Of a stretch of DNA of 64,000 bases, positions 1 to 64,000 are shown one piece after another (position 1 is the stretch's first letter; every line of letters begins with the position of its first letter). This stretch comes from CAVYHJ01 sp963768165 [NCBI: uncultured bacterium] (GTDB lineage Bacteria; UBP4; UBA4092), in the NCBI GenBank assembly GCA_963768165.1, contig CAVYHJ010000026.1, positions 558,001 through 622,000 of the forward strand. The letters are read 5' to 3'. The position numbers and the translations under genes were made by a program. The notes beneath the pieces were generated by a model. That model was not told where the DNA came from. It did no database searches and saw only the letters and a list, made by a program, of their open reading frames with translations.

Positions 1-2
1 GA

Positions 3-1856
3 GATTCTTGGTGGACCACATATATTCATTATCAATATGAGGATGAACAACCGGTAAAGAGATTAATTGATTGGGCGTGGTCAGATGAAGATAAATCTCA
101 TATATCAGACGAATCAATTAGATTAATCAGTAAAGCCTTGACATGGTTTCTGACTAGTACAAACAGGCGGCTAAGGGATTGTACTACTAAAGCATTGATT
201 TCTATTCTTGAAAATAGAATACCAGTGTTAATACAAATATTAAAAGAATTTGAATCGGTTAACGATCCCTACGTTTATGAACGATTATTTGCAGTTGCTT
301 ATGGATGCTCAGTAAGGACAAAAGATAAATCTTTTCTTAAGAATTTGAGTGAATACATCTATGAAACGATTTTCAATAAGAATGAAGTTTATCCACATGT
401 TCTTTTACGTGATTATGCAAGAGGTGTTATAGAGTATTCATTATATATAGGTCAAAGCTTAAATATTGACAAGAAAAACATTAGTCCGCCATATAGAAGT
501 GACTGGATTAACAAAATACCTGATGACGAAGATATTAGAAAATACAAGTTTAATTATGAATCGGAAGATTTTAAGGATTATTATTGGAGCCAAAACCAAA
601 TCATTGCCTCAATGACAACAGAATATGATCGAAATGGGAAATGCGATATGTATGGAGATTTTGGACGTTATGAATTTCAAAGTGCATTAAAATATTGGAA
701 AGATATAAATGTAAATGACTTGAAAAACCTCGCTATAAAGAAGATATTTGAATTAGGTTATGATGTTGAGAAGCATGGTAAGTTCGATAGATTGTTATCT
801 AGTCATGGTAGAAATGATCACGGTATGGAAAGAATTGGCAAAAAATATCAGTGGATAGCGTTTCATGAAATATTGGCTAAAGTTTCAGATAATTTTTCTA
901 TGTATTGGGATAATTATCCCGAAAGTACAAAACAAAAATATGCTGGGACTTGGAATCCCTATATTCGAGATATAGATCCAACTATGCTTATCGCTAGAAC
1001 TCAAGATGATCGTGATACTAATAGTTGGTGGTTTAATATCCAATATTCTGATTGGGATTCTTCTCATTCTGATTGGTTAATGGAAAAAAATAAGTTGCCT
1101 GACCCAGAACAATTAATTAGTGTAAAAGATATATACGGAGTTGAATGGGTAGTCTTAGAAATATATCCTGAATGGTCGGAACCAGTTTCAAATGAAAAGG
1201 AAAAACTGGACTATCCACATAAAAATTTATGGTATCAGATTAGAGGCTATATAGTGCATAGGAAGGATATAAATAATATAGTTAAAAAATTAAAACGAGA
1301 AAACTTCTGGGGAAGATGGATGCCAGAATCTAGAGATATGTACCAATTGTTCAGTAGAGAATATTATTGGTCTCCTGCTTATAAGTATTTTAGAACCCAT
1401 TACTATAGTGGAGAGAAATGGAAAGATATTGAGAGGGGTAGAAATAACAAAATAATTGGCAAAGTCCTGGTAACAACAGAAAGTATCCTTTGGGAATGCG
1501 GATATGACTATTCAAAAAAAGAAATAATTAGTTTTTTTAAACCATCTAATGGACTGTTTTATGGACTAAAAATGAAGTATAGTAGACTTGAAGGTTCTTT
1601 TGAAAATGAAAATAATGAGATAATATGCCTAGATCCATCCATTTATGAAAAAGGATTCTCTTGTCTTTTAGTAAGAAAGAAGGAACTGACTGATTTTCTT
1701 AAAAAGAAAAAATTAGATATTTTTTGGACAGTATTAGGAGAAAAAAGAATATTTGGAGGAGACATTCCTAAAACTGAAATTTTCAAGCCTTTTGAAATTT
1801 CAGGTGTATATTACTTGAAAAAGAATCAAATTGATGGATTTTTAAATACTTTTTGA
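3..1856 (+). CDS. C-terminal part of a large HEAT-like protein, possibly STAND/Avs-type defence protein (5' end missing)
   Basis: The reading frame is open from base 3, so the gene enters from the left edge and only its last ~617 codons are present; a TTG at 138 is not the true start. The first ~130 residues look like helical HEAT-type repeats (e.g. around 'NRRLRDCTTKALISIL' and 'DPYVYERLFAVAYG'). The middle has an aromatic-rich stretch with 'YGDFGRYEFQSALKYW', and the C-terminus is rich in Trp and Tyr. No catalytic motif, membrane segment or signal peptide is visible. From memory, similar C-termini occur in very large ATP-binding proteins of defence islands, but that is inference; the NTPase part would lie outside the window. 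Base composition is more AT-rich than the housekeeping genes that follow, which fits acquisition. Followed by an inverted repeat/terminator at 1909. Confidence 0.6.
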   Translation, partial: DSWWTTYIHYQYEDEQPVKRLIDWAWSDEDKSHISDESIRLISKALTWFLTSTNRRLRDCTTKALISILENRIPVLIQILKEFESVNDPYVYERLFAVAYGCSVRTKDKSFLKNLSEYIYETIFNKNEVYPHVLLRDYARGVIEYSLYIGQSLNIDKKNISPPYRSDWINKIPDDEDIRKYKFNYESEDFKDYYWSQNQIIASMTTEYDRNGKCDMYGDFGRYEFQSALKYWKDINVNDLKNLAIKKIFELGYDVEKHGKFDRLLSSHGRNDHGMERIGKKYQWIAFHEILAKVSDNFSMYWDNYPESTKQKYAGTWNPYIRDIDPTMLIARTQDDRDTNSWWFNIQYSDWDSSHSDWLMEKNKLPDPEQLISVKDIYGVEWVVLEIYPEWSEPVSNEKEKLDYPHKNLWYQIRGYIVHRKDINNIVKKLKRENFWGRWMPESRDMYQLFSREYYWSPAYKYFRTHYYSGEKWKDIERGRNNKIIGKVLVTTESILWECGYDYSKKEIISFFKPSNGLFYGLKMKYSRLEGSFENENNEIICLDPSIYEKGFSCLLVRKKELTDFLKKKKLDIFWTVLGEKRIFGGDIPKTEIFKPFEISGVYYLKKNQIDGFLNTF

Positions 1857-1908
1857 GAATGAATGTTGGTATTCTTTCATTCTTCCCTTCAACTAAACCT
1901 ATATTTTG

Positions 1909-1939
1909 AAAAACTTTGTACGAACGTACAAAGTTTTTA
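1909..1939 (+). terminator. Perfect 14-bp inverted repeat with T-run
   Basis: Arms 1909-1922 and 1925-1938 are exact reverse complements with an AA centre, A-rich at the 5' foot and ending in five T. It sits 50 bases after the stop of the first gene, so a bidirectional intrinsic terminator is the simplest reading. Confidence 0.6.
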
Positions 1940-1964
1940 TCCTCAATAAAATCAATGAACCAAT

Positions 1965-1992
1965 AACTCTTCTACAAATGTAGAAGAGTTTT
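1965..1992. repeat. Second inverted repeat of the cluster
   Basis: Arms 1965-1976 (AACTCTTCTACA) and 1979-1990 pair perfectly over 12 bp with an AA centre, followed by TT. Confidence 0.55.
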
Positions 1993-2048
1993 AACCGGCT
2001 GAAATCCACTATTTTTTACAATGGAGACCTTTAAATAAGTATATAAAA

Positions 2049-2074
2049 AAATCTTCAACAAATGTTGCAGATTT
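2049..2074. repeat. Third inverted repeat of the cluster
   Basis: Arms 2049-2060 (AAATCTTCAACA) and 2063-2074 pair with one mismatch around the same AA centre as the two preceding repeats. Confidence 0.5.
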
Positions 2075-2123
2075 CATCCCCAATAAAATCAATCTTTTTT
2101 CAAAGTCGCACAGGACGACCTTG

Positions 2124-2153
2124 AAAAAACACTAGACGTTGTCCAGAGTTTTT
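2124..2153. repeat. Fourth, imperfect inverted repeat of the cluster
   Basis: A 13-bp stem, AAAAACACTAGAC against GTCCAGAGTTTTT, with two mismatches and a 3-base loop; terminator-like on the + strand. Confidence 0.4.
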
Positions 2154-2678
2154 ATTACATTTTTATCAGTTTCCAGAATCAAGGATAGGCTTATTCTATT
2201 GCTCGTGGGAGTGGAATTGCTTTTTTCAATTCCAGTCCATCTACGGATATCAAGGTACTCTTTTCAGGGTTCAAGACTCCAGTTTTGGGTATGGGGTTAG
2301 GGTATTGGGAAAGAATGTTTCAAGTCTCCGGTCTATCCTCTCTGGTTATTAGGACAAATTCATACTAAGAACGATTCTTACTAAGCAAGATATTTCTATG
2401 ATTCAGGTCGAGGATGATTATGTGGAGTGTGCCAATTTGGCATAGCTAAAAATGCGATATAAGCGATTATTTTTAGGTAAATACAGTCTATGAATTGTCT
2501 CCCTATTATCTCCGAACCAACTCCGTACTAACTCCCATTCAAAAAAAGTGAGGAATCGGTTCGAGTATTACCTTGACCTTCATTTGTCACTTTTAATTGA
2601 ATCTAAGACAATCTTTAACGATTTAGGAGGGTTTTAAAAGAGGATGTCATTATTTTGAAAAAAGGAAAGGGAAATTAT

Positions 2679-4307
2679 TTAATCGGAAAGTTGATCTTTG
2701 GGGATTTGGAATGTGAACCGGCTTCCCTGGTCGACATCGCTATCCACCCAAATTTTCCCTTGATGCGCCTCGATAATGCGTTTACTAATAGCCAATCCCA
2801 ACCCGAACCCTTTAATATGGGTGGTTAAATTCGGATGTTTTACTTGATAATAGGTATCGAACACTTTTTCCAATTCTTCTTTGGGAATACCCACACCGGT
2901 ATCCGAAACGGAGACCTGCCAGGTATCCTCATTTTCCAGAGCGGTAATGCGAATGGTTCCCGACTCCGGAGTAAACTTAATCGCATTTCCCACCAGGTTA
3001 ATCACCACCTGTTGGATTTTGGCGGAATCCGCATTTACCTTTCCCATCGACTCCGGGATATCCATTTCCAGTGTCAAATGATTTTGATTCACCTGTTGAG
3101 TTAACAATTTAACGACATCGGAAATCAAATCCTGCAAGGAAAATTTACTGCGCTCCAACTGCATGGGTTTGCCAGCTTCCGACCGCGACATTTCCAGCAA
3201 TTCATCAATCATTTTAGCCAACCTGTCGGTATTGCGTTTCACGAGGGTTAACAATTCCTTTTGCAACTCATTGATTTCCCCGGTTCTACCGGAGGTAACC
3301 AGGCTGACGGAACCTTTAATAGCCGTCAGCGGTGTCCGTAATTCATGGGAGACCGTGGAGATAAATTCCGATTTCATTTGATTTAACACCTGTAATTTCG
3401 CCAATTCCCGAGTGAAGGTTAAATCACGCGCGACAAGGATAACTCCGGAAAGGACTTTGCCGACTTTCAATAAAGATCCGCTGATCCCCACCGGAATCTT
3501 AACCCCATTCTCCGATTCGATTTCAACTTCCTCGTCAATAATCGAACCCTTTTTATACGTTTCCTGAATAACTTTATTTAAGACTTCAACCACCGGTTGG
3601 GGGAATGCCTTGTAATATTCAACCCCGATGGGATAATCAATCAAAGGAACCAGCAATGGGAACATTTCGGAATTAATAAAGGTACATTTTTGCGAAGAAT
3701 CAATCACCAGCACGGATTCCATCAAGTTATCCAAAATATTTTGCAGATACGTTCGCATTTGCTGGGCATGGGTATAAAGCCGCGCATTCTCAATGGCAAT
3801 CGCCGCCTGGCTTGCCAGTATGGTAATCATTTCAAAATCATCCTTCGAAAAGGGCTGGTTGTCCCGTTTATCATTCACGTTGAGAACGCCGATGATTTTG
3901 TTTTTAACCAACAACGGAACGCTTAAAAACGAAGAGGTGTGATATTTCACGGAACTTTTCCGTTTAAACCGTTCATCCGTTTCAATATCTTTCACCCAGA
4001 CGGCTTCTCCGGATTCCGCCACGGCTCCGGCAATACCTTCCCCTTTTTTGATACGGACATTTTGCATTTTCTTTTCGTCAATCCCGATACCTACTTTCAG
4101 GACAAGATACTCATCATCTTCAATCAACATGATGGTACATTTTTCCGCTTCCGACTGCTGCGCGGCTACCGTCACGATTAAATGCAGGAGAGAATCCAAT
4201 TCCAATACGGAACTCATGGTGTTGGCGACATCCAGCAATGCGTTTATGTGTTCAATAGCAGATGATTGGGATTTGGGCGATTCTTTGGTTTTAGGCAACC
4301 GAGGCAT
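2679..4307 (-). CDS. GAF-PAS sensor histidine kinase
   Basis: Cytoplasmic sensor histidine kinase with no membrane segments. Counting from the TTG at 4325, a GAF domain covers about residues 30-185, a PAS-like domain 195-305, the HisKA helix carries the phosphoacceptor His327 (FISTVSHELRTPL), and the ATPase domain has the N box (N447, NLVGNAIKF), G1 (DTGVG, 475-479) and G2 (GFGLGL, 506-511). It should autophosphorylate and pass phosphate to an unlinked response regulator; none is adjacent. The ligand of the GAF domain is unknown. I chose the ATG at 4307, which overlaps the recG stop by 17 bases; a TTG at 4325 is an alternative. The gene is probably translationally coupled to recG. Confidence 0.9.
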   Translation of the reverse strand: MPRLPKTKESPKSQSSAIEHINALLDVANTMSSVLELDSLLHLIVTVAAQQSEAEKCTIMLIEDDEYLVLKVGIGIDEKKMQNVRIKKGEGIAGAVAESGEAVWVKDIETDERFKRKSSVKYHTSSFLSVPLLVKNKIIGVLNVNDKRDNQPFSKDDFEMITILASQAAIAIENARLYTHAQQMRTYLQNILDNLMESVLVIDSSQKCTFINSEMFPLLVPLIDYPIGVEYYKAFPQPVVEVLNKVIQETYKKGSIIDEEVEIESENGVKIPVGISGSLLKVGKVLSGVILVARDLTFTRELAKLQVLNQMKSEFISTVSHELRTPLTAIKGSVSLVTSGRTGEINELQKELLTLVKRNTDRLAKMIDELLEMSRSEAGKPMQLERSKFSLQDLISDVVKLLTQQVNQNHLTLEMDIPESMGKVNADSAKIQQVVINLVGNAIKFTPESGTIRITALENEDTWQVSVSDTGVGIPKEELEKVFDTYYQVKHPNLTTHIKGFGLGLAISKRIIEAHQGKIWVDSDVDQGSRFTFQIPKDQLSD

Positions 4308-6411
4308 AATGTTGGTTTTGTCCAATCCTGTTTTTTATCAACTCTTTCACGATACGATTGTGCGGTTTTTCCAAATGCGGATCGTCAGACGCCAGCGCAA
4401 AGGCATCGGAACGGGCATAAATCAACCACTCCTTATCTCGAATCAAGTCGGCAATTCGAAAGATATTCATTCCATGTTGAATGGTTCCCAATAGTTCCCC
4501 GGGACCACGCAACCGCAAATCTTCTTCAGCTATCATAAAGCCATCCATCGTTTGCGTCAATATTGCCAGCCGGTCTTGCACCATCGCGCCCAATCCCGCA
4601 GGGGTGATTAAAAGGCAATAGGATTGGTGAATTCCCCGGCCCACGCGGCCCCGCAGTTGATGCAATTGAGAAAGGCCGAACCGGTCGGCATGTTCAATCA
4701 CCATCACCGTGGCATTGGGTACATCAATACCAACTTCAATCACCGTAGTGCTCACCAGAATATCAATTTCTCCTTTGGTAAACCCGGCCATGATGGGTTG
4801 TTGTTCCGAGCGGTTCATACGCCCGTGAATCAGACCCAAACGATAGTTTGGGAAAATATCCTTTTGTAAATGTTCATACATCTGGACAGCAGCACGTAAT
4901 TCCATCTTATCGGACTCTTCCACCAAAGGATAAATAAAATAAACCTGTCTGCCTGCCTGCACCTGAGTGGAAAGGAACGAATAGACTTTATTTCGGTCTC
5001 TCTCGGAATACCAGCGCGTGATAATGTTACTGCGTCCCGGCGGCATTTCATCGAGCACGGATACTTCCAAATCCCCGTATACCGTCATGGATAATGTCCG
5101 GGGAATCGGTGTCGCGGTCATAATAAGAATATCGGCTTCCATCCCTTTTTTCCGCAACTTATTTCGTTGTGCCACGCCAAACCGGTGTTGTTCATCAATC
5201 ACCCCCAGCGCCATATTCTTAAACTCCACCGGTTGTTCCAACAGGGCATGGGTACCAATCACCATCTTGATTTCACCTGCCTGAATTTTCTGTAATATTT
5301 CTGTTCTTTTTTTTGATTTAGTACTTCCCGTCAATAACGCCACCGGAATATTCAGCGGGGACAACCAACGTTCAAAGGTATCAAAATGTTGTTCCGCCAA
5401 CACTTCCGTGGGAACCATTAACACCGTTTGGTAACCACTCTCCACGACTTTCAGCATAGCCAACAAAGCAACCAATGTTTTCCCGGAACCAACATCTCCC
5501 TGCAAAAGCCGGTTCATGGGATGGGCTTTTCGTAAATCCTCGGTAATTTCGTGAAACACTCGAGTTTGCGCGGTGGTTAAAGCAAACGGTAACCCATGAA
5601 TAAACTTGTCTACCAGGCTGGATGTCTCAGAATATTTTTGAGATTTCTGAATTTGGGTTTGTTTGGCTTTTTCAAAGGCAATGGCCATTTGGATGGAAAA
5701 GAATTCTTCATAAACAAACCGGTTGCGTACCTGAACCACTGAATCCATGGAGGAAGGAAAATGAATTTCTCGGATGGCTTTATCACGGTTAGGAAATTTA
5801 TATTTATCGAGGAGGGCCTCCGGCAGGATTTCTTTTACTTTGGTTTTCAGCTGATCCAATACCTGCCTCACCAACATTCGTAAAAACCGTTGTTCCAGAC
5901 CTTCCGACAAGGGATAGATGGGGACAATCCCGGGACGATTTATGGACGCTGGTTCTTCTTCTGTAACAAATTCCAAATCCACCGGGTCAATTTCCAAATC
6001 TCCCGCATTAAACCGGGTTTTCCCGGTCATGAGAATTTTCTGACCTTCTTGAAATTGTTTCGCGCGATACGGTTGATTGAACCAAACCGCATGGATAATT
6101 CCCGTGCCATCAACTATCGTCACTTTTAAAATATGCCGTAGAGAACGGGCACGGCGAAAAGGACGGATTTCGTGAATGGCTTGCACTGTCCCTTGAATCG
6201 TCACGACCTCTCTCGCCAATAAATCCCGAATCAGTTTAATTTGCGTCCGATCCTGGTAATCGCGCGGGAAGTAATTTAACAAATCCTGCACGGTGCCTAT
6301 GCCGATTTTCGCCAGTAATTCAGCGCGTTTGGGCCCAACTCCTTTTAAATACTGCACGGGTTTCGCAAGGTAATCGGATTGCCCGGCATCTTTACTCATT
6401 ACATTATTCAA
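4291..6411 (-). CDS. recG: ATP-dependent DNA helicase RecG
   Basis: Superfamily 2 helicase that reverses stalled replication forks and branch-migrates Holliday junctions. An N-terminal HhH-like region (VQYLKGVGPKRAELL) is followed by the OB-fold wedge domain (about 65-150), Walker A GDVGSGKT (305-312), the DEQH box (406-409), motif III (TATPIPRTL), and the C-terminal motifs ending in QLRGRVGRG. Length of 706 residues is normal. The TTG start at 6411 is supported by GAGGT nine bases upstream; the next ATG at 6399 would lie too far from it. Divergently transcribed from rpmB across an 80-base gap; its 3' end overlaps the sensor kinase. Confidence 0.97.
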   Translation of the reverse strand: MNNVMSKDAGQSDYLAKPVQYLKGVGPKRAELLAKIGIGTVQDLLNYFPRDYQDRTQIKLIRDLLAREVVTIQGTVQAIHEIRPFRRARSLRHILKVTIVDGTGIIHAVWFNQPYRAKQFQEGQKILMTGKTRFNAGDLEIDPVDLEFVTEEEPASINRPGIVPIYPLSEGLEQRFLRMLVRQVLDQLKTKVKEILPEALLDKYKFPNRDKAIREIHFPSSMDSVVQVRNRFVYEEFFSIQMAIAFEKAKQTQIQKSQKYSETSSLVDKFIHGLPFALTTAQTRVFHEITEDLRKAHPMNRLLQGDVGSGKTLVALLAMLKVVESGYQTVLMVPTEVLAEQHFDTFERWLSPLNIPVALLTGSTKSKKRTEILQKIQAGEIKMVIGTHALLEQPVEFKNMALGVIDEQHRFGVAQRNKLRKKGMEADILIMTATPIPRTLSMTVYGDLEVSVLDEMPPGRSNIITRWYSERDRNKVYSFLSTQVQAGRQVYFIYPLVEESDKMELRAAVQMYEHLQKDIFPNYRLGLIHGRMNRSEQQPIMAGFTKGEIDILVSTTVIEVGIDVPNATVMVIEHADRFGLSQLHQLRGRVGRGIHQSYCLLITPAGLGAMVQDRLAILTQTMDGFMIAEEDLRLRGPGELLGTIQHGMNIFRIADLIRDKEWLIYARSDAFALASDDPHLEKPHNRIVKELIKNRIGQNQHYASVA

Positions 6412-6432
6412 ACGAATTCTACCTCATTTTAG

Positions 6433-6461
6433 TTGATAAACCATCAAGATTATACTATAGT
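6433..6461 (+). promoter_or_regulatory. Sigma-70-type promoter of rpmB
   Basis: TTGATA (6433-6438), a 17-base spacer and TATAGT (6456-6461), 32 bases before the rpmB ATG. Confidence 0.55.
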
Positions 6462-6493
6462 TATATACTCAAATTAATTAAGGAGAAATTGAA

Positions 6494-6688
6494 ATGGCCA
6501 ATTCATGTCAAGTTTGCGGGAAACGACCTCGAGTCGGTAATAGTGTTTCCCATTCGAATATTAAAACCAAACGGCGTTGGTTCCCCAATCTACAACGTGT
6601 GAAAGTCAATATTGCCGCCGGTGTAAACAAGTACCTATTTGTCTGTACCCGTTGTTTACGTTCCGGTAAAATCAAGAAAGCCGCTTAA
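6494..6688 (+). CDS. rpmB: 50S ribosomal protein L28
   Basis: Small basic protein of the large ribosomal subunit, 64 residues. It has the zinc-binding form of L28, with Cys pairs CQVC near residue 5 and CTRC near residue 53, the typical [11 protein letters not shown] core and a lysine-rich end. The start is preceded by AGGAGA at 6481 with good spacing. Monocistronic: own promoter upstream and a strong terminator directly downstream. Confidence 0.97.
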
Positions 6689-6701
6689 CATCAAATCTGA
6701 A

Positions 6702-6736
6702 AACATCGAAATGTGTGTTGAATTTCGATGTTTTTT
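6702..6736 (+). terminator. Intrinsic terminator after rpmB
   Basis: An 11-bp perfect stem (AACATCGAAAT, 6702-6712, with 6722-6732), a 9-base loop and a run of six T. It overlaps the 3' end of the converging relA/spoT gene. Confidence 0.85.
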
Positions 6737-8930
6737 ATTTGATTCTTTTAGTGCGGCCTGCCTCCATTACCCCGGTTACACTTTTTATATTTTTTAATAA
6801 TTCGCTTAATTGGCGGGCATCGGTAATTTCCAATGTGATAAGAATCTGTGCTTTCCCTTTGGACAACTGCTCGGCTTTCGCATAACTCACATTAATCTCA
6901 GAGCCGGCTATATGCTCTAGCACATCTCTCAGAAGACCCGGCCTATCGCTCCCGGTAATCTTGATAGGAACCATGTGTTTTGCCATAACACCCATATCCC
7001 AGCTTACTTCCACCCGCCGTTTTGGATCATCCAAAAATGGAGCAATACTTTGACAATCTTTTTTGTGCACGGAAATTCCCCGCCCCCGCGTAATGAATCC
7101 AATAATCGGATCTCCCGCCACCGGATGGCAACATTTCCCGAAACGAATCAGAGCATGACTGAGTCCCTTAATGATAATGCCTTCCTGACTCCGGGTCACC
7201 GGCGTGTCGGGAATGAAATCCGATTTAGTAAACCGTTCTGTGGTTGGATATAACCGATGGACTAGATTCTTGGCGGAAAGTCTCCCCGAACCAACCGCTA
7301 TATAAATTTCATCGGCTCCCGGATATCCCAAATCCACCCATAGTTTCTGAAAACCTTCAGACTTGGCCACTTCTTGAAAATTGGCATGAATGGCTTTGAG
7401 TTCGCGGGTCAATTCTTCTTTTCCCACTTTGATATATTGCTCCGCCTCTGCCAACTTTAGAAAATGGGTAACTTTGTTTCGCGCGCGCGATGTTTTAATA
7501 AAACTCAGCCAATCCCGGCTGGGGTGAGCCGCCTTATTGGTAATGATTTCCAAAATATCCCCGGTATTCAATATGGATTTCAACGGGATAATCTTGCCAT
7601 TGATCTTGGCGCCCACGCAATGATTCCCCACTTCCGTATGCACCGCATAGGCAAAATCTACCGGTGTGGCGCCAATCGGTAATTCTTTCACTTCCCCCTT
7701 GGGAGTAAACACAAACACCTCGGAGGAAAATAAGTCTACTTTCAAATTTTCCATAAATTCTTTGGGGTCGCGGGTCTCCTCCTGCCACTCCAATAATTGT
7801 TTCAGCCATCCAAACCGTTGTTCATACTGTTCTTTTGCCAGCACCTTGCCTTCTTTATACAACCAATGGGCGGCAATTCCTTCTTCGGCCGTACGATGCA
7901 TTTCTTGCGTCCGGATTTGTATTTCCAACGGTTCTCCGTGACTCCCCCAAACGGTGGTATGGATGGACTGATACATATTGGATTTCGGCATGGCGATATA
8001 ATCTTTGAATCTGCCCTGTACTGGTTTCCACAAGGTATGCACAATCCCCAGCACCGCGTAACAATTTTTGACCGAATCGGTAATCACACGGATGGCTGTT
8101 AAGTCGTAAATTTCTTCAAAAGTTTTGTTCTGGGTGTCCATCTTCTGGTAAATACTGTAAAAATGTTTGGGACGCCCTTCAATGCGGGCGGTAATTTTCA
8201 TTTCCACCAACTTGGCTTGTAGTTCTTTTTTAGTGTCTTCAATAATCTGCTCCCGCTCCTGCCTCTTTTTTGCGATTTGATTTTGTAAATCTTGATAGAC
8301 TTCCGGTTTCAAAAATCGTAAACTTAAATCCTCCAGTTCCCACCGGATTTTACCGATTCCCAAACGGTACGCCAACGGAGCGTAAATATCCAAAGTATCC
8401 TGAGCGATACGCGTTTGTCTTTCCTTGGGGAGATATTGCAGGGTTCGCATATTATGCAGACGGTCGGCAAGTTTGATTAAAATTACGCGGATATCCTGCG
8501 CCATGGCGATAATTATTTTGCGCAGATTTTCGGCATGGCGCTCTTCCCGCGTGTCGAAACCCAGGGTACTGATTTTGGTTACCCCTTCGACCAAGCGCAC
8601 CACTTCCGGACCAAACTCCGTTTCAATCCGGTCTCGGGTGATGGAAGTATCTTCAATCACATCGTGCAATAATCCCGCGCATAAGGTTGGAATATCCAAA
8701 CGTAACTCCGCCAGAATTTCTGTGACTGTCAGACAATGGGTAATATACGGTTTTCCAGACAGGCGATAAACACCCTCGTGCGCGCGTGCGGCGAATTCAT
8801 AGGCGCGGACTAATGCATCCACCGAGACACCGGGTTGGATATCCCGAACCCGCTGAACCAGTGGAATGAGTTCCGGCGGAATTGTTACACTTGCGCCGGA
8901 CTCGATGGCTGTGTTTGTATTTGGTTCCAT
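6735..8930 (-). CDS. relA/spoT: Bifunctional (p)ppGpp synthetase/hydrolase
   Basis: Controls the stringent response by making and degrading (p)ppGpp. The N-terminal hydrolase domain keeps the metal and catalytic residues (H51, H65, HD at 89-90, ED 93-94). The synthetase domain (about 245-345) has GRPKHFYSIYQKM, the RFKD motif at 307-310 and EIQIRT. TGS covers 404-465 and a C-terminal ACT domain about 655-731. Intact HD plus an R-x-K-D synthetase motif (rather than E-x-D-D) marks the bifunctional Rel/SpoT type. The ATG at 8930 lies inside the end of the M20 peptidase gene, a 46-base overlap suggesting coupled translation. Confidence 0.96.
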   Translation of the reverse strand: MEPNTNTAIESGASVTIPPELIPLVQRVRDIQPGVSVDALVRAYEFAARAHEGVYRLSGKPYITHCLTVTEILAELRLDIPTLCAGLLHDVIEDTSITRDRIETEFGPEVVRLVEGVTKISTLGFDTREERHAENLRKIIIAMAQDIRVILIKLADRLHNMRTLQYLPKERQTRIAQDTLDIYAPLAYRLGIGKIRWELEDLSLRFLKPEVYQDLQNQIAKKRQEREQIIEDTKKELQAKLVEMKITARIEGRPKHFYSIYQKMDTQNKTFEEIYDLTAIRVITDSVKNCYAVLGIVHTLWKPVQGRFKDYIAMPKSNMYQSIHTTVWGSHGEPLEIQIRTQEMHRTAEEGIAAHWLYKEGKVLAKEQYEQRFGWLKQLLEWQEETRDPKEFMENLKVDLFSSEVFVFTPKGEVKELPIGATPVDFAYAVHTEVGNHCVGAKINGKIIPLKSILNTGDILEIITNKAAHPSRDWLSFIKTSRARNKVTHFLKLAEAEQYIKVGKEELTRELKAIHANFQEVAKSEGFQKLWVDLGYPGADEIYIAVGSGRLSAKNLVHRLYPTTERFTKSDFIPDTPVTRSQEGIIIKGLSHALIRFGKCCHPVAGDPIIGFITRGRGISVHKKDCQSIAPFLDDPKRRVEVSWDMGVMAKHMVPIKITGSDRPGLLRDVLEHIAGSEINVSYAKAEQLSKGKAQILITLEITDARQLSELLKNIKSVTGVMEAGRTKRIK

Positions 8931-10066
8931 GCGTTTTTATTGATTACCGAAATAATACTGAGCAACCATTGTACCGTCGTCACTAAATCTTTAATGGCAA
9001 CATGTTCATTACTGCTGTGCATATCGAGATAACCCACCGAGAGAACCACCGCCGCAATGCCGCCTTTTGAGACAAAATTTGCGTCCGTTCCCGCGCCGGA
9101 GGCTATCAATTTCAATTTTAATCCGATTTGATCTGACGCTTGTTTGATAATGTTCATCAAGTCTTGGTTTTCTTTAACCCGATACCCCGGGAACCCATCC
9201 TGAATATCAATGTCCACTGTTCCACCCAATTCCTGCGCCGCTTTTACAAAACAAGCTTTCATGTGCTCGATTTGTTTCTTTAATTTCCCGGGATTAATAC
9301 TGCGGGCTTCCCCAACCAATTCTGCTGTTTCCGGGACAATATTTACCGCATTTCCTGCCGTCATGAATCCGAAATTAGCGGTGGTTTCCTCATCAATCCG
9401 CCCCAATTTCATAGCGGCAATCGCGCGGGAGGCGATTTCCAATGCGCTCACCCCGTTTTCGGGACATATCCCTGCATGCGCGGCTTTCCCGTGACAGGAA
9501 ACTTTTATGGATTGTAACGTGGGCGCGGCTATGACAACATATCCCGGAGAATCGTGACCGTCCAATACCAGCGCCATTTTGGAATGTAATAATTTTTTGT
9601 CCAACTCCCGTGCGCCCATCAAACCGATTTCTTCCGCCACCGTGAAGACCAATTCTATCTCCCCGTGGGGAATGGGAGTTTCCATTAATAGAGTCGCCAA
9701 TTCCAACATTGCGGCAACCCCGGCGCGGTCATCCGCCCCCAAAATAGTTTTCCCTTCAGGATAAATCACTTTGTCGCGAATCACCGGTTTAACCCCGTCA
9801 CAGGGAACCACCGTATCCATGTGTGCTAACAACGCAACTGCCGGAGTCGTCATGACTTTCCCGGGAATACGGCATACTAAATTCCCGCAATTCCCGCCGA
9901 TTTTCCCGCCGGCATCATCCTCGACAACTTTCAAATTCAAATCTGTCAGATATTTCTTAACGTACTCTGCCACCGGTTTTTCTTCTTTGGATTTGGCCGC
10001 AATTTGTACCAATTCCGAAAAAGTATTAACCAATCGCTCTTCATTAATTTTTAATTTCGGAGCCAT
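8885..10066 (-). CDS. M20 family metallopeptidase (peptidase T-like)
   Basis: Cytoplasmic di-zinc aminopeptidase or tripeptidase of the M20/M25/M40 superfamily. Ligand motifs are all present: AHMDTV (H82, D84), GADDRAG (D112), AEEIG (catalytic E145, ligand E146) and the late DMHSSNEH histidine. The lid/dimerisation domain with GKAAHAG sits in the middle. This is the branch often annotated as peptidase T-like protein; the exact substrate cannot be read from the sequence. AAGG lies just upstream of the ATG. It overlaps relA/spoT and follows murI by 41 bases, so the block murI-peptidase-relA is probably one operon. Confidence 0.9.
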   Translation of the reverse strand: MAPKLKINEERLVNTFSELVQIAAKSKEEKPVAEYVKKYLTDLNLKVVEDDAGGKIGGNCGNLVCRIPGKVMTTPAVALLAHMDTVVPCDGVKPVIRDKVIYPEGKTILGADDRAGVAAMLELATLLMETPIPHGEIELVFTVAEEIGLMGARELDKKLLHSKMALVLDGHDSPGYVVIAAPTLQSIKVSCHGKAAHAGICPENGVSALEIASRAIAAMKLGRIDEETTANFGFMTAGNAVNIVPETAELVGEARSINPGKLKKQIEHMKACFVKAAQELGGTVDIDIQDGFPGYRVKENQDLMNIIKQASDQIGLKLKLIASGAGTDANFVSKGGIAAVVLSVGYLDMHSSNEHVAIKDLVTTVQWLLSIISVINKNAWNQIQTQPSSPAQV

Positions 10067-10107
10067 ACCTTTATACCTTAATAATCTACCGACCTTCAGT
10101 CCGGTGT

Positions 10108-10928
10108 CTAATTAATCACCGGTACCGCGAACTCCTCGATGTTCGCTCTTTTCACTTTGGGTAAATTCTCACCCAGAAACATATTGCCAACCTTCTCGAA
10201 ATCCACCACACTGTCACTGACAAAAAATTGATGTTCTTGTTTATTCGGCTGGGTTTGGAGCAGATTGGATTTGATTAGTTCTTCTTTGACTTCGAGAGCG
10301 GTAGCCTCCCCCGAATCGATCAAGTGCACCAAATTGCTGACGACCGATTGAATCACTGGTCGCAACAGTGGATAATGGGTGCACCCCAACACGAGTGTAT
10401 CAATTCCTTTTTTTATCAACGGTTCCAGGTACATGCGCACAATACATTCCGTAATATTTCCGGTTAGCAATCCTTCTTCTACCAAGGGGACGAATAAAGG
10501 ACAGGGCGCGGAAAAGACTTGAATGGTGGAATCCAATTTGGCTATCGCCTTGGCGTAGGCTTCACTGTTAATTGTTGCCTTGGTTCCGATAACCCCTACC
10601 CGTTTATTATGAGTGGTTTTCACGGCAGCCCGGGCGCCAGGTTCAATAACTCCGACGACGGGCTTGGAGAATATTTTGCGAATATCATCGAGAGCGACTG
10701 CCGAAGTCGAATTACACGCGACCACAATAAATTTTACATTTTTCGACATAAGCAGGCGCGTATCTTCCACGGCATACCGGCGAATGGTTTCAACAGATTT
10801 GGACCCGTAGGGCACCCGCGCGGTATCCCGAAATAGACCATCGTCTCCTGCGGGACTTGCAGCAGAAGATGTTTCACGACCGTGAGACCGCCAATGCCTG
10901 AATCAAATACGCCTATCGGTTGCGACAT
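10108..10928 (-). CDS. murI: Glutamate racemase, interrupted by a one-base frameshift
   Basis: Makes D-glutamate for peptidoglycan. The N-terminal part (10928 leftwards) reads MSQPIGVFDSGIGGLTVV and then MVYFG. The rest of the protein, DTARVPYGSKS onward, is in another frame. The break is at the CCC run 10827-10829 (GGG on the coding strand); one more G would restore TTC GGG GAT ACC. Both catalytic cysteines are present downstream, in VVACNSTSA and LVLGCTHYPLL. Apart from the shift the gene is complete, with normal length. As murI is usually essential, either the base is missing from the assembly or another D-Glu source exists. I cannot decide which from one sequence. Confidence 0.88.
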
Positions 10929-11009
10929 TGGATAATTCTATCAATCACTTACGGATTGGTCAAACGATTGGGATACGAAATACTCCAAAAAATTATGTTC
11001 TTCAAAGGT

Positions 11010-11045
11010 GTCATTCTGGGCGGAGCGAAGAATCCCTGTGTTCTA
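11010..11045 (-). repeat. Dispersed repeat, copy 1 (GTCATTCTGAGCGAAG family)
   Basis: Begins GTCATTCTGGGCGGAGCGAA and lies between murI and the end of uvrC. Its reverse complement matches 16073-16108 over about 36 bases with few differences. This is the widespread repeat whose translation gives 'TLRFFASLRMT'. Confidence 0.7.
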
Positions 11046-11052
11046 CTTGAAA

Positions 11053-12999
11053 TTAATTACTCGTAGATCGGCGGCGAGGGATGGGTTTTAATTGTTTCTC
11101 TGTGCCCCCCAACTCGGCGAGTCTGTGCCCAACCAAAGATGTATAAAGTTCCGAAGCTAGCTTTTTTCCGAGACCGGGGACTTTCTCCAATTCTTCGAGA
11201 CTGGCTTGTTTCAATTCTTGCACCGAGCCGAATTGCTTGAGCAATAGTAATTTGCGCTTTTCGCCAATACCGGGCAACTCATCCAAAAGTGACCCGTAAA
11301 TCTTTTTCCCGCGTAATGTTCGGTGATAGGTAATAGCGAACCGGTGCGCCTCATCCCGGATTAATTGCAACAATTGCAGTGCTTTGTTTTCATAGGGAAG
11401 GACAATGGAATCTCTGCGGTCCGGCAAATAAATCTCTTCCAACCGTTTCGCCAAGCCAATGATAACAAATGGAATTTTTCCATGTCCCGCTAATTCTTTG
11501 ATGGCGTCCAGTGCCGCGTTAAGTTGTCCTTTCCCCCCGTCAATAAGCACTAAATCCGGTTTTACATCCAGTCCCCGCGCGTCTTTTGCTGAAAGAGATT
11601 CGTCTTTCTGTAGCGTTGACTCCCGATATAAATATTTCATCCGGCGGGAAACCACTTCCCGCATCATGGCGAAGTCGTCAATCCCATCCACGGTTTTAAT
11701 TTTAAATTTGCGATAATCCGCTTTACTGGGCACGCCGTTCTTTAACACCACCATCGAACCCACGGCATCCGTCCCGCTGATATTGCTGATATCAAAGGCT
11801 TCAATCCGCAACGGTAATCTCTCCAATTTCAACACCTTCTGCAACTCAAACAACCCCGGTGGCATTTTGCCCAATTGTGGATTCTTCTTGACCAGTTCCT
11901 GCTGGAGATGCAACTCCGCGTTTTGTTCCGCCATCTGCACCAGCCGAACTTTCTCGCCCCGCTCCGGCACCAGAATTTCCACATTTCTGCCTTTGAGTTG
12001 GCTCAGCCATTCCACCAGATATTTCTCGTCTTCGGGATGTTCCGGCAATAAAAACTCTTTGGGTATCAACTGGGGTTGAGCGTAATGGAGTTTGATAAAG
12101 TTAGATAATAATTCGCTATAGGAAATGCCTTCGGTTCCGTCCAGACGGTATTTCTCTTTGCCGATGAGCTTGCCATTGCGCGTTACAAATACAGCCATAA
12201 CAGCAGTGTCACCGTACCATTTTGCGCCGAGAATATCCCGCTCTGCTGCATCTGCGGTATACATGGTTTGTTTTAATTGCACGTCTTTCACGGATTCGAT
12301 TTGATCCCGCACCGCACCAGCTTCCTCAAACTTCATGTCCTGTGCCAATTGGTTCATGCGGGCGTTCAATTGTTTCACCACATCCTCCATCCGCCCTTCC
12401 AGAAACAGGCATACCTGATCACAGATTTTGCGGTAGTCCTGCTTATTCATCCAACAGACACAGGGGGCGTCGCATCGTTTCAAATCATACTCCAGGCACG
12501 GTCTCTCAATCGCCTTCTTCCCCTCCTCGATCTCCAATTTACAAGTACGGATTCGGAAAATGGAATGGATCAATTTCAAAGTCTGTCTCAGGGAACCGCC
12601 TTTGGGAAATGGACCGAAATATTTATGTTTATCCCGCCGGGGTAATCGCACAATATAGATTCTCGGAAAATCTTCCCCATAAGTAAACTTAAGCCAGGGA
12701 TAGCGTTTATCATCTTTTATCAGGACATTGTATTTCGGACGGTGTTGTTTAATCAGGTTGGATTCCAGAATCAGCGCTTCCAATTCCGTGTCCACCACGA
12801 TACATTCCACATCCTCCGCGTGTTCCAACATGGCAAGAGTCTTGGGGTGTTGCCCGGTATCCGCGAAATAACTCCGCACACGTGAGCGCAGGGACACGGC
12901 TTTCCCTACATAAATCGGCTCCCCTTTCCGGTCCCGAAAGATATACACTCCCGGCTTCACCGGTATCTCTTCCATCTTTTTTGTCCAATCAATTGGCAT
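11053..12999 (-). CDS. uvrC: Excinuclease ABC subunit C
   Basis: Makes the two incisions around a lesion in nucleotide excision repair. The GIY-YIG nuclease domain (GVYIFRDRKGEPIYVGKA) starts near residue 15. A cysteine cluster (CDAPCVCW), the UVR motif around MNQLAQDMKFEEAG, the RNase H-like 3' incision domain (AFDISNISGTDAVGSMVV, LVLIDGGKGQL) and two helix-hairpin-helix motifs at the C-terminus (LPGIGEKR, VPGLGKKL) follow. The frame extends upstream to 13050, but homology starts at the ATG at 12999 (MPIDWTKK); the extra 17 residues are not typical and have no better ribosome site. Confidence 0.96.
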   Translation of the reverse strand: MPIDWTKKMEEIPVKPGVYIFRDRKGEPIYVGKAVSLRSRVRSYFADTGQHPKTLAMLEHAEDVECIVVDTELEALILESNLIKQHRPKYNVLIKDDKRYPWLKFTYGEDFPRIYIVRLPRRDKHKYFGPFPKGGSLRQTLKLIHSIFRIRTCKLEIEEGKKAIERPCLEYDLKRCDAPCVCWMNKQDYRKICDQVCLFLEGRMEDVVKQLNARMNQLAQDMKFEEAGAVRDQIESVKDVQLKQTMYTADAAERDILGAKWYGDTAVMAVFVTRNGKLIGKEKYRLDGTEGISYSELLSNFIKLHYAQPQLIPKEFLLPEHPEDEKYLVEWLSQLKGRNVEILVPERGEKVRLVQMAEQNAELHLQQELVKKNPQLGKMPPGLFELQKVLKLERLPLRIEAFDISNISGTDAVGSMVVLKNGVPSKADYRKFKIKTVDGIDDFAMMREVVSRRMKYLYRESTLQKDESLSAKDARGLDVKPDLVLIDGGKGQLNAALDAIKELAGHGKIPFVIIGLAKRLEEIYLPDRRDSIVLPYENKALQLLQLIRDEAHRFAITYHRTLRGKKIYGSLLDELPGIGEKRKLLLLKQFGSVQELKQASLEELEKVPGLGKKLASELYTSLVGHRLAELGGTEKQLKPIPRRRSTSN

Positions 13000-13035
13000 A
13001 GTATTTATTATACATCCTTGTTGAATAATAATACT

Positions 13036-13063
13036 GTAGAGACGTAACATGTTACGTCTCTAC
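13036..13063. repeat. REP-type palindrome, copy A
   Basis: A perfect 28-bp palindrome starting GTAGAGACGTAACA, upstream of the RAYT transposase gene. Confidence 0.85.
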
Positions 13064-13090
13064 AATGCACATCGCATCTATCCATATTTT

Positions 13091-13118
13091 GTAGAGACGT
13101 TGCATGCAACATCTCTAC
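13091..13118. repeat. REP-type palindrome, copy B
   Basis: The same palindrome family (GTAGAGACGTTGCA arm) with one mismatch between arms, 27 bases after copy A and 35 bases before the transposase start. Confidence 0.85.
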
Positions 13119-13152
13119 CACATATACATAAAAATCATGATAAAATAACGCC

Positions 13153-13734
13153 GTGAATCGCTTCCAAGGAAAATATAGAATCGAATCAACTCGGATACCA
13201 GATTGGGACTATGCCGAAGAAGGATGGTATTTTGTTACCATTTGTACCAAAAATCACCTATGCTCTTTGGGTAAAGTAATAAATGATGAAGTCCAATTAT
13301 CTGAGATTGGTCGAATGGTTTCACAGTATTGGCAAGAAATTCCTTCTCATTTTCCTAACGCACAGTTAGATGAGTTTATTGTGATGCCTAACCATCTGCA
13401 CGGGATTGTCGTCCTTGAAAAACACGCGGCGCCCACTACCGGTAGAGACGTAGCATGCTACGTCTCTACAAATAATGCCGGTGAATCAGGTAAATCACAA
13501 TATTCCGCTATTTCACCGAAACCCGGTTCTTTAAGCACCATTATCCGTTCCTTTAAAGCAGCCGTTACGTTATGGTGTCGTAAGAATGGTTATCCACAAT
13601 ATGCCTGGCAACCCCGATATTACGACCATATCATTCGTAATGATAAATCGTTTACGGATATCCAGCATTATATTTTCCATAATGCCGCGAAATGGGAATC
13701 CGACGAATATCATCCGGCTAAATTAAATCTATAA
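13153..13734 (+). CDS. REP-associated tyrosine transposase (RAYT, Y1/HUH family)
   Basis: Single-strand DNA nuclease related to IS200/IS605 transposases, thought to mobilise REP palindromes. It has the N-terminal TnpREP signature (YFVTICTKN), the HUH metal motif in FIVMPNHLHGI, and a candidate catalytic Tyr in QPRYYDHIIRN, in the order usual for RAYTs. The start is GTG at 13153. Two REP palindromes lie just upstream and a third lies inside the gene at 13442-13469, encoding about ten residues (GRDVACYVST) between the HUH motif and the C-terminal half without breaking the frame. No second transposase or cargo is visible. Confidence 0.93.
   Translation: MNRFQGKYRIESTRIPDWDYAEEGWYFVTICTKNHLCSLGKVINDEVQLSEIGRMVSQYWQEIPSHFPNAQLDEFIVMPNHLHGIVVLEKHAAPTTGRDVACYVSTNNAGESGKSQYSAISPKPGSLSTIIRSFKAAVTLWCRKNGYPQYAWQPRYYDHIIRNDKSFTDIQHYIFHNAAKWESDEYHPAKLNL
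13442..13469. repeat. REP-type palindrome, copy C, inside the RAYT gene
   Basis: A perfect 28-bp palindrome with arm GTAGAGACGTAGCA, in frame within the transposase coding sequence. It differs from copies A and B only in the central bases, symmetrically in both arms. Confidence 0.85.
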
Positions 13735-13829
13735 TTCGGGTATTCCCTTATGGGCACTCATTCGCAATTCCGGTCTAATTGTGGAATAATTTTTATATCT
13801 TTTGTAATTGGAACTAGACGAATAACAAT

Positions 13830-14717
13830 ATGATTAATGTATTCGTATCATCAACTTTTATTGACCTTGCGGAATATCGTAAGTCGGTTTGTGACATTAT
13901 TCGACAGTTGGGTGGCATTGATATAGCAATGGAGCATCTCGGTGCTCATGATGAACGTCCAAAGGCAAAATGTCTACGATTAATTAAAGAACAAAGTGAT
14001 GCGTTTGTAGGTATTTACGCTCATAGATATGGTTCTATACCTAAAGGAGACAAGTGTTCTATTATTGAATCGGAATACAAGGCGGCTACTGCAAAAGGAC
14101 TTGAGCGATTTATATATATTATTGATGAAAAAGTGCCTTGGCAAAAAACATTTATTGACAAAGGGAAGAACGCACGCCTACTTGAATCCCTCAAAAAGAA
14201 ACTTCGTTCTGAGCATATTTGTAAACCTTTTGAGAATAAAGATGCCTTGGCAGCGTTTGTTGCAGCAGATATTGCTAGGGAGTTTGCATTTAAGGTTTAT
14301 CCAAAAATTGGAAGCCATGGTGTAAGTACGCATGACCCATACTCCTTGAAAGAATGGAATGATGTACGGATAGGAGTTTATCGCGATAATAGAAATGTAT
14401 TTCTTGCTCATAGGTTACGACCTTCAAAGAAAGCTGGACAACGTTTTGATATCGCTATTTATCTTATTCCTCACAAATCAAACGATCCTAAATATCGGCG
14501 GGAAGATTTATCGGATGTTATTGGAGCTGATTTTTTCCTCGGAAATTATTTCGATAACCATGTATTCCAAGTTAAAAACAAAGGAGGAACTGTTGGGATT
14601 ATAATTTCGGCTTACGGTCCTTTTTTGTGTAGTTGTCGTGTGTTGTTTTCAGATGGTATAAGTATAATGTTGCATAGATATATTGATTTTGAAATGGGTT
14701 CATCTACATCTGTTTAA
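13830..14717 (+). CDS. DUF4062 protein with a C-terminal pYEATS-like domain
   Basis: The N-terminal ~85 residues match DUF4062 (MINVFVSSTFIDLAEYR, then AMEHLGAHDERP and FVGIYAHRYGSIP), a TIR/flavodoxin-like sensor or effector domain common in bacterial NLR-like and conflict proteins. A helical linker follows. The C-terminal ~120 residues (from about 175) have the features I associate with the prokaryotic YEATS domain: FFLGNYFDNHVF, then SAYGPFLCSC, VLFSDG and the final RYIDFEM. No membrane segment is present. The architecture suggests a small stand-alone immunity or signalling protein. The pYEATS assignment rests on motif memory. The gene is isolated, next to a mobile patch, and relatively AT-rich. 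Confidence 0.75.
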   Translation: MINVFVSSTFIDLAEYRKSVCDIIRQLGGIDIAMEHLGAHDERPKAKCLRLIKEQSDAFVGIYAHRYGSIPKGDKCSIIESEYKAATAKGLERFIYIIDEKVPWQKTFIDKGKNARLLESLKKKLRSEHICKPFENKDALAAFVAADIAREFAFKVYPKIGSHGVSTHDPYSLKEWNDVRIGVYRDNRNVFLAHRLRPSKKAGQRFDIAIYLIPHKSNDPKYRREDLSDVIGADFFLGNYFDNHVFQVKNKGGTVGIIISAYGPFLCSCRVLFSDGISIMLHRYIDFEMGSSTSV

Positions 14718-14799
14718 GAATTGTATTTGATTTCCCGACGCTTTCCATTTGCACCTTCCTACTTACGCATTAATCCTCTTTTTGTACCGAATCTATACT

Positions 14800-14842
14800 G
14801 GAGGAGGTGTGGAGGTGAAAATTTCACCTCCACACCTCCTCC
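14800..14842. repeat. Perfect 43-bp palindrome (21-bp arms)
   Basis: Arms 14800-14820 (GGAGGAGGTGTGGAGGTGAA plus A) and 14822-14842 are exact reverse complements around one central A. There is no T-run after it, so it is not a classical terminator. One arm contains Shine-Dalgarno-like GGAGG motifs, the other their complement. Confidence 0.8.
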
Positions 14843-14928
14843 GCTTCTAGTTCGGTTATCCTACTCAATTGACCAATAAGTGAGACGCGGGTATAATTCG
14901 ATGAGAATATATTACAAAGGAAACTTGG

Positions 14929-16038
14929 ATGCAGGAAATATTAATTGGGTTATTAATTGTGGCGGTGGTGGTACTGATTTGGTTTGTGCTCAATCTAAAA
15001 AAGCAATTGGAGCAGATGTCACAGACTAAACAAAATGACCAGTCTTTGTTGATGGTGCAACAACAAGTCACGGGGTTGCAACAGCAGGTACAATCGAGTT
15101 TGGAAAACAATGCCAAATTGATTAACCAGCAATTGGGACAGGTTTCCCAGATGGTGCAACAAGCCAGCGCCACGGTCAGCGGGCAGGTCAATTCGATGAC
15201 GCAGGTGGCAGGACAGGTACAGAGTAAATTGGGACAATTGGAGGAGGCCAGTAAGAAAATATTTGAAGTCGGAAAAGACTTATCAAACCTACAAGAGATT
15301 CTCCGCGCTCCCAAATTACGCGGGGGATTGGGGGAATATTTTCTCGAAGATATCTTGAAACAGATTTTCCCACCCAACTATTATACGATGCAATATTCGT
15401 TCAAAAGCGGGGAACGGGTGGACGCGGTAATTCACCTGGCCGACAAGCTGGTTCCCGTGGATTCCAAATTTCCTCTCGAATCATTCAAACGGTTGACGGA
15501 AGCGAAATCCGACGAGGAGACCAAGCTGGCGCGCAAGCAATTCAATACAGCGGTGAAGACTCATGTGGATTCCATCGCCGAAAAATATATTCGACCGGCG
15601 GAGAAGACGTACGAATTCGCGTTGATGTATATCCCGGCGGAGAACGTATATTATGAAACCATCGTCAAGGATGAAAACTTTGGCGAGGAAAAGGGACTCC
15701 TATCTTACGCTTTACAATCGCGGGTGATTCCTGTGTCTCCCAACAGTTTTTACGCGTATTTGCAAACGATTTTAATGGGACTCAAGGGATTTGAGATTGA
15801 GAAAAATACCACGGCATTGATACAACAGTTGGCGAAATTGCAGACCGAGATTGGCAAATTCCGGGACGATTACGAGAAGGTCGGAAGGTACGTGGAACTT
15901 TTGGGCAAGTCTTATGGGGAGTCGGAAAAACGATTCGATAAGTTTAATGACAAAGTAGAACAAATCACCCAGCAGAAGACGATTACGGGGCAGGATGCGA
16001 TGGAATCCTTGCCGATTACGGAAGAAATAACGAAATAG
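14929..16038 (+). CDS. rmuC: DNA recombination protein RmuC
   Basis: Member of the RmuC family, which limits inversion between short inverted repeats and has a PD-(D/E)XK-like nuclease core. An N-terminal membrane anchor (residues 4-22), a long Gln-rich coiled coil (about 25-115) and the RmuC domain (about 120-330) with LRGGLGEYFLEDIL, then VPVDSKFPLESF and YAYLQTILMGL are visible. AAAGGAAACTTGG precedes the ATG. It lies directly after the 43-bp palindrome. The next gene starts 3 bases after its stop. Confidence 0.93.
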   Translation: MQEILIGLLIVAVVVLIWFVLNLKKQLEQMSQTKQNDQSLLMVQQQVTGLQQQVQSSLENNAKLINQQLGQVSQMVQQASATVSGQVNSMTQVAGQVQSKLGQLEEASKKIFEVGKDLSNLQEILRAPKLRGGLGEYFLEDILKQIFPPNYYTMQYSFKSGERVDAVIHLADKLVPVDSKFPLESFKRLTEAKSDEETKLARKQFNTAVKTHVDSIAEKYIRPAEKTYEFALMYIPAENVYYETIVKDENFGEEKGLLSYALQSRVIPVSPNSFYAYLQTILMGLKGFEIEKNTTALIQQLAKLQTEIGKFRDDYEKVGRYVELLGKSYGESEKRFDKFNDKVEQITQQKTITGQDAMESLPITEEITK

Positions 16039-16040
16039 AT

Positions 16041-18110
16041 ATGATGAACATATTAACAAAGATATTCTCAGGTAGAACACTGAGATTCTTCGCTTCGCTC
16101 AGAATGACAAGTATGTTAGTTTTATCTTTTTTATTTTTCCTGTCCTTAACATTTGCTACGCCGAAGCCGGGGTATACCATTCATTTTAACGGGATTCATA
16201 CGGTGAACCAGGCCAAGCAATTGGTGACATTGGCGAACAAGGCCGGGGCGGAAGTCATAAATGTGGTTCCCCCGTCGCATATTTGGGACGACGCGGATAG
16301 TAAGGCGATGCTGGACGCAATTTTTGAAGAAGCGCGAAATTTAGACATTCAAATTGTTCTGACCCGGATAGATGCCAATTACGCCAACGGGAAAAATTAT
16401 TTATACGATACGGTTTTAAAGGGCATAGGAACAATTTATCCCACTATTGGAAATGACAGTTACGCGCAGTGGATGCGGGAAGAGACAGAATATTATGCCA
16501 AGGAGTATGGGAACGAACCTAATCTGATAGGGTTCAATGTGGGGATTTATTCCGACCCGTTTCTGTCCAAGTTGGGCGGGCTGTTGGAATGGGATAAAAA
16601 AACCAAGCGCTATGAAATCGCGCAAAAGAGTGCCGTGACGCGGAAATATTGGCAGGCGTGGCTGATTCAAAAATTGGGAACGATAGAACGGGTGAATCAG
16701 GAATACAAAACGAGTTTCTCGAATGTGACGGAAATCCCCCTGCCCGTGAACGAAGAAGATAAACAATTTGGCCAGGCGAACCGCGCATATGTAGATTTCG
16801 TGAGCAGTCTCAATGAGTGGATACTGACGAATTATACTACCGACCAGGCGGTCTGGCATCAATACAGTAGCCTTCCGTTTATTTTTCAGATAGATGGGCG
16901 GACGTCCGACGTGTTGGCGAACGGGCGGGGCGCGTATGCCGCGTTGGATATAACGAAATGGTTTTCGGTCGCGGACGCCATGGGGATTTCCCTGTACGCG
17001 GATTCGGGTCAAGATGATTTGGGATTGGACGCAATGCAGGGGACATTGAACCTGTGCGGATTCGCCACAGAGTTTGGAAAACCATTGTTCGTGCTGGAGA
17101 GCGGGACGAAGGGTCCCGCGGGAGAACCGCCAAAATACATGAGCGATGTTTTGTTTCACATTGCCCTGCCCTACCAACCAGTGACGTATATTTACGAATA
17201 TTTCCAGGAAAGTCATTCGATGATGATCCACGACCAACGGTATATGCTGACGTTGAAGGGAAAACCCATCGAGCCGAGTTATTCGTTGGTGAAAAGAAGT
17301 TTCGCGGCTTTGACGACGCAATCCCCTATCAGGCTAACTCCATATTTATATATTGTGAGTTCACCCAAGACCATACGCGATGATGGATTGGCAGGAAGGT
17401 TTTACGCCATGACTGAATCTGCCGCCTCATTTACGCCGATACGCCGGGTGAATTATGAGGACATGGCATTCATTTCCCCAAAATCGTTTGTGCTGTTGGC
17501 ACCCAGTTGGACGACGCCGTTGTCGGATGATTTCCAAAGAGATTTTATGAAACTCGCCAAGGCGCGGGACTGGCAGGTGATGCTGGACGATAACAATTAC
17601 CCGCTGATTAAACAAAATTTGAAAAGTGAAATTCACGGTGCGACGATTGATTTAAGAGAATTCCTGAAAGATTCGCAAACGGTAACAGCGGGGTTGGGAT
17701 TCGGAAAAGCGATTGTGGAATTCTACGAGAAACAGTTTAAGTCCATGCCCAATGGACTAACACCCGATTTGGGAACGATGGTGGTGCCGTGCACGAACGG
17801 GTTATTCATAACACTGAATTACACGGTGCAAAATAAATTGACGCTTGATTTGAGCCCGTGGAAATTGAAACCGACAGACAATTTCTTTATCACCTTGAAC
17901 CGACGTGATGGTGAGCCGACTCCACTGGTCATCGCTTCGAATATTCTCCCCAAGACTGCGAAGTACGCCATTCGGATTGACACGAAAAATCCGCAAACCG
18001 GAAAGAGGATTTTGTTGAAATACCATTCTGCCAAAGAGGCGATAGAATTTTCTGCGGAAGACTTGCGAGAGTATCGGTTATCCTTCCAGAGTACCATTAG
18101 AAAGAAATAG
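16041..18110 (+). CDS. Secreted TIM-barrel protein, glycoside-hydrolase-like (GH42-type)
   Basis: Exported protein of about 670 residues. The hydrophobic signal segment MLVLSFLFFLSLTFA is followed by a (beta/alpha)8-like region with features of clan GH-A enzymes: FNVGIYSDPF near the fourth strand, and PLFVLESGTKGPAGEP with a candidate nucleophile Glu near a late strand. The last ~250 residues resemble the trimer-like and beta-sandwich parts of GH42 proteins. Substrate is unknown. The frame from 16041 includes the dispersed repeat at 16073-16108 (translated GRTLRFFASLRMT), so the functional start may be the ATG at 16104 or 16113, directly before the signal peptide. Likely co-transcribed with rmuC. 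Confidence 0.65.
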   Translation: MMNILTKIFSGRTLRFFASLRMTSMLVLSFLFFLSLTFATPKPGYTIHFNGIHTVNQAKQLVTLANKAGAEVINVVPPSHIWDDADSKAMLDAIFEEARNLDIQIVLTRIDANYANGKNYLYDTVLKGIGTIYPTIGNDSYAQWMREETEYYAKEYGNEPNLIGFNVGIYSDPFLSKLGGLLEWDKKTKRYEIAQKSAVTRKYWQAWLIQKLGTIERVNQEYKTSFSNVTEIPLPVNEEDKQFGQANRAYVDFVSSLNEWILTNYTTDQAVWHQYSSLPFIFQIDGRTSDVLANGRGAYAALDITKWFSVADAMGISLYADSGQDDLGLDAMQGTLNLCGFATEFGKPLFVLESGTKGPAGEPPKYMSDVLFHIALPYQPVTYIYEYFQESHSMMIHDQRYMLTLKGKPIEPSYSLVKRSFAALTTQSPIRLTPYLYIVSSPKTIRDDGLAGRFYAMTESAASFTPIRRVNYEDMAFISPKSFVLLAPSWTTPLSDDFQRDFMKLAKARDWQVMLDDNNYPLIKQNLKSEIHGATIDLREFLKDSQTVTAGLGFGKAIVEFYEKQFKSMPNGLTPDLGTMVVPCTNGLFITLNYTVQNKLTLDLSPWKLKPTDNFFITLNRRDGEPTPLVIASNILPKTAKYAIRIDTKNPQTGKRILLKYHSAKEAIEFSAEDLREYRLSFQSTIRKK
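16073..16108 (+). repeat. Dispersed repeat, copy 2, at the 5' end of a gene
   Basis: TAGAACACTGAGATTCTTCG onward, the reverse complement of the repeat at 11010-11045. It encodes the residues just before the signal peptide of the secreted TIM-barrel protein. Confidence 0.7.
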
Positions 18111-18171
18111 TTTTTCGACAACTATCAAAAAACCACCTCTTATTGATATTGCGATAGTTAAGCCTTAACCC

Positions 18172-20589
18172 CTAGAATTTACTGAAGGCAAATTTCTTTT
18201 TCAAACTCCAAATAAATAGGAAAATAATCAGGAGCAAAGTTATCGTGCTAATCCAGAGTCCCAACCAGAACGTCCAAGGGGAATAGTACATCTCAATGAT
18301 GTGCAACCCTGCTGGTAATCGAACAGCGCGGAGAATATAGTCAGCGCGATAGATTTGTGATTCTTTTCCATCCACGAAGACTTTCCAACCGGGGTAATAG
18401 ATTTCGCTAAAGACAAGAAAAGAGGGATGATCTACGATGATTTGAGATTCAATTTTTTGCGGAGACCAAGTAAAATGTGGTGAAAGAAAGAACGATGTAG
18501 GCCATTCAGCAAGTAAATGTTTATAAGTGGTTTCAACTGATTTATCGAGAATTACTGATTGGGTGGGGTCAAAATTTCCAGCAGTGAGGGTGGAGAGAAC
18601 TTTCTGTTCATCTTTTTGAACGATGCAATTTTTTTCATCCACCAGCCAGTAACGGGGAAAATAATTGACATCTTTATAAATAAATTTGCCAGTGTCATAC
18701 ACCAGTTTCAATGAGGGATCAGTAAGGGGTTCGGAGGAAACTACATATTTCACGTTGGTTAATTTTTGCAGAGTGGGATTGGTGAAACCGAGAGTTGACC
18801 AGAATTCGGCGTAATGGCGGAGAGGGAAAGATTGGTATCCCCAGACGCTTTGGATGTCCGAGAAAAGCCATTTGTTATTGACCATGTCATGAGGACCCAC
18901 CGGAAGAATACGATAGTCGGTAGGGTCTTGTTTCAGGAACTCCATACCCGGTTCTCCCCGCATAGCGTGATAGAAACCGTCGATGGGCATGGTTTGCAAG
19001 TAAGGTTGATGGGCAGTCCACAGGTCGAGGAATAAAAGCAAGGGCACTAGAGCAAAATATCTCCTTGTATTCTTTAAAGCAGCATATCGCAACAGGAACA
19101 ACCCTGCAAAAACGAGAAGATTCAACCGAATAAAAACCAAATTAAAATGAATTATCTCTTCATTATCTTTAGAAATGAAAAAGAGTATTGATATAATTAT
19201 AATTGGGATTAAAAAGATATGTATTCGCTTGTATATAGCAGAGAAATCAAACTTGAGTTTCATAATTTCTTCCAGTCCTATCCCCGCGAGAATCGCCAGA
19301 GAAAAAGAAAAGAGGAGTAGGATTTCAGCCGGGACGCGGAACATATCCAGACCTGGAATCACCTTGAGAAGAAAAGGATAGAGCGGGTTGAATTTCCCGA
19401 GACAGAGAAAAACGGAAAGGATTGAAATCAGGATAAAGAATTTGGTGGAACGGCGTTTAGAAAGAGCGATTCCGAATGCGGCGAGGAGGAACGGGAGTGC
19501 GCCGAGATATTCGCTCAAGGTACGGGCGGAATCGAACCTGCCATGATAATATTGCAACCCGGCAGGATAGAGAAAGTGGTTCAAGGGATAATCCCGGGAA
19601 TCAAAGGCGACATTCCCGGTTGACCTGCCCATGGGTTGAATATTGTCTCCGAAAGGACTCACCATAAAGAGACTTAATAACTCTTCCGGCGGATAAGAGG
19701 CTTCGGTCGCGGCTTTATAATCCAAACCGCTGGAACGGGTGCACCAGCGAGTGTATTCCGCGAAAGGGAGCCATTGCACGGCGGTCAACCCTACTATCAG
19801 AACACCCATCGCCAGCAAATAGACCAAATATTTTCCGGCACTGCTGGGAGAATAAGTCTCGACCACGGAATGGGTGCGATGGTGCAAACGGGTTGCCTGA
19901 AAATGTTGGGAAACCAGTTTCAATATTTTAGCGAGAGAATAGAGACCGACTAGAATCCAGGTGTAATAACAGACTTGAAAATGCAAAGTAAAAATCTGCA
20001 GGGATAAAACCAGGGCTGTGATAAGGAACCAGCGGAAGGAACTGGATTGAAAGGCTCGAGCGATTCCGTACATGGCGATGGGAATAAAGGTTGCCGCGAT
20101 GAGTTTCATGGTATGTCCCGGATAAATCAGGGTGATGACATTTCCGGCGAACATAAAAGCGATACCGGATAAAATCGCGGGGAGATGGGGTTGAGATTCA
20201 GGAGCACTTTCGGATTCCGAAGGGGATTGTAAAAGCAAACTAAACTTGTACGTGAAATAGCCCGCCAGAGCGATTTGGAACCAATAGATAAGCATGGTGG
20301 CCTGATGCTGGGAGAAAATGAGAAACAAAATCGTGCCGGGATAAAAGAGCGGGAAAGACAAACTGGCGAAGAGCGGCATCCCGCTCATCATGTAGGGATT
20401 CCAGAGAGGCCATTGACCGGAATGAATGAGTTGCAATGCCACGTAATTCATCGGCAAGAATTGCCAGAGGAAATCTTCCCCATAGAAAGGCTGACCGGTG
20501 AGTAACGGTTTCCAGAAATAAAGAAAACTTAATACGCAAAAGAGAAAAAATATTCGCGGTTGCGTAAAATAACGTTTTTGCGTTGTCAT
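18172..20589 (-). CDS. YfhO family membrane protein (putative glycosyltransferase-like)
   Basis: Polytopic inner-membrane protein, 805 residues, with about a dozen hydrophobic segments between residues 10 and 510 and two at the C-terminus. It matches the YfhO family: the first loop has GEDFLWQFLPMNYVA and SGQWPLWNPYMMSGMP, and the late extracellular domain has SEIYYPGWKVFVDGKE followed by RAVRLPAGLH. In Gram-positives YfhO members take part in glycosylation of cell-wall teichoic acids, using a lipid-linked sugar; here the acceptor is unknown. It starts 13 bases after folD, so they are probably co-transcribed. Confidence 0.85.
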   Translation of the reverse strand: MTTQKRYFTQPRIFFLFCVLSFLYFWKPLLTGQPFYGEDFLWQFLPMNYVALQLIHSGQWPLWNPYMMSGMPLFASLSFPLFYPGTILFLIFSQHQATMLIYWFQIALAGYFTYKFSLLLQSPSESESAPESQPHLPAILSGIAFMFAGNVITLIYPGHTMKLIAATFIPIAMYGIARAFQSSSFRWFLITALVLSLQIFTLHFQVCYYTWILVGLYSLAKILKLVSQHFQATRLHHRTHSVVETYSPSSAGKYLVYLLAMGVLIVGLTAVQWLPFAEYTRWCTRSSGLDYKAATEASYPPEELLSLFMVSPFGDNIQPMGRSTGNVAFDSRDYPLNHFLYPAGLQYYHGRFDSARTLSEYLGALPFLLAAFGIALSKRRSTKFFILISILSVFLCLGKFNPLYPFLLKVIPGLDMFRVPAEILLLFSFSLAILAGIGLEEIMKLKFDFSAIYKRIHIFLIPIIIISILFFISKDNEEIIHFNLVFIRLNLLVFAGLFLLRYAALKNTRRYFALVPLLLFLDLWTAHQPYLQTMPIDGFYHAMRGEPGMEFLKQDPTDYRILPVGPHDMVNNKWLFSDIQSVWGYQSFPLRHYAEFWSTLGFTNPTLQKLTNVKYVVSSEPLTDPSLKLVYDTGKFIYKDVNYFPRYWLVDEKNCIVQKDEQKVLSTLTAGNFDPTQSVILDKSVETTYKHLLAEWPTSFFLSPHFTWSPQKIESQIIVDHPSFLVFSEIYYPGWKVFVDGKESQIYRADYILRAVRLPAGLHIIEMYYSPWTFWLGLWISTITLLLIIFLFIWSLKKKFAFSKF

Positions 20590-20602
20590 AGGCAGACGCC
20601 TG

Positions 20603-21451
20603 CTAACCGGACTGCATCGCCGAAGTCAAGGTATTTTGTAGGAGCATGGCGATGGTCATCGGTCCCACACCGCCGGGCACGGGCGTAAGAAATCCGGCCA
20701 CCTGCGCGGCGGAATCGAAATCCACATCGCCCACCAATTTATCATTGACACGATTGATACCGACATCAATCACCACGGCGCCGGGTTTGATCATGTCCCC
20801 GGTAATCATTTTAGGTTTCCCTATGGCGGCGACCAAAATATCCGCCTGGCGGCAGACGGCGGCCAAATCGTGGGTGCGGGAATGACAGATGGTGAGCGTC
20901 GCGTGTTCTGCCAAAAGTAAAATCGCCACGGGTTTCCCGACAATATTACTTCGTCCCACGACGACGGCGTGTTTGCCTTTGATTTCAACACCGGTTGACT
21001 GGATTAGTTTCATAATGCCGAGAGGAGTACAGGCGATAAAAGTCGGAGAACCTAACAATAGATTCCCCACGTTCAGGGAATGAAAACCGTCCACATCCTT
21101 ATATGGTGAAACGGAATTAATAATGGTCTTTTCATCAATCTGCTTGGGTAATGGCAGCTGGACAAGGATACCGTGAATTTTGGGATTACTATTCAATTGG
21201 TTAATTAATTTTAATAAATCCTCCTGCGCCATTTCTTTGGGTAACGCATGTTCTTCCGAATAGATTCCAACTTCGGCACATGCTTTTCGTTTGGAATTCA
21301 CATACACCCGCGACGCCGGATTATCTCCAACGATGACCGCGGCCAATCCCGGTTGAATCCCGTGCTGACGGATTAATTCTTCTGTTTTCTTCTTAATTTC
21401 TTCCCGTATAGATTTTGCAATTAGTTTTCCATCAATTATCTTCGCTGCCAT
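20603..21451 (-). CDS. folD: Bifunctional methylene-THF dehydrogenase / methenyl-THF cyclohydrolase
   Basis: Interconverts 5,10-methylene-, methenyl- and 10-formyl-tetrahydrofolate with NADP. Conserved motifs are present: RVYVNSKRKACAEVGI with the catalytic Tyr and Lys, GILVQLPLP, PYKDVDGFH, CTPLG, the NAD(P)-binding VVVGRSNIVGKP, and the C-terminal TPVPGGVGPMT. I chose the ATG at 21451, which has AGGTG six bases upstream; a GTG at 21460 is the longer alternative. Normal length, with no anomaly. Confidence 0.97.
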   Translation of the reverse strand: MAAKIIDGKLIAKSIREEIKKKTEELIRQHGIQPGLAAVIVGDNPASRVYVNSKRKACAEVGIYSEEHALPKEMAQEDLLKLINQLNSNPKIHGILVQLPLPKQIDEKTIINSVSPYKDVDGFHSLNVGNLLLGSPTFIACTPLGIMKLIQSTGVEIKGKHAVVVGRSNIVGKPVAILLLAEHATLTICHSRTHDLAAVCRQADILVAAIGKPKMITGDMIKPGAVVIDVGINRVNDKLVGDVDFDSAAQVAGFLTPVPGGVGPMTIAMLLQNTLTSAMQSG

Positions 21452-21649
21452 TGTTTTCACCTATTCATGCTGATTTTTATTAAATAAAGATGTATGGAGA
21501 ATTCTATCATTATCCATGCAATACATCGAGAGGTTCTACTAATATTTTTGCCGATAGAATAAATCCATATCTCGATAAAGGTATCGCCTTGTGGAATGGA
21601 GTTGGATTTTGATAGGATGCAAGTGAGAGAAAAATCAAAGGAGAGATTC

Positions 21650-23578
21650 ATGGTATTACAAAAAATTAATCAATTAACCTTGTCAGTATTTTTCACGCCA
21701 GACGGACTTTTGGATATGAAGGAGAAAGGTCACCGGAGGCGGGTCACGGAATTTCTGAAATATTTGGAAATCGACAAAGTCTATTTGGCGATGGCAGGAG
21801 AAGGTTTTATTGGTTCTCCAACCGTCCGGGAAATCAAAACACATTTTGAGGAAAAGGGGTTCATAGTTTCGGGAGGTCAAATTCCTTTGCGATATAGAAA
21901 AGGGATGTACGCGGAACAAATTGATTATGCCGGACGGAAATTGGGAAAGCCCTGTTTATCGGACCCGCGCAACCGCAAACCGATTATCCAATCATTTACA
22001 GACGTCGCGAAATTATTTGATGAATATATTCTCGATGATCATTTTTATCTGGATTGCTACTGTGACCGGTGTATCGAATTATTTAATCAAAAATATAACC
22101 ACGATGTTACGCGGGAATCCCTGACCCGCATGATATTCAATTCTGAACAGCGGTTTAAAATCGTTGGGGATTTTATTCGATTTCGCGAAGACCAATTAAT
22201 GGATTGTATTGAAAATTTATGCGTGAAACCCTCGTGTAAAGTGAATCCAAAAGTCCGGATGGTTTTCAAAGTCGCGGAATGGTATGAGCGATTTCGATTC
22301 CGTGGGATGAATATGCCCAAGGTGTCAAAACATTTTAATCAAATCTGTGTGGGAACGGAATCGAGAGACTTAACCGAGCGGTACGGTTCGTATTTCCTTA
22401 TTCGATATAATAAATCATTATGTGGGGAAAAGAAAGTGGATCGGGCATGGATTGACGATTTGGGTGGATATAACTATTTCATGCCGATTGAATCGGGCGG
22501 GTACGCGGATATTGCGAGATGCAGTGTGTTGGTGGGAATTCAGGAATTGATATTGTGGTGTTACCCGATGATTTTCCAACCGGACCGCCAGCCGGTAATG
22601 CGAAAATTCAAAACTATCCTTCCCGAATTACGAGAAATTCATCGAATCACTCAAAAGACAAAACCGCATTGTCTACCTGTGGCCGCATCCGACAATCCCC
22701 GGACGGTATTTTCAGCGGAAACCTATATTTTTGATTTGCTGGGCGGACTGGGAATTCCGTTGGAGCCTGTAAAACCCCGACGACCTGACAAATCCATAAA
22801 GAATCTTTTATTCCCGGTTCACGGAATTCAAGAAGAAAATAAAAAAAATGTAATTGATTATGTAAATAAAGGGGGATACTTATTATTAACCTCCGAATCC
22901 GCCCGATTACTGGCACGAAATGTCTGGGGAAAAGAGGGTTTAAATTTATTGGGAATTACCACGGAGTCTGCAGGCGTAGGAAGTGAGCGAACTGCACAAG
23001 TGACGGCCTTCGCATCGGCAAAGGATAAAGAAATTTTGTATCCTATCAATCACCGTCGTTGCTCCACTGCACCGGTTCGACCGGTATTTGTTTTAGGAAA
23101 GGCAAAACCGATTCTGCTGGGTTTGTCAGAAGAAACATATATTCCGGTCGTTTATGAAAACCAAGTCGGAAAAGGGAAAGTGTTGGTCTTTTGTTTGACG
23201 GCTTTTCCACCCTATCTAAAAAACTATTATCCTGAAAATGTCCGGGATTGTCTCCGTGAAAATGTATTTGAAAGAATCGGTGTCCGTACCAAAGCCCTGG
23301 GGTATGCCAGCACGTCTATCGGCAATTTTATGGAATCCGGCTATCAAGACAGTATTGCATTATTTCCTTTTGCCGACGGACATATAGCAATACTTAACCT
23401 TCACCATGTTTCCTTCGAGACGGAAGTTCACATCGGAAGAATTTTCAAAAAGACAAAAAAATTACAAACCCTTTCACTTCTGACCGGAAAAAGGTATCTC
23501 GTGGAAACACGAAAAGACCGCCATGTTATCAAAGTGCGTCTCGAACCTCATCAATTGGAACTAATAAAGATTATTTAA
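21650..23578 (+). CDS. Putative glycosidase-like TIM-barrel protein with C-terminal amidotransferase-like region
   Basis: Not confidently assigned. The first ~320 residues look like a TIM barrel related to GH42/GH-A proteins: FLKYLEIDKVYLAMAGEGF, DEYILDDHFYLDCYCDRC, IDDLGGYNYFMPIESGGY. The CYCDRC motif could bind a metal. The second half contains a GATase-like Rossmann region (VIDYVNKGGYLLLTSESARLLA) and a beta-rich end, an architecture I associate with hypothetical proteins of polysaccharide-degrading bacteria. No signal peptide is visible. The ATG at 21650 is preceded by AAAGGAGAG; the frame extends to 21596 without a ribosome site. The DUF309 gene follows after a short gap. Confidence 0.55.
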   Translation: MVLQKINQLTLSVFFTPDGLLDMKEKGHRRRVTEFLKYLEIDKVYLAMAGEGFIGSPTVREIKTHFEEKGFIVSGGQIPLRYRKGMYAEQIDYAGRKLGKPCLSDPRNRKPIIQSFTDVAKLFDEYILDDHFYLDCYCDRCIELFNQKYNHDVTRESLTRMIFNSEQRFKIVGDFIRFREDQLMDCIENLCVKPSCKVNPKVRMVFKVAEWYERFRFRGMNMPKVSKHFNQICVGTESRDLTERYGSYFLIRYNKSLCGEKKVDRAWIDDLGGYNYFMPIESGGYADIARCSVLVGIQELILWCYPMIFQPDRQPVMRKFKTILPELREIHRITQKTKPHCLPVAASDNPRTVFSAETYIFDLLGGLGIPLEPVKPRRPDKSIKNLLFPVHGIQEENKKNVIDYVNKGGYLLLTSESARLLARNVWGKEGLNLLGITTESAGVGSERTAQVTAFASAKDKEILYPINHRRCSTAPVRPVFVLGKAKPILLGLSEETYIPVVYENQVGKGKVLVFCLTAFPPYLKNYYPENVRDCLRENVFERIGVRTKALGYASTSIGNFMESGYQDSIALFPFADGHIAILNLHHVSFETEVHIGRIFKKTKKLQTLSLLTGKRYLVETRKDRHVIKVRLEPHQLELIKII

Positions 23579-23588
23579 AACATGCCCT

Positions 23589-23999
23589 GTGTCTATGTTC
23601 ACAAAGAAGAAAATAAAAAAAGTTTTACCAGAAAAGTTCGACCCGCGAATAACAGAAGCTATTGAGTTGTTCAACCAACGCAAATTCCGGGAAGCGTTAT
23701 TGAAATTCGAGGAACCCTGGAAGGATACCTGGGGACAGGAAGAAAGGTTTTTAAGGGCGTTAATCCAAATCGCGGGTGCGTTTCATCATTTTAGTGAAAA
23801 CCGTTTGGAATCTGCTCTCGCCTTATATCAATCCTCCACGGATTTATTATCCAATTATTTGCCAAAATATCAGAAATTGGATGTCGCAAGTTTACTGGAA
23901 GGATTACACGGCGCTTTTGCTGAATTGGCAGATAAGGGAACAAAATCAAACGTTACTCTGGATAGAAATCAGGTACCGAAAATGACAATATTGGAGTGA
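23589..23999 (+). CDS. DUF309 domain protein
   Basis: Small helical cytoplasmic protein of unknown function. The DUF309 signature is visible: an amphipathic pair AIELFNQRKFREALLKFEEPWKD followed by EERFLRALIQIAGAFHHF, in the usual order. A GTG at 23589 or the ATG at 23595 may be the start. It lies 10 bases after the preceding gene and is likely translated from the same message. Confidence 0.85.
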   Translation: MSMFTKKKIKKVLPEKFDPRITEAIELFNQRKFREALLKFEEPWKDTWGQEERFLRALIQIAGAFHHFSENRLESALALYQSSTDLLSNYLPKYQKLDVASLLEGLHGAFAELADKGTKSNVTLDRNQVPKMTILE

Positions 24000-24085
24000 A
24001 TTGCCCCGGGATATGTATCCATACCAATGATTATTTTTGATTAACCTTCCAAATTGTGCTATATATGGTAAGCAGAAGGTTCTCT

Positions 24086-24508
24086 ATGGATAAACAGCCC
24101 AGTGAACGCAGACAGCACGTACGGATTCAAGCACGCTTTGCCGTCATGATGAAATTAGACGGTAACAAATTCCCTGATTATACAATGGAAGCGGAAATTA
24201 TCAATATCAGTGAAGGCGGTGTATTGTTGTCCCTGCCGGATAAACGGACTTCACAAAATGGCGGTCAGGATGTAGACGCCAATATTTATTATGGAGATTT
24301 ACAATTTGAATCGCTGCTGACCTGGCTTCAATTCCGATTGCCCACTTCGGGAGAACTTGTGCGCGTCGTAGGAATACCTACGTGGGTACGCCGGCCCGAG
24401 GAAAAATCTAATCAATGCCTTCTGGCACTCCGCTTCACGCATGTCACACCGGAAGACCAAGAGAGATTATCAACCTTTATTAATGACTCGCTTACTACCG
24501 CATCCTAA
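24086..24508 (+). CDS. PilZ domain protein
   Basis: Likely cyclic-di-GMP receptor. The two binding motifs are present in order: an arginine-rich ERRQHVRI at residues 7-14 (RxxxR) and ISEGG about 35 residues later (D/NxSxxG; here NISEGG). The protein is a single PilZ domain of about 140 residues. The ATG at 24086 is preceded by AAGG. It converges with the membrane-anchored protein at 24512. No diguanylate cyclase lies in the window, so the signal source is elsewhere. Confidence 0.88.
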   Translation: MDKQPSERRQHVRIQARFAVMMKLDGNKFPDYTMEAEIINISEGGVLLSLPDKRTSQNGGQDVDANIYYGDLQFESLLTWLQFRLPTSGELVRVVGIPTWVRRPEEKSNQCLLALRFTHVTPEDQERLSTFINDSLTTAS

Positions 24509-24511
24509 TTT

Positions 24512-25057
24512 TCAATATTCCGGGATATATCTTATATTAAAAGAATCGGTAACAATCGTCCTGCCATTAGGATCCATTTGAAGTCTAAACGAACCTTTCA
24601 CTTCATCAAAATCCCGTATCCCAAATTTAAGCAAAGCATCCTCGAAATCAAAAATATTATTTTTATCCTTTGCCTGACAAGTTAAATGGACTTGTCCGAG
24701 CTGCGGTTCATTGTAACCCAGAATGGCGACTTCGTGATCCGCGGCCATTTTATAGATTTTATCCCTGGCCGATTTCAATTGCCGGGGTGCTGGCGGCGGG
24801 GGTGGCGGAGCCACGGGTCGCGGTGCCGGACTGGCAGCCTGACCGGACCCTTGCAAAGGAGAACTCCCGTCCGGTGCCATGGCTATCGCCGCAAACGGAG
24901 TTCCACCTGATGCCTGAGGCGGTTGATTGACGACAGTCCCGGTCGTAGTCCCGGGCTTTGCATTGGAAAAATAGTCAATGACATTCCCATTCGGATGATA
25001 ATAATACAGTATGGCAATGATGGTTACTACGACAGCTAGAAAAACCAGTAAGCGCAT
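24512..25057 (-). CDS. Membrane-anchored hypothetical protein with a Pro-rich linker
   Basis: Not recognised. It has one N-terminal transmembrane segment (residues 3-19), then a low-complexity linker rich in Gly, Ala and Pro (a run of six prolines near residue 87), and a compact C-terminal domain of about 85 residues (from QLKSARDKIYKMAAD). It is probably a bitopic protein with the C-terminal domain outside the membrane. Upstream AGGTAAGAG supports the ATG at 25057. Confidence 0.6.
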   Translation of the reverse strand: MRLLVFLAVVVTIIAILYYYHPNGNVIDYFSNAKPGTTTGTVVNQPPQASGGTPFAAIAMAPDGSSPLQGSGQAASPAPRPVAPPPPPPAPRQLKSARDKIYKMAADHEVAILGYNEPQLGQVHLTCQAKDKNNIFDFEDALLKFGIRDFDEVKGSFRLQMDPNGRTIVTDSFNIRYIPEY

Positions 25058-25105
25058 ACTCTCTTACCTCCAATTTGTCTTTGCTGATAGTATATCACGT
25101 TTATT

Positions 25106-27739
25106 TTAACATTTTCCAATTTGAAAAGACTTGACCCATTTTATTTCATCCTCTTGGGTGGAAACCTTTCCATCCAACCGGGCGAACAAAAGTTGTTCCA
25201 GAATTTTCTTGTATTGAGGTCCGGGAGGAATACCCAGTTGTTGCAACTCTTTCCCAGTACTATGAATGGATTGATGACGGTAATCCAAGAGATACTTTTG
25301 GATAGCTAATTTTGTATTTTCAATTTGAGTTTTCGCCAGTAGATACAATACTCCTTCCATACGAAATTCCCGTAGAGTCTGATAGATAAAGCTGGGAGAA
25401 TGGTTTTGCGGATTTTCGAGTTCCTTCAGAGGATTGGATTGTTTGATTTTCCGAACTAATTCTTCCGTTTGATTCAACATAATCAAGCGGTGACAAACTT
25501 CTGTGGATTGCGTCAAATCCAATGGGTCCAGCAATCCCAGAAAATAAATTTCCCACGATTCAAAATTCTCTGCCGGTTCATTTGATTTTTCCCACGCGAT
25601 CGTTTGTCGAATATTTCCAAACAGTTGTTCTAATTCTTTCGATACATGGATTTGCGGATGAATATATTGCAAGACATTGAGTTGATGCATACGTTGAATA
25701 GCGTTCCAGGGATTATTTTCTGAAAGTATTTGAATGACTTCCTCCCGTACCCGCTGATTCGCCAGTTTATCGAACATTTGCAAATCCACGGCATTAGCGA
25801 TTCCATGCCGGGTTTGTTTATCAATCCGAAACCCATAGCGCTGTTCAAACCGTATGGCGCGGAATATGCGGGTTGGGTCTTCCACAAAACTTAGATTATG
25901 CAAAACCCGAATCCGTCCTTTTAGCAAATCTTTTTCCCCATTAAAAAAATCGTAGAGAAAACCGAATTCATCTTGATTGAGTTTGATAGCCATGGCATTA
26001 ATCGAAAAATCCCGCCGGTATAAATCATGTTTAATGGAACTGGCTTCTACCTGCGGGAGCGCCGCGGGATATTCATAAAATTCCGTCCTGGCGGTCGCCA
26101 CATCAATCCGCTGATGAGTCAGTGTGGTTACAATCGCTGTATTAAACCTCTTATGAGTTTTCACATGCCCTTTGAGAATTTTTCCCAACCGTTTGGCAAA
26201 AGTAATCCCGTCTCCTTCAACCACAATATCCAAATCATAATTAGGTACGCCGAGAAGAAGATCTCGTACAAACCCGCCGACGACATACGCCGGATAGCCG
26301 ATTTCATCCCCCACTTTCCCAATCTCGCGTAGCAGTTTCAAAATATCTTGGGGTAATTGTGATTCCAATTTCATTTTTATATTTTCAGTTTTCAAAGAAG
26401 CTTTAGCAACAGGCGGAACCGATACTGGAGAAATTTCTTTTCGGTTCGTTTCATGTTGATGAGTAATCTTTACTATGTCACTTCCCGTAATCACACCGAC
26501 CAGCCTGCCTGATTCGGTCACAGGTAGAAATCCGATATCCAGCTCCACCATCCGGTCACGGACTTGGTGCAAGGATGCCAGAATATCCACCGTGGTGACT
26601 TCACGGGTCATATATCGTTCAATCGGGTCTTTGTTTAAACCTAGATGAATCGCCCTGTCTATATCCTTCGCGGCAATTACACCCACAATTTCTTTTCCCT
26701 GCATCACAGGATAGGCGTTATGGCGATACCGCAAAATCATTTTTCGAATTTGTTCCACGGTCGTTTCAGGTGCCACCGTCATCACCGGCGATGACATGAT
26801 ATCTTTTGCTCGAATCAAAGGTTCCACATATCGTTTTAACAACTCCAACAATTGCTTTTTCAATTCAATGGCTTGAGCATTGCGGACAATCGCGGATGCG
26901 GCGCTGCGATGCCCGCCACCACCCAGCTCATTCATGATTTGTGCCACATCCACGGCACGGGTTTGACTCCGCGCGATCACTTGCACCCGGTCTTTCAATT
27001 GAACCAGAATAAAAACCGCGGGGACTTGTCCAATATCCCGCAGCTTATGAATAAACAGAGCAAGGTCTCCAAGATATTCCCCGGCGGAAATCATCGAAAT
27101 CCCGATTTGCACTCCATCCATGTAGAAATATTCCATTGCTTTGATAATATCGGCAAACAATGGCATCTGGTCCACATTCAAATCCGAACGAAGGTAGGAA
27201 GGAATCGTGACCAAACGGGCGCCGCATTTCAGGAGATATGCCGCCGAATCGAAATCTTCCGCGCTGGTCGAAAGATACGTCAAACTTCCGGTATCCTCAT
27301 AGATTCCAAGGGCAACCAACGTTGCTTCTTCCGGTGTTAATTTGATTTTCTTCTTTTTCAATTCCTGTACCAAAAGGGTCGCCGTCGAACCCACCTCCCG
27401 CAAAGTCAAAACATCCGCTTCAATATCCCCTTGCGACAAGGGATGGTGATCATACGCCTGGATTTTGACTTTGGGTTTTCCCAGTAACTCTTTAAATACG
27501 CCAATCCGGCTGGCATATCGCGTATCCACCAAAATTAATTCCGTGACGTCTTCCAGATTAATTTCTTTGGGCTTGCAAAAATGTACCTGCGGAATCGGTT
27601 GGGTCTCCAGATAATTTTTGACCATTCTCTCTTCCGCCCCCGCAAAGACCAGTTTGGCTTTAGGAAATAATTTCCCCGCCGCGACCATGGACCCCAGCAC
27701 ATCAAAATCCGCCATCACATGTCCCACAATTATTTGCAT
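25106..27739 (-). CDS. DHH / CBS / tRNA nucleotidyltransferase fusion protein
   Basis: A three-part enzyme of about 877 residues. The N-terminal part is a DHH phosphoesterase (IIVGHVMADFDVLGS, LVDTRY, AYDHHP, YEDTGSL, then DHHA1 with LGGGGHRSAASA). Two CBS domains follow (AKDIMSSPVMTV, ERYMTREVTTV). The C-terminal half is a class II nucleotidyltransferase (VGGFVRDLLLG, YDLDIVVEG, RRDFSINAMAI, EDPTRIFRAIRF). Such fusions are known and act on tRNA 3' ends as A-adding or CCA-adding enzymes or as poly(A) polymerase. The frame extends to 27853, but family similarity begins at the ATG at 27739 and a stable hairpin occupies the extra segment. Confidence 0.92.
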   Translation of the reverse strand: MQIIVGHVMADFDVLGSMVAAGKLFPKAKLVFAGAEERMVKNYLETQPIPQVHFCKPKEINLEDVTELILVDTRYASRIGVFKELLGKPKVKIQAYDHHPLSQGDIEADVLTLREVGSTATLLVQELKKKKIKLTPEEATLVALGIYEDTGSLTYLSTSAEDFDSAAYLLKCGARLVTIPSYLRSDLNVDQMPLFADIIKAMEYFYMDGVQIGISMISAGEYLGDLALFIHKLRDIGQVPAVFILVQLKDRVQVIARSQTRAVDVAQIMNELGGGGHRSAASAIVRNAQAIELKKQLLELLKRYVEPLIRAKDIMSSPVMTVAPETTVEQIRKMILRYRHNAYPVMQGKEIVGVIAAKDIDRAIHLGLNKDPIERYMTREVTTVDILASLHQVRDRMVELDIGFLPVTESGRLVGVITGSDIVKITHQHETNRKEISPVSVPPVAKASLKTENIKMKLESQLPQDILKLLREIGKVGDEIGYPAYVVGGFVRDLLLGVPNYDLDIVVEGDGITFAKRLGKILKGHVKTHKRFNTAIVTTLTHQRIDVATARTEFYEYPAALPQVEASSIKHDLYRRDFSINAMAIKLNQDEFGFLYDFFNGEKDLLKGRIRVLHNLSFVEDPTRIFRAIRFEQRYGFRIDKQTRHGIANAVDLQMFDKLANQRVREEVIQILSENNPWNAIQRMHQLNVLQYIHPQIHVSKELEQLFGNIRQTIAWEKSNEPAENFESWEIYFLGLLDPLDLTQSTEVCHRLIMLNQTEELVRKIKQSNPLKELENPQNHSPSFIYQTLREFRMEGVLYLLAKTQIENTKLAIQKYLLDYRHQSIHSTGKELQQLGIPPGPQYKKILEQLLFARLDGKVSTQEDEIKWVKSFQIGKC

Positions 27740-27775
27740 ATATCCAGATTCTAGCACAATACCCTTTTTTAGCTG

Positions 27776-27813
27776 ATTTGCAATGAACGAGATCAGTCTC
27801 GTTCGTTGCAAAT
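27776..27813. repeat. 17-bp inverted repeat in the leader of the fusion gene
   Basis: Arms 27776-27792 (ATTTGCAATGAACGAGA) and 27797-27813 pair with one mismatch around a TCAG loop. It lies 37 bases upstream of the ATG at 27739 on the - strand. Confidence 0.6.
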
Positions 27814-27878
27814 CCACCGGAAATCCGGTTCCGTCAACCTTTTGAAATGACATCTTGTATAGAATTCTAAGAACATAC

Positions 27879-27907
27879 TTGACAACTGGTTTTGGTTGAA
27901 TTATATT
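27879..27907 (+). promoter_or_regulatory. Strong sigma-70 promoter of the membrane protein/regulator operon
   Basis: TTGACA (27879-27884), a 17-base spacer and TATATT (27902-27907). Confidence 0.8.
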
Positions 27908-27917
27908 AGTCTGAGTT

Positions 27918-27945
27918 AATTAGGTGATCGTTGCCTAATTTTTTT
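27918..27945 (+). terminator. Terminator-like hairpin in the leader (possible attenuator)
   Basis: Stem AATTAGG/CCTAATT (27918-27924 with 27934-27940), a 9-base loop and a T-run to 27945, placed between the promoter and the start at 27979. Confidence 0.45.
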
Positions 27946-27951
27946 ACTAAA

Positions 27952-27972
27952 TTACTTTGCAATACAAAGTGA
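27952..27972 (+). promoter_or_regulatory. Candidate operator 1 of the winged-helix regulator
   Basis: Palindrome TTACTTTGCAATACAAAGTG, ending six bases before the ATG at 27979. It is nearly identical to 28965-28985. Confidence 0.6.
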
Positions 27973-27978
27973 GCTCGA

Positions 27979-28605
27979 ATGAGTGAATTAGACAGTAGAT
28001 TAAAAGATATTTCAGAAATCCGAACTTTGATGGAACGGTCGTCCAAGTTTCTCTCTTTGAGCGGGTTATCGGGTGTAAGTGCCGGGATTGCAGCATTGAT
28101 TGGCGTTTATATCGCACAACATAAAATCGAAACTCAAATGGGCCGTTTTTTTCTCCCTTATTACACTCAAAATACGGATACTCCCCTGATACATGCCCTT
28201 CTTTTAAACGCCGCCATCATTTTGCTCGCGGCGTTGGGACTGGCAATCCTTTTCTCCGTCCGCATGGCAATAAAAAAAAGCTACCCGATTTGGAATAATA
28301 CATCCAAATGGATGCTGGCGAGTTTATTTGTTCCTCTCATCACAGGCGGATTGTTTTGCCTTATATTAATTCACAATGGCTTGTTTCGTTTTGCCGTACC
28401 CGCGACATTGATATTTTACGGATTGAGTTTGTTAAACGCCAGTAAATATACCGTCAGTGAAATTCGTTATCTCGCCCTTTTGGAGATAGCCTTGGGACTC
28501 ATCGCGTCCCTCTGGACGGATTATGAATTTTTCCTTTGGGCGATTGGATTCGGAGATTTACATATCATTTACGGTATTCTCATGTATTTCAAGTATGAAA
28601 AGTGA
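27979..28605 (+). CDS. Polytopic membrane protein paired with a winged-helix regulator
   Basis: Function unknown. About six hydrophobic segments are visible (roughly residues 26-48, 72-94, 109-130, 133-152, 163-178, 183-202) after a short cytoplasmic N-terminus (MSELDSRLKDISEIRTLMER). The downstream regulator overlaps its stop by four bases (GTGA), so the pair is translationally coupled. Membrane proteins of this size next to this type of small regulator recur in several phyla, suggesting the membrane protein senses or responds to a stress controlled by the regulator (inference). Confidence 0.75.
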   Translation: MSELDSRLKDISEIRTLMERSSKFLSLSGLSGVSAGIAALIGVYIAQHKIETQMGRFFLPYYTQNTDTPLIHALLLNAAIILLAALGLAILFSVRMAIKKSYPIWNNTSKWMLASLFVPLITGGLFCLILIHNGLFRFAVPATLIFYGLSLLNASKYTVSEIRYLALLEIALGLIASLWTDYEFFLWAIGFGDLHIIYGILMYFKYEK

Positions 28606-28901
28606 AAGAGATAATCACCCATTTAAATAAGATCTTTGAGAACCGCTACCGGTTGGCGGTGATGTCGCTATTGATGGTGAACGAGATGATGGATTTTAAC
28701 ACATTGAAAAATATGCTGGATTTAACCGATGGTAATTTGGCAAGCCATATCGCCGCTCTTGAAAAACAAAATTATGTGGAAATCAAAAAAGATTTTGTAG
28801 GTAATAAAACAGCAACCTATTATTCCGCCACGATATTAGGCCGTAAGGCGTTTACGGAACATCTTGATGCCTTGGAAAAATTATTGAAAAACGTATCGTA
28901 A
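28602..28901 (+). CDS. Small winged-helix transcriptional regulator (HTH_34 type)
   Basis: A 99-residue DNA-binding protein consisting almost only of a winged helix: FENRYRLAVMSLLMVNEMMDFNTLKNMLDLTDGN..., recognition region TDGNLASHIAALEKQNYVEI, then a beta wing with GNKTATYYSATILGRKAF. It resembles the MarR/ArsR-like HTH_34 group that autoregulates with a membrane protein. The GTG start at 28602 overlaps the preceding stop. The two near-identical palindromes at 27952 and 28965 flank the operon and are the obvious candidate binding sites. Confidence 0.88.
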   Translation: MKEIITHLNKIFENRYRLAVMSLLMVNEMMDFNTLKNMLDLTDGNLASHIAALEKQNYVEIKKDFVGNKTATYYSATILGRKAFTEHLDALEKLLKNVS

Positions 28902-28912
28902 GAAAGGAGACA

Positions 28913-28999
28913 ATGGATGCAACTCCCCTAGCCGTCCAAAATGAAGCGCTATTTTTTTGCCCTTTTACTTTGTGGTACAAAGTAAGAATTTTTAAATAA
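28913..28999 (+). CDS. Possible 28-residue small ORF
   Basis: ATG at 28913 preceded by AAGGAGAC, reading MDATPLAVQNEALFF and ending RIFK. The ribosome site is good, but the second palindrome lies inside it, so it may be a chance ORF within a regulatory region. Confidence 0.25.
   Translation: MDATPLAVQNEALFFCPFTLWYKVRIFK
28965..28985 (+). promoter_or_regulatory. Candidate operator 2 of the winged-helix regulator
   Basis: Palindrome TTACTTTGTGGTACAAAGTA(A), 33 bases upstream of the ATG at 29019. It matches the site at 27952-27972 at 17 of 21 positions. Confidence 0.6.
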
Positions 29000-29018
29000 G
29001 TAACAAAGGAGGTTTCGT

Positions 29019-29666
29019 ATGGTATTAATCGAATTTGCGTTAATTATGTTTTTACTAGTTTCCGGGTGTGTTTTCATTTACGGACTGGTTAAAAAGGATT
29101 TTAGTTTGGTTAAGAAACTTGGTTTGCTAGTGACTATAATCGTTGGCATTTATTTCACAGTATTGATCTTCGTTTCTTTCAGGAGTCATAACCAGTTATT
29201 GGGATTGGGAGAGACAAAACGGTTTTGTGGATTTTATTTGGATTGCCATTTGGGAGCAACCATCGTGGATGTTAAGAAAATTCAATCCCTTGACTTTCTT
29301 CCAAATGCAAAACCGTCAGCAAATGCCAATTTTTATATCGTCACCATAAAAATCAGCAATAATGCGAGACGGGAGACGCTGCGATTGCATAATCCGATTG
29401 TTGAAATGGTGGATGACCAAGAACGTAAATTTTCACCATTATATGTAGGAAAGGCTCCTATAGACACTTCACAATCCGATATTCCTCAATTGGAACAACC
29501 AGTAGGGCCGAACAATGATTCTTTTACCCAAGACTTAGTTTTCGATATTCCATCTGATGCACAAAATCTAAAGTTACTGATTGAAGAAGGAGATGGATTT
29601 CCTGAATTATTTTTAATCGGTGACGAAAAAAGCTTGTTCCACGAAAAAACGTATTTTCAAATTTAA
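29019..29666 (+). CDS. Membrane-anchored hypothetical protein
   Basis: Not recognised. Two N-terminal transmembrane helices (about residues 3-22 and 34-53) are followed by a soluble, beta-rich domain of about 160 residues. The part NFYIVTIKISNNARRETLRLHNPIVEMVDD resembles the DUF4352-type immunoglobulin-like fold seen in exported proteins (weak similarity by eye). The start has a very strong site, AAAGGAGG at 29005-29012. It lies under candidate operator 2, so it may belong to the regulon of the small winged-helix protein. Confidence 0.65.
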   Translation: MVLIEFALIMFLLVSGCVFIYGLVKKDFSLVKKLGLLVTIIVGIYFTVLIFVSFRSHNQLLGLGETKRFCGFYLDCHLGATIVDVKKIQSLDFLPNAKPSANANFYIVTIKISNNARRETLRLHNPIVEMVDDQERKFSPLYVGKAPIDTSQSDIPQLEQPVGPNNDSFTQDLVFDIPSDAQNLKLLIEEGDGFPELFLIGDEKSLFHEKTYFQI

Positions 29667-29723
29667 ATATGCAAAAGGTTTTCAAAGATAAATCCGTTGG
29701 CGAACCAATATAGGAGAATGGAA

Positions 29724-31174
29724 ATGAAAGTAAAAATGATTTTACCGGCATTAACGGAAGCAAAAAGTCCATTTTTCAGACCAATCAAGTATTCCTTGTT
29801 TCCACCTCTTGGACTGGCAACCCTGGCAGGTTATCTAAGGGACGAGGACGAGGTCACGATTCAAGATGAGCATGTAGAAATATTGGACTTAAACGATGAA
29901 CCGGATTTGGTAGTTATCCAGGTGTATATCACGTCGGCTTATCGGGCATATGAAATTGCCGACCATTATCGAAAGAAAGGAGCTTATATTGCCTTAGGGG
30001 GATTGCATGTTACTTCTCTGCCGATGGAATCGGCGCATCATGCGGATACTCTTTTTCTCGGACCGGGAGAGGATACCTGGCCAGAGTTTCTAAGAGATTA
30101 TCGCGCGGGAAATCCTGGACTGGTATATCAATCCAAAATACGTACGTTGATGGGATTACCGAAAATTCGCAGAGATTTAATCAAACGGCATCTTTATCTA
30201 GTTCCCAATTCAATTGTCGTGTCGCGCGGGTGTCCTCACGTGTGTGATTTCTGTTACAAAGAGGCGTTCTTTCGTGGCGGTAAATCCTTTTATACGCAAA
30301 CCGTGGATGATGCGTTGACAGAGATCGAGCGCCTTCCAGGAAAACATTTGTATTTTCTTGATGATCATCTTTTTGGCAACGCACAATTTGCGTCAGCGTT
30401 GTTTGATGGGATGAAAGGAATGGGCCGATTATGGCAAGCTGCTGGAACGGTAAAATCTATTTTGGCACCGGACTATTGGAAAAGGCGGCGGAGTGCGGGT
30501 TGCGAAGTTTGTTTGTAGGATTTGAAACATTGAATCAAGCCAATTTGCATTCCCAGCACAAATATCAAAACTTAAACCGTGATTATAATGCTGCAATCAA
30601 AAAATTGCATGATTTAGGAGTCATGATTAACGGTAGTTTTGTCTTTGGGATGGATGATGATGATAACCGTGTTTTCGAGCGTACCGTAGAATGGGCGATT
30701 CAGCAAGGGATTGAGACATCCACCTATCATATTCTAACCCCCTACCCGAGTACTGCACTCTATCAACGAATGAAACAAGAAAAACGGATTACCATCAACA
30801 ATTGGAACTTGTACGACACACGCCATGTTGTTTATTGTCCCGTCAAAATGAAACCACAGGAATTGGAAGATGGATACTGGAGAGCGTATAAGAATTTTTA
30901 TGAATGGAGTTCCATTTTAAAGGGAGCATGGTCTCACGAACACTTATTCGATAAGGTCCGACACGTCGCTTATGCTGGAGGGTGGAAAAAGATTGAACCG
31001 TTCTGGGATTGGGTTATCCGGGCAAAACGTGTAACCCACTTATTGCCTGTACTTGAATCTGTATTAAGCGGATTTGGGATCCATTCAGCAAAGAAGAAAG
31101 CAAAGGTTCTGCGTCAGGAAATCAAAATGGTTCCAGACGCGGGTTATGCATTAAATTATAGAAAGGAGATGTAA
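29724..31174 (+). CDS. B12-binding radical SAM protein, interrupted by a one-base frameshift
   Basis: The N-terminal ~130 residues form a cobalamin-binding-like domain (SLFPPLGLATLAGYL, VVIQVYITSAYRAYEIA, ALGGLHVTSLP). The radical SAM core follows with CPHVCDFC (CxxxCxxC) and YFLDDHLFGN. The frame then breaks: after ILAPD the continuation LLEKAAECGLRSLFVGFETLN is one base out, at about 30474. The second part runs to 31174 and completes a normal-length enzyme (HILTPYPSTALYQRM). The ATG at 29724 has AGGAG seven bases upstream. Reaction unknown; these enzymes often methylate or modify lipids, cofactors or natural products. ispH begins four bases after the stop, which hints at isoprenoid-linked chemistry (inference). 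Confidence 0.82.
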
Positions 31175-31177
31175 AAT

Positions 31178-32056
31178 ATGAAAGTCATTCGAGCGTCAGC
31201 CCTGGGAATGTGTTTTGGGGTTAGGGATGCATTGAACGTTACCAAGGAAATCCCCCATCCCTCTTCCGTTACGATTTACGGGGAGTTAGTACATAATGAG
31301 GAAGTTGTTTCCCATCTCTCCGACCGTGGATTTCAATCCATGCCTGAAGCTCATCGTCATCAAATACCCCAAAGTCCGCATGTGTTAATCACGGCACATG
31401 GGGTCAGTGAAAAAGAACGCTATAAATTATTGGAGGCGGGAAAACAATTGATTGATACAACCTGCCCGCTCGTTCGATATGTTCATGAATCCGCCATTCG
31501 GTTGCAGAAGGAGGGATATTTTATCATCCTACTAGGCAAACCAAACCATGTTGAAGTCGTTGGGATCACGGGAGATTTACATCAATATACTATCGTCCAA
31601 TCTGTTGCCGATGTGCAATGTTACCCTTTCGAAAGACTGGGAATTGTCTGTCAAAGCACCACCCCACCAGCAGAGGCACAGTTCCTTCGAAAAGAAATTG
31701 AAAGAAAAAATCCGGGCAAAGAAATACGCTATGTGGACACCATCTGCCAACCGACCCGCGAAAGACAAAAAGCGGTCTTGGAACTTATTGAACAAGTAGA
31801 TTGTCTTGTCGTGGTCGGGGGAAAACATTCCAATAATACGAGACAATTGGTGCGGTTGGCGGAATCATATAACGTCCCTGTGTGTCATGTTCAGACCGCG
31901 GATGATTTAATTCCCGCATGGTTTGAGTCCTTTCATGTTGCCGGATTGACCGCCGGAACTTCGACACTAGAAAAAACAATCGATCAGGTCCATCAAAGTC
32001 TATTATCCATCAACGTATCCTCAGACAACCATCAACCAGTTTATGCAACACGATAA
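31178..32056 (+). CDS. ispH: 4-hydroxy-3-methylbut-2-enyl diphosphate reductase
   Basis: Last enzyme of the MEP isoprenoid pathway, a [4Fe-4S] protein making IPP and DMAPP. The three cluster cysteines are present (C12 in GMCFGV, C96 in DTTCPLV, C190 in DTICQPTRERQ), as are the substrate-binding histidines H39 (LVHNEE), H74 (TAHGVS) and H124 with catalytic E126 (NHVEVVG). The family motifs SNNTRQLV and TAGTSTLE are also intact. HVE replaces the more usual HPE. Length of 292 is normal. GGAGATG precedes the start. It probably forms an operon with the radical SAM gene. Confidence 0.96.
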   Translation: MKVIRASALGMCFGVRDALNVTKEIPHPSSVTIYGELVHNEEVVSHLSDRGFQSMPEAHRHQIPQSPHVLITAHGVSEKERYKLLEAGKQLIDTTCPLVRYVHESAIRLQKEGYFIILLGKPNHVEVVGITGDLHQYTIVQSVADVQCYPFERLGIVCQSTTPPAEAQFLRKEIERKNPGKEIRYVDTICQPTRERQKAVLELIEQVDCLVVVGGKHSNNTRQLVRLAESYNVPVCHVQTADDLIPAWFESFHVAGLTAGTSTLEKTIDQVHQSLLSINVSSDNHQPVYATR

Positions 32057-32084
32057 ATTCAAAAAGGGAAAAATTATCAAAACC

Positions 32085-33187
32085 ATGAAATCCAAATCAC
32101 GACTATTACTTCTATTCATACTAGTTTTAATATTTGGTGTTTGTGTCTTTCATTTAAGAAACATTCCCAGTAAAGATTATCACTCATTAATTCACTAATT
32201 ATTCAAAATATTCTTATCGAGTTTATTGCACATATTCTATTTTTCACTATTTTTGCGGGTTTAGCCGGAGTTTTTAATGCTTATAAACACGTTAGAACAC
32301 TAAAATCTAAAGGGCTATCACACTTCCAATGGATTGGTGGTCCTCTTCTTATTTTCATAATCGGTGTTTGTATTTATCACTTAAGAAAATTAAAGATCAT
32401 TGATTACATTACATTCATTAGTTCGCTATTTGCAATATTCTTATGTGTAGTTCCACCTTTTATATTTTTCGCTGGATTGGGGGGCTTTCTAGTTGCGTGT
32501 CTATATCTTATTGTCATAATCTTCCATTTGACTCTTCCCAAAATTAATGTGCCTTTTATTATCAGGCCTCCTGAGATAAATCCTTCCACAACATTAAAAT
32601 GGAAACGGTTTTTTCAGTTCTTTGTTCCCATTAGTTGGGGACTCATGTTTTTGTGTACTTTTCTCCACGCTTGGTATCAGAGTTCTGCGGTAATGGACTT
32701 ACTATTTTTATTTCTCTCAATTTTGTTGATTGCATTGGATACTTGTTTGATATTCGGGATTATGCAATGGAACACATTGAAACGGTCGGGCGTCTATCTG
32801 GTTCTCATGTCAATAATTCTTGGCATCTTTTCAGCATATTATATTTACGGAGTTATGGGGGAAGATCAATTTATTTACAATGAATTCATAGATTTAAGAT
32901 TTCGCCATGATTATCCTGAGTTAATTCGATTGATTAAGCAGGATACAATAAACAATCCTAATAGAAAACCTGTCTCAGATATTTTCGATAATGCAACAGT
33001 TCGATCTGGAAAAAACAATTCAGGGGCAAAATATATTAAGATAATGACGGGTTATCGAGGAGTAGCATCAAATGCAACTGCTTGGGGATATGTTTATGTT
33101 GCTGATAATAATTTAATAGGTATACCCGATGCTCTTCATTGGCGAAAAATAATCCCTTGCTGGTATTGGGTAGCATTTGATTATTAA
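32085..33187 (+). pseudogene. Decayed membrane-protein gene with an internal duplication
   Basis: From the ATG at 32085 the frame reads MKSKSRLLLLFILVLIFGVC and ends at a stop near 32190. A second frame, open from 32174 and without a usable ATG, continues to 33187. Residues around FGVCVFHLRNIPSKDY recur about 250 bases later as IGVCIYHLRKLKIIDY, each followed by a similar hydrophobic stretch ending FFAGLGG or FTIFAGLAG. The 5' half is therefore a diverged tandem duplication with at least one frameshift. The C-terminal part (32477-33187) has four or five transmembrane helices and a soluble tail (GKNNSGAKYIKIMTGYRG). No family recognised. It may be a pseudogene or still produce the C-terminal part from a TTG at 32477. 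Confidence 0.5.
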
Positions 33188-33242
33188 AAAAGTTTATTCC
33201 AAAGTTTGACAATCTTTCCCAGATTCCGCATAATGCCAATAT

Positions 33243-34364
33243 ATGAAAGTTGCAGTTGTTCATGAATATCTGAATCAGTATGGCGGGGCGGAACGGGTGC
33301 TGGAAGCTATCCATGAATTGTATCCGGAGGCACCAGTGTATACTCTGATTCATAATCCCGATTCCATGCCGGAGAGTTACAAAAAATGGGATATTCGACA
33401 ATCCACTTATCTGAAAAGTAAATTCATACGAAAACATTATAAATCTTTTTTTTTCCTTTATCCCGTCTTTATGGAACTATTCGATTTACGTGAATACGAT
33501 TTGGTCATAAGCAGTTCTTACGCCTACGCGCACGGCATTGTCACTTCTCCCAAAACCTGCCACATCTGTTTTTGCCATACCCCCATGCGGTTTGTTTGGG
33601 TTCAGCCGGAAGACTATCGCGATAAAGTACCCAAAAGTTTGCGTTGGGTTTATGACTTTTTGATTCATGGGCTGCGGTTATGGGATCAGGCAGCTTCACA
33701 GCGTCCCGATTATTATATTGCCGCCAGCCAAAATGTGGCGCAGCGCATCCAACGATATTATCGCCGGGATTCTACCGTCATTCATCCACCCGTGGATTTA
33801 TCTCAATTCCATATAGCTGATAAACCTTCGGATTATTACTTGCTCGTTTCGCGTCTCGTTTCACCCTATAAACGCATTGACCTAGCGATTCAAACCTTCA
33901 ATCATTTGGGTCTTCCTTTGAAAGTTGTTGGTGAAGGCTCTGACCGACATCAACTTCAAAAAATGGCGAAAAATAATATTCAATTCCTGGGACACCTTTC
34001 CGGTCAAAAACTAGTGGACGCTTACGCCCAATGCAAAGCCTTGATTTTCCCCGGAGAAGACGACTTTGGTATTGTCCCACTCGAAGCCAACGCCTGTGGT
34101 CGGCCTGTGATTGCCTATCGCGGTGGCGGTGTCCTGGAAACACAAATCGAAAATGTTACCGCCGTTTATTTTAATGAACCAACTTCAGGTTCTCTGATGG
34201 ACGCTGTTACAAAATTTGAATCTATGTCTTTCGATCCGCAGAAAATCCGCGAATCTGCATCTCGATTCGACAAGGAAATTTTCAAAAAGAAAATGTCGGA
34301 ATTCATAAATAATTCTTTGGCATCCTATCCTTCACAATATCAATTTCAGGTTATTCATTCATGA
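33243..34364 (+). CDS. GT4 family glycosyltransferase
   Basis: Retaining GT-B glycosyltransferase, probably in surface polysaccharide synthesis. The N-terminal Rossmann half begins VAVVHEYLNQYGGAERVL, with HTPMRFVW in the middle. The C-terminal half has LVSRLVSPYKRIDLAI, the donor-binding FPGEDDFGIVPLEANACG (E-x7-E) and GRPVIAYRGGG. Length of 373 is typical of WcaI/RfaB-like mannosyl- or rhamnosyltransferases; donor and acceptor are unknown. The stop overlaps the next start as ATGA at 34361. First gene of a three-gene coupled operon. Confidence 0.93.
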   Translation: MKVAVVHEYLNQYGGAERVLEAIHELYPEAPVYTLIHNPDSMPESYKKWDIRQSTYLKSKFIRKHYKSFFFLYPVFMELFDLREYDLVISSSYAYAHGIVTSPKTCHICFCHTPMRFVWVQPEDYRDKVPKSLRWVYDFLIHGLRLWDQAASQRPDYYIAASQNVAQRIQRYYRRDSTVIHPPVDLSQFHIADKPSDYYLLVSRLVSPYKRIDLAIQTFNHLGLPLKVVGEGSDRHQLQKMAKNNIQFLGHLSGQKLVDAYAQCKALIFPGEDDFGIVPLEANACGRPVIAYRGGGVLETQIENVTAVYFNEPTSGSLMDAVTKFESMSFDPQKIRESASRFDKEIFKKKMSEFINNSLASYPSQYQFQVIHS

Positions 34365-35761
34365 CACCGTCGGTCTTGATGGTGGTGTATTATTTTCCCC
34401 CGCAGGGCAGTGTACAAGTATTGCGCGCTTTAAAATTCGCCAAATACCTGCCTGAATTCGGCTGGAAACCGGTTATCCTTTCCGTTAAAGATATCCTGCA
34501 CTATTACAACGACCCGGATTTGATCAAAGAGTTACCGAATTCAGTTGAGATTCTCCGAACCAGTTCTCTTGATCCTTTTCGATTCATGGGTGTTTTAAAA
34601 AACCTCACCCCAACCATAAACCCTCACCCCAAAAAAAACGTAGAGTATCCAGCGCGCTGGATACCTACAGGGGGAGAGGGGGGAGGGAAGGAGAAGGGGA
34701 ATTGCGCAGGATACCTACAGGGAGAGGGGGGAGAGGATGTTTTCTTTCGCTTCCGTAATAAATTTAATGAACTAAACCGATGGCTGGCACTCCCGGATTC
34801 GAGATTTGGTTGGTATCCTTTTGCGGTTTCACAAGGTAGAAAAGCAATTAAGAACCAGGAGATTAAAATGATCTATTCTTCCTCGCCACCTAATATCGCC
34901 CATCTGGTGGCTTTAAAACTGCATCGGGAAACGGGATTACCTTGGATTGCCGATTTCAAAGATATGTGGGCGGATTATCCTCATAGTCTTCCGACGCAAT
35001 GGCATCGTCGGAAAATGCAGAATTGGGAAGAAAAAATTGTGACCCACGCATCCAAAGTCATCGCTATTAATCCTGCCATTACCAACGACTTTCAAAAACG
35101 TTATCCTTCCATTTCACCAGACCACTTCCAGACTCTGGTTCACGGATATGACCCGCTTGAATTTAGCGGACTGGTTCGTCAACCCTATCCTAAATTTACC
35201 ATTGTACATACCGGCAGTTTTTATGAACCGCGCCAAATTGCCGATTACTTTTTTAAAGCTATCGCAGAACTCTTACTCGATAAACCTGAACTGAAAGACA
35301 AAATGGAAATTATACTAGTGGGAACACTCACAAACCGTCAAAAAATGTTGATGGAAAATTTGCAACTAAACTCTGTTATCAAACTGGTAGGCTCTGTAAA
35401 CCGGAGGGAAGCCGTCCAATATCAAATCAACGCAGATGTTTTATTATTACTGGTCGGCGAAGGATACCGCAGTGAATTAGTGCTCCCTGCTAAAACATGG
35501 GAATATTTCGCCTCCGGTCATCCCATCTTATGTATGGCACCGCCGGGAGTAACCTCTGACCTTATTAAAAAACACAATGCTGGAATTGTCGTTTTACCAC
35601 AGGATGTTACAGCAATTAGAAAAGCAGTTGAAGATTTTTATCAACAATACTCCACCAATAGGTTATCCTCTGCCGATTCTTCCGTATATTCACAATACGA
35701 CAGGCGTAAAATCACCGGTGAACTAGCAAGTCTTTTTACACTATGCCTTCCCAAATCATGA
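34361..35761 (+). CDS. GT4-like glycosyltransferase with an in-frame repeat insertion
   Basis: GT-B enzyme: N-terminal VLMVVYYFPPQGSVQVLRALKFAKYL, LPWIADFKDMWADYP in the middle, and a C-terminal half with TIVHTGSFYEPRQIAD and LPAKTWEYFASGHPILCM. About 46 residues (LTPTINPHPKK... to GGEDV) between VLKN and FFRFRNKFNEL are encoded by low-complexity DNA at about 34602-34737 and are foreign to the family. Without them the length is about 420, normal for the group. The frame is kept. Both ends of the gene overlap neighbours as ATGA (34361 and 35758). Confidence 0.85.
   Translation: MTPSVLMVVYYFPPQGSVQVLRALKFAKYLPEFGWKPVILSVKDILHYYNDPDLIKELPNSVEILRTSSLDPFRFMGVLKNLTPTINPHPKKNVEYPARWIPTGGEGGGKEKGNCAGYLQGEGGEDVFFRFRNKFNELNRWLALPDSRFGWYPFAVSQGRKAIKNQEIKMIYSSSPPNIAHLVALKLHRETGLPWIADFKDMWADYPHSLPTQWHRRKMQNWEEKIVTHASKVIAINPAITNDFQKRYPSISPDHFQTLVHGYDPLEFSGLVRQPYPKFTIVHTGSFYEPRQIADYFFKAIAELLLDKPELKDKMEIILVGTLTNRQKMLMENLQLNSVIKLVGSVNRREAVQYQINADVLLLLVGEGYRSELVLPAKTWEYFASGHPILCMAPPGVTSDLIKKHNAGIVVLPQDVTAIRKAVEDFYQQYSTNRLSSADSSVYSQYDRRKITGELASLFTLCLPKS
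34602..34737. repeat. Low-complexity repeat inserted in a glycosyltransferase gene
   Basis: Begins CCTCACCCC..., contains the perfect 20-bp palindrome GTATCCAGCGCGCTGGATAC (34645-34664) and two similar direct repeats ATACCTACAGGG(GG)AGAGG (from 34661 and 34711). This C-rich to G-rich layout resembles known dispersed intergenic repeats. Confidence 0.7.
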
Positions 35762-37092
35762 TATCCTCACAATCCTTTTGGAATAAAAAAATAATGTGGA
35801 TTTTGATTCTCGGATTCATTCTGCGAATGGCGGTAGTGATTCTCACAAGAAATAACCTGCCGGTCTCCGATCCCAAAGATTACGACGTCATTGCCATAAA
35901 TATAACTCAAGGGTACGGATTCCATGATGAAATCGGTCATTGGATTTCACGTCCACCGGGATATCCATTTTTCCTGGCGCTTATTTATTTTATATTCGGT
36001 CACCATTATTGGATTGTAACTTTACTGCAAGCCATCATGAGTATTGGCATTGTCGGATTAATCTATCGTATTACCGCAGAATATTTCACCGAGTCAATCG
36101 CTTTATGGGCAGCAGGATTGGCTTCTTTATACCCAGATTTCATTGTTTATTGCGGATATTTATTTTCTGAGACCTTCTACTTATTTTGCCTGTATGGGAG
36201 TCTATTCCTTTTCTTTCAATCCCTGAAAGAGACAAAAATTCTTTCTGTCCCTGTAGTTCTGTCTGGAATTGGCTTAGGGGTAAGCGCTTTAATACGTCCT
36301 GTGACTTTATTACTCCCTTTTATTTTTTTACCAATACAAAATATCAGGATGGATACTCATACTTTTGATAAAAATATCCTCATTAAAAAAGCTTTTATTA
36401 TTGTAATAATGCTGCTAATTATCTTTCCATGGACACTTCGCAATTATCTTCTCGGTCATACATTAATACCGGTCGCTGCCATTGATGGGATTAACTTATG
36501 GATTGGAAACAATCCTTCTGCGAATGGGAGTTATCAATTGCCCCTGCACAATAATCTTTTAAATAATCCTTTCTTAAATGAAATCGAATTGAATCATATT
36601 GCTTATAAAGAAGGCATACATTTTATTCTCTATTCACCTTTGCAATGTATCCGTCTTGGGATCACCAAGTTTGTTCGTACCGTTCTCCCAATCCCCGATT
36701 CCCTCTTTCGTGAATTTCTACCCAATATTCCATCCGCTAAATACACTTTGATTATAATCTCGACTCTTTCCTTTGAAATGGGATTGTGGGGATGCGGCCT
36801 TCGGTTTAACACAATCCGGTTTATTAAACCCGTAGAAAGTTACCTCCTGACATTCTTGATTTATTTTATAGCAACCAATGTTATATTTTTTAGTGTCCCT
36901 CGCTATAAATTTCCCTTCCTTCCAATCTTAATAATTTTTGGCAGCGCCGGATTGGAGACGTCATTCTCTAACAAATCGAAAATCTCTTTTTCGGATATAA
37001 ACAATATCGTAAAAAATCCGGGTTTGATTACAACAATTGTATTACAAACAGTAGGTATGATTTACTTCTATTTCTTTTGGATTAGAAAATAG
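35758..37092 (+). CDS. ArnT/GT39-like polytopic glycosyltransferase
   Basis: Integral-membrane GT-C type transferase that would use a polyprenyl-phosphate sugar. About eleven transmembrane segments are present. The first periplasmic loop carries the acidic motif VSDPKDYDVIAINITQGYGF followed by ISRPPGYPFFLALIY, the hallmark of this family, and a later loop has GINLWIGNNPSANGSYQ. The ATG at 35758 overlaps the preceding stop (ATGA) and is preferred to 35743. Third gene of the operon with the two GT4 genes. Converges with rimI at 37095. Confidence 0.85.
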   Translation: MISSQSFWNKKIMWILILGFILRMAVVILTRNNLPVSDPKDYDVIAINITQGYGFHDEIGHWISRPPGYPFFLALIYFIFGHHYWIVTLLQAIMSIGIVGLIYRITAEYFTESIALWAAGLASLYPDFIVYCGYLFSETFYLFCLYGSLFLFFQSLKETKILSVPVVLSGIGLGVSALIRPVTLLLPFIFLPIQNIRMDTHTFDKNILIKKAFIIVIMLLIIFPWTLRNYLLGHTLIPVAAIDGINLWIGNNPSANGSYQLPLHNNLLNNPFLNEIELNHIAYKEGIHFILYSPLQCIRLGITKFVRTVLPIPDSLFREFLPNIPSAKYTLIIISTLSFEMGLWGCGLRFNTIRFIKPVESYLLTFLIYFIATNVIFFSVPRYKFPFLPILIIFGSAGLETSFSNKSKISFSDINNIVKNPGLITTIVLQTVGMIYFYFFWIRK

Positions 37093-37094
37093 GT

Positions 37095-37652
37095 TTAATT
37101 GCGGGATGGAATCTCGTCTTTCACCATCACTAGAGCATCTTCCGTGGGTTGGGAATAATATTTTTTTCGAATAGCGACTTCCTTGAATCCAAAACGATGA
37201 TATAACTGTATGGCGGATTCATTGCTCTGTCGGACTTCCAGCGAAATTCGTTTGACTTGCCACTGTTGACCCAATTTGAGGATATTTTGAATAAGTGCCA
37301 TAGCTATTCCATGACGACGAAACTCTGGAGATACCGCCAGATTTCCTATATGGATTTCATCTATCACATGCCAAAAAACCGAATATCCGCAAACTGGCCC
37401 TGAGCGGGATGCCGCTTCGGGAGTTTTCTCTTGCGGTGAGGAGACTTCCACCCACCGGGCTACAATTGGATAAGACAATGTCGTCTCCCTCAATTCCGTT
37501 TCAAACATATTACGCGTCCAAGGCATGGAAAATGAAACCTTTTCGATTTGAAGAACTTCTTCTAAATCACTTTCCAACATCCGTTCAATGATTAAATTTG
37601 GGTAGGGAGAATCCGATTGGGTCTGCCTATCTGATAAATCCGTCACTGCCAT
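37095..37652 (-). CDS. rimI: Ribosomal-protein-alanine N-acetyltransferase
   Basis: GNAT acetyltransferase of the RimI type, which acetylates the N-terminal Ala of ribosomal protein S18. Conserved features: EVLQIEKVSFSMPWTRNMF near the start, IGNLAVSPEFRRHGIAMALI (acetyl-CoA loop) and LEVRQSNESAIQLYHRFGF plus the terminal EDALVMVK. About 20 residues (VEVSSPQEKTPEAASRSG) extend one loop. The upstream frame reaches 37814 but overlaps the PBP gene; the ATG at 37652 lies just after the PBP stop and has GAGGAG upstream. Co-transcribed with the PBP gene. Confidence 0.9.
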   Translation of the reverse strand: MAVTDLSDRQTQSDSPYPNLIIERMLESDLEEVLQIEKVSFSMPWTRNMFETELRETTLSYPIVARWVEVSSPQEKTPEAASRSGPVCGYSVFWHVIDEIHIGNLAVSPEFRRHGIAMALIQNILKLGQQWQVKRISLEVRQSNESAIQLYHRFGFKEVAIRKKYYSQPTEDALVMVKDEIPSRN

Positions 37653-37656
37653 TCGT

Positions 37657-40086
37657 CTACTGCTCCTCTGGCATAGCCGCTTCCGACGGGGATTCTGAGT
37701 CTTCTTCAGGAGGTATGATATGAATATTCGCAAGATTATGGTCGGAAGTGCAATATTCTTTAGGTTCTGTACCTGCTTTAAAAACTTCTTTTGTGATTCG
37801 AATCGCGTGGGCAAGTTTCGGGTCGCCGCTATTTTTCAGCTGTTCCACAGCAGCATAACATTTTGCCGTAGCTAGTTTACCGGAAGCACTGCAAATATCA
37901 GCGAACACCACTCCATCGGGAACCGGGAAGTCTGGAGCGGTCGAATCATCGCTGGTAATTTGTAACATAAAATCCCGCCATATCGGAGCCGCAACCATTC
38001 CTCCAGTCATGCCACGTCCTAATGATTTTCTGGCGTTGCTACCCGGAGGATTGTCATAGCCCATCCAGGTGCAAACCACCAAATCGGGTGTATATCCCAC
38101 AAACCACGCGTCTGAATAATCGCTGGTCGTTCCGGTTTTTCCTGCCGCCGGACGATGAAAATAGGGACCCACGGTATACGCCGCTGTGCCTTCTTTAATG
38201 ACCCCTTTCAACATATCGGTAAGAATATAACACACCTGCGGACTTAATGCGTCCTGAGATGAAGATTGATATTCATCTACTTTTGACCCTTTTGCATCAG
38301 TGATATATCGCAGCGATTCCGGTTGATACCATTTTCCGCCGTTCGCAAAGACGACATATGCCGCCGCCAGTTCAACCGGTGTCACATCCAAACTCCCCAA
38401 AGCCAAAGTCAAATCATGATTTAATTTTCGGGTATCGGTATCTTGAATTCCTAGGCGGTGGGCATATTCAATCACTTTATCAATTCCCAGCCGCTGCGCC
38501 AATCTCACAGTCGGTACATTTCTTGACTGTTCGAGAGCCAAACGCAAAGTTACATCTCCTAAAAATCTCCTGTCATAATTTTGCGGAGACCAATTTTTGA
38601 ATTTAATCGGTGCATCTAGAATTGTATCTATCGGAGTGAAGCCATTATCTATCGCAGTCGCATAGACAATGGGTTTGAACGCCGATCCCGGCTGGCGATA
38701 TGCTTGAATCGCCCTGTTGTATTCGCTCTCTTCATAACTGTATCCGCCTACCATCGCTTTAATCTGTCCTGTTTTCGCGTCAATTGCAATTAAGGCCCCT
38801 TGAATATGCGGTTCGGAAATAAATTGCAAGCCAGGTTCTTTTTTTGTATCCACATTCACAATCTGAACAGGAAGATAGTTATCCACCTTGATGACATTTT
38901 CCGGTTTTAAATAATTCAAATCCTGCGGAAGGGTTAACTTTGCCGGTTGACCGGAGACCGTCACCTGCAATTCATGGGGAGATTTTATTTTTACGATTTT
39001 CGCAAAGGCTCTTACATTGGCTTTCAATTCATATTTCTTATTTTTTGCCACCGCATTAATTCTGGCCTGTTGGTCCTTTTCAAATAATTCCAAATGTGCT
39101 TTTAAAACTTGCTGTGCTACCTTTTGGTATTTCACATTCATTGTTGTATAGACACGGAGTCCTTCCTGGTAAAGGGCGGTATATCCATAATTAGGGTCTT
39201 CCACCATCTGTCTGCGAATTTGTTCCATAAAATAGGCAGCTTCCGTAAATTGTTCCCGTCGTTTCGATAATATAATCGGGGATAATTTGGCTCTTTGCGC
39301 TTGTTTCTTTGTTATATACCCTTCGGTCGCCATCCGATCGAGAACTTCCGCACGACGTGTTTTTGCCCGTTTCATATTCTTAAAGGGTGAATAGCCTTCC
39401 GGTAATTGGGGTAAGCCGGCTATCAAGGCACATTCCGCGAGACCCAATTTATCCACACTTTTTCCGAAATATAAATTCGACGCGGCCTCCACGCCATAAG
39501 AGCCGTGCCCTAGATAAATCCGATTAAGATAAAGTTCTAAAATCTGATCTTTCGTATATTTTTTACTTATTTGGATAGCAATCAGCATCTCTTTGATTTT
39601 ACGGATTAATGTTTTTTCCCGGCTGAGATATAAAATGCGCGCCAATTGTTGAGGAATAGTACTTCCTCCTTGTATTCTTTTACCAGATTCAATATCACGC
39701 CATACAGCACGAGCGATTCCCATCGGATCAATTCCCCCGTGTTTATAGAAATTTTTATCTTCCACCGCAATTACGGCATTTTTTAGGTCTTTGGGGATTT
39801 TAGATATTGAAACCGGTATGCGGTTCTCTTTGGCAAACTCTCCGACCATTTCACCAGAATCGGAATAAACAATAGATGATTGCAACGGTTTCTCTTTCAA
39901 CAAATCATCCAAATTGGGAGTGGGAAATATTTTGGGTAATGCAAACGCCGTAGCTATCGCTGACAAAACCGCCAGTAAAATCAAAATAACAAGACTCAGT
40001 AAAATGCGTTTCCCCCAAGATTTAGGTGTACGCGATTTTCCCCCGCTTGGTTTTTGAAGATAACTTCTGTTTTTATTTGTACTCAT
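37657..40086 (-). CDS. Class A penicillin-binding protein (PBP1A type)
   Basis: Bifunctional peptidoglycan glycosyltransferase/transpeptidase. A basic cytoplasmic tail and one transmembrane helix (about 28-50) precede the GT51 domain with catalytic E109 (EDKNFYKHGG) and GGSTIPQQLAR. A linker of about 120 residues with an OB-like insert follows, then the transpeptidase with SAFK (S468, K471), SRN (521-523) and KTGT (650-653). The tail is acidic and low-complexity. It is anchored in the inner membrane and acts in the periplasm. It overlaps nothing upstream; rimI follows after its stop. Confidence 0.95.
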   Translation of the reverse strand: MSTNKNRSYLQKPSGGKSRTPKSWGKRILLSLVILILLAVLSAIATAFALPKIFPTPNLDDLLKEKPLQSSIVYSDSGEMVGEFAKENRIPVSISKIPKDLKNAVIAVEDKNFYKHGGIDPMGIARAVWRDIESGKRIQGGSTIPQQLARILYLSREKTLIRKIKEMLIAIQISKKYTKDQILELYLNRIYLGHGSYGVEAASNLYFGKSVDKLGLAECALIAGLPQLPEGYSPFKNMKRAKTRRAEVLDRMATEGYITKKQAQRAKLSPIILSKRREQFTEAAYFMEQIRRQMVEDPNYGYTALYQEGLRVYTTMNVKYQKVAQQVLKAHLELFEKDQQARINAVAKNKKYELKANVRAFAKIVKIKSPHELQVTVSGQPAKLTLPQDLNYLKPENVIKVDNYLPVQIVNVDTKKEPGLQFISEPHIQGALIAIDAKTGQIKAMVGGYSYEESEYNRAIQAYRQPGSAFKPIVYATAIDNGFTPIDTILDAPIKFKNWSPQNYDRRFLGDVTLRLALEQSRNVPTVRLAQRLGIDKVIEYAHRLGIQDTDTRKLNHDLTLALGSLDVTPVELAAAYVVFANGGKWYQPESLRYITDAKGSKVDEYQSSSQDALSPQVCYILTDMLKGVIKEGTAAYTVGPYFHRPAAGKTGTTSDYSDAWFVGYTPDLVVCTWMGYDNPPGSNARKSLGRGMTGGMVAAPIWRDFMLQITSDDSTAPDFPVPDGVVFADICSASGKLATAKCYAAVEQLKNSGDPKLAHAIRITKEVFKAGTEPKEYCTSDHNLANIHIIPPEEDSESPSEAAMPEEQ

Positions 40087-40312
40087 CTTGACTATTATTG
40101 ATATTATCGAGAATCAATCAACACTGTCAATCAACAACGATTTAAAAACATAAATAATTAGGATTATGCAAGAATCATGCGCGTTGATAAATTCTTTCTT
40201 ATCATTCCCCACTTCTTGAAATTCCATCAGTTAGAAAAATTAAAAAATCTGATGCCATCTCTTATATCTTCCAGTGTGTCAATTTGTTGACGTTCCAAAT
40301 CGTTCAATCAAA

Positions 40313-40341
40313 TTGACAGGTATTGGTGTTTCTTCTAGGAT
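40313..40341 (+). promoter_or_regulatory. Promoter of the tRNA cluster
   Basis: TTGACA (40313-40318), a 17-base spacer and TAGGAT (40336-40341), ending 15 bases before the first tRNA. Confidence 0.65.
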
Positions 40342-40356
40342 GGAAAGGCAATTCTT

Positions 40357-40433
40357 CGGGGCGTAGCACAGCTGGCTAGCGCGCATGGTTTGGGACCATG
40401 AGGTCGCCGGTTCAAATCCGGCCGCCCCGACCA
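40357..40433 (+). tRNA. tRNA-Pro (anticodon TGG)
   Basis: 77-base cloverleaf: acceptor CGGGGCG pairs with CGCCCCG, anticodon loop TTTGGGA, T loop TTCAAAT, and encoded CCA at the 3' end. Confidence 0.97.
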
Positions 40434-40509
40434 GTCAAGACAAGTTTCGAGTTTTGGGTTTCGGATTAGAAACTCCAAACTCTACACTCTAAACTTTAAA
40501 CTATTGCAT

Positions 40510-40586
40510 GCGCCCGTAGCTCAGGTGGATAGAGCATCTGCCTTCTAAGCAGAGGGTCACAGGTTCGATTCCTGTCGGGCGCACCA
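40510..40586 (+). tRNA. tRNA-Arg (anticodon TCT)
   Basis: Acceptor GCGCCCG pairs with CGGGCGC; anticodon loop CTTCTAA between TCTGC and GCAGA; T loop TTCGATT; encoded CCA. Confidence 0.97.
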
Positions 40587-40695
40587 TGAAAAACATGTTC
40601 AATGAGTCCTTTGGCAATTGCTGAGACTACGTTTTTCGTGTAGAATCTTATACTTACCGTAATTAATCTTATGTTTATATTTATGCAAATTCGAT

Positions 40696-40774
40696 GGTGG
40701 GTGTAGCTCAACCTGGTTAGAGCACTAGATTGTGGATCTAGGGGTTGCGGGTTCAAATCCCGTCATCCACCCCA
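40696..40774 (+). tRNA. tRNA-His (anticodon GTG)
   Basis: Acceptor GTGGGTG pairs with CATCCAC, with the extra 5' G (G-1, 40696) opposite C73 that is diagnostic for tRNA-His. Anticodon loop TTGTGGA; encoded CCA. Confidence 0.97.
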
Positions 40775-40836
40775 ATAAAGAAAGTTTAAAGGTACCCCGT
40801 TTTAAACTTTCATAATTAAACAAAAAACTGTCGCAC

Positions 40837-40913
40837 GCGCCCATAGCTCAATTGGATAGAGCATCAGCCTACGGAGCTGGGGGTTGGGGGTTCGACTCCC
40901 TCTGGGCGCGCCA
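40837..40913 (+). tRNA. tRNA-Arg (anticodon ACG)
   Basis: Acceptor GCGCCCA pairs with TGGGCGC; anticodon loop CTACGGA, A34 presumably read as inosine; encoded CCA. Last of four same-strand tRNAs. Confidence 0.96.
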
Positions 40914-40934
40914 AAATAAGAATCAATATAATTG

Positions 40935-40961
40935 GGGACTAATCGAATTAGTCCCTTTTTT
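40935..40961 (+). terminator. Intrinsic terminator of the tRNA cluster
   Basis: 9-bp perfect stem GGGACTAAT/ATTAGTCCC with a CGA loop and six T, 21 bases after the last tRNA. Confidence 0.9.
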
Positions 40962-41131
40962 ATTCTTTCAATTAAACCTCTAAACTAATTCCATATTTTA
41001 CCAAATTTAACAATATAATATTGCTTTTTTCTCTGTGAATAACTATACTGATGAATATTATGTGTAGATTTTTTTGTATAACTAAAACGGAAGAAGTAAT
41101 TAGCAGGTAATTAAATTGATACAATCGGGAG

Positions 41132-41338
41132 GTGGTTTATGAAAAAATTTTTGAACGAGTAGGAATAGCCGTATTAATCTTCGTTGTGTTCTACTTGGTA
41201 CATTTAGGAGGAGCACTGATGTCAGAACGCAGCAACTTCGCCGTTTTGATAGGTTTTATAATTTATGCTGCCATAATCGTAGCGTTTATAGGACTCCTAG
41301 AGCATCTATACAAAAATTTTAAAAGGGGAGGTAAGTAA
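41132..41338 (+). CDS. Small two-helix membrane protein, start probably frameshifted
   Basis: About 68 residues with two transmembrane helices (VGIAVLIFVVFYLVHLGGA and FAVLIGFIIYAAIIVAFIGLL) and a basic tail. The listed frame starts at a GTG inside its own GGGAGGTGG ribosome site. The ATG that is well placed (41139, six bases after GGGAGG) reads MKKFLNE and stops; one more A in the A6 run would give MKKIFERVGIAV in the long frame. A missing base is the best explanation. The next gene starts directly after its stop, so they form a pair with the SPFH lipoprotein. Confidence 0.65.
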   Translation: MVYEKIFERVGIAVLIFVVFYLVHLGGALMSERSNFAVLIGFIIYAAIIVAFIGLLEHLYKNFKRGGK

Positions 41339-42208
41339 ATGAAAAGGTTAATGTTATTGGTTACAAGTTTGTGCTTGGTGATTCTTGTTGGTTGTTCCAG
41401 GGTTGAACCAGGTCACGTGGGAATAAAGATAAACTACTATGGTTCGCAGAGGGGTGTAGGACAGATTCCGTTATTGACGGGTATGGTCTTCTATAATCCG
41501 ATGACCGAAACAGTTCTTCAATATCCCACTTTTGTTCAGACTGCAATTTGGACGAAGAGCCCGACAGAAGGAAACCCTAATAACGAGGAAATTTCGTTTA
41601 ACTCTTCTGACGGTGCCGTGTTTACGGCGGATCTTTCTTTGTCGTATCAGTTGGATGCTACGAAGGTCCCTGATTTCTACGTGAAATTTCGAAGTGATAA
41701 TTTGTCAAATTTTACACATGGATTTTTAAGAAATGTAGCAAGAGACTGTATTAATGAGGTCTCGGCTCGATATACTGCTGAACAGCTATATAGTTCTTCA
41801 AAAGAAGAATTCTTGAGACTTGCTAAAGAACGTATAAATTCTCAAGTCACTACGTTTGGTGTGGAAATTCAGCAGTTTGGATTTGTTGGCGCTCCCAGAC
41901 CCCCACAAAATATTGTGGATTCTATCAATAACAAAATTCAGGCTACACAAGATGCTCAAAAAGCACAAAATCAAGTCGCACAAGCCGAGGCGGTTGCCAG
42001 ATCAAGAGTGGCGACTGCGGAGGGGGAAGCCAGAGCAAATGCTGCACTTGCGTCTTCTTTAACACCTACGTTGCTGGAGTGGAAGAAACTTGAAATAAGT
42101 GCTAAGTTAGCCGAGAAGTGGGACGGGAAACAACCTGAAACCCTTGTAACTGGTATAGGTGGAAATAGCTTAATACTGCAGCTTCCAGCGAATAAGAGTG
42201 AGAAATAA
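41339..42208 (+). CDS. SPFH/Band 7 (prohibitin-like) lipoprotein
   Basis: Exported protein with a lipoprotein signal peptide: hydrophobic core LMLLVTSLCLVILVG then Cys19 (VGCS). The SPFH/Band 7 domain covers about residues 25-200 (VEPGHVGIKINYYG, SFNSSDGAVFTADLSLSYQLD, FGVEIQQFGFVG), followed by an Ala/Gln/Glu-rich coiled coil (QAQNQVAQAEAVARSRVATAEGEA region) typical of oligomerising prohibitins. It likely forms membrane-attached rings; the partner is probably the small membrane protein just upstream. GGGGAGG lies before the ATG. Confidence 0.88.
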   Translation: MKRLMLLVTSLCLVILVGCSRVEPGHVGIKINYYGSQRGVGQIPLLTGMVFYNPMTETVLQYPTFVQTAIWTKSPTEGNPNNEEISFNSSDGAVFTADLSLSYQLDATKVPDFYVKFRSDNLSNFTHGFLRNVARDCINEVSARYTAEQLYSSSKEEFLRLAKERINSQVTTFGVEIQQFGFVGAPRPPQNIVDSINNKIQATQDAQKAQNQVAQAEAVARSRVATAEGEARANAALASSLTPTLLEWKKLEISAKLAEKWDGKQPETLVTGIGGNSLILQLPANKSEK

Positions 42209-42930
42209 ATTTCTCTGATATCTGATATAAGCCGTCCCAAGATTTCTTCATATAGTCTGGGCAGGGTTATTATATTGGACTTTGAAAGCAGGTTTTGCAA
42301 CGTGCGATAGGATTTCTCTATCAAAACAAAACCAGTGATAGTAGCAGTGCGTTTTGAAGCTTTTTTACCAAGGGGTGAATTATTCCCTCTGAGTGCCCAC
42401 TCTACAGATTTAGTTGATTGAAATCACTAACCTTGCGAGTGGCGATTTTTTTAAAAGAGAGAATGGGTCGAAAAGAGTGGATTTGGGGAGTTATTTTTAA
42501 GTTTTTCGACTACATTCTGTAAATCATTCAGGTTAAAACTATTGTACCGTTCAAAGACTTCCAATTTGTCTTATGTCTGTTATTCAAATAGTCTTTAATT
42601 TTTCTAACCCATCGAGTGACGGCACAGTGTTCCTCTCAGATCATGAAACGTAAAATCTTCAATCTCCTGCCTTACAGCAAGCGTTTAAAAGCTTTTATAG
42701 ATGTCGGCCCACCTTTTTTCTCTTTATGAATCATGGAACTTAGACCGGAAATGGGATTCAGTGAAGACCATTTCTTAAAAAAGCTATTCAGATAACTCGA
42801 GTCTTCCGACCCAACAGTATAAGACTGTAAATCCGTCGCCGGTAGAGATGCACCATACAATTCCCTTCTATAATAAATCCTCGTAATATTATATAATTCA
42901 CATATTAAATAAAACATACAGAATGTAAAT
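42209..42930. other. Intergenic region with an integrase remnant
   Basis: 722 bases without an intact gene. On the - strand about 42610-42730 there are traces of a tyrosine recombinase (see separate entry). The rest shows only short ORFs with no recognisable similarity. Confidence 0.6.
42610..42715 (-). pseudogene. Tyrosine recombinase (integrase) remnant
   Basis: Read on the - strand, one frame gives DFTFHDLRGTLCRHSMG, the H-x-L-R box of phage-type integrases, ending in a stop. Just upstream in another frame is GGPTSIKAFKRLL, and a one-base correction between them would read KAGIEDFTFHDLRGT. The catalytic Tyr region cannot be found. It is a short, frameshifted fossil beside a gene cluster boundary. 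Confidence 0.5.
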
Positions 42931-44277
42931 ATGCCTCGACATTTGATTATTATCGGTACCCTTTTATTGTCCTTAATATTTTGCTGCAGCGGTTGTCCGA
43001 ATGATCGAAGTAATGACCGGGTAAATGGAAAAATCCGGGTGGTGTATTGGGATAAATGGACAGGATTTGAAGCCGAAGCCATGCAAAAATTAGTGGATAT
43101 TTTCAATCACTCACAAAATAGGATTTATGTAGATTATATGATTGTGAGTGAACCAGATAAGAAATCATTGGTTGCCACAGCAGGGGGAGACCCACCGGAT
43201 ATTGTCGGATTATGGCAGCATTCCATTCCCAATTTTGCCGATAAGAATGCACTGCTTCCCCTGGATGAATATGCAGCCAAGGCAGGAATTGTGAAAGAGA
43301 ATTATATCCCGGCTTATTGGAACATTTGTTTACACCGGAATCATCTTTATGCACTACCATCAACTCCCACCTCCTTGGCATTATATTGGAACACAGATAT
43401 GTTCAAGGAAGCCGGGATGGACCCCAACCGCCCCCCGAAATCGATTAAAGAATTGGATGAATTTTCAAAAAAACTAACCAAAAAAGATAAATCCGGTAAA
43501 ATTATCCAACTGGGTTTTTTACCCAATGAACCGGATTGGTGGCGTTGGTTCTGGGGATACTGGTTCGGCGGCCAGCTTTGGAATGGCAAAGATACCATCA
43601 CCTGTAATTCACCGGAAAATCTTCGGGCTTATGAATGGGTATTGTCCTATTCCAAAGCCTATGGCACCGATTATGTCCAATCCTTCCGGAGCGGCTTCGG
43701 CAATTGGGCTTCTCCACAAAATGCCTGGCTCTCCGGGAAAGTCGCTATGGAAATTCAAGGGGTATGGATGTATAACTATATTCAGAACTATGCTCCCAAA
43801 CTTCATTGGGCGTGTGCCCCATTTCCCAGTGCCGATCCTAATCCCAACAACCTGGCTTTTATTGAAGCAGACATCCTGTGTATTCCCAACGGGGCTTGGC
43901 ATCCCGATGAAGCCTTTGAGTTTATTAAATTCGTCCAACAACAAAAAAATATGGAACTCTTATGCATGGGACAAAAAAAGTTTTCTCCTCTAGCTAAAGT
44001 AAGCGATAGTTTTGCCAAAAACCATCCCAATCCCTTTATCCAGGTGTTTATCGATTTGGTCCACAGTCCTCGGACTTTCTCCACCCTCGACATGGACTTA
44101 TGGTATGAATTTAATGACGATATGACCGATGCGTTTGATAATATCTGGCTCCAGAAAGAAACACCTAAACATGCTCTCGACAGGGTGCAACAAAGAATGC
44201 AGAAAAAATGGAACGACGAAATGGATAGGTTCCGTCTATTAGGATGGGATATTCCACAAGTTCCTCCGGGTAGATAA
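42931..44277 (+). CDS. ABC transporter sugar-binding lipoprotein
   Basis: Family 1 extracellular solute-binding protein for oligosaccharides. The signal peptide ends in a lipobox-like SLIFCCSGC. Fold markers are VVYWDKWTGFEAEAMQKLVDIF, GGDPPDIVGLW, ALPSTPTSLALYWNTDMFKEAG and a Trp-rich binding region (PDWWRWFWGYWFGG) suited to stacking sugars. AFIEADILCIPNGAWHPDEAFEFIKFV is the usual C-lobe segment. It is followed at once by two permease genes, giving a complete importer apart from the ATPase. The bound sugar is unknown; the locus context suggests plant-wall oligosaccharides. Confidence 0.92.
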   Translation: MPRHLIIIGTLLLSLIFCCSGCPNDRSNDRVNGKIRVVYWDKWTGFEAEAMQKLVDIFNHSQNRIYVDYMIVSEPDKKSLVATAGGDPPDIVGLWQHSIPNFADKNALLPLDEYAAKAGIVKENYIPAYWNICLHRNHLYALPSTPTSLALYWNTDMFKEAGMDPNRPPKSIKELDEFSKKLTKKDKSGKIIQLGFLPNEPDWWRWFWGYWFGGQLWNGKDTITCNSPENLRAYEWVLSYSKAYGTDYVQSFRSGFGNWASPQNAWLSGKVAMEIQGVWMYNYIQNYAPKLHWACAPFPSADPNPNNLAFIEADILCIPNGAWHPDEAFEFIKFVQQQKNMELLCMGQKKFSPLAKVSDSFAKNHPNPFIQVFIDLVHSPRTFSTLDMDLWYEFNDDMTDAFDNIWLQKETPKHALDRVQQRMQKKWNDEMDRFRLLGWDIPQVPPGR

Positions 44278-44278
44278 C

Positions 44279-45154
44279 ATGACTCGCATTAAAAAAGAAA
44301 ACATTAAAAATGGTTTATTTTTCATGAGTCCCTGGATTATCGGGTTTTCAGTTTTTATCCTATACCCGGTTATCGCTTCATTTTATTACAGCCTCTGTGA
44401 ATATTCGGTACTCATGCCGGCGAAATATATCGGAATAAGAAATTATTCCAACTTGTTCCATGATGAAGTTTATTGGATTTCTGTTCGAAATACTTTTGTA
44501 TATGCGATATTTGCCTTACCTATCGGGACCTTTATGGCCATTGCACTGGCTTTATTATTGAATGCCGATATTAAAGGAAAAGCTGTTTTCCGAACCATAT
44601 TTTTCCTTCCATCTCTAGTCCCGATGGTGGCATTGGCAATTTTATGGATGTGGATTTTGAACGGTCAATTCGGAATATTAAACTACCTGTTATCCTTTTT
44701 GGGAATTAAAGGACCCAACTGGCTGGGAGAACCCCAATGGGCCAAACCAGCTCTAATTATTACGAGTGTCTGGGGAGTGGGGCAGGCAACGGTCATCTAC
44801 CTGGCTGGTTTGCAGGATGTCCCGATAGATCTCTATGAAGCCTCTGAACTGGATGGTGCTCCCTGGTGGAGAAAAGTCTGGCATGTTACTCTACCAATGA
44901 TCTCCCCGGTAATTTATTTCAATATGATTATGGGGATTATCGGCACCCTGCAAATCTTTGCTGTTCCTTATATCTTAAACACTCCAGCCCGGTCGCTTTA
45001 TTTCTATACCATGTATTTATATGACAACGCCTTCCGGTATCTCCGGATGGGGTATGCCAGTGCCATGGCCTGGATTTTATTTATCCTCATTTTGTTATTG
45101 ACCTATGTCTCCACCCAGATTTCAAAAAAATATATCTATTATGCCGGGAAATAA
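44279..45154 (+). CDS. ABC sugar permease, MalF/UgpA type
   Basis: Inner-membrane permease with six transmembrane helices and the EAA loop EASELDGAPWWRKVWHVTLPMISPV near residue 185, which contacts the ATPase. The first helix lies in MSPWIIGFSVFILYPVIASFYYSL, typical of this family. It starts one base after the binding-protein stop and is followed by the second permease after six bases, forming an operon. Confidence 0.94.
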   Translation: MTRIKKENIKNGLFFMSPWIIGFSVFILYPVIASFYYSLCEYSVLMPAKYIGIRNYSNLFHDEVYWISVRNTFVYAIFALPIGTFMAIALALLLNADIKGKAVFRTIFFLPSLVPMVALAILWMWILNGQFGILNYLLSFLGIKGPNWLGEPQWAKPALIITSVWGVGQATVIYLAGLQDVPIDLYEASELDGAPWWRKVWHVTLPMISPVIYFNMIMGIIGTLQIFAVPYILNTPARSLYFYTMYLYDNAFRYLRMGYASAMAWILFILILLLTYVSTQISKKYIYYAGK

Positions 45155-45160
45155 TTCACT

Positions 45161-46000
45161 ATGAAAAAAAAGAATCCAACAGCACAAGCTATAATTTATC
45201 TCCTGTTGTTTTTAGGTTCAGTCGCTTACCTCTTCCCCTTGGCATGGATGATCTCGACCTCCTTGAAACCCATTGAACAAACCATGATTATTCCACCGGT
45301 TTGGATGCCCCACCCTATCCAATGGAAAAATTATATCGATATTTTTAAAAATCCCAATGTACCGCTTTTCCTGTATACCCAAAACACCTTGATTATTTGT
45401 ATCCTAGGAATGTGTGGTGTAGTACTGTCCTGCACAATGGTAGCCTATGCGTTTGCCCGAATCGATATTCCAGGCAAGAAATTCTTTTTTGGATTAACCC
45501 TTGCCACCATGATGGTTCCCTTCCCGGTCACCATGATCCCACTTTATGGCATATTCCGAAAATTACATTGGATTGGAACCCTGAATCCGTTATGGGTGCC
45601 TGCCTGGTTTGGCGGCGCGTTTAATATCTTTTTACTTCGGCAGTTTTTTATGACCATTCCTACCGACCTGTCTGAAGCCGCTAAAATTGATGGCTGTTCT
45701 GAATTTCGGATATTCCGGCAAATTATGCTGCCTTTATGCAGGCCTGCATTGGCAGTGGTCGCCTTATTTCATTTCATGTATGCCTGGAATGATTTCCTTG
45801 GTCCACTAATTTACCTCACCAAACAAAGCACTTTTACCCTCTCTTTGGGACTCCAGTTCTACCAAAGTCAAAATGGGGGTACCCAATGGCACTACCTGAT
45901 GGCTGCCTCCACTCTGATCGTTCTTCCCGTCATTATCTTATTCTTTTTTACCCAAAAAACCTTTATTCAAGGTATTGCCATGACGGGGTTAAAAGGATAA
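45161..46000 (+). CDS. ABC sugar permease, MalG/UgpE type
   Basis: Second permease of the same importer, 279 residues, six transmembrane helices. Signature parts are LFPLAWMISTSLKP near the start, the EAA loop EAAKIDGCSEFRIFRQIMLPLCRPAL and the terminal GIAMTGLKG. No ATP-binding gene follows; a shared MsmK-like ATPase encoded elsewhere is the usual solution (inference). Confidence 0.94.
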   Translation: MKKKNPTAQAIIYLLLFLGSVAYLFPLAWMISTSLKPIEQTMIIPPVWMPHPIQWKNYIDIFKNPNVPLFLYTQNTLIICILGMCGVVLSCTMVAYAFARIDIPGKKFFFGLTLATMMVPFPVTMIPLYGIFRKLHWIGTLNPLWVPAWFGGAFNIFLLRQFFMTIPTDLSEAAKIDGCSEFRIFRQIMLPLCRPALAVVALFHFMYAWNDFLGPLIYLTKQSTFTLSLGLQFYQSQNGGTQWHYLMAASTLIVLPVIILFFFTQKTFIQGIAMTGLKG

Positions 46001-46161
46001 CTATTCTCTATAAAATAAATCAGTTTACGACAATAGAGAACTCCATAGAACCATCGGGAATTAACCTGGATACAGAATGACCCGATTCGCACCATTAATC
46101 ACTATCTCTATTTCATAGAAATAAGTTGTAATATAAATGAGTTGGTTAAAAAAATCCCAAT

Positions 46162-46190
46162 AAAAAAGGGAATGGAATTACCCAATTCCC
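46162..46190 (-). terminator. Intrinsic terminator for the pseudopilin gene
   Basis: On the - strand GGGAAT ... ATTCCC (46190-46185 and 46173-46168) followed by six T (46167-46162), 38 bases beyond the pseudopilin stop. Confidence 0.6.
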
Positions 46191-46227
46191 ATTTTCACGT
46201 AAATATCTATTCTATCTTCTTGAAATT

Positions 46228-46902
46228 TTATGGACCAAATCGATATATATTACCAAAACTGACAGTTCCATTGGTGGGATCATAAGTATGCGGACCCGTA
46301 TCCACCCACCATTCTGAGCCGGGGTAGCTCCAAGCATCTGGAATATTACACGGACCAACACTATATAATACCCATTTCTCACTCATATTCGGACCATCTG
46401 CCTGACCATAAGCTGCTTCCCATCGTGTTACACCAATAGGATTTTCCGAATCATAATAACCCGTATTACCATTCCCTGTTGGACTCATGTCCCAAAGTAG
46501 CTGTTCTTGACTATTAAACCGATATGCTTGAAGTCCCGTATTGTATGGGGCTCTCCCCACATTAATGAAAGGATCCCAAATTACATCGGAAGAAATATAA
46601 GATATCGGCGAAGACAATTCCAATGGGAGGCCTTCGTAGGTATAATTGTTCCAAGGATAGATATTATAATAGGTACCATCCGATAGTTTTTCTCCTCTAA
46701 AGGGCCACGGATAACAATTATAGTCGATTTCATAGGATTCAATAGCCGTTGCCAAAGAAGCCATATCCGCTTTAGCCCGGGAAACTTTTGAACGAGTTTG
46801 TGCTGATAGAAAATTCGGAATAGCAATCGCGGCCAATATGGCAATAATCGCTACAACAATTAATAGCTCAATCAGGGTAAACCCTTTTTTCATTTTAACC
46901 AT
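46228..46902 (-). CDS. Type II secretion-type pseudopilin (prepilin-like)
   Basis: Short leader MVKMKKG, then the prepilin peptidase site G|FTLIELLIVVAIIAILAAIA, an N-terminal hydrophobic helix and the AQTRSKVSRAKADMASLATAIESYEID segment found in a large family of pseudopilin-like proteins of uncultivated bacteria. The remainder is an aromatic-rich, probably extracellular domain (KWVLYSVGP, VSFGNIYRFGP). AAGGAGG eight bases upstream supports the ATG at 46902 over the GTG at 46911. It follows the secreted CBM-like gene on the same strand and is probably under the same LacI-type promoter. Confidence 0.85.
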   Translation of the reverse strand: MVKMKKGFTLIELLIVVAIIAILAAIAIPNFLSAQTRSKVSRAKADMASLATAIESYEIDYNCYPWPFRGEKLSDGTYYNIYPWNNYTYEGLPLELSSPISYISSDVIWDPFINVGRAPYNTGLQAYRFNSQEQLLWDMSPTGNGNTGYYDSENPIGVTRWEAAYGQADGPNMSEKWVLYSVGPCNIPDAWSYPGSEWWVDTGPHTYDPTNGTVSFGNIYRFGP

Positions 46903-47026
46903 ACTAAACACCTCCTTACTTTAACTATGTAACATTTACTAACTTTAAAATACTCCCCGGATAAGGTATTAACCTCATCCGGAGTATGGAACCAACTGTT
47001 ACACTTCAGTTATTCAGAATTATCCA

Positions 47027-48424
47027 TTATGGAATATCTGTGTATTCCGGATCATTCACCAATGGTGCAGAAGTAGCTGTAACAGTAATAAGAGGAGTTT
47101 GAATACTTCGTCCTTCCGCATCCGTTACAATTATATAACCACTACCACCGGAACCTGTGAAAGATACGGTTGAACCACTGGTCGTACTCAATGAGCCAAA
47201 GGTTCCACTCACGGTGGTTAACGTCCAAGTGAAGGGCGCTAATCCTTGAACCACACTAAATTGAACCGGTGTGCCCGGATGTAACGAGAACCAATTGGCT
47301 GGATTGGTATAAACACCCAAGGTAGATGAACCATAGACAATTAATGGAGTACCTGTGCTATTGCGTTTGACATAATCTACCGTCGCTTTAACTTCCGTAT
47401 TTCCATGTGCATACAATTCTAAAAACAGCTGAGTGAGAGCATAATTGGAAGTATTTGCCGACCAGGAATAGGTATGGAACTTACCATCTATCGGGAATTG
47501 CACGTTGTTTGACAAAAACGATCCTGAACCTGCGTAGGAAGTGATACCTCCGTTAACGTAGGTATCACCTGCATTAGGTCCTGAGGTGGTACTAATCGCA
47601 ATTCTCCATTCAGTAAAATTACCCGCATTATACGTATCACTGGGAATTGACATCCTAACCTGTCCACCGTCATTAACCCCGGAAGTAGTGGTTGTCATAC
47701 TGATAAACCACATTGTGCCAATACCCGTGGTATCAATGTTTAATCCGGTAGTGTTCTGCGCACCCGTATGATTAAGTATAGCTCCAACATTGTTGGACAC
47801 GACCCAAGAGTTAAGATCGGTATAATTCTTGAAGTCTGTATAGTAACCGTTTGGTAACGGGACTAAGCCACCTTGTGATTTCACGAAATCAATAATTGTG
47901 GTCACCGTACCCAATGGGGTGTAATTCAGCTGCACAGCTAACTCAGTGAGCTTAGTAGGAGAAGGTATCGCACTGACAGGAATGGTATAGGTTGAAAAAG
48001 TCCCATCACAAGCCTGGACAACATTGCTTGTTAGATTGGTCAAAGTATAACCATTCGATTCACAAAAGATATTGAATTGTGCGTTACCTGCATTACCGGT
48101 AAAAGCAACTTTGAATGTAATAGTGGTTTCAGGAGAAATATCAAAACTACTAGCACCCAAAAAATCGTCCAAAAACGACTGGAAACCAGAGGCTGTAGCA
48201 ACAGAGACACCATATAAGACCCCGTTGGTTCCTGGATAAGCCATTTGTTGAGCACTACCAACGAGATACCCTTGGTGATTCGAGGACCCGCCACCAAATA
48301 AACCTTGACCCCAACTATCTGTACCACTTGTAAAATCGCCAAAATTCCAATCTGCATTTGCCAGACTTAACGCACCGAATAAAACGACTATAACAACAAA
48401 ATACATTTTATAATTTTTCATCAT
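47027..48424 (-). CDS. Secreted protein with CBM-like and Ig-like domains
   Basis: Signal peptide MMKNYKMYFVVIVVLFGALSLANA, then two similar beta-sandwich modules (about 26-185 and 190-355). Each starts with a 'W..F' or 'Y..DF' element (DWNFGDFTSGTDSW and YYTDFKNYTDLNSW) and ends with an IIDFVK or VDYVK strand, an arrangement resembling carbohydrate-binding modules. A C-terminal Ig-like segment (about 385-455) ends GGSGYIIVTDAEGRS. Ser/Thr/Gly-rich throughout. No catalytic motif is visible. It is controlled by a consensus promoter with a LacI-type operator at 48598. Confidence 0.65.
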   Translation of the reverse strand: MMKNYKMYFVVIVVLFGALSLANADWNFGDFTSGTDSWGQGLFGGGSSNHQGYLVGSAQQMAYPGTNGVLYGVSVATASGFQSFLDDFLGASSFDISPETTITFKVAFTGNAGNAQFNIFCESNGYTLTNLTSNVVQACDGTFSTYTIPVSAIPSPTKLTELAVQLNYTPLGTVTTIIDFVKSQGGLVPLPNGYYTDFKNYTDLNSWVVSNNVGAILNHTGAQNTTGLNIDTTGIGTMWFISMTTTTSGVNDGGQVRMSIPSDTYNAGNFTEWRIAISTTSGPNAGDTYVNGGITSYAGSGSFLSNNVQFPIDGKFHTYSWSANTSNYALTQLFLELYAHGNTEVKATVDYVKRNSTGTPLIVYGSSTLGVYTNPANWFSLHPGTPVQFSVVQGLAPFTWTLTTVSGTFGSLSTTSGSTVSFTGSGGSGYIIVTDAEGRSIQTPLITVTATSAPLVNDPEYTDIP

Positions 48425-48597
48425 TATGTATTCACCTCCCTCCCTGTGAACAATAATACATATTCCGAATGTGTAGAATTGAAATCAAAAAGATCCCTTT
48501 ATTCTTCATTAATGCATAGTTTTTGTTCATTGGAACCATTTTTATCAACCACTCTTATATTCATTTATTAAGTATTATTATGCTATAATACTATCAA

Positions 48598-48615
48598 AAT
48601 GATAACGTTATCATT
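48598..48615 (-). promoter_or_regulatory. LacI-type operator, perfect 18-bp palindrome
   Basis: AATGATAACGTTATCATT, centred on CG as in LacI/GalR sites. It overlaps the -10 end and the expected transcription start of the promoter at 48613-48640. The same type of sequence occurs at 60213. Confidence 0.85.
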
Positions 48616-48640
48616 ATATACCAATTTTAAGGTTTGTCAA
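48613..48640 (-). promoter_or_regulatory. Consensus promoter of the secreted CBM-like gene
   Basis: On the - strand TTGACA (48640-48635), 16 bases, TATAAT (48618-48613), running directly into the operator. Confidence 0.85.
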
Positions 48641-48882
48641 GTGTTTTTTTTAAAAGGCAATATTAGTTTACATAACGCTAGGTATATCAATAATTGAATT
48701 CTTGGATTTCCCAAATCAATTGTACAAAATGAATCTATATTCATGAATCGAATTTTATACAAAATAAAGGAAATAACGTATATCCCAAAATACTCCAGAA
48801 CTCGATATTGAACAATTCAACAGAAATTAAAAGCCATTTTTATGAATAGATTTTAAATAACAATTTTGCCGGGAATTTAAGT

Positions 48883-50112
48883 ATGGTGACTCAGAAAGAT
48901 CGAATAATTATTAGGAAATTAGCCAATCGTATTGCCGAGATTGCAGAATTACCTATCATGCAAGAGAGACAGTTGTTATGGAAACAACATAACCGGCTGG
49001 AGCGGGTTCGTCCCCTGATATTGGTATTTCCAGAAGGTGGATGGTGTGAATTATTACCTCCTGAAAACCTTCAATGTGAATCGGAAACAGCTCGTCAGAT
49101 TGAATCAGACTTACGCCAGCGAATTTATGTCTTTGAACACTTCCAGAGTGATAATGTAGTGGAAAAAGAATGGGTCGTTCCCAAGGTAATCCATGATACC
49201 GGCTGGGGATTAATACCCAAACGACATTCAAGTACGGAAAAACGAGGCTCTTGGGGTTTTGATCCAGTCCTGCATAATTATGACGATTTACAGAAACTTA
49301 CTTTCCCAATAATAACCTATGATCCTGGGGAAACCAATCGAAAATGGACAGAATTCAACGAACTTTTCGGTGATATTCTGGATGTGAAACTTAAAGGCGT
49401 CACTTATATGGCTTTTCATTTAATGAAACAATATTCCTCACTCCGGGGACTAAACCAAACCTTTATAGATATGCTTGATGAACCCCAATTGATCCATCAA
49501 GCAATGAAGATATTTGAAGAAGGAAACCAGCGAATTATACAAGCCTATATACACCAAAACCTATTCAGTTTAAATAACGATAACACTTATCAATCTTCCG
49601 GAGGTGTGGGATATACCGACGAATTACCCAAACCGAGTTTTCAATCTAACCGGGTCCGACCTTGTGATATTTGGGCTTCAGCGGAATCTCAAGAACTTAC
49701 CCAGGTTTCTCCGAAGATGCATGTGGAGTTTGCACTCGATTATGAAAAAAGGTTATTGGAACCCTTCGGTTTAACCGGGTATGCCTGTTGTGACGATTTA
49801 ACCGATAAATTGGAGGATGTATTTACTATTCCCCATATTCGCCGTATTTCGATTTGTCCATGGGCAAATGTGGATATCTGTGCCGAAAAATTAAAGGGTA
49901 AATATATTTTCTCCTGGAAACCTCAACCCTCACATTTAATCGGTGATTTCGATGCTGAACATGTCCGGAAGTATATCCAACATACCCTTGATGTAACCCG
50001 GAATTGTGTCGTAGAAATCATCTTAAAAGATACCCATACCTGTGAACATCATCCCGAAAGGTTTGACCAATGGACTCAAATTGCACGGGATTTGGTGAAT
50101 CATTTGGATTAA
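48883..50112 (+). CDS. Uroporphyrinogen decarboxylase (URO-D) superfamily protein
   Basis: TIM-barrel protein of the URO-D/methyltransferase superfamily, not a haem enzyme by context. Visible parts: RPLILVFPEGGWCELLP near the start, VTYMAFHLMKQYSSLRGLNQTFIDMLDEP in the middle and FGLTGYACCDDLTDKLEDVFTIPHIRRISICPWAN. Proteins of this branch are often found next to sugar-degradation genes in uncultivated bacteria; their reaction is unknown. The start has GGGAATTTAAGT upstream, a weak site. It is followed by the GH10 gene. Confidence 0.7.
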   Translation: MVTQKDRIIIRKLANRIAEIAELPIMQERQLLWKQHNRLERVRPLILVFPEGGWCELLPPENLQCESETARQIESDLRQRIYVFEHFQSDNVVEKEWVVPKVIHDTGWGLIPKRHSSTEKRGSWGFDPVLHNYDDLQKLTFPIITYDPGETNRKWTEFNELFGDILDVKLKGVTYMAFHLMKQYSSLRGLNQTFIDMLDEPQLIHQAMKIFEEGNQRIIQAYIHQNLFSLNNDNTYQSSGGVGYTDELPKPSFQSNRVRPCDIWASAESQELTQVSPKMHVEFALDYEKRLLEPFGLTGYACCDDLTDKLEDVFTIPHIRRISICPWANVDICAEKLKGKYIFSWKPQPSHLIGDFDAEHVRKYIQHTLDVTRNCVVEIILKDTHTCEHHPERFDQWTQIARDLVNHLD

Positions 50113-50189
50113 TGAAAAGATTTATAGATCATTGTATGAGAATATCCCCTTTGATAACATTATTGTCAAAATAAATAATTTTGTTGAGG

Positions 50190-50207
50190 ATGGGTAACTA
50201 TACCATT
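50190..50207 (+). promoter_or_regulatory. Possible weaker LacI-type operator before the GH10 gene
   Basis: ATGGGTAACTATACCATT, with GGTA/TACC symmetry and the GGTAAC half-site seen at 60213-60243, 19 bases before the GH10 ATG. Confidence 0.4.
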
Positions 50208-50226
50208 CTTTTTATAGGGAGTTATT

Positions 50227-51234
50227 ATGACCAAAAAGAAATCTAGTTATAAAAGCATGAAACAAACATTGCGTAATTTGGCAGAACAAAACCAACTTTA
50301 TATGGGCACCTGTGTTTCTTATGATCCATTGGTTCAAGACACCTTTTATCGAGAAATTCTGGCGAGGGAGTTTAACATCCTGACTCCGGAGAACGCCATG
50401 AAATTCCAATGGACGGAACCGGAACAAAATAAATTCAATTTTAAAGAAGCGGATAAATTGGTCGAGTTCGCAGTACAAAATAAGATGAAAATCCGGGGAC
50501 ATACCTTGGTTTGGCATCAAGCCGTGCCACCCTGGGTGAAAAATGGGAAATTTACCAAAAAGGAATTAATGGAAATTCTTCATAATCATATCCGAAAACT
50601 TGTTCAGCATTATAAAGGTAGGATTTATTGTTGGGATGTGGTGAATGAAGCTTTTGAAACAGATGGAAGTTTTCGCCATAGCTTATGGTATGACACAATC
50701 GGTCCGGACTATATTGAAATGGCTTTCCAATGGGCACATGAAGCAGACCCTGATGCATTACTTTTCTATAATGACTATGATACGGAAAATCTAAATCCTA
50801 AATCGGATGCGATTTATTCATATCTGAAAAAATTAAAAGAAAAAGATATACCTATTGATGGAATCGGATTTCAATGTCATATTCTTGACAATCCAGATAT
50901 ACGATTGAATGAATTGGATGCCAATTTCAAGCGTTTCGCAGGATTGGGTTTTCAAACCGATATTACTGAAATCGATGTTTCTATCCAACTTTCAGAAGGG
51001 ACGTTGGAGAAAAAAATAAAAAAACAATCAGAGTTATATGCCGGAATACTGAAAGTATGCCGTGAGAATACCTCCTGCAAGATGTTCGTCTTATGGGGAT
51101 TCACAGATAAATATACCTGGGTTCGTTACCGGAAGGGTCATCAGGATGATTTACCATGTATTTTCGATGAACAATATCAACCCAAACCGATTTTTAACGA
51201 ACTTAAGAAAATTATAATAAAGAATCCTCCATAG
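50227..51234 (+). CDS. GH10 endo-1,4-beta-xylanase, cytoplasmic
   Basis: Retaining GH10 xylanase. The acid/base is E141 in WDVVNEAF and the nucleophile E248 in TDITEIDVS; substrate-binding motifs RGHTLVWHQAVPPW and the late FVLWGFTDKYTWV are intact. There is no signal peptide, so it acts in the cytoplasm, presumably on imported xylo-oligosaccharides; such single-domain intracellular GH10 enzymes are known. TAGGGAG precedes the start. Directly downstream lie remains of GH3 and GH39 genes that would complete xylo-oligosaccharide breakdown. Confidence 0.95.
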   Translation: MTKKKSSYKSMKQTLRNLAEQNQLYMGTCVSYDPLVQDTFYREILAREFNILTPENAMKFQWTEPEQNKFNFKEADKLVEFAVQNKMKIRGHTLVWHQAVPPWVKNGKFTKKELMEILHNHIRKLVQHYKGRIYCWDVVNEAFETDGSFRHSLWYDTIGPDYIEMAFQWAHEADPDALLFYNDYDTENLNPKSDAIYSYLKKLKEKDIPIDGIGFQCHILDNPDIRLNELDANFKRFAGLGFQTDITEIDVSIQLSEGTLEKKIKKQSELYAGILKVCRENTSCKMFVLWGFTDKYTWVRYRKGHQDDLPCIFDEQYQPKPIFNELKKIIIKNPP

Positions 51235-51249
51235 TTATATTAGAGATAA

Positions 51250-51430
51250 ATGAGCACTTTAACCCGACCGGCAAAAACCAAGTAGTTGGATTCTATATTA
51301 CCCCCTATAAACTGGAATATTATAATGCCCATAATAAATATGTTATTGAACTGGGAAAACTTGAAGGCATGGTTGGACGGTCATTAGTTGATTACTTAAC
51401 GAAATCTTTTATTCTTCCGAAAACAAAAAA
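51250..51430 (+). pseudogene. GH3 C-terminal (fibronectin III-like) remnant
   Basis: Two frames give STLTRPAKT and then YITPYKLEYYNAHNKYVIELGK and GMVGRSLVDYLTKSF, which match the end of GH3 beta-glucosidase/xylosidase proteins (S.vTRP.k.L ... YN.h.kYVvEpGkFeVmVG.S). The central catalytic part is missing, so this is a short fossil with an internal deletion. Confidence 0.6.
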
Positions 51431-52763
51431 CCACATATCCCGGGTTCAATCGATCTCCAGTCTCAATATAGTTAACGTACGAGATAACTTACAGGTAACC
51501 TTATGCAAGATATTTTGGAAAGAAAATTGGAATTAGATTATAGAAAAGTCAAAGGTCCTTTGAACAGGATGTTTCAAGAATATATCGGTGCCGGAAGGGC
51601 TAATGAAGGATTACGCGGCGATTGGCAAAGACAATTGGCTTATGTAAAAAGAGAATGTAATTTTAAATATATTTGGATGCATGGCCTTTTAACGGATGAT
51701 ATGGGGGTCTATAAAGAAGAAAGGAAAGGGAACCCGCAATATAACTGGCAATATGCAATATATTGATGTATTGTATGATTTTATCCTGGGTTTAGGCATG
51801 AAACCTTTTGTGGAACTCAGTTTTATGCCTCAAGCTCTAGCCAGTGGGACTCAGACTATTTTTTGGTGGAGAGGGAATGTCACACCTCCCAAAGATTATG
51901 ATAAATGGGGTGCATTGATAGGAAGCCTAGTGCAGCATTTTACGGACAGATATGGGAAACAAGAAGTCATGACATTGTATTTTGAGGTTCGGAATGAACC
52001 GAATCTTAAAGATTTTTTACCGGCACTCAGGAAGATTGTTTTAAGCTTTATGAAGTTCCATCCAAAGCAATTAAAAGTGTATCTCCTGATTATAAACTAG
52101 GCGGGTCGGCCATAGCGGGTGCCGCATAGATACCTGAAACTATTCATTATTGTTATCAGTACCCATACCTATGGGGTTAATCAAGGGTATCTGGATGAAT
52201 ATGGTGAATCTGGTACTATACTGGATAATAATCCTCAAAGTATTGTCGGGGATATCCAAAAATCAAGAAGAGAAATCCAGAGTTCACCCCTGCCCAAACT
52301 GGAATTACATTACACAGAATGGAGTTTTTCCTATACTCCCTCCGACCCCATTCATGACAGTTATCATCAAGCGGCGTATATCCTGGAAAAAATTAAGCGA
52401 ACTGGAGACAACACCCATTCCATGTCCTACTGGGTATTTACCGCTATTTTTGAAGAAGCCGGTCCCCAGTTCACTCCGTTTCATGGAGGATTTGGTTTAA
52501 TCAATTATCAGAATATTCATAAACCCACTTTTTAATCGTATCAATTTTTAAATAAATTAGGGAATATGGATCTGGAGAATAAGGATTCTTCTTCCTGGGT
52601 AGTCAAAGATGAACAAGGGAATGTCCAGATGCTATTTTTGGATTTTACCCATACTCATCCCGGCGATTCGATCCTTAACCAGGTGTATTACAAACAAGAT
52701 TTACCTCCTATGACAGCTATAGTATTATATTCTTATGTTACTGTTTACAATAGTGGTTTGGGA

Positions 52764-52840
52764 GACTTTTTTTCACTGAGACTTCGTCTCTTTATAGAGT
52801 TTATCACTACTCAAAAGAAATATTGCGGTGAAAAAAAGTC
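52764..52840. repeat. Inverted repeat at the left junction of the insertion
   Basis: Perfect 13-bp arms GACTTTTTTTCAC (52764-52776) and its complement (52828-52840), enclosing a GAGAC-TTC-GTCTC hairpin. Possibly a small MITE-like element or part of the larger one. Confidence 0.45.
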
Positions 52841-53084
52841 CATTTCTTGATACGAAGACTCCTTGCAAAAAGCCAAAGTTAAGATGACAGCCCTCAAAAC
52901 CCTGAAAAAAAATCCCCCCCCCTCCTAAAAGCCCTGAAAAAGAACTGAATCAGATTAAAAGGAGTAGTGAAAAAGTGACGGAGCAAGTACGGCCTTGGTA
53001 CGGAGACAGTGTGTAGTCAGCTTTACATATTTTTACCTCATATTAGGAACGGTTATTAAGATGAATAATTATTTAAATTATGTT

Positions 53085-54044
53085 TTAGGTACGAACATTT
53101 GGCGGTTTAGGTTTTTGGTATTGTGCCATGAACTCATTGGGTGATTTGCCCAGTAAGCCGCAATGTTCCAGATGATTGTATTCTATATTCCAGCGTTTCA
53201 ATTTATTTTGCAAGTCTTGGAAGTTCTGGAAGGTGTTTTGGTCATAAAATTTCTCCTGGTCTTCCCGGTGACTTCGTTCGACGGTTCCATTTTGCGCGGG
53301 CTTTCCCGGATCAATAAGATAATGCACTATATTTCTTTCTTGGCAAAAGACATCCAGCGGGTGAAGGGTTTTCAGGGTTCGATCACGGCGTTTGTTTACG
53401 CCGGTGTAGTAGTTGGTGAAGATCACCCCGTTGTCAGTTTTAATCGCTTGTATTCTATGAGGGAAACGATCCAGGACCTCTTTTAAAAACCGGAGAGAGT
53501 GGAAACTGGATTGTTCGTCATAGACCGCCAAATGTCTCCAGCGGGACGCCAGATCAATGGCGGTATACTGATAATAGCGTTGTCCCGCTACCTTTCCGGG
53601 AACATACTTCACATCGATCTCTAGAAGTTCACCGACCGATCGTGGTGCTTTCAAATACTTGTATTTCATTTTCTTCACCCGATATTTCCTCACCAACCCT
53701 TCTTTCTTCAAGATCTTCCCGATAGTCCGTGCATGAATCCTCACTCCTTCTTTGGCCAAGTGCCAATGGATCTTTAGAGCGCACTTTTTCGTTTTCTTCC
53801 GGATTTCCAGAATTCTCTCTTTCACTCGGAGAGTGGTTTCTTTTGTACAAGTTTTGGGTCGGGTGGATTGCGGCTCCAAAGCCTTCTCTCCTCCTTTCCG
53901 ATACGCCGCCGCCCATCGCTCCAAACTTCGTTGGCTGTGTGGACAAATCTTACACACCTCCTTTAACCGTATCTCTTTCTTTATTATAGGTAATACCCAG
54001 CGTAATCGTTCCTCTTGAATCGTCGTTGCCATACGTATAGACAT
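53085..54044 (-). CDS. IS481-like transposase
   Basis: 319-residue DDE transposase. A helix-turn-helix region (KEIRLKEVCKICPHSQRSLERWAAAYRKGG) precedes the rve-type integrase core with D144 (EIDVKY), D204 (KTDNGVIF) and E256 (NGTVERSHREDQE). The reading frame is intact, so the element may still be active. The stop codon lies at the very edge of the left terminal repeat, as in compact insertion sequences. The start MSIRMATTIQ may also be the second Met. Confidence 0.93.
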   Translation of the reverse strand: MSIRMATTIQEERLRWVLPIIKKEIRLKEVCKICPHSQRSLERWAAAYRKGGEKALEPQSTRPKTCTKETTLRVKERILEIRKKTKKCALKIHWHLAKEGVRIHARTIGKILKKEGLVRKYRVKKMKYKYLKAPRSVGELLEIDVKYVPGKVAGQRYYQYTAIDLASRWRHLAVYDEQSSFHSLRFLKEVLDRFPHRIQAIKTDNGVIFTNYYTGVNKRRDRTLKTLHPLDVFCQERNIVHYLIDPGKPAQNGTVERSHREDQEKFYDQNTFQNFQDLQNKLKRWNIEYNHLEHCGLLGKSPNEFMAQYQKPKPPNVRT

Positions 54045-54081
54045 CTCCTCATTCTAAAAAACCCGCCATATGTCTGTACAC
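53085..54081 (-). mobile_element. IS481-like insertion sequence, about 1.0 kb
   Basis: Imperfect terminal inverted repeats: 53088-53108 (GGTACGAACATTTGGCGGTT...) and, reversed, 54079-54059 (GTACAGACATATGGCGGGTT...), about 17 of 21 positions equal. They enclose the transposase tightly. Element ends are estimated to a few bases. Confidence 0.7.
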
Positions 54082-54401
54082 ATTACCATTACCCCTTGAC
54101 AATTCATTTTTTTTATACTATATGCGTTGGTTTGAATTACCCAACATTCTGTTGGGAAAAAAACTGACAGCGAGCTCGATTCATTCCTTAAGAGTTTAAC
54201 TCTTCTAGAGAAGACTGAGCCTTGCGGGTCGACGTTAAAGTTATGGTGCTTTAAAGCTCGAATAGGAGAATCGTTCATTTACCCGCGTGGTAAATAGAAC
54301 CAATAGTTTTAGGTGACTTAACGTATGACGCATGTTGACAGTTCTTGTTAGCTTGGTTTGAATCGTTTCTGATTTTGTTGGAGGTTTTATTAAATCGCAA
54401 A

Positions 54402-54420
54402 AACCCCAATTGAAAATTGG
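54402..54420 (+). repeat. Small perfect hairpin
   Basis: CCCCAATT-GAA-AATTGGGG in the larger insertion, at the 5' side of the 65-codon ORF. Confidence 0.5.
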
Positions 54421-54607
54421 GGTACAAACATACGAGCAATATAGAAAAGAAGTTGAATTAATAGCTCAAATCCCTAATGCTGAGTTTGAGCAATTTCAAC
54501 CGGAAAAAATAATCCTACCCTACGGCATCGGGATCGATATGCATTTTCGCTTTATCCAAGGCTGTGTCTTGTTCACCACACCTTCCGCTATGGGGCTGTC
54601 ATCTTAA
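54410..54607 (+). CDS. 65-codon ORF inside the larger insertion
   Basis: Reads GVQTYEQYRKEVELIAQIPN and ends in the right terminal repeat (FTTPSAMGLSS). No family recognised, start uncertain (TTG at 54410 not supported by a ribosome site). It may be a fragment of the host element's lost gene. Confidence 0.25.
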   Translation: MKIGVQTYEQYRKEVELIAQIPNAEFEQFQPEKIILPYGIGIDMHFRFIQGCVLFTTPSAMGLSS

Positions 54608-55005
54608 CTTTGGCTTTTTGCAATCCGTCTTCTCACAGCAAAGGGAAAATTAAATTGGCTATGACTCATATTTCTTCAGGAAAGTATGAGTTTAAGATCT
54701 ATAAAATTGGATACCGGATAAATGACCCTTATTCCACATATCTGGATTTGGGTTCTCCAAATCAACTTACTCGTTCACAAAGTGAACTCATTAAGAAAAA
54801 TAATGACGGATCCCCTGTAACTAAATCCATTATAGATATTCCGAATAGTTCAGCATTTACCCAAGAATTTGATTGCAGAGAAAATGATTTCTTCCTGGTA
54901 ACTCTTGTAAAAATACGAATTCATCTGAAGATTGCCTGTCCTGAGGATACTTCAAGATAGTTTGTCTATTATAATTTCTTCAAAACTCCTGTACGTCTAC
55001 CCCCT

Positions 55006-56637
55006 CTAATGGTGACTTGGTTTAGGAGTGTTTAGAATCATATGGGTAACTGTTAAAGGTGGAAGATTATAGATAAAGGAATTATCTTTTATCCCGAATG
55101 GAACAGGGCCTGTGATAGAAGTTGAACTGCTTGTTATCGAATAGGTAATCCCATTTTGATATTTGGTTTTACTATTAATCTTAAACTTTCCTTTAATAGA
55201 TTGGGTCATGTTTTTATTTAATACCATAATATGCAATTCCGAAAGATTATTTCGCATTACAGAAGCATAGACTGAACTATTGACTGTATCACTCATGAGT
55301 GCTTGAACATTGATATCGCCATATTTCGAATGTTTCCCATCATAATTTTGGTACATTTGAAATGCCAATAGGGCATACGTGTTGGATTCCACCCTTGGCC
55401 ATAGACATGCGGCGTATACACCATATTTACCAAATACTCCCAAGACATCCGCCTGAGTTACTCCGCCTGTAATATCCCAGGATGCGCCAAAATCATATTC
55501 GGTGAATGCCAGTTTAGTCCCGGGATAATATTGATTTATGGAAGACTGGATGGTCGGAATTAACGGTAAATATTGAGTTCGCCATTTCCCAACCCAACTG
55601 TTTTCGAAATAATTCTTATCCCAGAACGTTCGCGGGGATTGAAGTCTTTCCAGTTTATCCTTCACCGAATCATTATTGGGATTAGTATAACAAAATCGAT
55701 GGTCACCTTGTCCTTCGGGATAATCATGCAAATCTAAAACATCCAACAACCTCTGATGACTGGCTTTGGAATACTGATTCATTTTATCCAGGAATAAATC
55801 AATAAACCATCTATAATCCTTACCGGTTGTTGAACTGACCCAATCGGGTGGTTGTCCTAAATCCAGATAACTTCCCATCCCCATCAATACCGGGGCATAT
55901 ATCTCAGCAGTCGAATCAACCGATTTAATAGATGATGAATAGGCAACTGTCTTTTGGATTAATTCGTTACACTCAGTTTTATCAGGATGAATTCGGGGAT
56001 GTGAGTTATGCCATAGAGCAGGTTCATTATCCAATGAATACGCTTTCACCCCTTTTTGGGCAGCCAAACCATATTTGTTTACCAGGAAATTGACACATTC
56101 ATCGATATATACCGTGTTGCTATCCAGAGTTGGTGTCAAGGTAAATGGGGCACCCTTGTTGGGAGCTACTACACACCATCTTGCAGAAGGAGCGGTTTCT
56201 GTAGTACCTACAGGCCCATTTTTATCTTTTGCCACATATCCCGCTATAGGCAGAGTCAGGAGACAGGAAGCATTTTTACTGGCAGATCTATCAACGAAAG
56301 CAGTCAATAAACGTCCTGGTGTATTAGCATCAGTACTACTGATCTCGAAAATATCAGTCATCCAACCATCGTTTTGTTGACGGTAATCACTTCCCGCATT
56401 GGTTGCATTATTGACCCAGTTATATCCTGTTAGCCTGTTACCACCCAACCGATAGAAAGAAAAATTCTCGTCTTTGGTGATAGCCTTATTGTAGTTTCCC
56501 CAATAATTGGTTCCATAGATATAAGGACTGATAGTTAACCGGTCATATTGGGGTGAAATTGTGTAAGAAACATTTATTTCAGCTCCCCCAAAAATCGTTA
56601 AATTGATCATGAAGACAAACAGATAAAATTTTTTCAT
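55006..56637 (-). CDS. Secreted GH44 endoglucanase/xyloglucanase
   Basis: Signal peptide MKKFYLFVFMINLTIFGGA, then a full GH44 catalytic module. The acid/base is E205 in YSLDNEPALWHNSHPRIHP, the hallmark of the family, and the nucleophile E380 in LAFTEYDFG. Also visible are FYRLGGNRLTGYNWVNN and LDLHDYPEGQG. No carbohydrate-binding module or dockerin is attached. GH44 enzymes cleave beta-1,4-glucans, xyloglucan or mixed substrates. The ATG at 56637 has AAAGGAT upstream; the frame extends to 56685. It lies just after the transporter genes on the same strand. Confidence 0.93.
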   Translation of the reverse strand: MKKFYLFVFMINLTIFGGAEINVSYTISPQYDRLTISPYIYGTNYWGNYNKAITKDENFSFYRLGGNRLTGYNWVNNATNAGSDYRQQNDGWMTDIFEISSTDANTPGRLLTAFVDRSASKNASCLLTLPIAGYVAKDKNGPVGTTETAPSARWCVVAPNKGAPFTLTPTLDSNTVYIDECVNFLVNKYGLAAQKGVKAYSLDNEPALWHNSHPRIHPDKTECNELIQKTVAYSSSIKSVDSTAEIYAPVLMGMGSYLDLGQPPDWVSSTTGKDYRWFIDLFLDKMNQYSKASHQRLLDVLDLHDYPEGQGDHRFCYTNPNNDSVKDKLERLQSPRTFWDKNYFENSWVGKWRTQYLPLIPTIQSSINQYYPGTKLAFTEYDFGASWDITGGVTQADVLGVFGKYGVYAACLWPRVESNTYALLAFQMYQNYDGKHSKYGDINVQALMSDTVNSSVYASVMRNNLSELHIMVLNKNMTQSIKGKFKINSKTKYQNGITYSITSSSTSITGPVPFGIKDNSFIYNLPPLTVTHMILNTPKPSHH

Positions 56638-56733
56638 AAAAGATCCTTTCGTTAAAGTATTTAATCTAATTGAAACATATAACACATATTCAAATATATT
56701 TTTGAAAGATTCCTATTCACACTAAATAAATTA

Positions 56734-57570
56734 CTATCCTTTCAGTCCTGAGGTAGAGAGGCTTTCGACAATTTGGTTCTGGAAGAAAAAGAAAATGGCT
56801 AAAACAGGGATAATAGCCAGTGCGGCTCCTGCCATTTGGATATTCTCGGCACCCGTATATCTTCCTTGCAAAAGGGCGATACCGAGGGGCAAGGTATATC
56901 TATCTTCATCCAACAGGAGAATCAAGGGACCTACAAAATTATTCCAAGAACCTAAAAAGGTCAAGATCCCCAGGGTTGCCAATAAAGCTTTGGATAACGG
57001 GACGATGATCCAAGTATAGATTAGGAAATCCGGGCACCCATCAATCCGGGCCGCATCCATTAAATCGGTGGGAATGGACTCAATAAATTGTTTAGAGAGA
57101 AATATCCCGAAAGTCCCTACCAATCCAGGGATGATTAAGGAGTAATAGGTATTCAACCAACCAAAATCTCTCATCAGCAGGAATCCCGGTACCAACATCA
57201 CACTCCCGGGAATCATCATGGTGGCTAACATCGCCATAAAAATTTTATTCCTACCGGGAAAAGGATGTTTGGCAAAAGCATAGCCGGCCAAAGAACAGAA
57301 AAACATCGTACCGAAGGTCACACTGCCGGAAACCAAGACACTATTCCACATGAAATGGAGATACGGCATTCCTTTCATCAATTCCCGGTAGGGTAACAGG
57401 GTCGGGAGATGGCTAAATCCCAAACTAATGGGAATGGCCAGGATATCTTCTTCTTTCTTGAAAGAAGTAATCATCATGAAATAGAAGGGGATGACCATGA
57501 TGATTCCGAAGAGGGTCATGACTAGATAAAGCAAAGTCTGAGAGATTTTCTTTTTGGTTCTATGATTCAT
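56734..57570 (-). CDS. ABC sugar permease, MalG type (second importer)
   Basis: 278 residues, six transmembrane helices, N-terminal IPFYFMMITSFKKEEDIL, EAA loop DAARIDGCPDFLIYTWIIVPLSKALL and terminal ESLSTSGLKG. It overlaps the fused binding-protein/permease gene by 11 bases, so translation is coupled. It partners with the permease half of that fusion. Confidence 0.94.
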   Translation of the reverse strand: MNHRTKKKISQTLLYLVMTLFGIIMVIPFYFMMITSFKKEEDILAIPISLGFSHLPTLLPYRELMKGMPYLHFMWNSVLVSGSVTFGTMFFCSLAGYAFAKHPFPGRNKIFMAMLATMMIPGSVMLVPGFLLMRDFGWLNTYYSLIIPGLVGTFGIFLSKQFIESIPTDLMDAARIDGCPDFLIYTWIIVPLSKALLATLGILTFLGSWNNFVGPLILLLDEDRYTLPLGIALLQGRYTGAENIQMAGAALAIIPVLAIFFFFQNQIVESLSTSGLKG

Positions 57571-60142
57571 CGGAATTCCTTCCCAAGAGCCATTTCCAGT
57601 TGATATAAGTTAAAACAAAAATAATGGCAAACAAAATATATGCAATGGCTGCTGACCTACCCATTTGGAAGTCTTCAAACCCTTTCCGGTAAAGGTAACA
57701 GACCACTGTCATCCCGGAGTCAGCCGGTCCAAAATTAGAACCCCCTTCATTAGACCCGCCACCGAGAATATAGATTTGTTCAAAAACCTGCATGGAACCA
57801 ATGATACCGATGACCGAAAGAAAAAGTATCTGAGGCCGTAACATTTGGAGGGTAATCCTAAAGAATTTTTGGATGGCATTGGCACCGTCGATCTCGGCTG
57901 CTTCATAGAGTTCCCTAGGGATGTTTTGCAACCCGGCCAGATAAATTAAGATATAAAATGCGAGTCCCTGCCAAATACTCATGACAATGACTGCATTAAA
58001 GAAGGTATTGGAATTTCCCAGGAAAACGACAGGGTCTTTGATAATATGTAGATAAAGGAGGAATGCATTTATCCAGCCATATTTGGCCCCCAAAAAGAGG
58101 ACTGTCCAAATCAAGGCTACCGAGACAATGGAGGTCACCAAAGGAGAAAAATAAATAAATTTAAAGGCCCGGTCGGGTTTGAGTTTCTTATCCAGGCCCA
58201 ACGCTAGTAGTACACCTATTAATAATTGGCAGGGGATGACAAACACTGCAAATTTCAGTGAGCGGCCCAAACTGGCCCACAAATCATTTTCTTTTAGAAA
58301 CAGGATTAATTTATTCAACCAAGACATATGGATATTCAAAGGGTCGGAAAAAATCTGGCTTTTTGCAAAGAGGACTTCTTTAAAATTACTGAGTCCAATC
58401 CAATCGGCTGCGGACAATGGCAACAGGGGATTATAATAAGTGAAAGCAATATAAATCGATACAATCATAGGGATGAGTAAAAAAATCAAAAGGCTGAATA
58501 CCGCGGGAGTAATATAGAGAAAGGCATACCAATATTTTCTAGCTTCTGCATTGAACAGGACAAATCCAATAAAACATAATATGAAAAATGCCGAAACAAA
58601 CTTGGCATAGAACATAACATCCTTTTGTTTTTCCAAGGCTGGTAATCTTTCATTAATATTGGCAAAATGTTTGTTAAAATCGGCTTGTTGCTGGGCGATA
58701 TCCTTATCAGCAAGAGGAGTAATCCGGTGGAGTTCATCATCGCACAATGTATTTTCAAATTTCAGGAACTGTTGATAATCATCAGTATATTTTCCTTTAA
58801 GAAAACCCACATGGAGGTCATAGAGAGTGATATTATGTTTTCTGGCAACTGCTTGTAAATAATCTCTCAAATTATTTCTTATCCTCACCATTGAATTTTC
58901 AAGGAACCTGCCTGCCCCTCCCACCCCGATACTAAATTCAGGGTTTTGCGCCTGATAGAGGACTTCTTTTAGAGATTCCTGGTCATCGGCAGGGAGTTCA
59001 GGGTGTCGTTCCTCCCAGAAAGATTTCAGAGGGGAAAGGTAGAGGGATTTTCCTTCACCTCGGTTATGGAGGTAATCTTCAAAGATAAATTGTTGAATAT
59101 CCGGTCGGAAGTTAAACATAATCCATTTCATGGCTTCTTTCGGATGTTTGGATTTCCTGAAAATGACATAAGCTGTCCCACCTAGATAAGATGAACTTTT
59201 GCCATTGTCCGCAGCCGGCATGGGGACAACCCCCCATTTCCCATTCAGAGTAGGTTTTCTTTTTTCAATTTCCATATAATTCCAGAGACCATCAATCATC
59301 ATGGGAGCCGCCAGTCCTTTATCATCTGAGACAAACAACTCGATATCTTTATCGAGGACAATATTATTGTCATTCCAGACATGGATGGCATATTTGAATC
59401 CTTGTTTAAATCGGGGGTCTTCCCAATCGGATTTTGTACCATGATTAAGGAACAGGTCTCTGCCAAAAGGCCGGATAAAAGGAGCTAATCCCCACCATGT
59501 GTCCCGGGTCCAGGAAAAGGAATATTGATAATCATGAGTTTCCAATACCCGGATGACTTCAGTTAATTCCGACCAGGTTTTCGGGGAATGTATCCCCAAT
59601 TGGTTAAAGATATCTTTTCGATAAAACACTCCCTGGGAATACATCATATGGGGAACTCCAAATAGATGTCCCTGGTAATAATAAGCAATCCAGGGTCCGG
59701 AGAATAATTTTTCTTTTAATTCAGCAACTTCTTTTGGGAAGGTTTCTCCCAAATCAATCAGTCCACCCACTGAACCATAATCAGAGGGAGTGGTACAGGT
59801 CACCAAATCAGGAGGGTCACCGGCTGCCATGGCGGTGAGATATTTTGTATAATACTGTCCCCAAGATACTGGTTGAACAATAACTTTAATTCCGGTTTCT
59901 TTTTCAAATTTCCGTGCAATCTTGCGATACATCATTGCATCATATGCATCTCCTACATTCCAATAGCGTAAAGTTACAGAGGATGATTTTAAGGGAGCTA
60001 GAAATATGAGAAAGATTAATAAATAAAGAATTGCTTTATAAGAATGCACTTTTTTACGCCACATGTTTTTGAATGCTATCTTGAAACCTGATTTATCAAA
60101 GGGAAAATAACATAGACTGAACATTCTATCTATAAAAAACAC
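57560..60142 (-). CDS. ABC importer with binding protein fused to MalF-type permease
   Basis: One continuous 860-residue frame. After a hydrophobic anchor (about 37-52, ILYLLIFLIFLAPL) comes a complete family 1 sugar-binding domain (about 55-430: VTLRYWNVGDAYDAMMYRKIARKFE, GDPPDLVTC, FGVPHMMYSQGVFYRKDIFNQLG). A ~100-residue helical linker (to about 530) follows, then a MalF-like permease with eight or so transmembrane helices and the EAA loop EAAEIDGANAIQKFFRITLQMLRP near 770. The binding domain would thus be tethered to the outer face of its own channel. The start is a GTG at 60142 with AAGGG upstream; ATGs at 60124 and 60064 are alternatives. First gene of an operon under a LacI-controlled promoter. 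Confidence 0.92.
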   Translation of the reverse strand: MFFIDRMFSLCYFPFDKSGFKIAFKNMWRKKVHSYKAILYLLIFLIFLAPLKSSSVTLRYWNVGDAYDAMMYRKIARKFEKETGIKVIVQPVSWGQYYTKYLTAMAAGDPPDLVTCTTPSDYGSVGGLIDLGETFPKEVAELKEKLFSGPWIAYYYQGHLFGVPHMMYSQGVFYRKDIFNQLGIHSPKTWSELTEVIRVLETHDYQYSFSWTRDTWWGLAPFIRPFGRDLFLNHGTKSDWEDPRFKQGFKYAIHVWNDNNIVLDKDIELFVSDDKGLAAPMMIDGLWNYMEIEKRKPTLNGKWGVVPMPAADNGKSSSYLGGTAYVIFRKSKHPKEAMKWIMFNFRPDIQQFIFEDYLHNRGEGKSLYLSPLKSFWEERHPELPADDQESLKEVLYQAQNPEFSIGVGGAGRFLENSMVRIRNNLRDYLQAVARKHNITLYDLHVGFLKGKYTDDYQQFLKFENTLCDDELHRITPLADKDIAQQQADFNKHFANINERLPALEKQKDVMFYAKFVSAFFILCFIGFVLFNAEARKYWYAFLYITPAVFSLLIFLLIPMIVSIYIAFTYYNPLLPLSAADWIGLSNFKEVLFAKSQIFSDPLNIHMSWLNKLILFLKENDLWASLGRSLKFAVFVIPCQLLIGVLLALGLDKKLKPDRAFKFIYFSPLVTSIVSVALIWTVLFLGAKYGWINAFLLYLHIIKDPVVFLGNSNTFFNAVIVMSIWQGLAFYILIYLAGLQNIPRELYEAAEIDGANAIQKFFRITLQMLRPQILFLSVIGIIGSMQVFEQIYILGGGSNEGGSNFGPADSGMTVVCYLYRKGFEDFQMGRSAAIAYILFAIIFVLTYINWKWLLGRNSDES

Positions 60143-60212
60143 AACCCGACACCCTTCTTAAATATATATTTATTCCCCTTGTAAATATCATTGTAGATTA
60201 TTCAAATTATTG

Positions 60213-60243
60213 GATGACAACGTTACCATTTTATGTTACCATT
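60213..60243 (-). promoter_or_regulatory. LacI-type operator plus half-site
   Basis: GATGACAACGTTACCATT (60213-60230) matches the palindrome at 48598 at 15 of 18 positions. A second half-site GTTACCATT at 60235-60243 repeats 60222-60230 and abuts the -10 element. Confidence 0.8.
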
Positions 60244-60268
60244 ATATATAGAAATGCTTGTTTGTCAA
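60241..60268 (-). promoter_or_regulatory. Consensus promoter of the fused importer operon
   Basis: On the - strand TTGACA (60268-60263), 16 bases, TATAAT (60246-60241), followed immediately by the operator, the same layout as at 48598-48640. Confidence 0.85.
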
Positions 60269-60504
60269 GTTATAGTCTGATCCAATACAAGATTAAATTC
60301 AAATTATCTCAATAATAAAAAATAGGTCACTCATTAAATGAGATTACTTTAATGATTCGTGTATGTTAAATGGTTAATATAAGGGAGTTATGGATATAAT
60401 ATTCAGCAAACAATACCACTGGAAGGAACGTTTTAACCTTATTGGAAATGAAATAATAATATAATAATTAATAAGAGAAACAAACTATAAATAGTTTGAA
60501 TGAC

Positions 60505-61593
60505 ATGGAACAAGAAAATAAAAAAATCACCAGGAAATATATTTCACGAGATACACCCACTGTTTCCGAAGTAGCCCGGTGTGCCAAGGTTTCACAAATC
60601 ACTGTATCGAGGGTATTTAACGGGTCAATAATCGTCAGTGATACAACGAGAGAAAAAGTATTAAAAGCAGCTCGTGAGGTTGGTTATCACCCGAATAAGG
60701 CTGCTCGAGTATTAAGAACCGGCCGATCCAATTTAGTAGGGTTGCTAACGAATTCCTATGAAACCCTAGGTGGAGAGTTTTATAGTGAGGCATTTGTGGC
60801 TTTGCAATCAGTTTTATCGACCCGACATCTGGATGTGATGATATCGATTGTGCCTCCTGTTCAGAGTCTGGCCTATCATGCCAAGCATCTTATCGCGACA
60901 AGCCGGTGCGAGGCCATCGCTCTTCGATATGATCCTATTACAGAAAGTGATTATAAGGAGTTGGTGAATTTCCAGACCCCGATTGTGCTGATAAATTTCA
61001 ATTCTGTATTGGAAAAAAGCCCTTATGAACTAGCGTCAGTAGGGTTTGATAATATCCATGGGATTGAGCAAGCAGTACGATATTTGGCATCTCAGGGACA
61101 TCAGCGAATTGCCTATTTAGGAGGGAATCATGGATGGGTTGATTCCATTCAACGAGAGATGGGATTTCGTTCCGGGATGAGACAGAATGGATTAACAGTG
61201 AATGAAGACTGGATTCAGGAATGTGTTTTTGGGGTTGGATGTTATAACCTGGCTATCGAGAAGACAACTCATATTTTAACTGGCAGTATTCCCAATCCCA
61301 CAGCGATTGTATGTGCATGTGATGAGTTTGCCGTGGGAGCCATTTCTGCTGCAGGTCGGCTTGGGAAATCCATTCCCAAGGACATATCAGTCATAGGATT
61401 CGGTGACCGGACATGGAGTCCCTATCTTACTCCTTCCTTGACCACGCTCCAACACCCTGGAAGAGAACTTGGTGAAAAAGTAGGCAGGTATATGTTAGAA
61501 TTCATTGAAAATCCAAATACACATCGCAGAAATACTGTTTTGGAAACTCATTTGATAATCAGGGATTCGACAGGAATTGCTCCCAAACAATAA
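60505..61593 (+). CDS. LacI family transcriptional regulator
   Basis: N-terminal helix-turn-helix with hinge (TVSEVARCAKVSQITVSRVF, then VGYHPNKAARVLRTG) and a periplasmic-binding-protein-like effector domain (SNLVGLLTNSYETLGGEFYSE, ASVGFDNIHGIEQAVRYL, SVIGFGDRTWSPYLTPSLTT). 'Leu-paired' hinge region AARVLRTGRS suits minor-groove binding at a central CG. It likely represses the promoters at 48613 and 60241 in the absence of an oligosaccharide. The frame extends to a TTG at 60496; I prefer the ATG at 60505. Divergent from the importer operon. Confidence 0.93.
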   Translation: MEQENKKITRKYISRDTPTVSEVARCAKVSQITVSRVFNGSIIVSDTTREKVLKAAREVGYHPNKAARVLRTGRSNLVGLLTNSYETLGGEFYSEAFVALQSVLSTRHLDVMISIVPPVQSLAYHAKHLIATSRCEAIALRYDPITESDYKELVNFQTPIVLINFNSVLEKSPYELASVGFDNIHGIEQAVRYLASQGHQRIAYLGGNHGWVDSIQREMGFRSGMRQNGLTVNEDWIQECVFGVGCYNLAIEKTTHILTGSIPNPTAIVCACDEFAVGAISAAGRLGKSIPKDISVIGFGDRTWSPYLTPSLTTLQHPGRELGEKVGRYMLEFIENPNTHRRNTVLETHLIIRDSTGIAPKQ

Positions 61594-61928
61594 GTCAAAA
61601 CATTTCTCATACATTAAAACCCAAAAATTGCAATTGAGAGAAGATGGGGTATGAGAACTTCGAGAAGACTATTGTAAAATGCTCTTTTTACATCAAACAA
61701 TAATTTAGAAAAAAAATAAATAAAATCTAGAACATAGAAAGTTTAATAAGGACATGGAAATAATTCAATTAAACGAAGAGTTACATTTTAAGTGTCTTGA
61801 TTCGCTCGCTTGACTTTCGGAAATAGAAAGATTAGATTAAGTAACAAAAAGTGTTTTTACAGACTTGCCGGGATAATCAAATATCTATCATATAATATAA
61901 TATTACTTTTAAAAACAAGGAGATAAAA
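61594..61928. other. Intergenic region, no feature recognised
   Basis: 335 bases, AT-rich, between the regulator and the GH2 gene. I see no LacI-type operator and no convincing promoter; TATAAT-like runs near 61895-61905 are not matched by a -35. Confidence 0.5.
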
Positions 61929-64000
61929 TTGAAAGAATTATTATTAAACGGAGATTGGAAATTACAGACCGAAAAAGAATTAAACGGAATTGAACCTGAC
62001 AAGACGGAATATGTTCCCAGTGGATGGTTGACGGCCATAGTACCTGGAACCGTGCAACAAGCTTATCTTTCTGCCGGGAAATACCCTCATCCTTTTTTTG
62101 AAGACAACGCGAAACAATGGCAGAGTTTGGAAAATGAAATATTCTGGTACCGCAGAGATTTTTTTGTTCCTCAGGATTTTAAAGGGAAAAAGATTACCCT
62201 GGATTTCGAAGGATTGGATACCTTTGCGACGATTTATCTGAATGGTAAAGAAGTCGGAAAAACAGCCAATGCGTTTGTTCCGTTCAGTTTTGATGTCACC
62301 CGGCATATCCGGCATGCTGCCATCAATGTAATTGCTGTGAAATTTGACCCGCCGTGGCAGGTTGTCGGCAAGAAAGTCGAAGCACTTCGTAAAAAAGGAT
62401 ATCCCAACGAGTCTTTTGATCTGACACAAATTCAACGCATTTACATCCGCCGTCCTCAGGTCAGTTTTGGATGGGATTTTGCAGTCCGTCTTTTGAATGT
62501 GGGGATTTGGCGGAATGTGCGATTACGCGCCCATGACGCGGTCTCCATGGATAATGTCTTTATTAAAACGGTGTCCCTTGGGAAAACCGCCGAGATTGAA
62601 ATGGAAGTTCGGCTGACAAAAAATACTGCCATAGCAGAGACGGTAAACCTAAATCTCAAAGTCGGTGCGAAAGGGAAAGGGATTGCGAAAAAAGAAGTTG
62701 TAAAATTCAGTAAATCTGAGAAGTCCAAAACCGTGATAATCCCACTGTCGATTAAGAATCCCCAATTATGGTTTCCACATAATATCGGCAAACCGAATTT
62801 GTATCAAGCCCACTTTGAAATTATGCAAGGTGCGAAATTACTGGATTCACGCAACGAGAAATTTGGGATTCGCATTATAAAGTTAGTGCAAAAAGAAGAT
62901 GGCGAAAACCGGTTTACCTTTAATATCAACGGGGTGAATGTGTTTTGCAAAGGAGCCAACTGGGTACCAGCGGATTCGATTACCACCGATGCATCGGCGG
63001 ATAAATACAAATTCCTTTTGCAAAAATTCGTGGACGGGAATATGAATATGCTCCGAATTTGGGGCGGAGGAATTTATGAAAATGATTTATTTTATAACCT
63101 CTGTGACGAGTTGGGGATTATGGTCTGGCAGGATTTTCTATATGCCTGTGCCATGTATCCCGATGAAGATACGGAGTTTATGAAAAATGTAGCGGATGAA
63201 TCTACCAAGGCGGTTATCCGTTTACGCAATCATGCCTCTATTGTGCTTTGGTGCGGCAATAACGAAAATCAAGTGGGATGGGCTAACTGGGGTTGGAATA
63301 AAATGGCACCGCGGCATTATGGTGAAAAGATTTATGCGGAGTTGCTGCCGAAAATTTGCAGTGAACTGGACTCTAGCCGTCCCTATCATCCGGGAAGTCC
63401 CTATGGCGGCGAAGACCCGAATTCCTGGGATGAAGGTGATGTCCATGACTGGCGAGTGTGGCATGGCGGTGTACCGTATCAAGGGTTTGAAGAGAATACG
63501 GGACGGTTTATTAGTGAATGGGGATTGCAGGGTGCGGCTCATATAGATACCGTGAAAACATATTTATCGCAGAAAAACCAATGGCCCTTAAACGAATTAT
63601 GGAAATACCATCATCTTGACTCGAACAAGATGGAAAAATATTTAGTGGAATTCGGCGAACCGAAATCTGTGGAAGAATATGTCACCCTGACACAATTGGC
63701 GCAGGCACAGACCTATAAATTCACCATTGAATCATTCCGGCGGCGAAAATTCCATTGTTCCGGTTCCTTGTTCTGGCAATATAACGATCCCTGGCCGACC
63801 ATGTGCTGGTCCGTTGTGGATTATTATCACAAGCCGAAAGCCTCTTATTTTTGGTCGCAACGCGCCTGTCAAAACATCCTGCCGGTATTTAAAGAAAATC
63901 ATGACGGGTCACTGGAAGTATGGGTTATCAATGATACCTTGCGACCCGTTCAGGGAAAGTTGGAAATCCTCTATCAGGACTTTGATGGGAAAATATTTGA
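61929..64000 (+). CDS. GH2 beta-mannosidase-type enzyme, 3' end missing
   Basis: Continuous frame of 690 codons running off the right edge. The TTG at 61929 (KELLLNGDWKLQ) follows AAGGAGATAAAA, a good ribosome site. The jelly-roll domain has VPGTVQQAYL and FWYRRDFFVPQDF, plus DGLD-like FEGLDTFATIYLNGKEV. The TIM barrel has KGANWVPADSI, NMLRIWGGGIYENDLFY, the acid/base Glu in LWCGNNENQ and the nucleophile in FISEWGLQ, the combination typical of exo-beta-mannosidases. No signal peptide, so cytoplasmic. It would cleave mannosyl residues from imported manno-oligosaccharides. Confidence 0.93.
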   Translation, partial: MKELLLNGDWKLQTEKELNGIEPDKTEYVPSGWLTAIVPGTVQQAYLSAGKYPHPFFEDNAKQWQSLENEIFWYRRDFFVPQDFKGKKITLDFEGLDTFATIYLNGKEVGKTANAFVPFSFDVTRHIRHAAINVIAVKFDPPWQVVGKKVEALRKKGYPNESFDLTQIQRIYIRRPQVSFGWDFAVRLLNVGIWRNVRLRAHDAVSMDNVFIKTVSLGKTAEIEMEVRLTKNTAIAETVNLNLKVGAKGKGIAKKEVVKFSKSEKSKTVIIPLSIKNPQLWFPHNIGKPNLYQAHFEIMQGAKLLDSRNEKFGIRIIKLVQKEDGENRFTFNINGVNVFCKGANWVPADSITTDASADKYKFLLQKFVDGNMNMLRIWGGGIYENDLFYNLCDELGIMVWQDFLYACAMYPDEDTEFMKNVADESTKAVIRLRNHASIVLWCGNNENQVGWANWGWNKMAPRHYGEKIYAELLPKICSELDSSRPYHPGSPYGGEDPNSWDEGDVHDWRVWHGGVPYQGFEENTGRFISEWGLQGAAHIDTVKTYLSQKNQWPLNELWKYHHLDSNKMEKYLVEFGEPKSVEEYVTLTQLAQAQTYKFTIESFRRRKFHCSGSLFWQYNDPWPTMCWSVVDYYHKPKASYFWSQRACQNILPVFKENHDGSLEVWVINDTLRPVQGKLEILYQDFDGKIF

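What the first reader, a model, noticed from the sequence alone, without database searches (positions are those of the whole stretch)
52700..54640. Nested mobile elements inside GH39
An IS481-like element with 21-bp imperfect ends sits inside a ~0.77 kb element with 31-bp perfect inverted repeats, which splits GH39; a further 13-bp inverted repeat lies at the left junction. The outer element has no recognisable transposase and could be a non-autonomous (MITE-like) family.
Basis: seen in the sequence. Interest (0 to 1): 0.6.

Follow-up and report, generated by a model that had tools for sequence, protein, structure and literature searches.

The report
Nested insertions in a dead GH39 gene
A worn-out sugar-cutting enzyme gene has been interrupted by insertions stacked inside one another: an ordinary IS481-type jumping gene sits in a small gene-less piece with matching ends that looks like a passenger transposon but whose relatives could not be found.

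Summary
The sequence observation holds. A GH39 beta-xylosidase pseudogene (51.5-54.96 kb) is interrupted between 52717/52718 and 54640. Inside lie: (A) about 158 bp with a 13-bp perfect hairpin; (B) 768 bp with 31-bp perfect inverted ends (52863-52893 / 54593-54623) and TCC on both sides; (C) inside B, an IS481-type insertion sequence of about 993 bp with an uninterrupted 319-aa transposase frame and 16/21 ends. Two refinements: TCC is the centre of an otherwise palindromic site (GAAGAC-TCC-GTCTTC), so B reads as an insertion into a small hairpin loop with a 3-bp duplication; and GH39 is already interrupted at 52718, before B. The family claim (MITE-like) could not be tested: the host genome is not held. 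An exact 22-base core of the end is absent from genome contigs (84,980 species) and viral contigs (2.9 million); no second copy is in the window, and plasmids give only chance-level hits; phages were searched only with the right arm. Pfam finds no transposase in 10 of 12 frames of B's arms and flank. Best reading: a non-autonomous or decayed transposon that later took an IS481-type insertion. Ordinary genome decay, low interest.

The parts
51503..52718 (+). 5' part of a GH39 beta-xylosidase pseudogene: 51503-51766 in frame 2, then about 51750-52022, 52119-52535 and 52566-52718 in frame 0 with stop codons between
   Evidence: Pfam PF01229 for 51503-51766 and 52119-52535; phmmer to solved GH39 beta-xylosidases in successive chain ranges; frames
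52719..52862 (.). Stretch A, left part: first insertion in GH39 (start uncertain by a few bp), A+T-rich
   Evidence: GH39 alignment resumes at 54640; adding Met-Thr-Ala before the junction raises the score against 8i0j_A from 49.6 to 53.9 bits; 33% G+C for 52711-52862
52764..52840 (.). 13-bp perfect inverted repeat forming a 77-nt hairpin in stretch A
   Evidence: ssDNA fold of 52756-52865, z -2.32, 2 of 200 shuffles as stable; 0 of 2000 shuffles hold a perfect 13-bp pair
52854..52859 (.). GAAGAC, left half of the palindromic site around B
   Evidence: empty site built by script
52860..52862 (+). TCC, left copy of the putative 3-bp target duplication of B
52863..52893 (+). Left 31-bp terminal inverted repeat of B
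52863..54623 (.). Element B (1761 bp with the IS481-type element, 768 bp without)
   Evidence: no Pfam transposase in 10 of the 12 translated frames of 52711-53088 and 54082-54640
53088..54080 (-). Element C, IS481-type insertion sequence, 16/21 imperfect ends
53085..54044 (-). Uninterrupted transposase ORF, 319 aa; its stop codon (53085-53087) lies just outside the inferred left end
54593..54623 (-). Right 31-bp terminal inverted repeat of B
54624..54626 (+). TCC, right copy of the putative 3-bp target duplication of B
54627..54639 (.). Stretch A, right part: GTCTTC (right half of the palindromic site) and 7 more bases ending in ACAGC
54640..54960 (+). 3' part of the GH39 pseudogene (KGKIKL... 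onwards), frame 1

Best explanation
Three successive insertions in a decaying GH39 gene. First, about 158 bp (A) with hairpins entered GH39. Second, a 768-bp element without a recognised transposase (B), with 31-bp terminal inverted repeats, entered a 15-bp palindrome at the right edge of A; cuts staggered by 3 bp across the loop, filled in by the host, left TCC on both sides. B would have been moved in trans by a transposase encoded elsewhere that recognises the 31-bp ends. Third, an IS481-type element (C), with its own integrase-core (DDE-type) transposase, entered B. Shown: the layout, the perfect 31-bp ends, the TCC repeat, the uninterrupted C reading frame, the GH39 interruption and its other defects. 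Inferred: the order, the movement in trans, the hairpin-loop target, and that B is a mobile element at all (one copy only).
For: 31-bp perfect ends far beyond chance. TCC directly repeated immediately outside both ends, and the joined flanks give GAAGACTCCGTCTTC. 31 of 31 matching ends with no transposase found by Pfam in 10 of 12 frames fits an element moved in trans better than a long-dead insertion sequence. C has rve, rve_3 and HTH_28 domains above their cut-offs and lies wholly between the ends of B. GH39 aligns across the whole insertion with at most about one residue missing.
Against: No second copy of B or A found: exact 22-base core 0 in genome contigs and 0 in viral contigs; a degenerate end 0 in viral contigs; window: nothing longer than 14 bases besides the arms themselves for either arm of B; plasmids only chance-level or none, phages none for the right arm. 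A given 3-bp repeat occurs by chance once in 64. The 6+6 palindrome around TCC could instead be part of a 40-nt inverted repeat with 3 mismatches. The 8-mer ATGACAGC inside each 31-bp arm also stands at the GH39 left junction (52710-52717), its only other occurrence in the window; this model does not explain it. C has no exact duplication of 4 bp or more at its inferred ends.
Confidence: 0.6

Rival explanations
1. B is the decayed remnant of an autonomous insertion sequence that lost most of its transposase gene, not a member of a MITE family.
For: Short coding-like stretches remain, e.g. a run in the right arm with GIGIDMHFRFIQGCVL, which recalls (from memory only) the first catalytic motif of DEDD transposases such as IS110 (frames printed).
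Against: No Pfam transposase in 10 of 12 frames or for three hand-picked peptides; in both calls the only hit is a sub-cut-off one to Hs1pro-1_N. tblastn to plasmids gives one record, E 6; to phages 8 records, best E 2, a minor tail protein; no PDB match up to E 10; a back-translated YGIGIDMH pattern has 0 hits in viral contigs. The fragment is short, so these tests are weak. IS110 elements, as recalled, have no such terminal inverted repeats.
Confidence: 0.2
2. The inverted repeat is inside-out: the 40-nt arms are two ends of another insertion sequence (GGGCTGTCATCTTAACTTTGGCTTTTTGCAA, reading outward), left by rearrangement, and the middle is not an element.
For: The match continues past the 31 bp to GAAGAC/GTCTTC after 3 mismatches; ends beginning GGGCTGTC look insertion-sequence-like from memory; ATGACAGC recurs at the GH39 junction.
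Against: The three mismatched bases are the same word (TCC) in direct orientation, as a target duplication predicts; only 16 bases lie between the right 31-bp arm and GH39, and GH39 is hardly shortened.
Confidence: 0.12
3. Stretch A is an IS200/IS605-type non-autonomous element, with subterminal hairpins and no target duplication; the palindrome is its right-end hairpin.
For: The single-strand DNA fold of A puts a 6-bp, 3-nt-loop hairpin 7 nt from its right end, a weak 6-pair hairpin (one G-T pair) 22 nt from its left end and a large hairpin between; the sequence left of the insertion (GACAGC) resembles the right end (CACAGC); GH39 joins in frame between 52718 and 54640 without a duplication. 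The family features are recalled.
Against: No relatives to test the ends against; the fold of A was not compared with shuffles; a 5-bp repeat ACAGC could equally be a target duplication. This explains A, not B.
Confidence: 0.12

Closest known systems
IS481 family insertion sequences
   Same: Inner element C: 319-aa integrase-core transposase matching NF033577 over residues 13-304; right end begins TGT
   Different: 209.1 bits is under the curated cut-off of 224, but so is a phage-record relative (213.8), and 0 of 14 control genomes pass it; left end begins GGT; no clear target duplication; all 1478 plasmid records matched are under 60% identity, the 30 listed 27-32%; 4 phage records, 31-34%
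Prokaryotic MITEs (miniature inverted-repeat elements)
   Same: B has inverted ends of 31 bp, no recognised gene and a short flanking direct repeat; PMC10969869 (passages) gives ends of about 4-30 bp and flanking direct repeats in younger copies
   Different: 768 bp is longer than the typical under 500 bp stated there, it lies inside a gene rather than between genes, and no second copy is known
REP-targeting insertion sequences (IS1397, ISKpn1, IS621)
   Same: Insertion into a palindromic sequence (PMC1525189, passages)
   Different: The palindrome here is a single 15-bp site, not a known repeated REP; B has no transposase to compare

Membership tests
IS481 family (element C) | IS481-type transposase | tested here: met
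   NF033577 is the best of 5 families, E 9e-62, though 209.1 bits is below the curated 224; none of 14 control genomes passes that cut-off either; Pfam rve, rve_3 and HTH_28 above cut-offs. Catalytic residues were not aligned
IS481 family (element C) | Terminal inverted repeats, TGT...ACA (recalled for bacterial IS481; the passages state it for eukaryotic IS481EU) | tested here: inconclusive
   16 of 21 matching, 2 of 300 shuffles as good; right end TGT, left end GGT
IS481 family (element C) | Target duplication, 2-15 bp, mostly 6 (PMC10045372, passages) | tested here: inconclusive
   No exact repeat of 4 bp or more directly outside the inferred ends; GTAC near both ends could be a 4-bp duplication if the ends are moved inward. 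Shorter or imperfect repeats were not tested
MITE (element B) | Terminal inverted repeats | tested here: met
   31 of 31
MITE (element B) | Flanking target duplication | tested here: inconclusive
   TCC on both sides, one copy only, 1 in 64 by chance
MITE (element B) | No transposase gene of its own | tested here: met
   No Pfam transposase in 10 of 12 frames; 2 left minus-strand frames not scanned
MITE (element B) | Multiple copies in the genome | not testable with these tools
   Own genome not held; none in the window or collections searched
MITE (element B) | Parent element with the same ends | not testable with these tools
   Own genome not held; end sequence not found in the collections searched
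IS110 family (remnant in B) | DEDD transposase domain | tested here: inconclusive
   No match with Pfam, PDB, plasmids or phages; the fragment is too short for a strong test
IS200/IS605 (stretch A) | Subterminal hairpins and no target duplication | tested here: inconclusive
   Right hairpin present, left one weak; ACAGC repeat of 5 bp present

The most novel reading that the evidence does not exclude
B is the first seen copy of an undescribed non-autonomous transposon family whose transposase places it in the loop of short DNA hairpins with a 3-bp duplication, and A is the kind of hairpin element it feeds on.
Probability: 0.15. Interest if true: 0.35.

Novelty: new member of a known kind. Interest (0 to 1): 0.12.

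Why it matters
If B is a real family, its insertions would mark recent transposase activity in a lineage not held in the genome collection and show another transposon that prefers hairpin targets. As it stands it is a good example of a gene dying under stacked insertions, a common sight in bacterial genomes.

Tried and rejected
IS110 remnant in B: a recalled motif only, no support in Pfam, PDB, plasmids, phages or viral contigs, though the fragment is short. A Piscirickettsia plasmid match to the end sequence (29 bp, 86%, E 2) near transposase genes was looked at; the best match in that stretch is 17 bases at 94%, and the other listed matches there are 11 bases or fewer, so it was treated as chance. 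Rfam: 5 matches up to E 5 in 52500-54800, all far below their gathering scores; none in that stretch at gathering scores. A search for relatives of the host by a 915-aa tRNA nucleotidyltransferase in genome contigs: 30 stretches matched a pattern, none confirmed as a relative. IS481-type transposase in viral contigs: 1 stretch matched, none confirmed. The A hairpin core in viral contigs: 0. Promoter and terminator scans of 52700-54640 were near shuffle levels (7 against a mean of 3.7; 2 against 2.2). The host's phylum was not determined.

Not done: 2 of 12 frames (left arm, minus strand) were not scanned with Pfam; stretch A and the left arm of B were not compared with phages; no metagenome scan was available; no control with three arbitrary residues was run for the Met-Thr-Ala comparison.

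Full report
What is there. The GH39 gene is a pseudogene. Its pieces match solved GH39 beta-xylosidases in order: 51503-51766 (1px8_A 19-81), 51696-52100 (1px8_A 78-168), 52119-52535 (8i0j_A 233-359), then the C-terminal part (8i0j_A 397-506) once the pieces on the two sides of the insertion are read together. The first piece is in frame 2, the next three in frame 0, the last in frame 1; frame 0 has stop codons between the pieces, one of them at 52533-52535 inside the gene. By eye a further short GH39-like stretch around 52.02-52.13 kb is back in frame 2 (not tested by a search). Long open reading frames lie on both sides: 50227-51234 (GH10-like by reading, no call) and GH44 at 55006-56685.

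Where GH39 is interrupted. The C-terminal alignment improves by 2.3 to 4.3 bits for all five matched GH39 sequences if the residues Met-Thr-Ala, coded by 52710-52718, are counted as GH39 (49.6 to 53.9 bits for 8i0j_A, 48.3 to 50.6 for 4ekj_A, 45.9 to 48.3 for 6uqj_A). No control with arbitrary residues was run, so the gain may in part be one gap saved. On this reading the insertion starts at about 52718 and ends at 54639, about 145 bp to the left of element B. The frames join directly between 52718 and 54640; alternatively ACAGC (52713-52717 and 54635-54639) is a 5-bp duplication and one base has since been lost or gained. These cannot be told apart here.

Stretch A. Without B, 158 bp remain. 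They hold a 13-bp perfect inverted repeat (52764-52776 / 52828-52840), not seen in 2000 shuffles. Folding of 52756-52865 as single-stranded DNA gives -13.6 kcal/mol against a shuffle mean of -8, z -2.32, with 2 of 200 shuffles as stable. Searches with its sequence found nothing: a 24-base core in viral contigs, 52700-53087 in plasmids at E up to 1, and in the window nothing beyond 13-base matches.

Element B. The ends are 31 of 31 identical, TTGCAAAAAGCCAAAGTTAAGATGACAGCCC. On the top strand TCC stands directly outside each end, and outside that GAAGAC on the left and GTCTTC on the right. Taking B out gives GAAGACTCCGTCTTC, a hairpin with TCC as its loop. Two readings compete: a 3-bp duplication at a palindromic site, or a 40-nt inverted repeat with three mismatches. 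That the three mismatched bases are the same word in direct orientation favours the first (my estimate: about 1 in 27 by chance under the second). Pfam finds no transposase in 10 of the 12 frames of 52711-53088 and 54082-54640; the only hit is Hs1pro-1_N, 12.2 bits against a cut-off of 25.

Copies elsewhere. In the window neither arm of B matches anything else over more than 14 bases. An exact 22-base core of the end has 0 matches in genome contigs and 0 in viral contigs; a degenerate 21-base pattern has 0 in viral contigs. Plasmids give chance-level hits for the end (12 records, 11 of them Piscirickettsia, E 2 or worse) and for the right arm (27 records, best E 0.5). Phages give none for the right arm at E up to 1. 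The host genome is not held, and a search of genome contigs with six octapeptides of a 915-aa host protein confirmed no relative (30 stretches matched, 0 confirmed), so the host species is probably absent from it. The lack of a second copy is therefore weak evidence.

Element C. The 319-aa reading frame is uninterrupted and matches NF033577 (IS481) at E 9e-62, 209.1 bits, under the curated cut-off of 224. A relative in a phage record scores 213.8, also under it, and none of the 14 control genomes passes, though 9 have weaker matches. Pfam rve, rve_3 and HTH_28 are above their cut-offs. All 1478 plasmid records matched are under 60% identity, the 30 listed being 27 to 32%; 4 phage records match at 31 to 34%. 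Its ends match at 16 of 21 positions, 53088-53108 and 54060-54080. No exact repeat of 4 bp or more stands directly outside them. IS481 elements make 2 to 15 bp duplications, mostly 6 (PMC10045372, passages). The transposase stop codon (53085-53087) lies outside the inferred left end, so either the end is a few bases further out or the gene takes its stop from the target.

Order of events (inferred). A in GH39, B in A, C in B, because each lies wholly inside the one before. C's reading frame is uninterrupted while GH39 is broken in several places, which fits C being the youngest.

Against this reading. The 8-mer ATGACAGC, part of each 31-bp arm, also stands at the GH39 junction; these three places are its only occurrences in the window on either strand. 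About two occurrences of any 8-mer are expected in 64 kb on both strands, but not at that place. I cannot explain it. It may be chance, or a sign that A and B share a history.

Known kinds. Prokaryotic MITEs are described with total length typically under 500 bp, ends of about 4-30 bp and flanking direct repeats in younger copies (PMC10969869, passages). B is longer and has one known copy. Insertion into repeated palindromes (REPs) is known for IS1397, ISKpn1 and IS621 (PMC1525189, passages). Nothing here needs a new kind of element.

Noticed in passing
29697-31174: A B12-binding protein with a sub-cut-off radical SAM match appears split into two overlapping reading frames (29697-30518 and 30431-31174, the second with DUF4070), which suggests a frameshift in another gene of the window (Pfam).
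   Followed up: partly
34654-34736: A 33-nt G-rich direct repeat (88% identical, spacing 50) lies inside a glycosyltransferase reading frame, 34361-35761.
   Followed up: no
53085-53087: The stop codon of the IS481-type transposase lies just outside the inferred left end of the element.
   Followed up: no
52710-52717, 52884-52891, 54595-54602: The 8-mer ATGACAGC (inverted at the last place) marks the GH39 junction and both 31-bp arms and occurs nowhere else in the window.
   Followed up: partly
40357-40913: Cluster of four tRNA genes (Pro, Arg, His, Arg).
   Followed up: no
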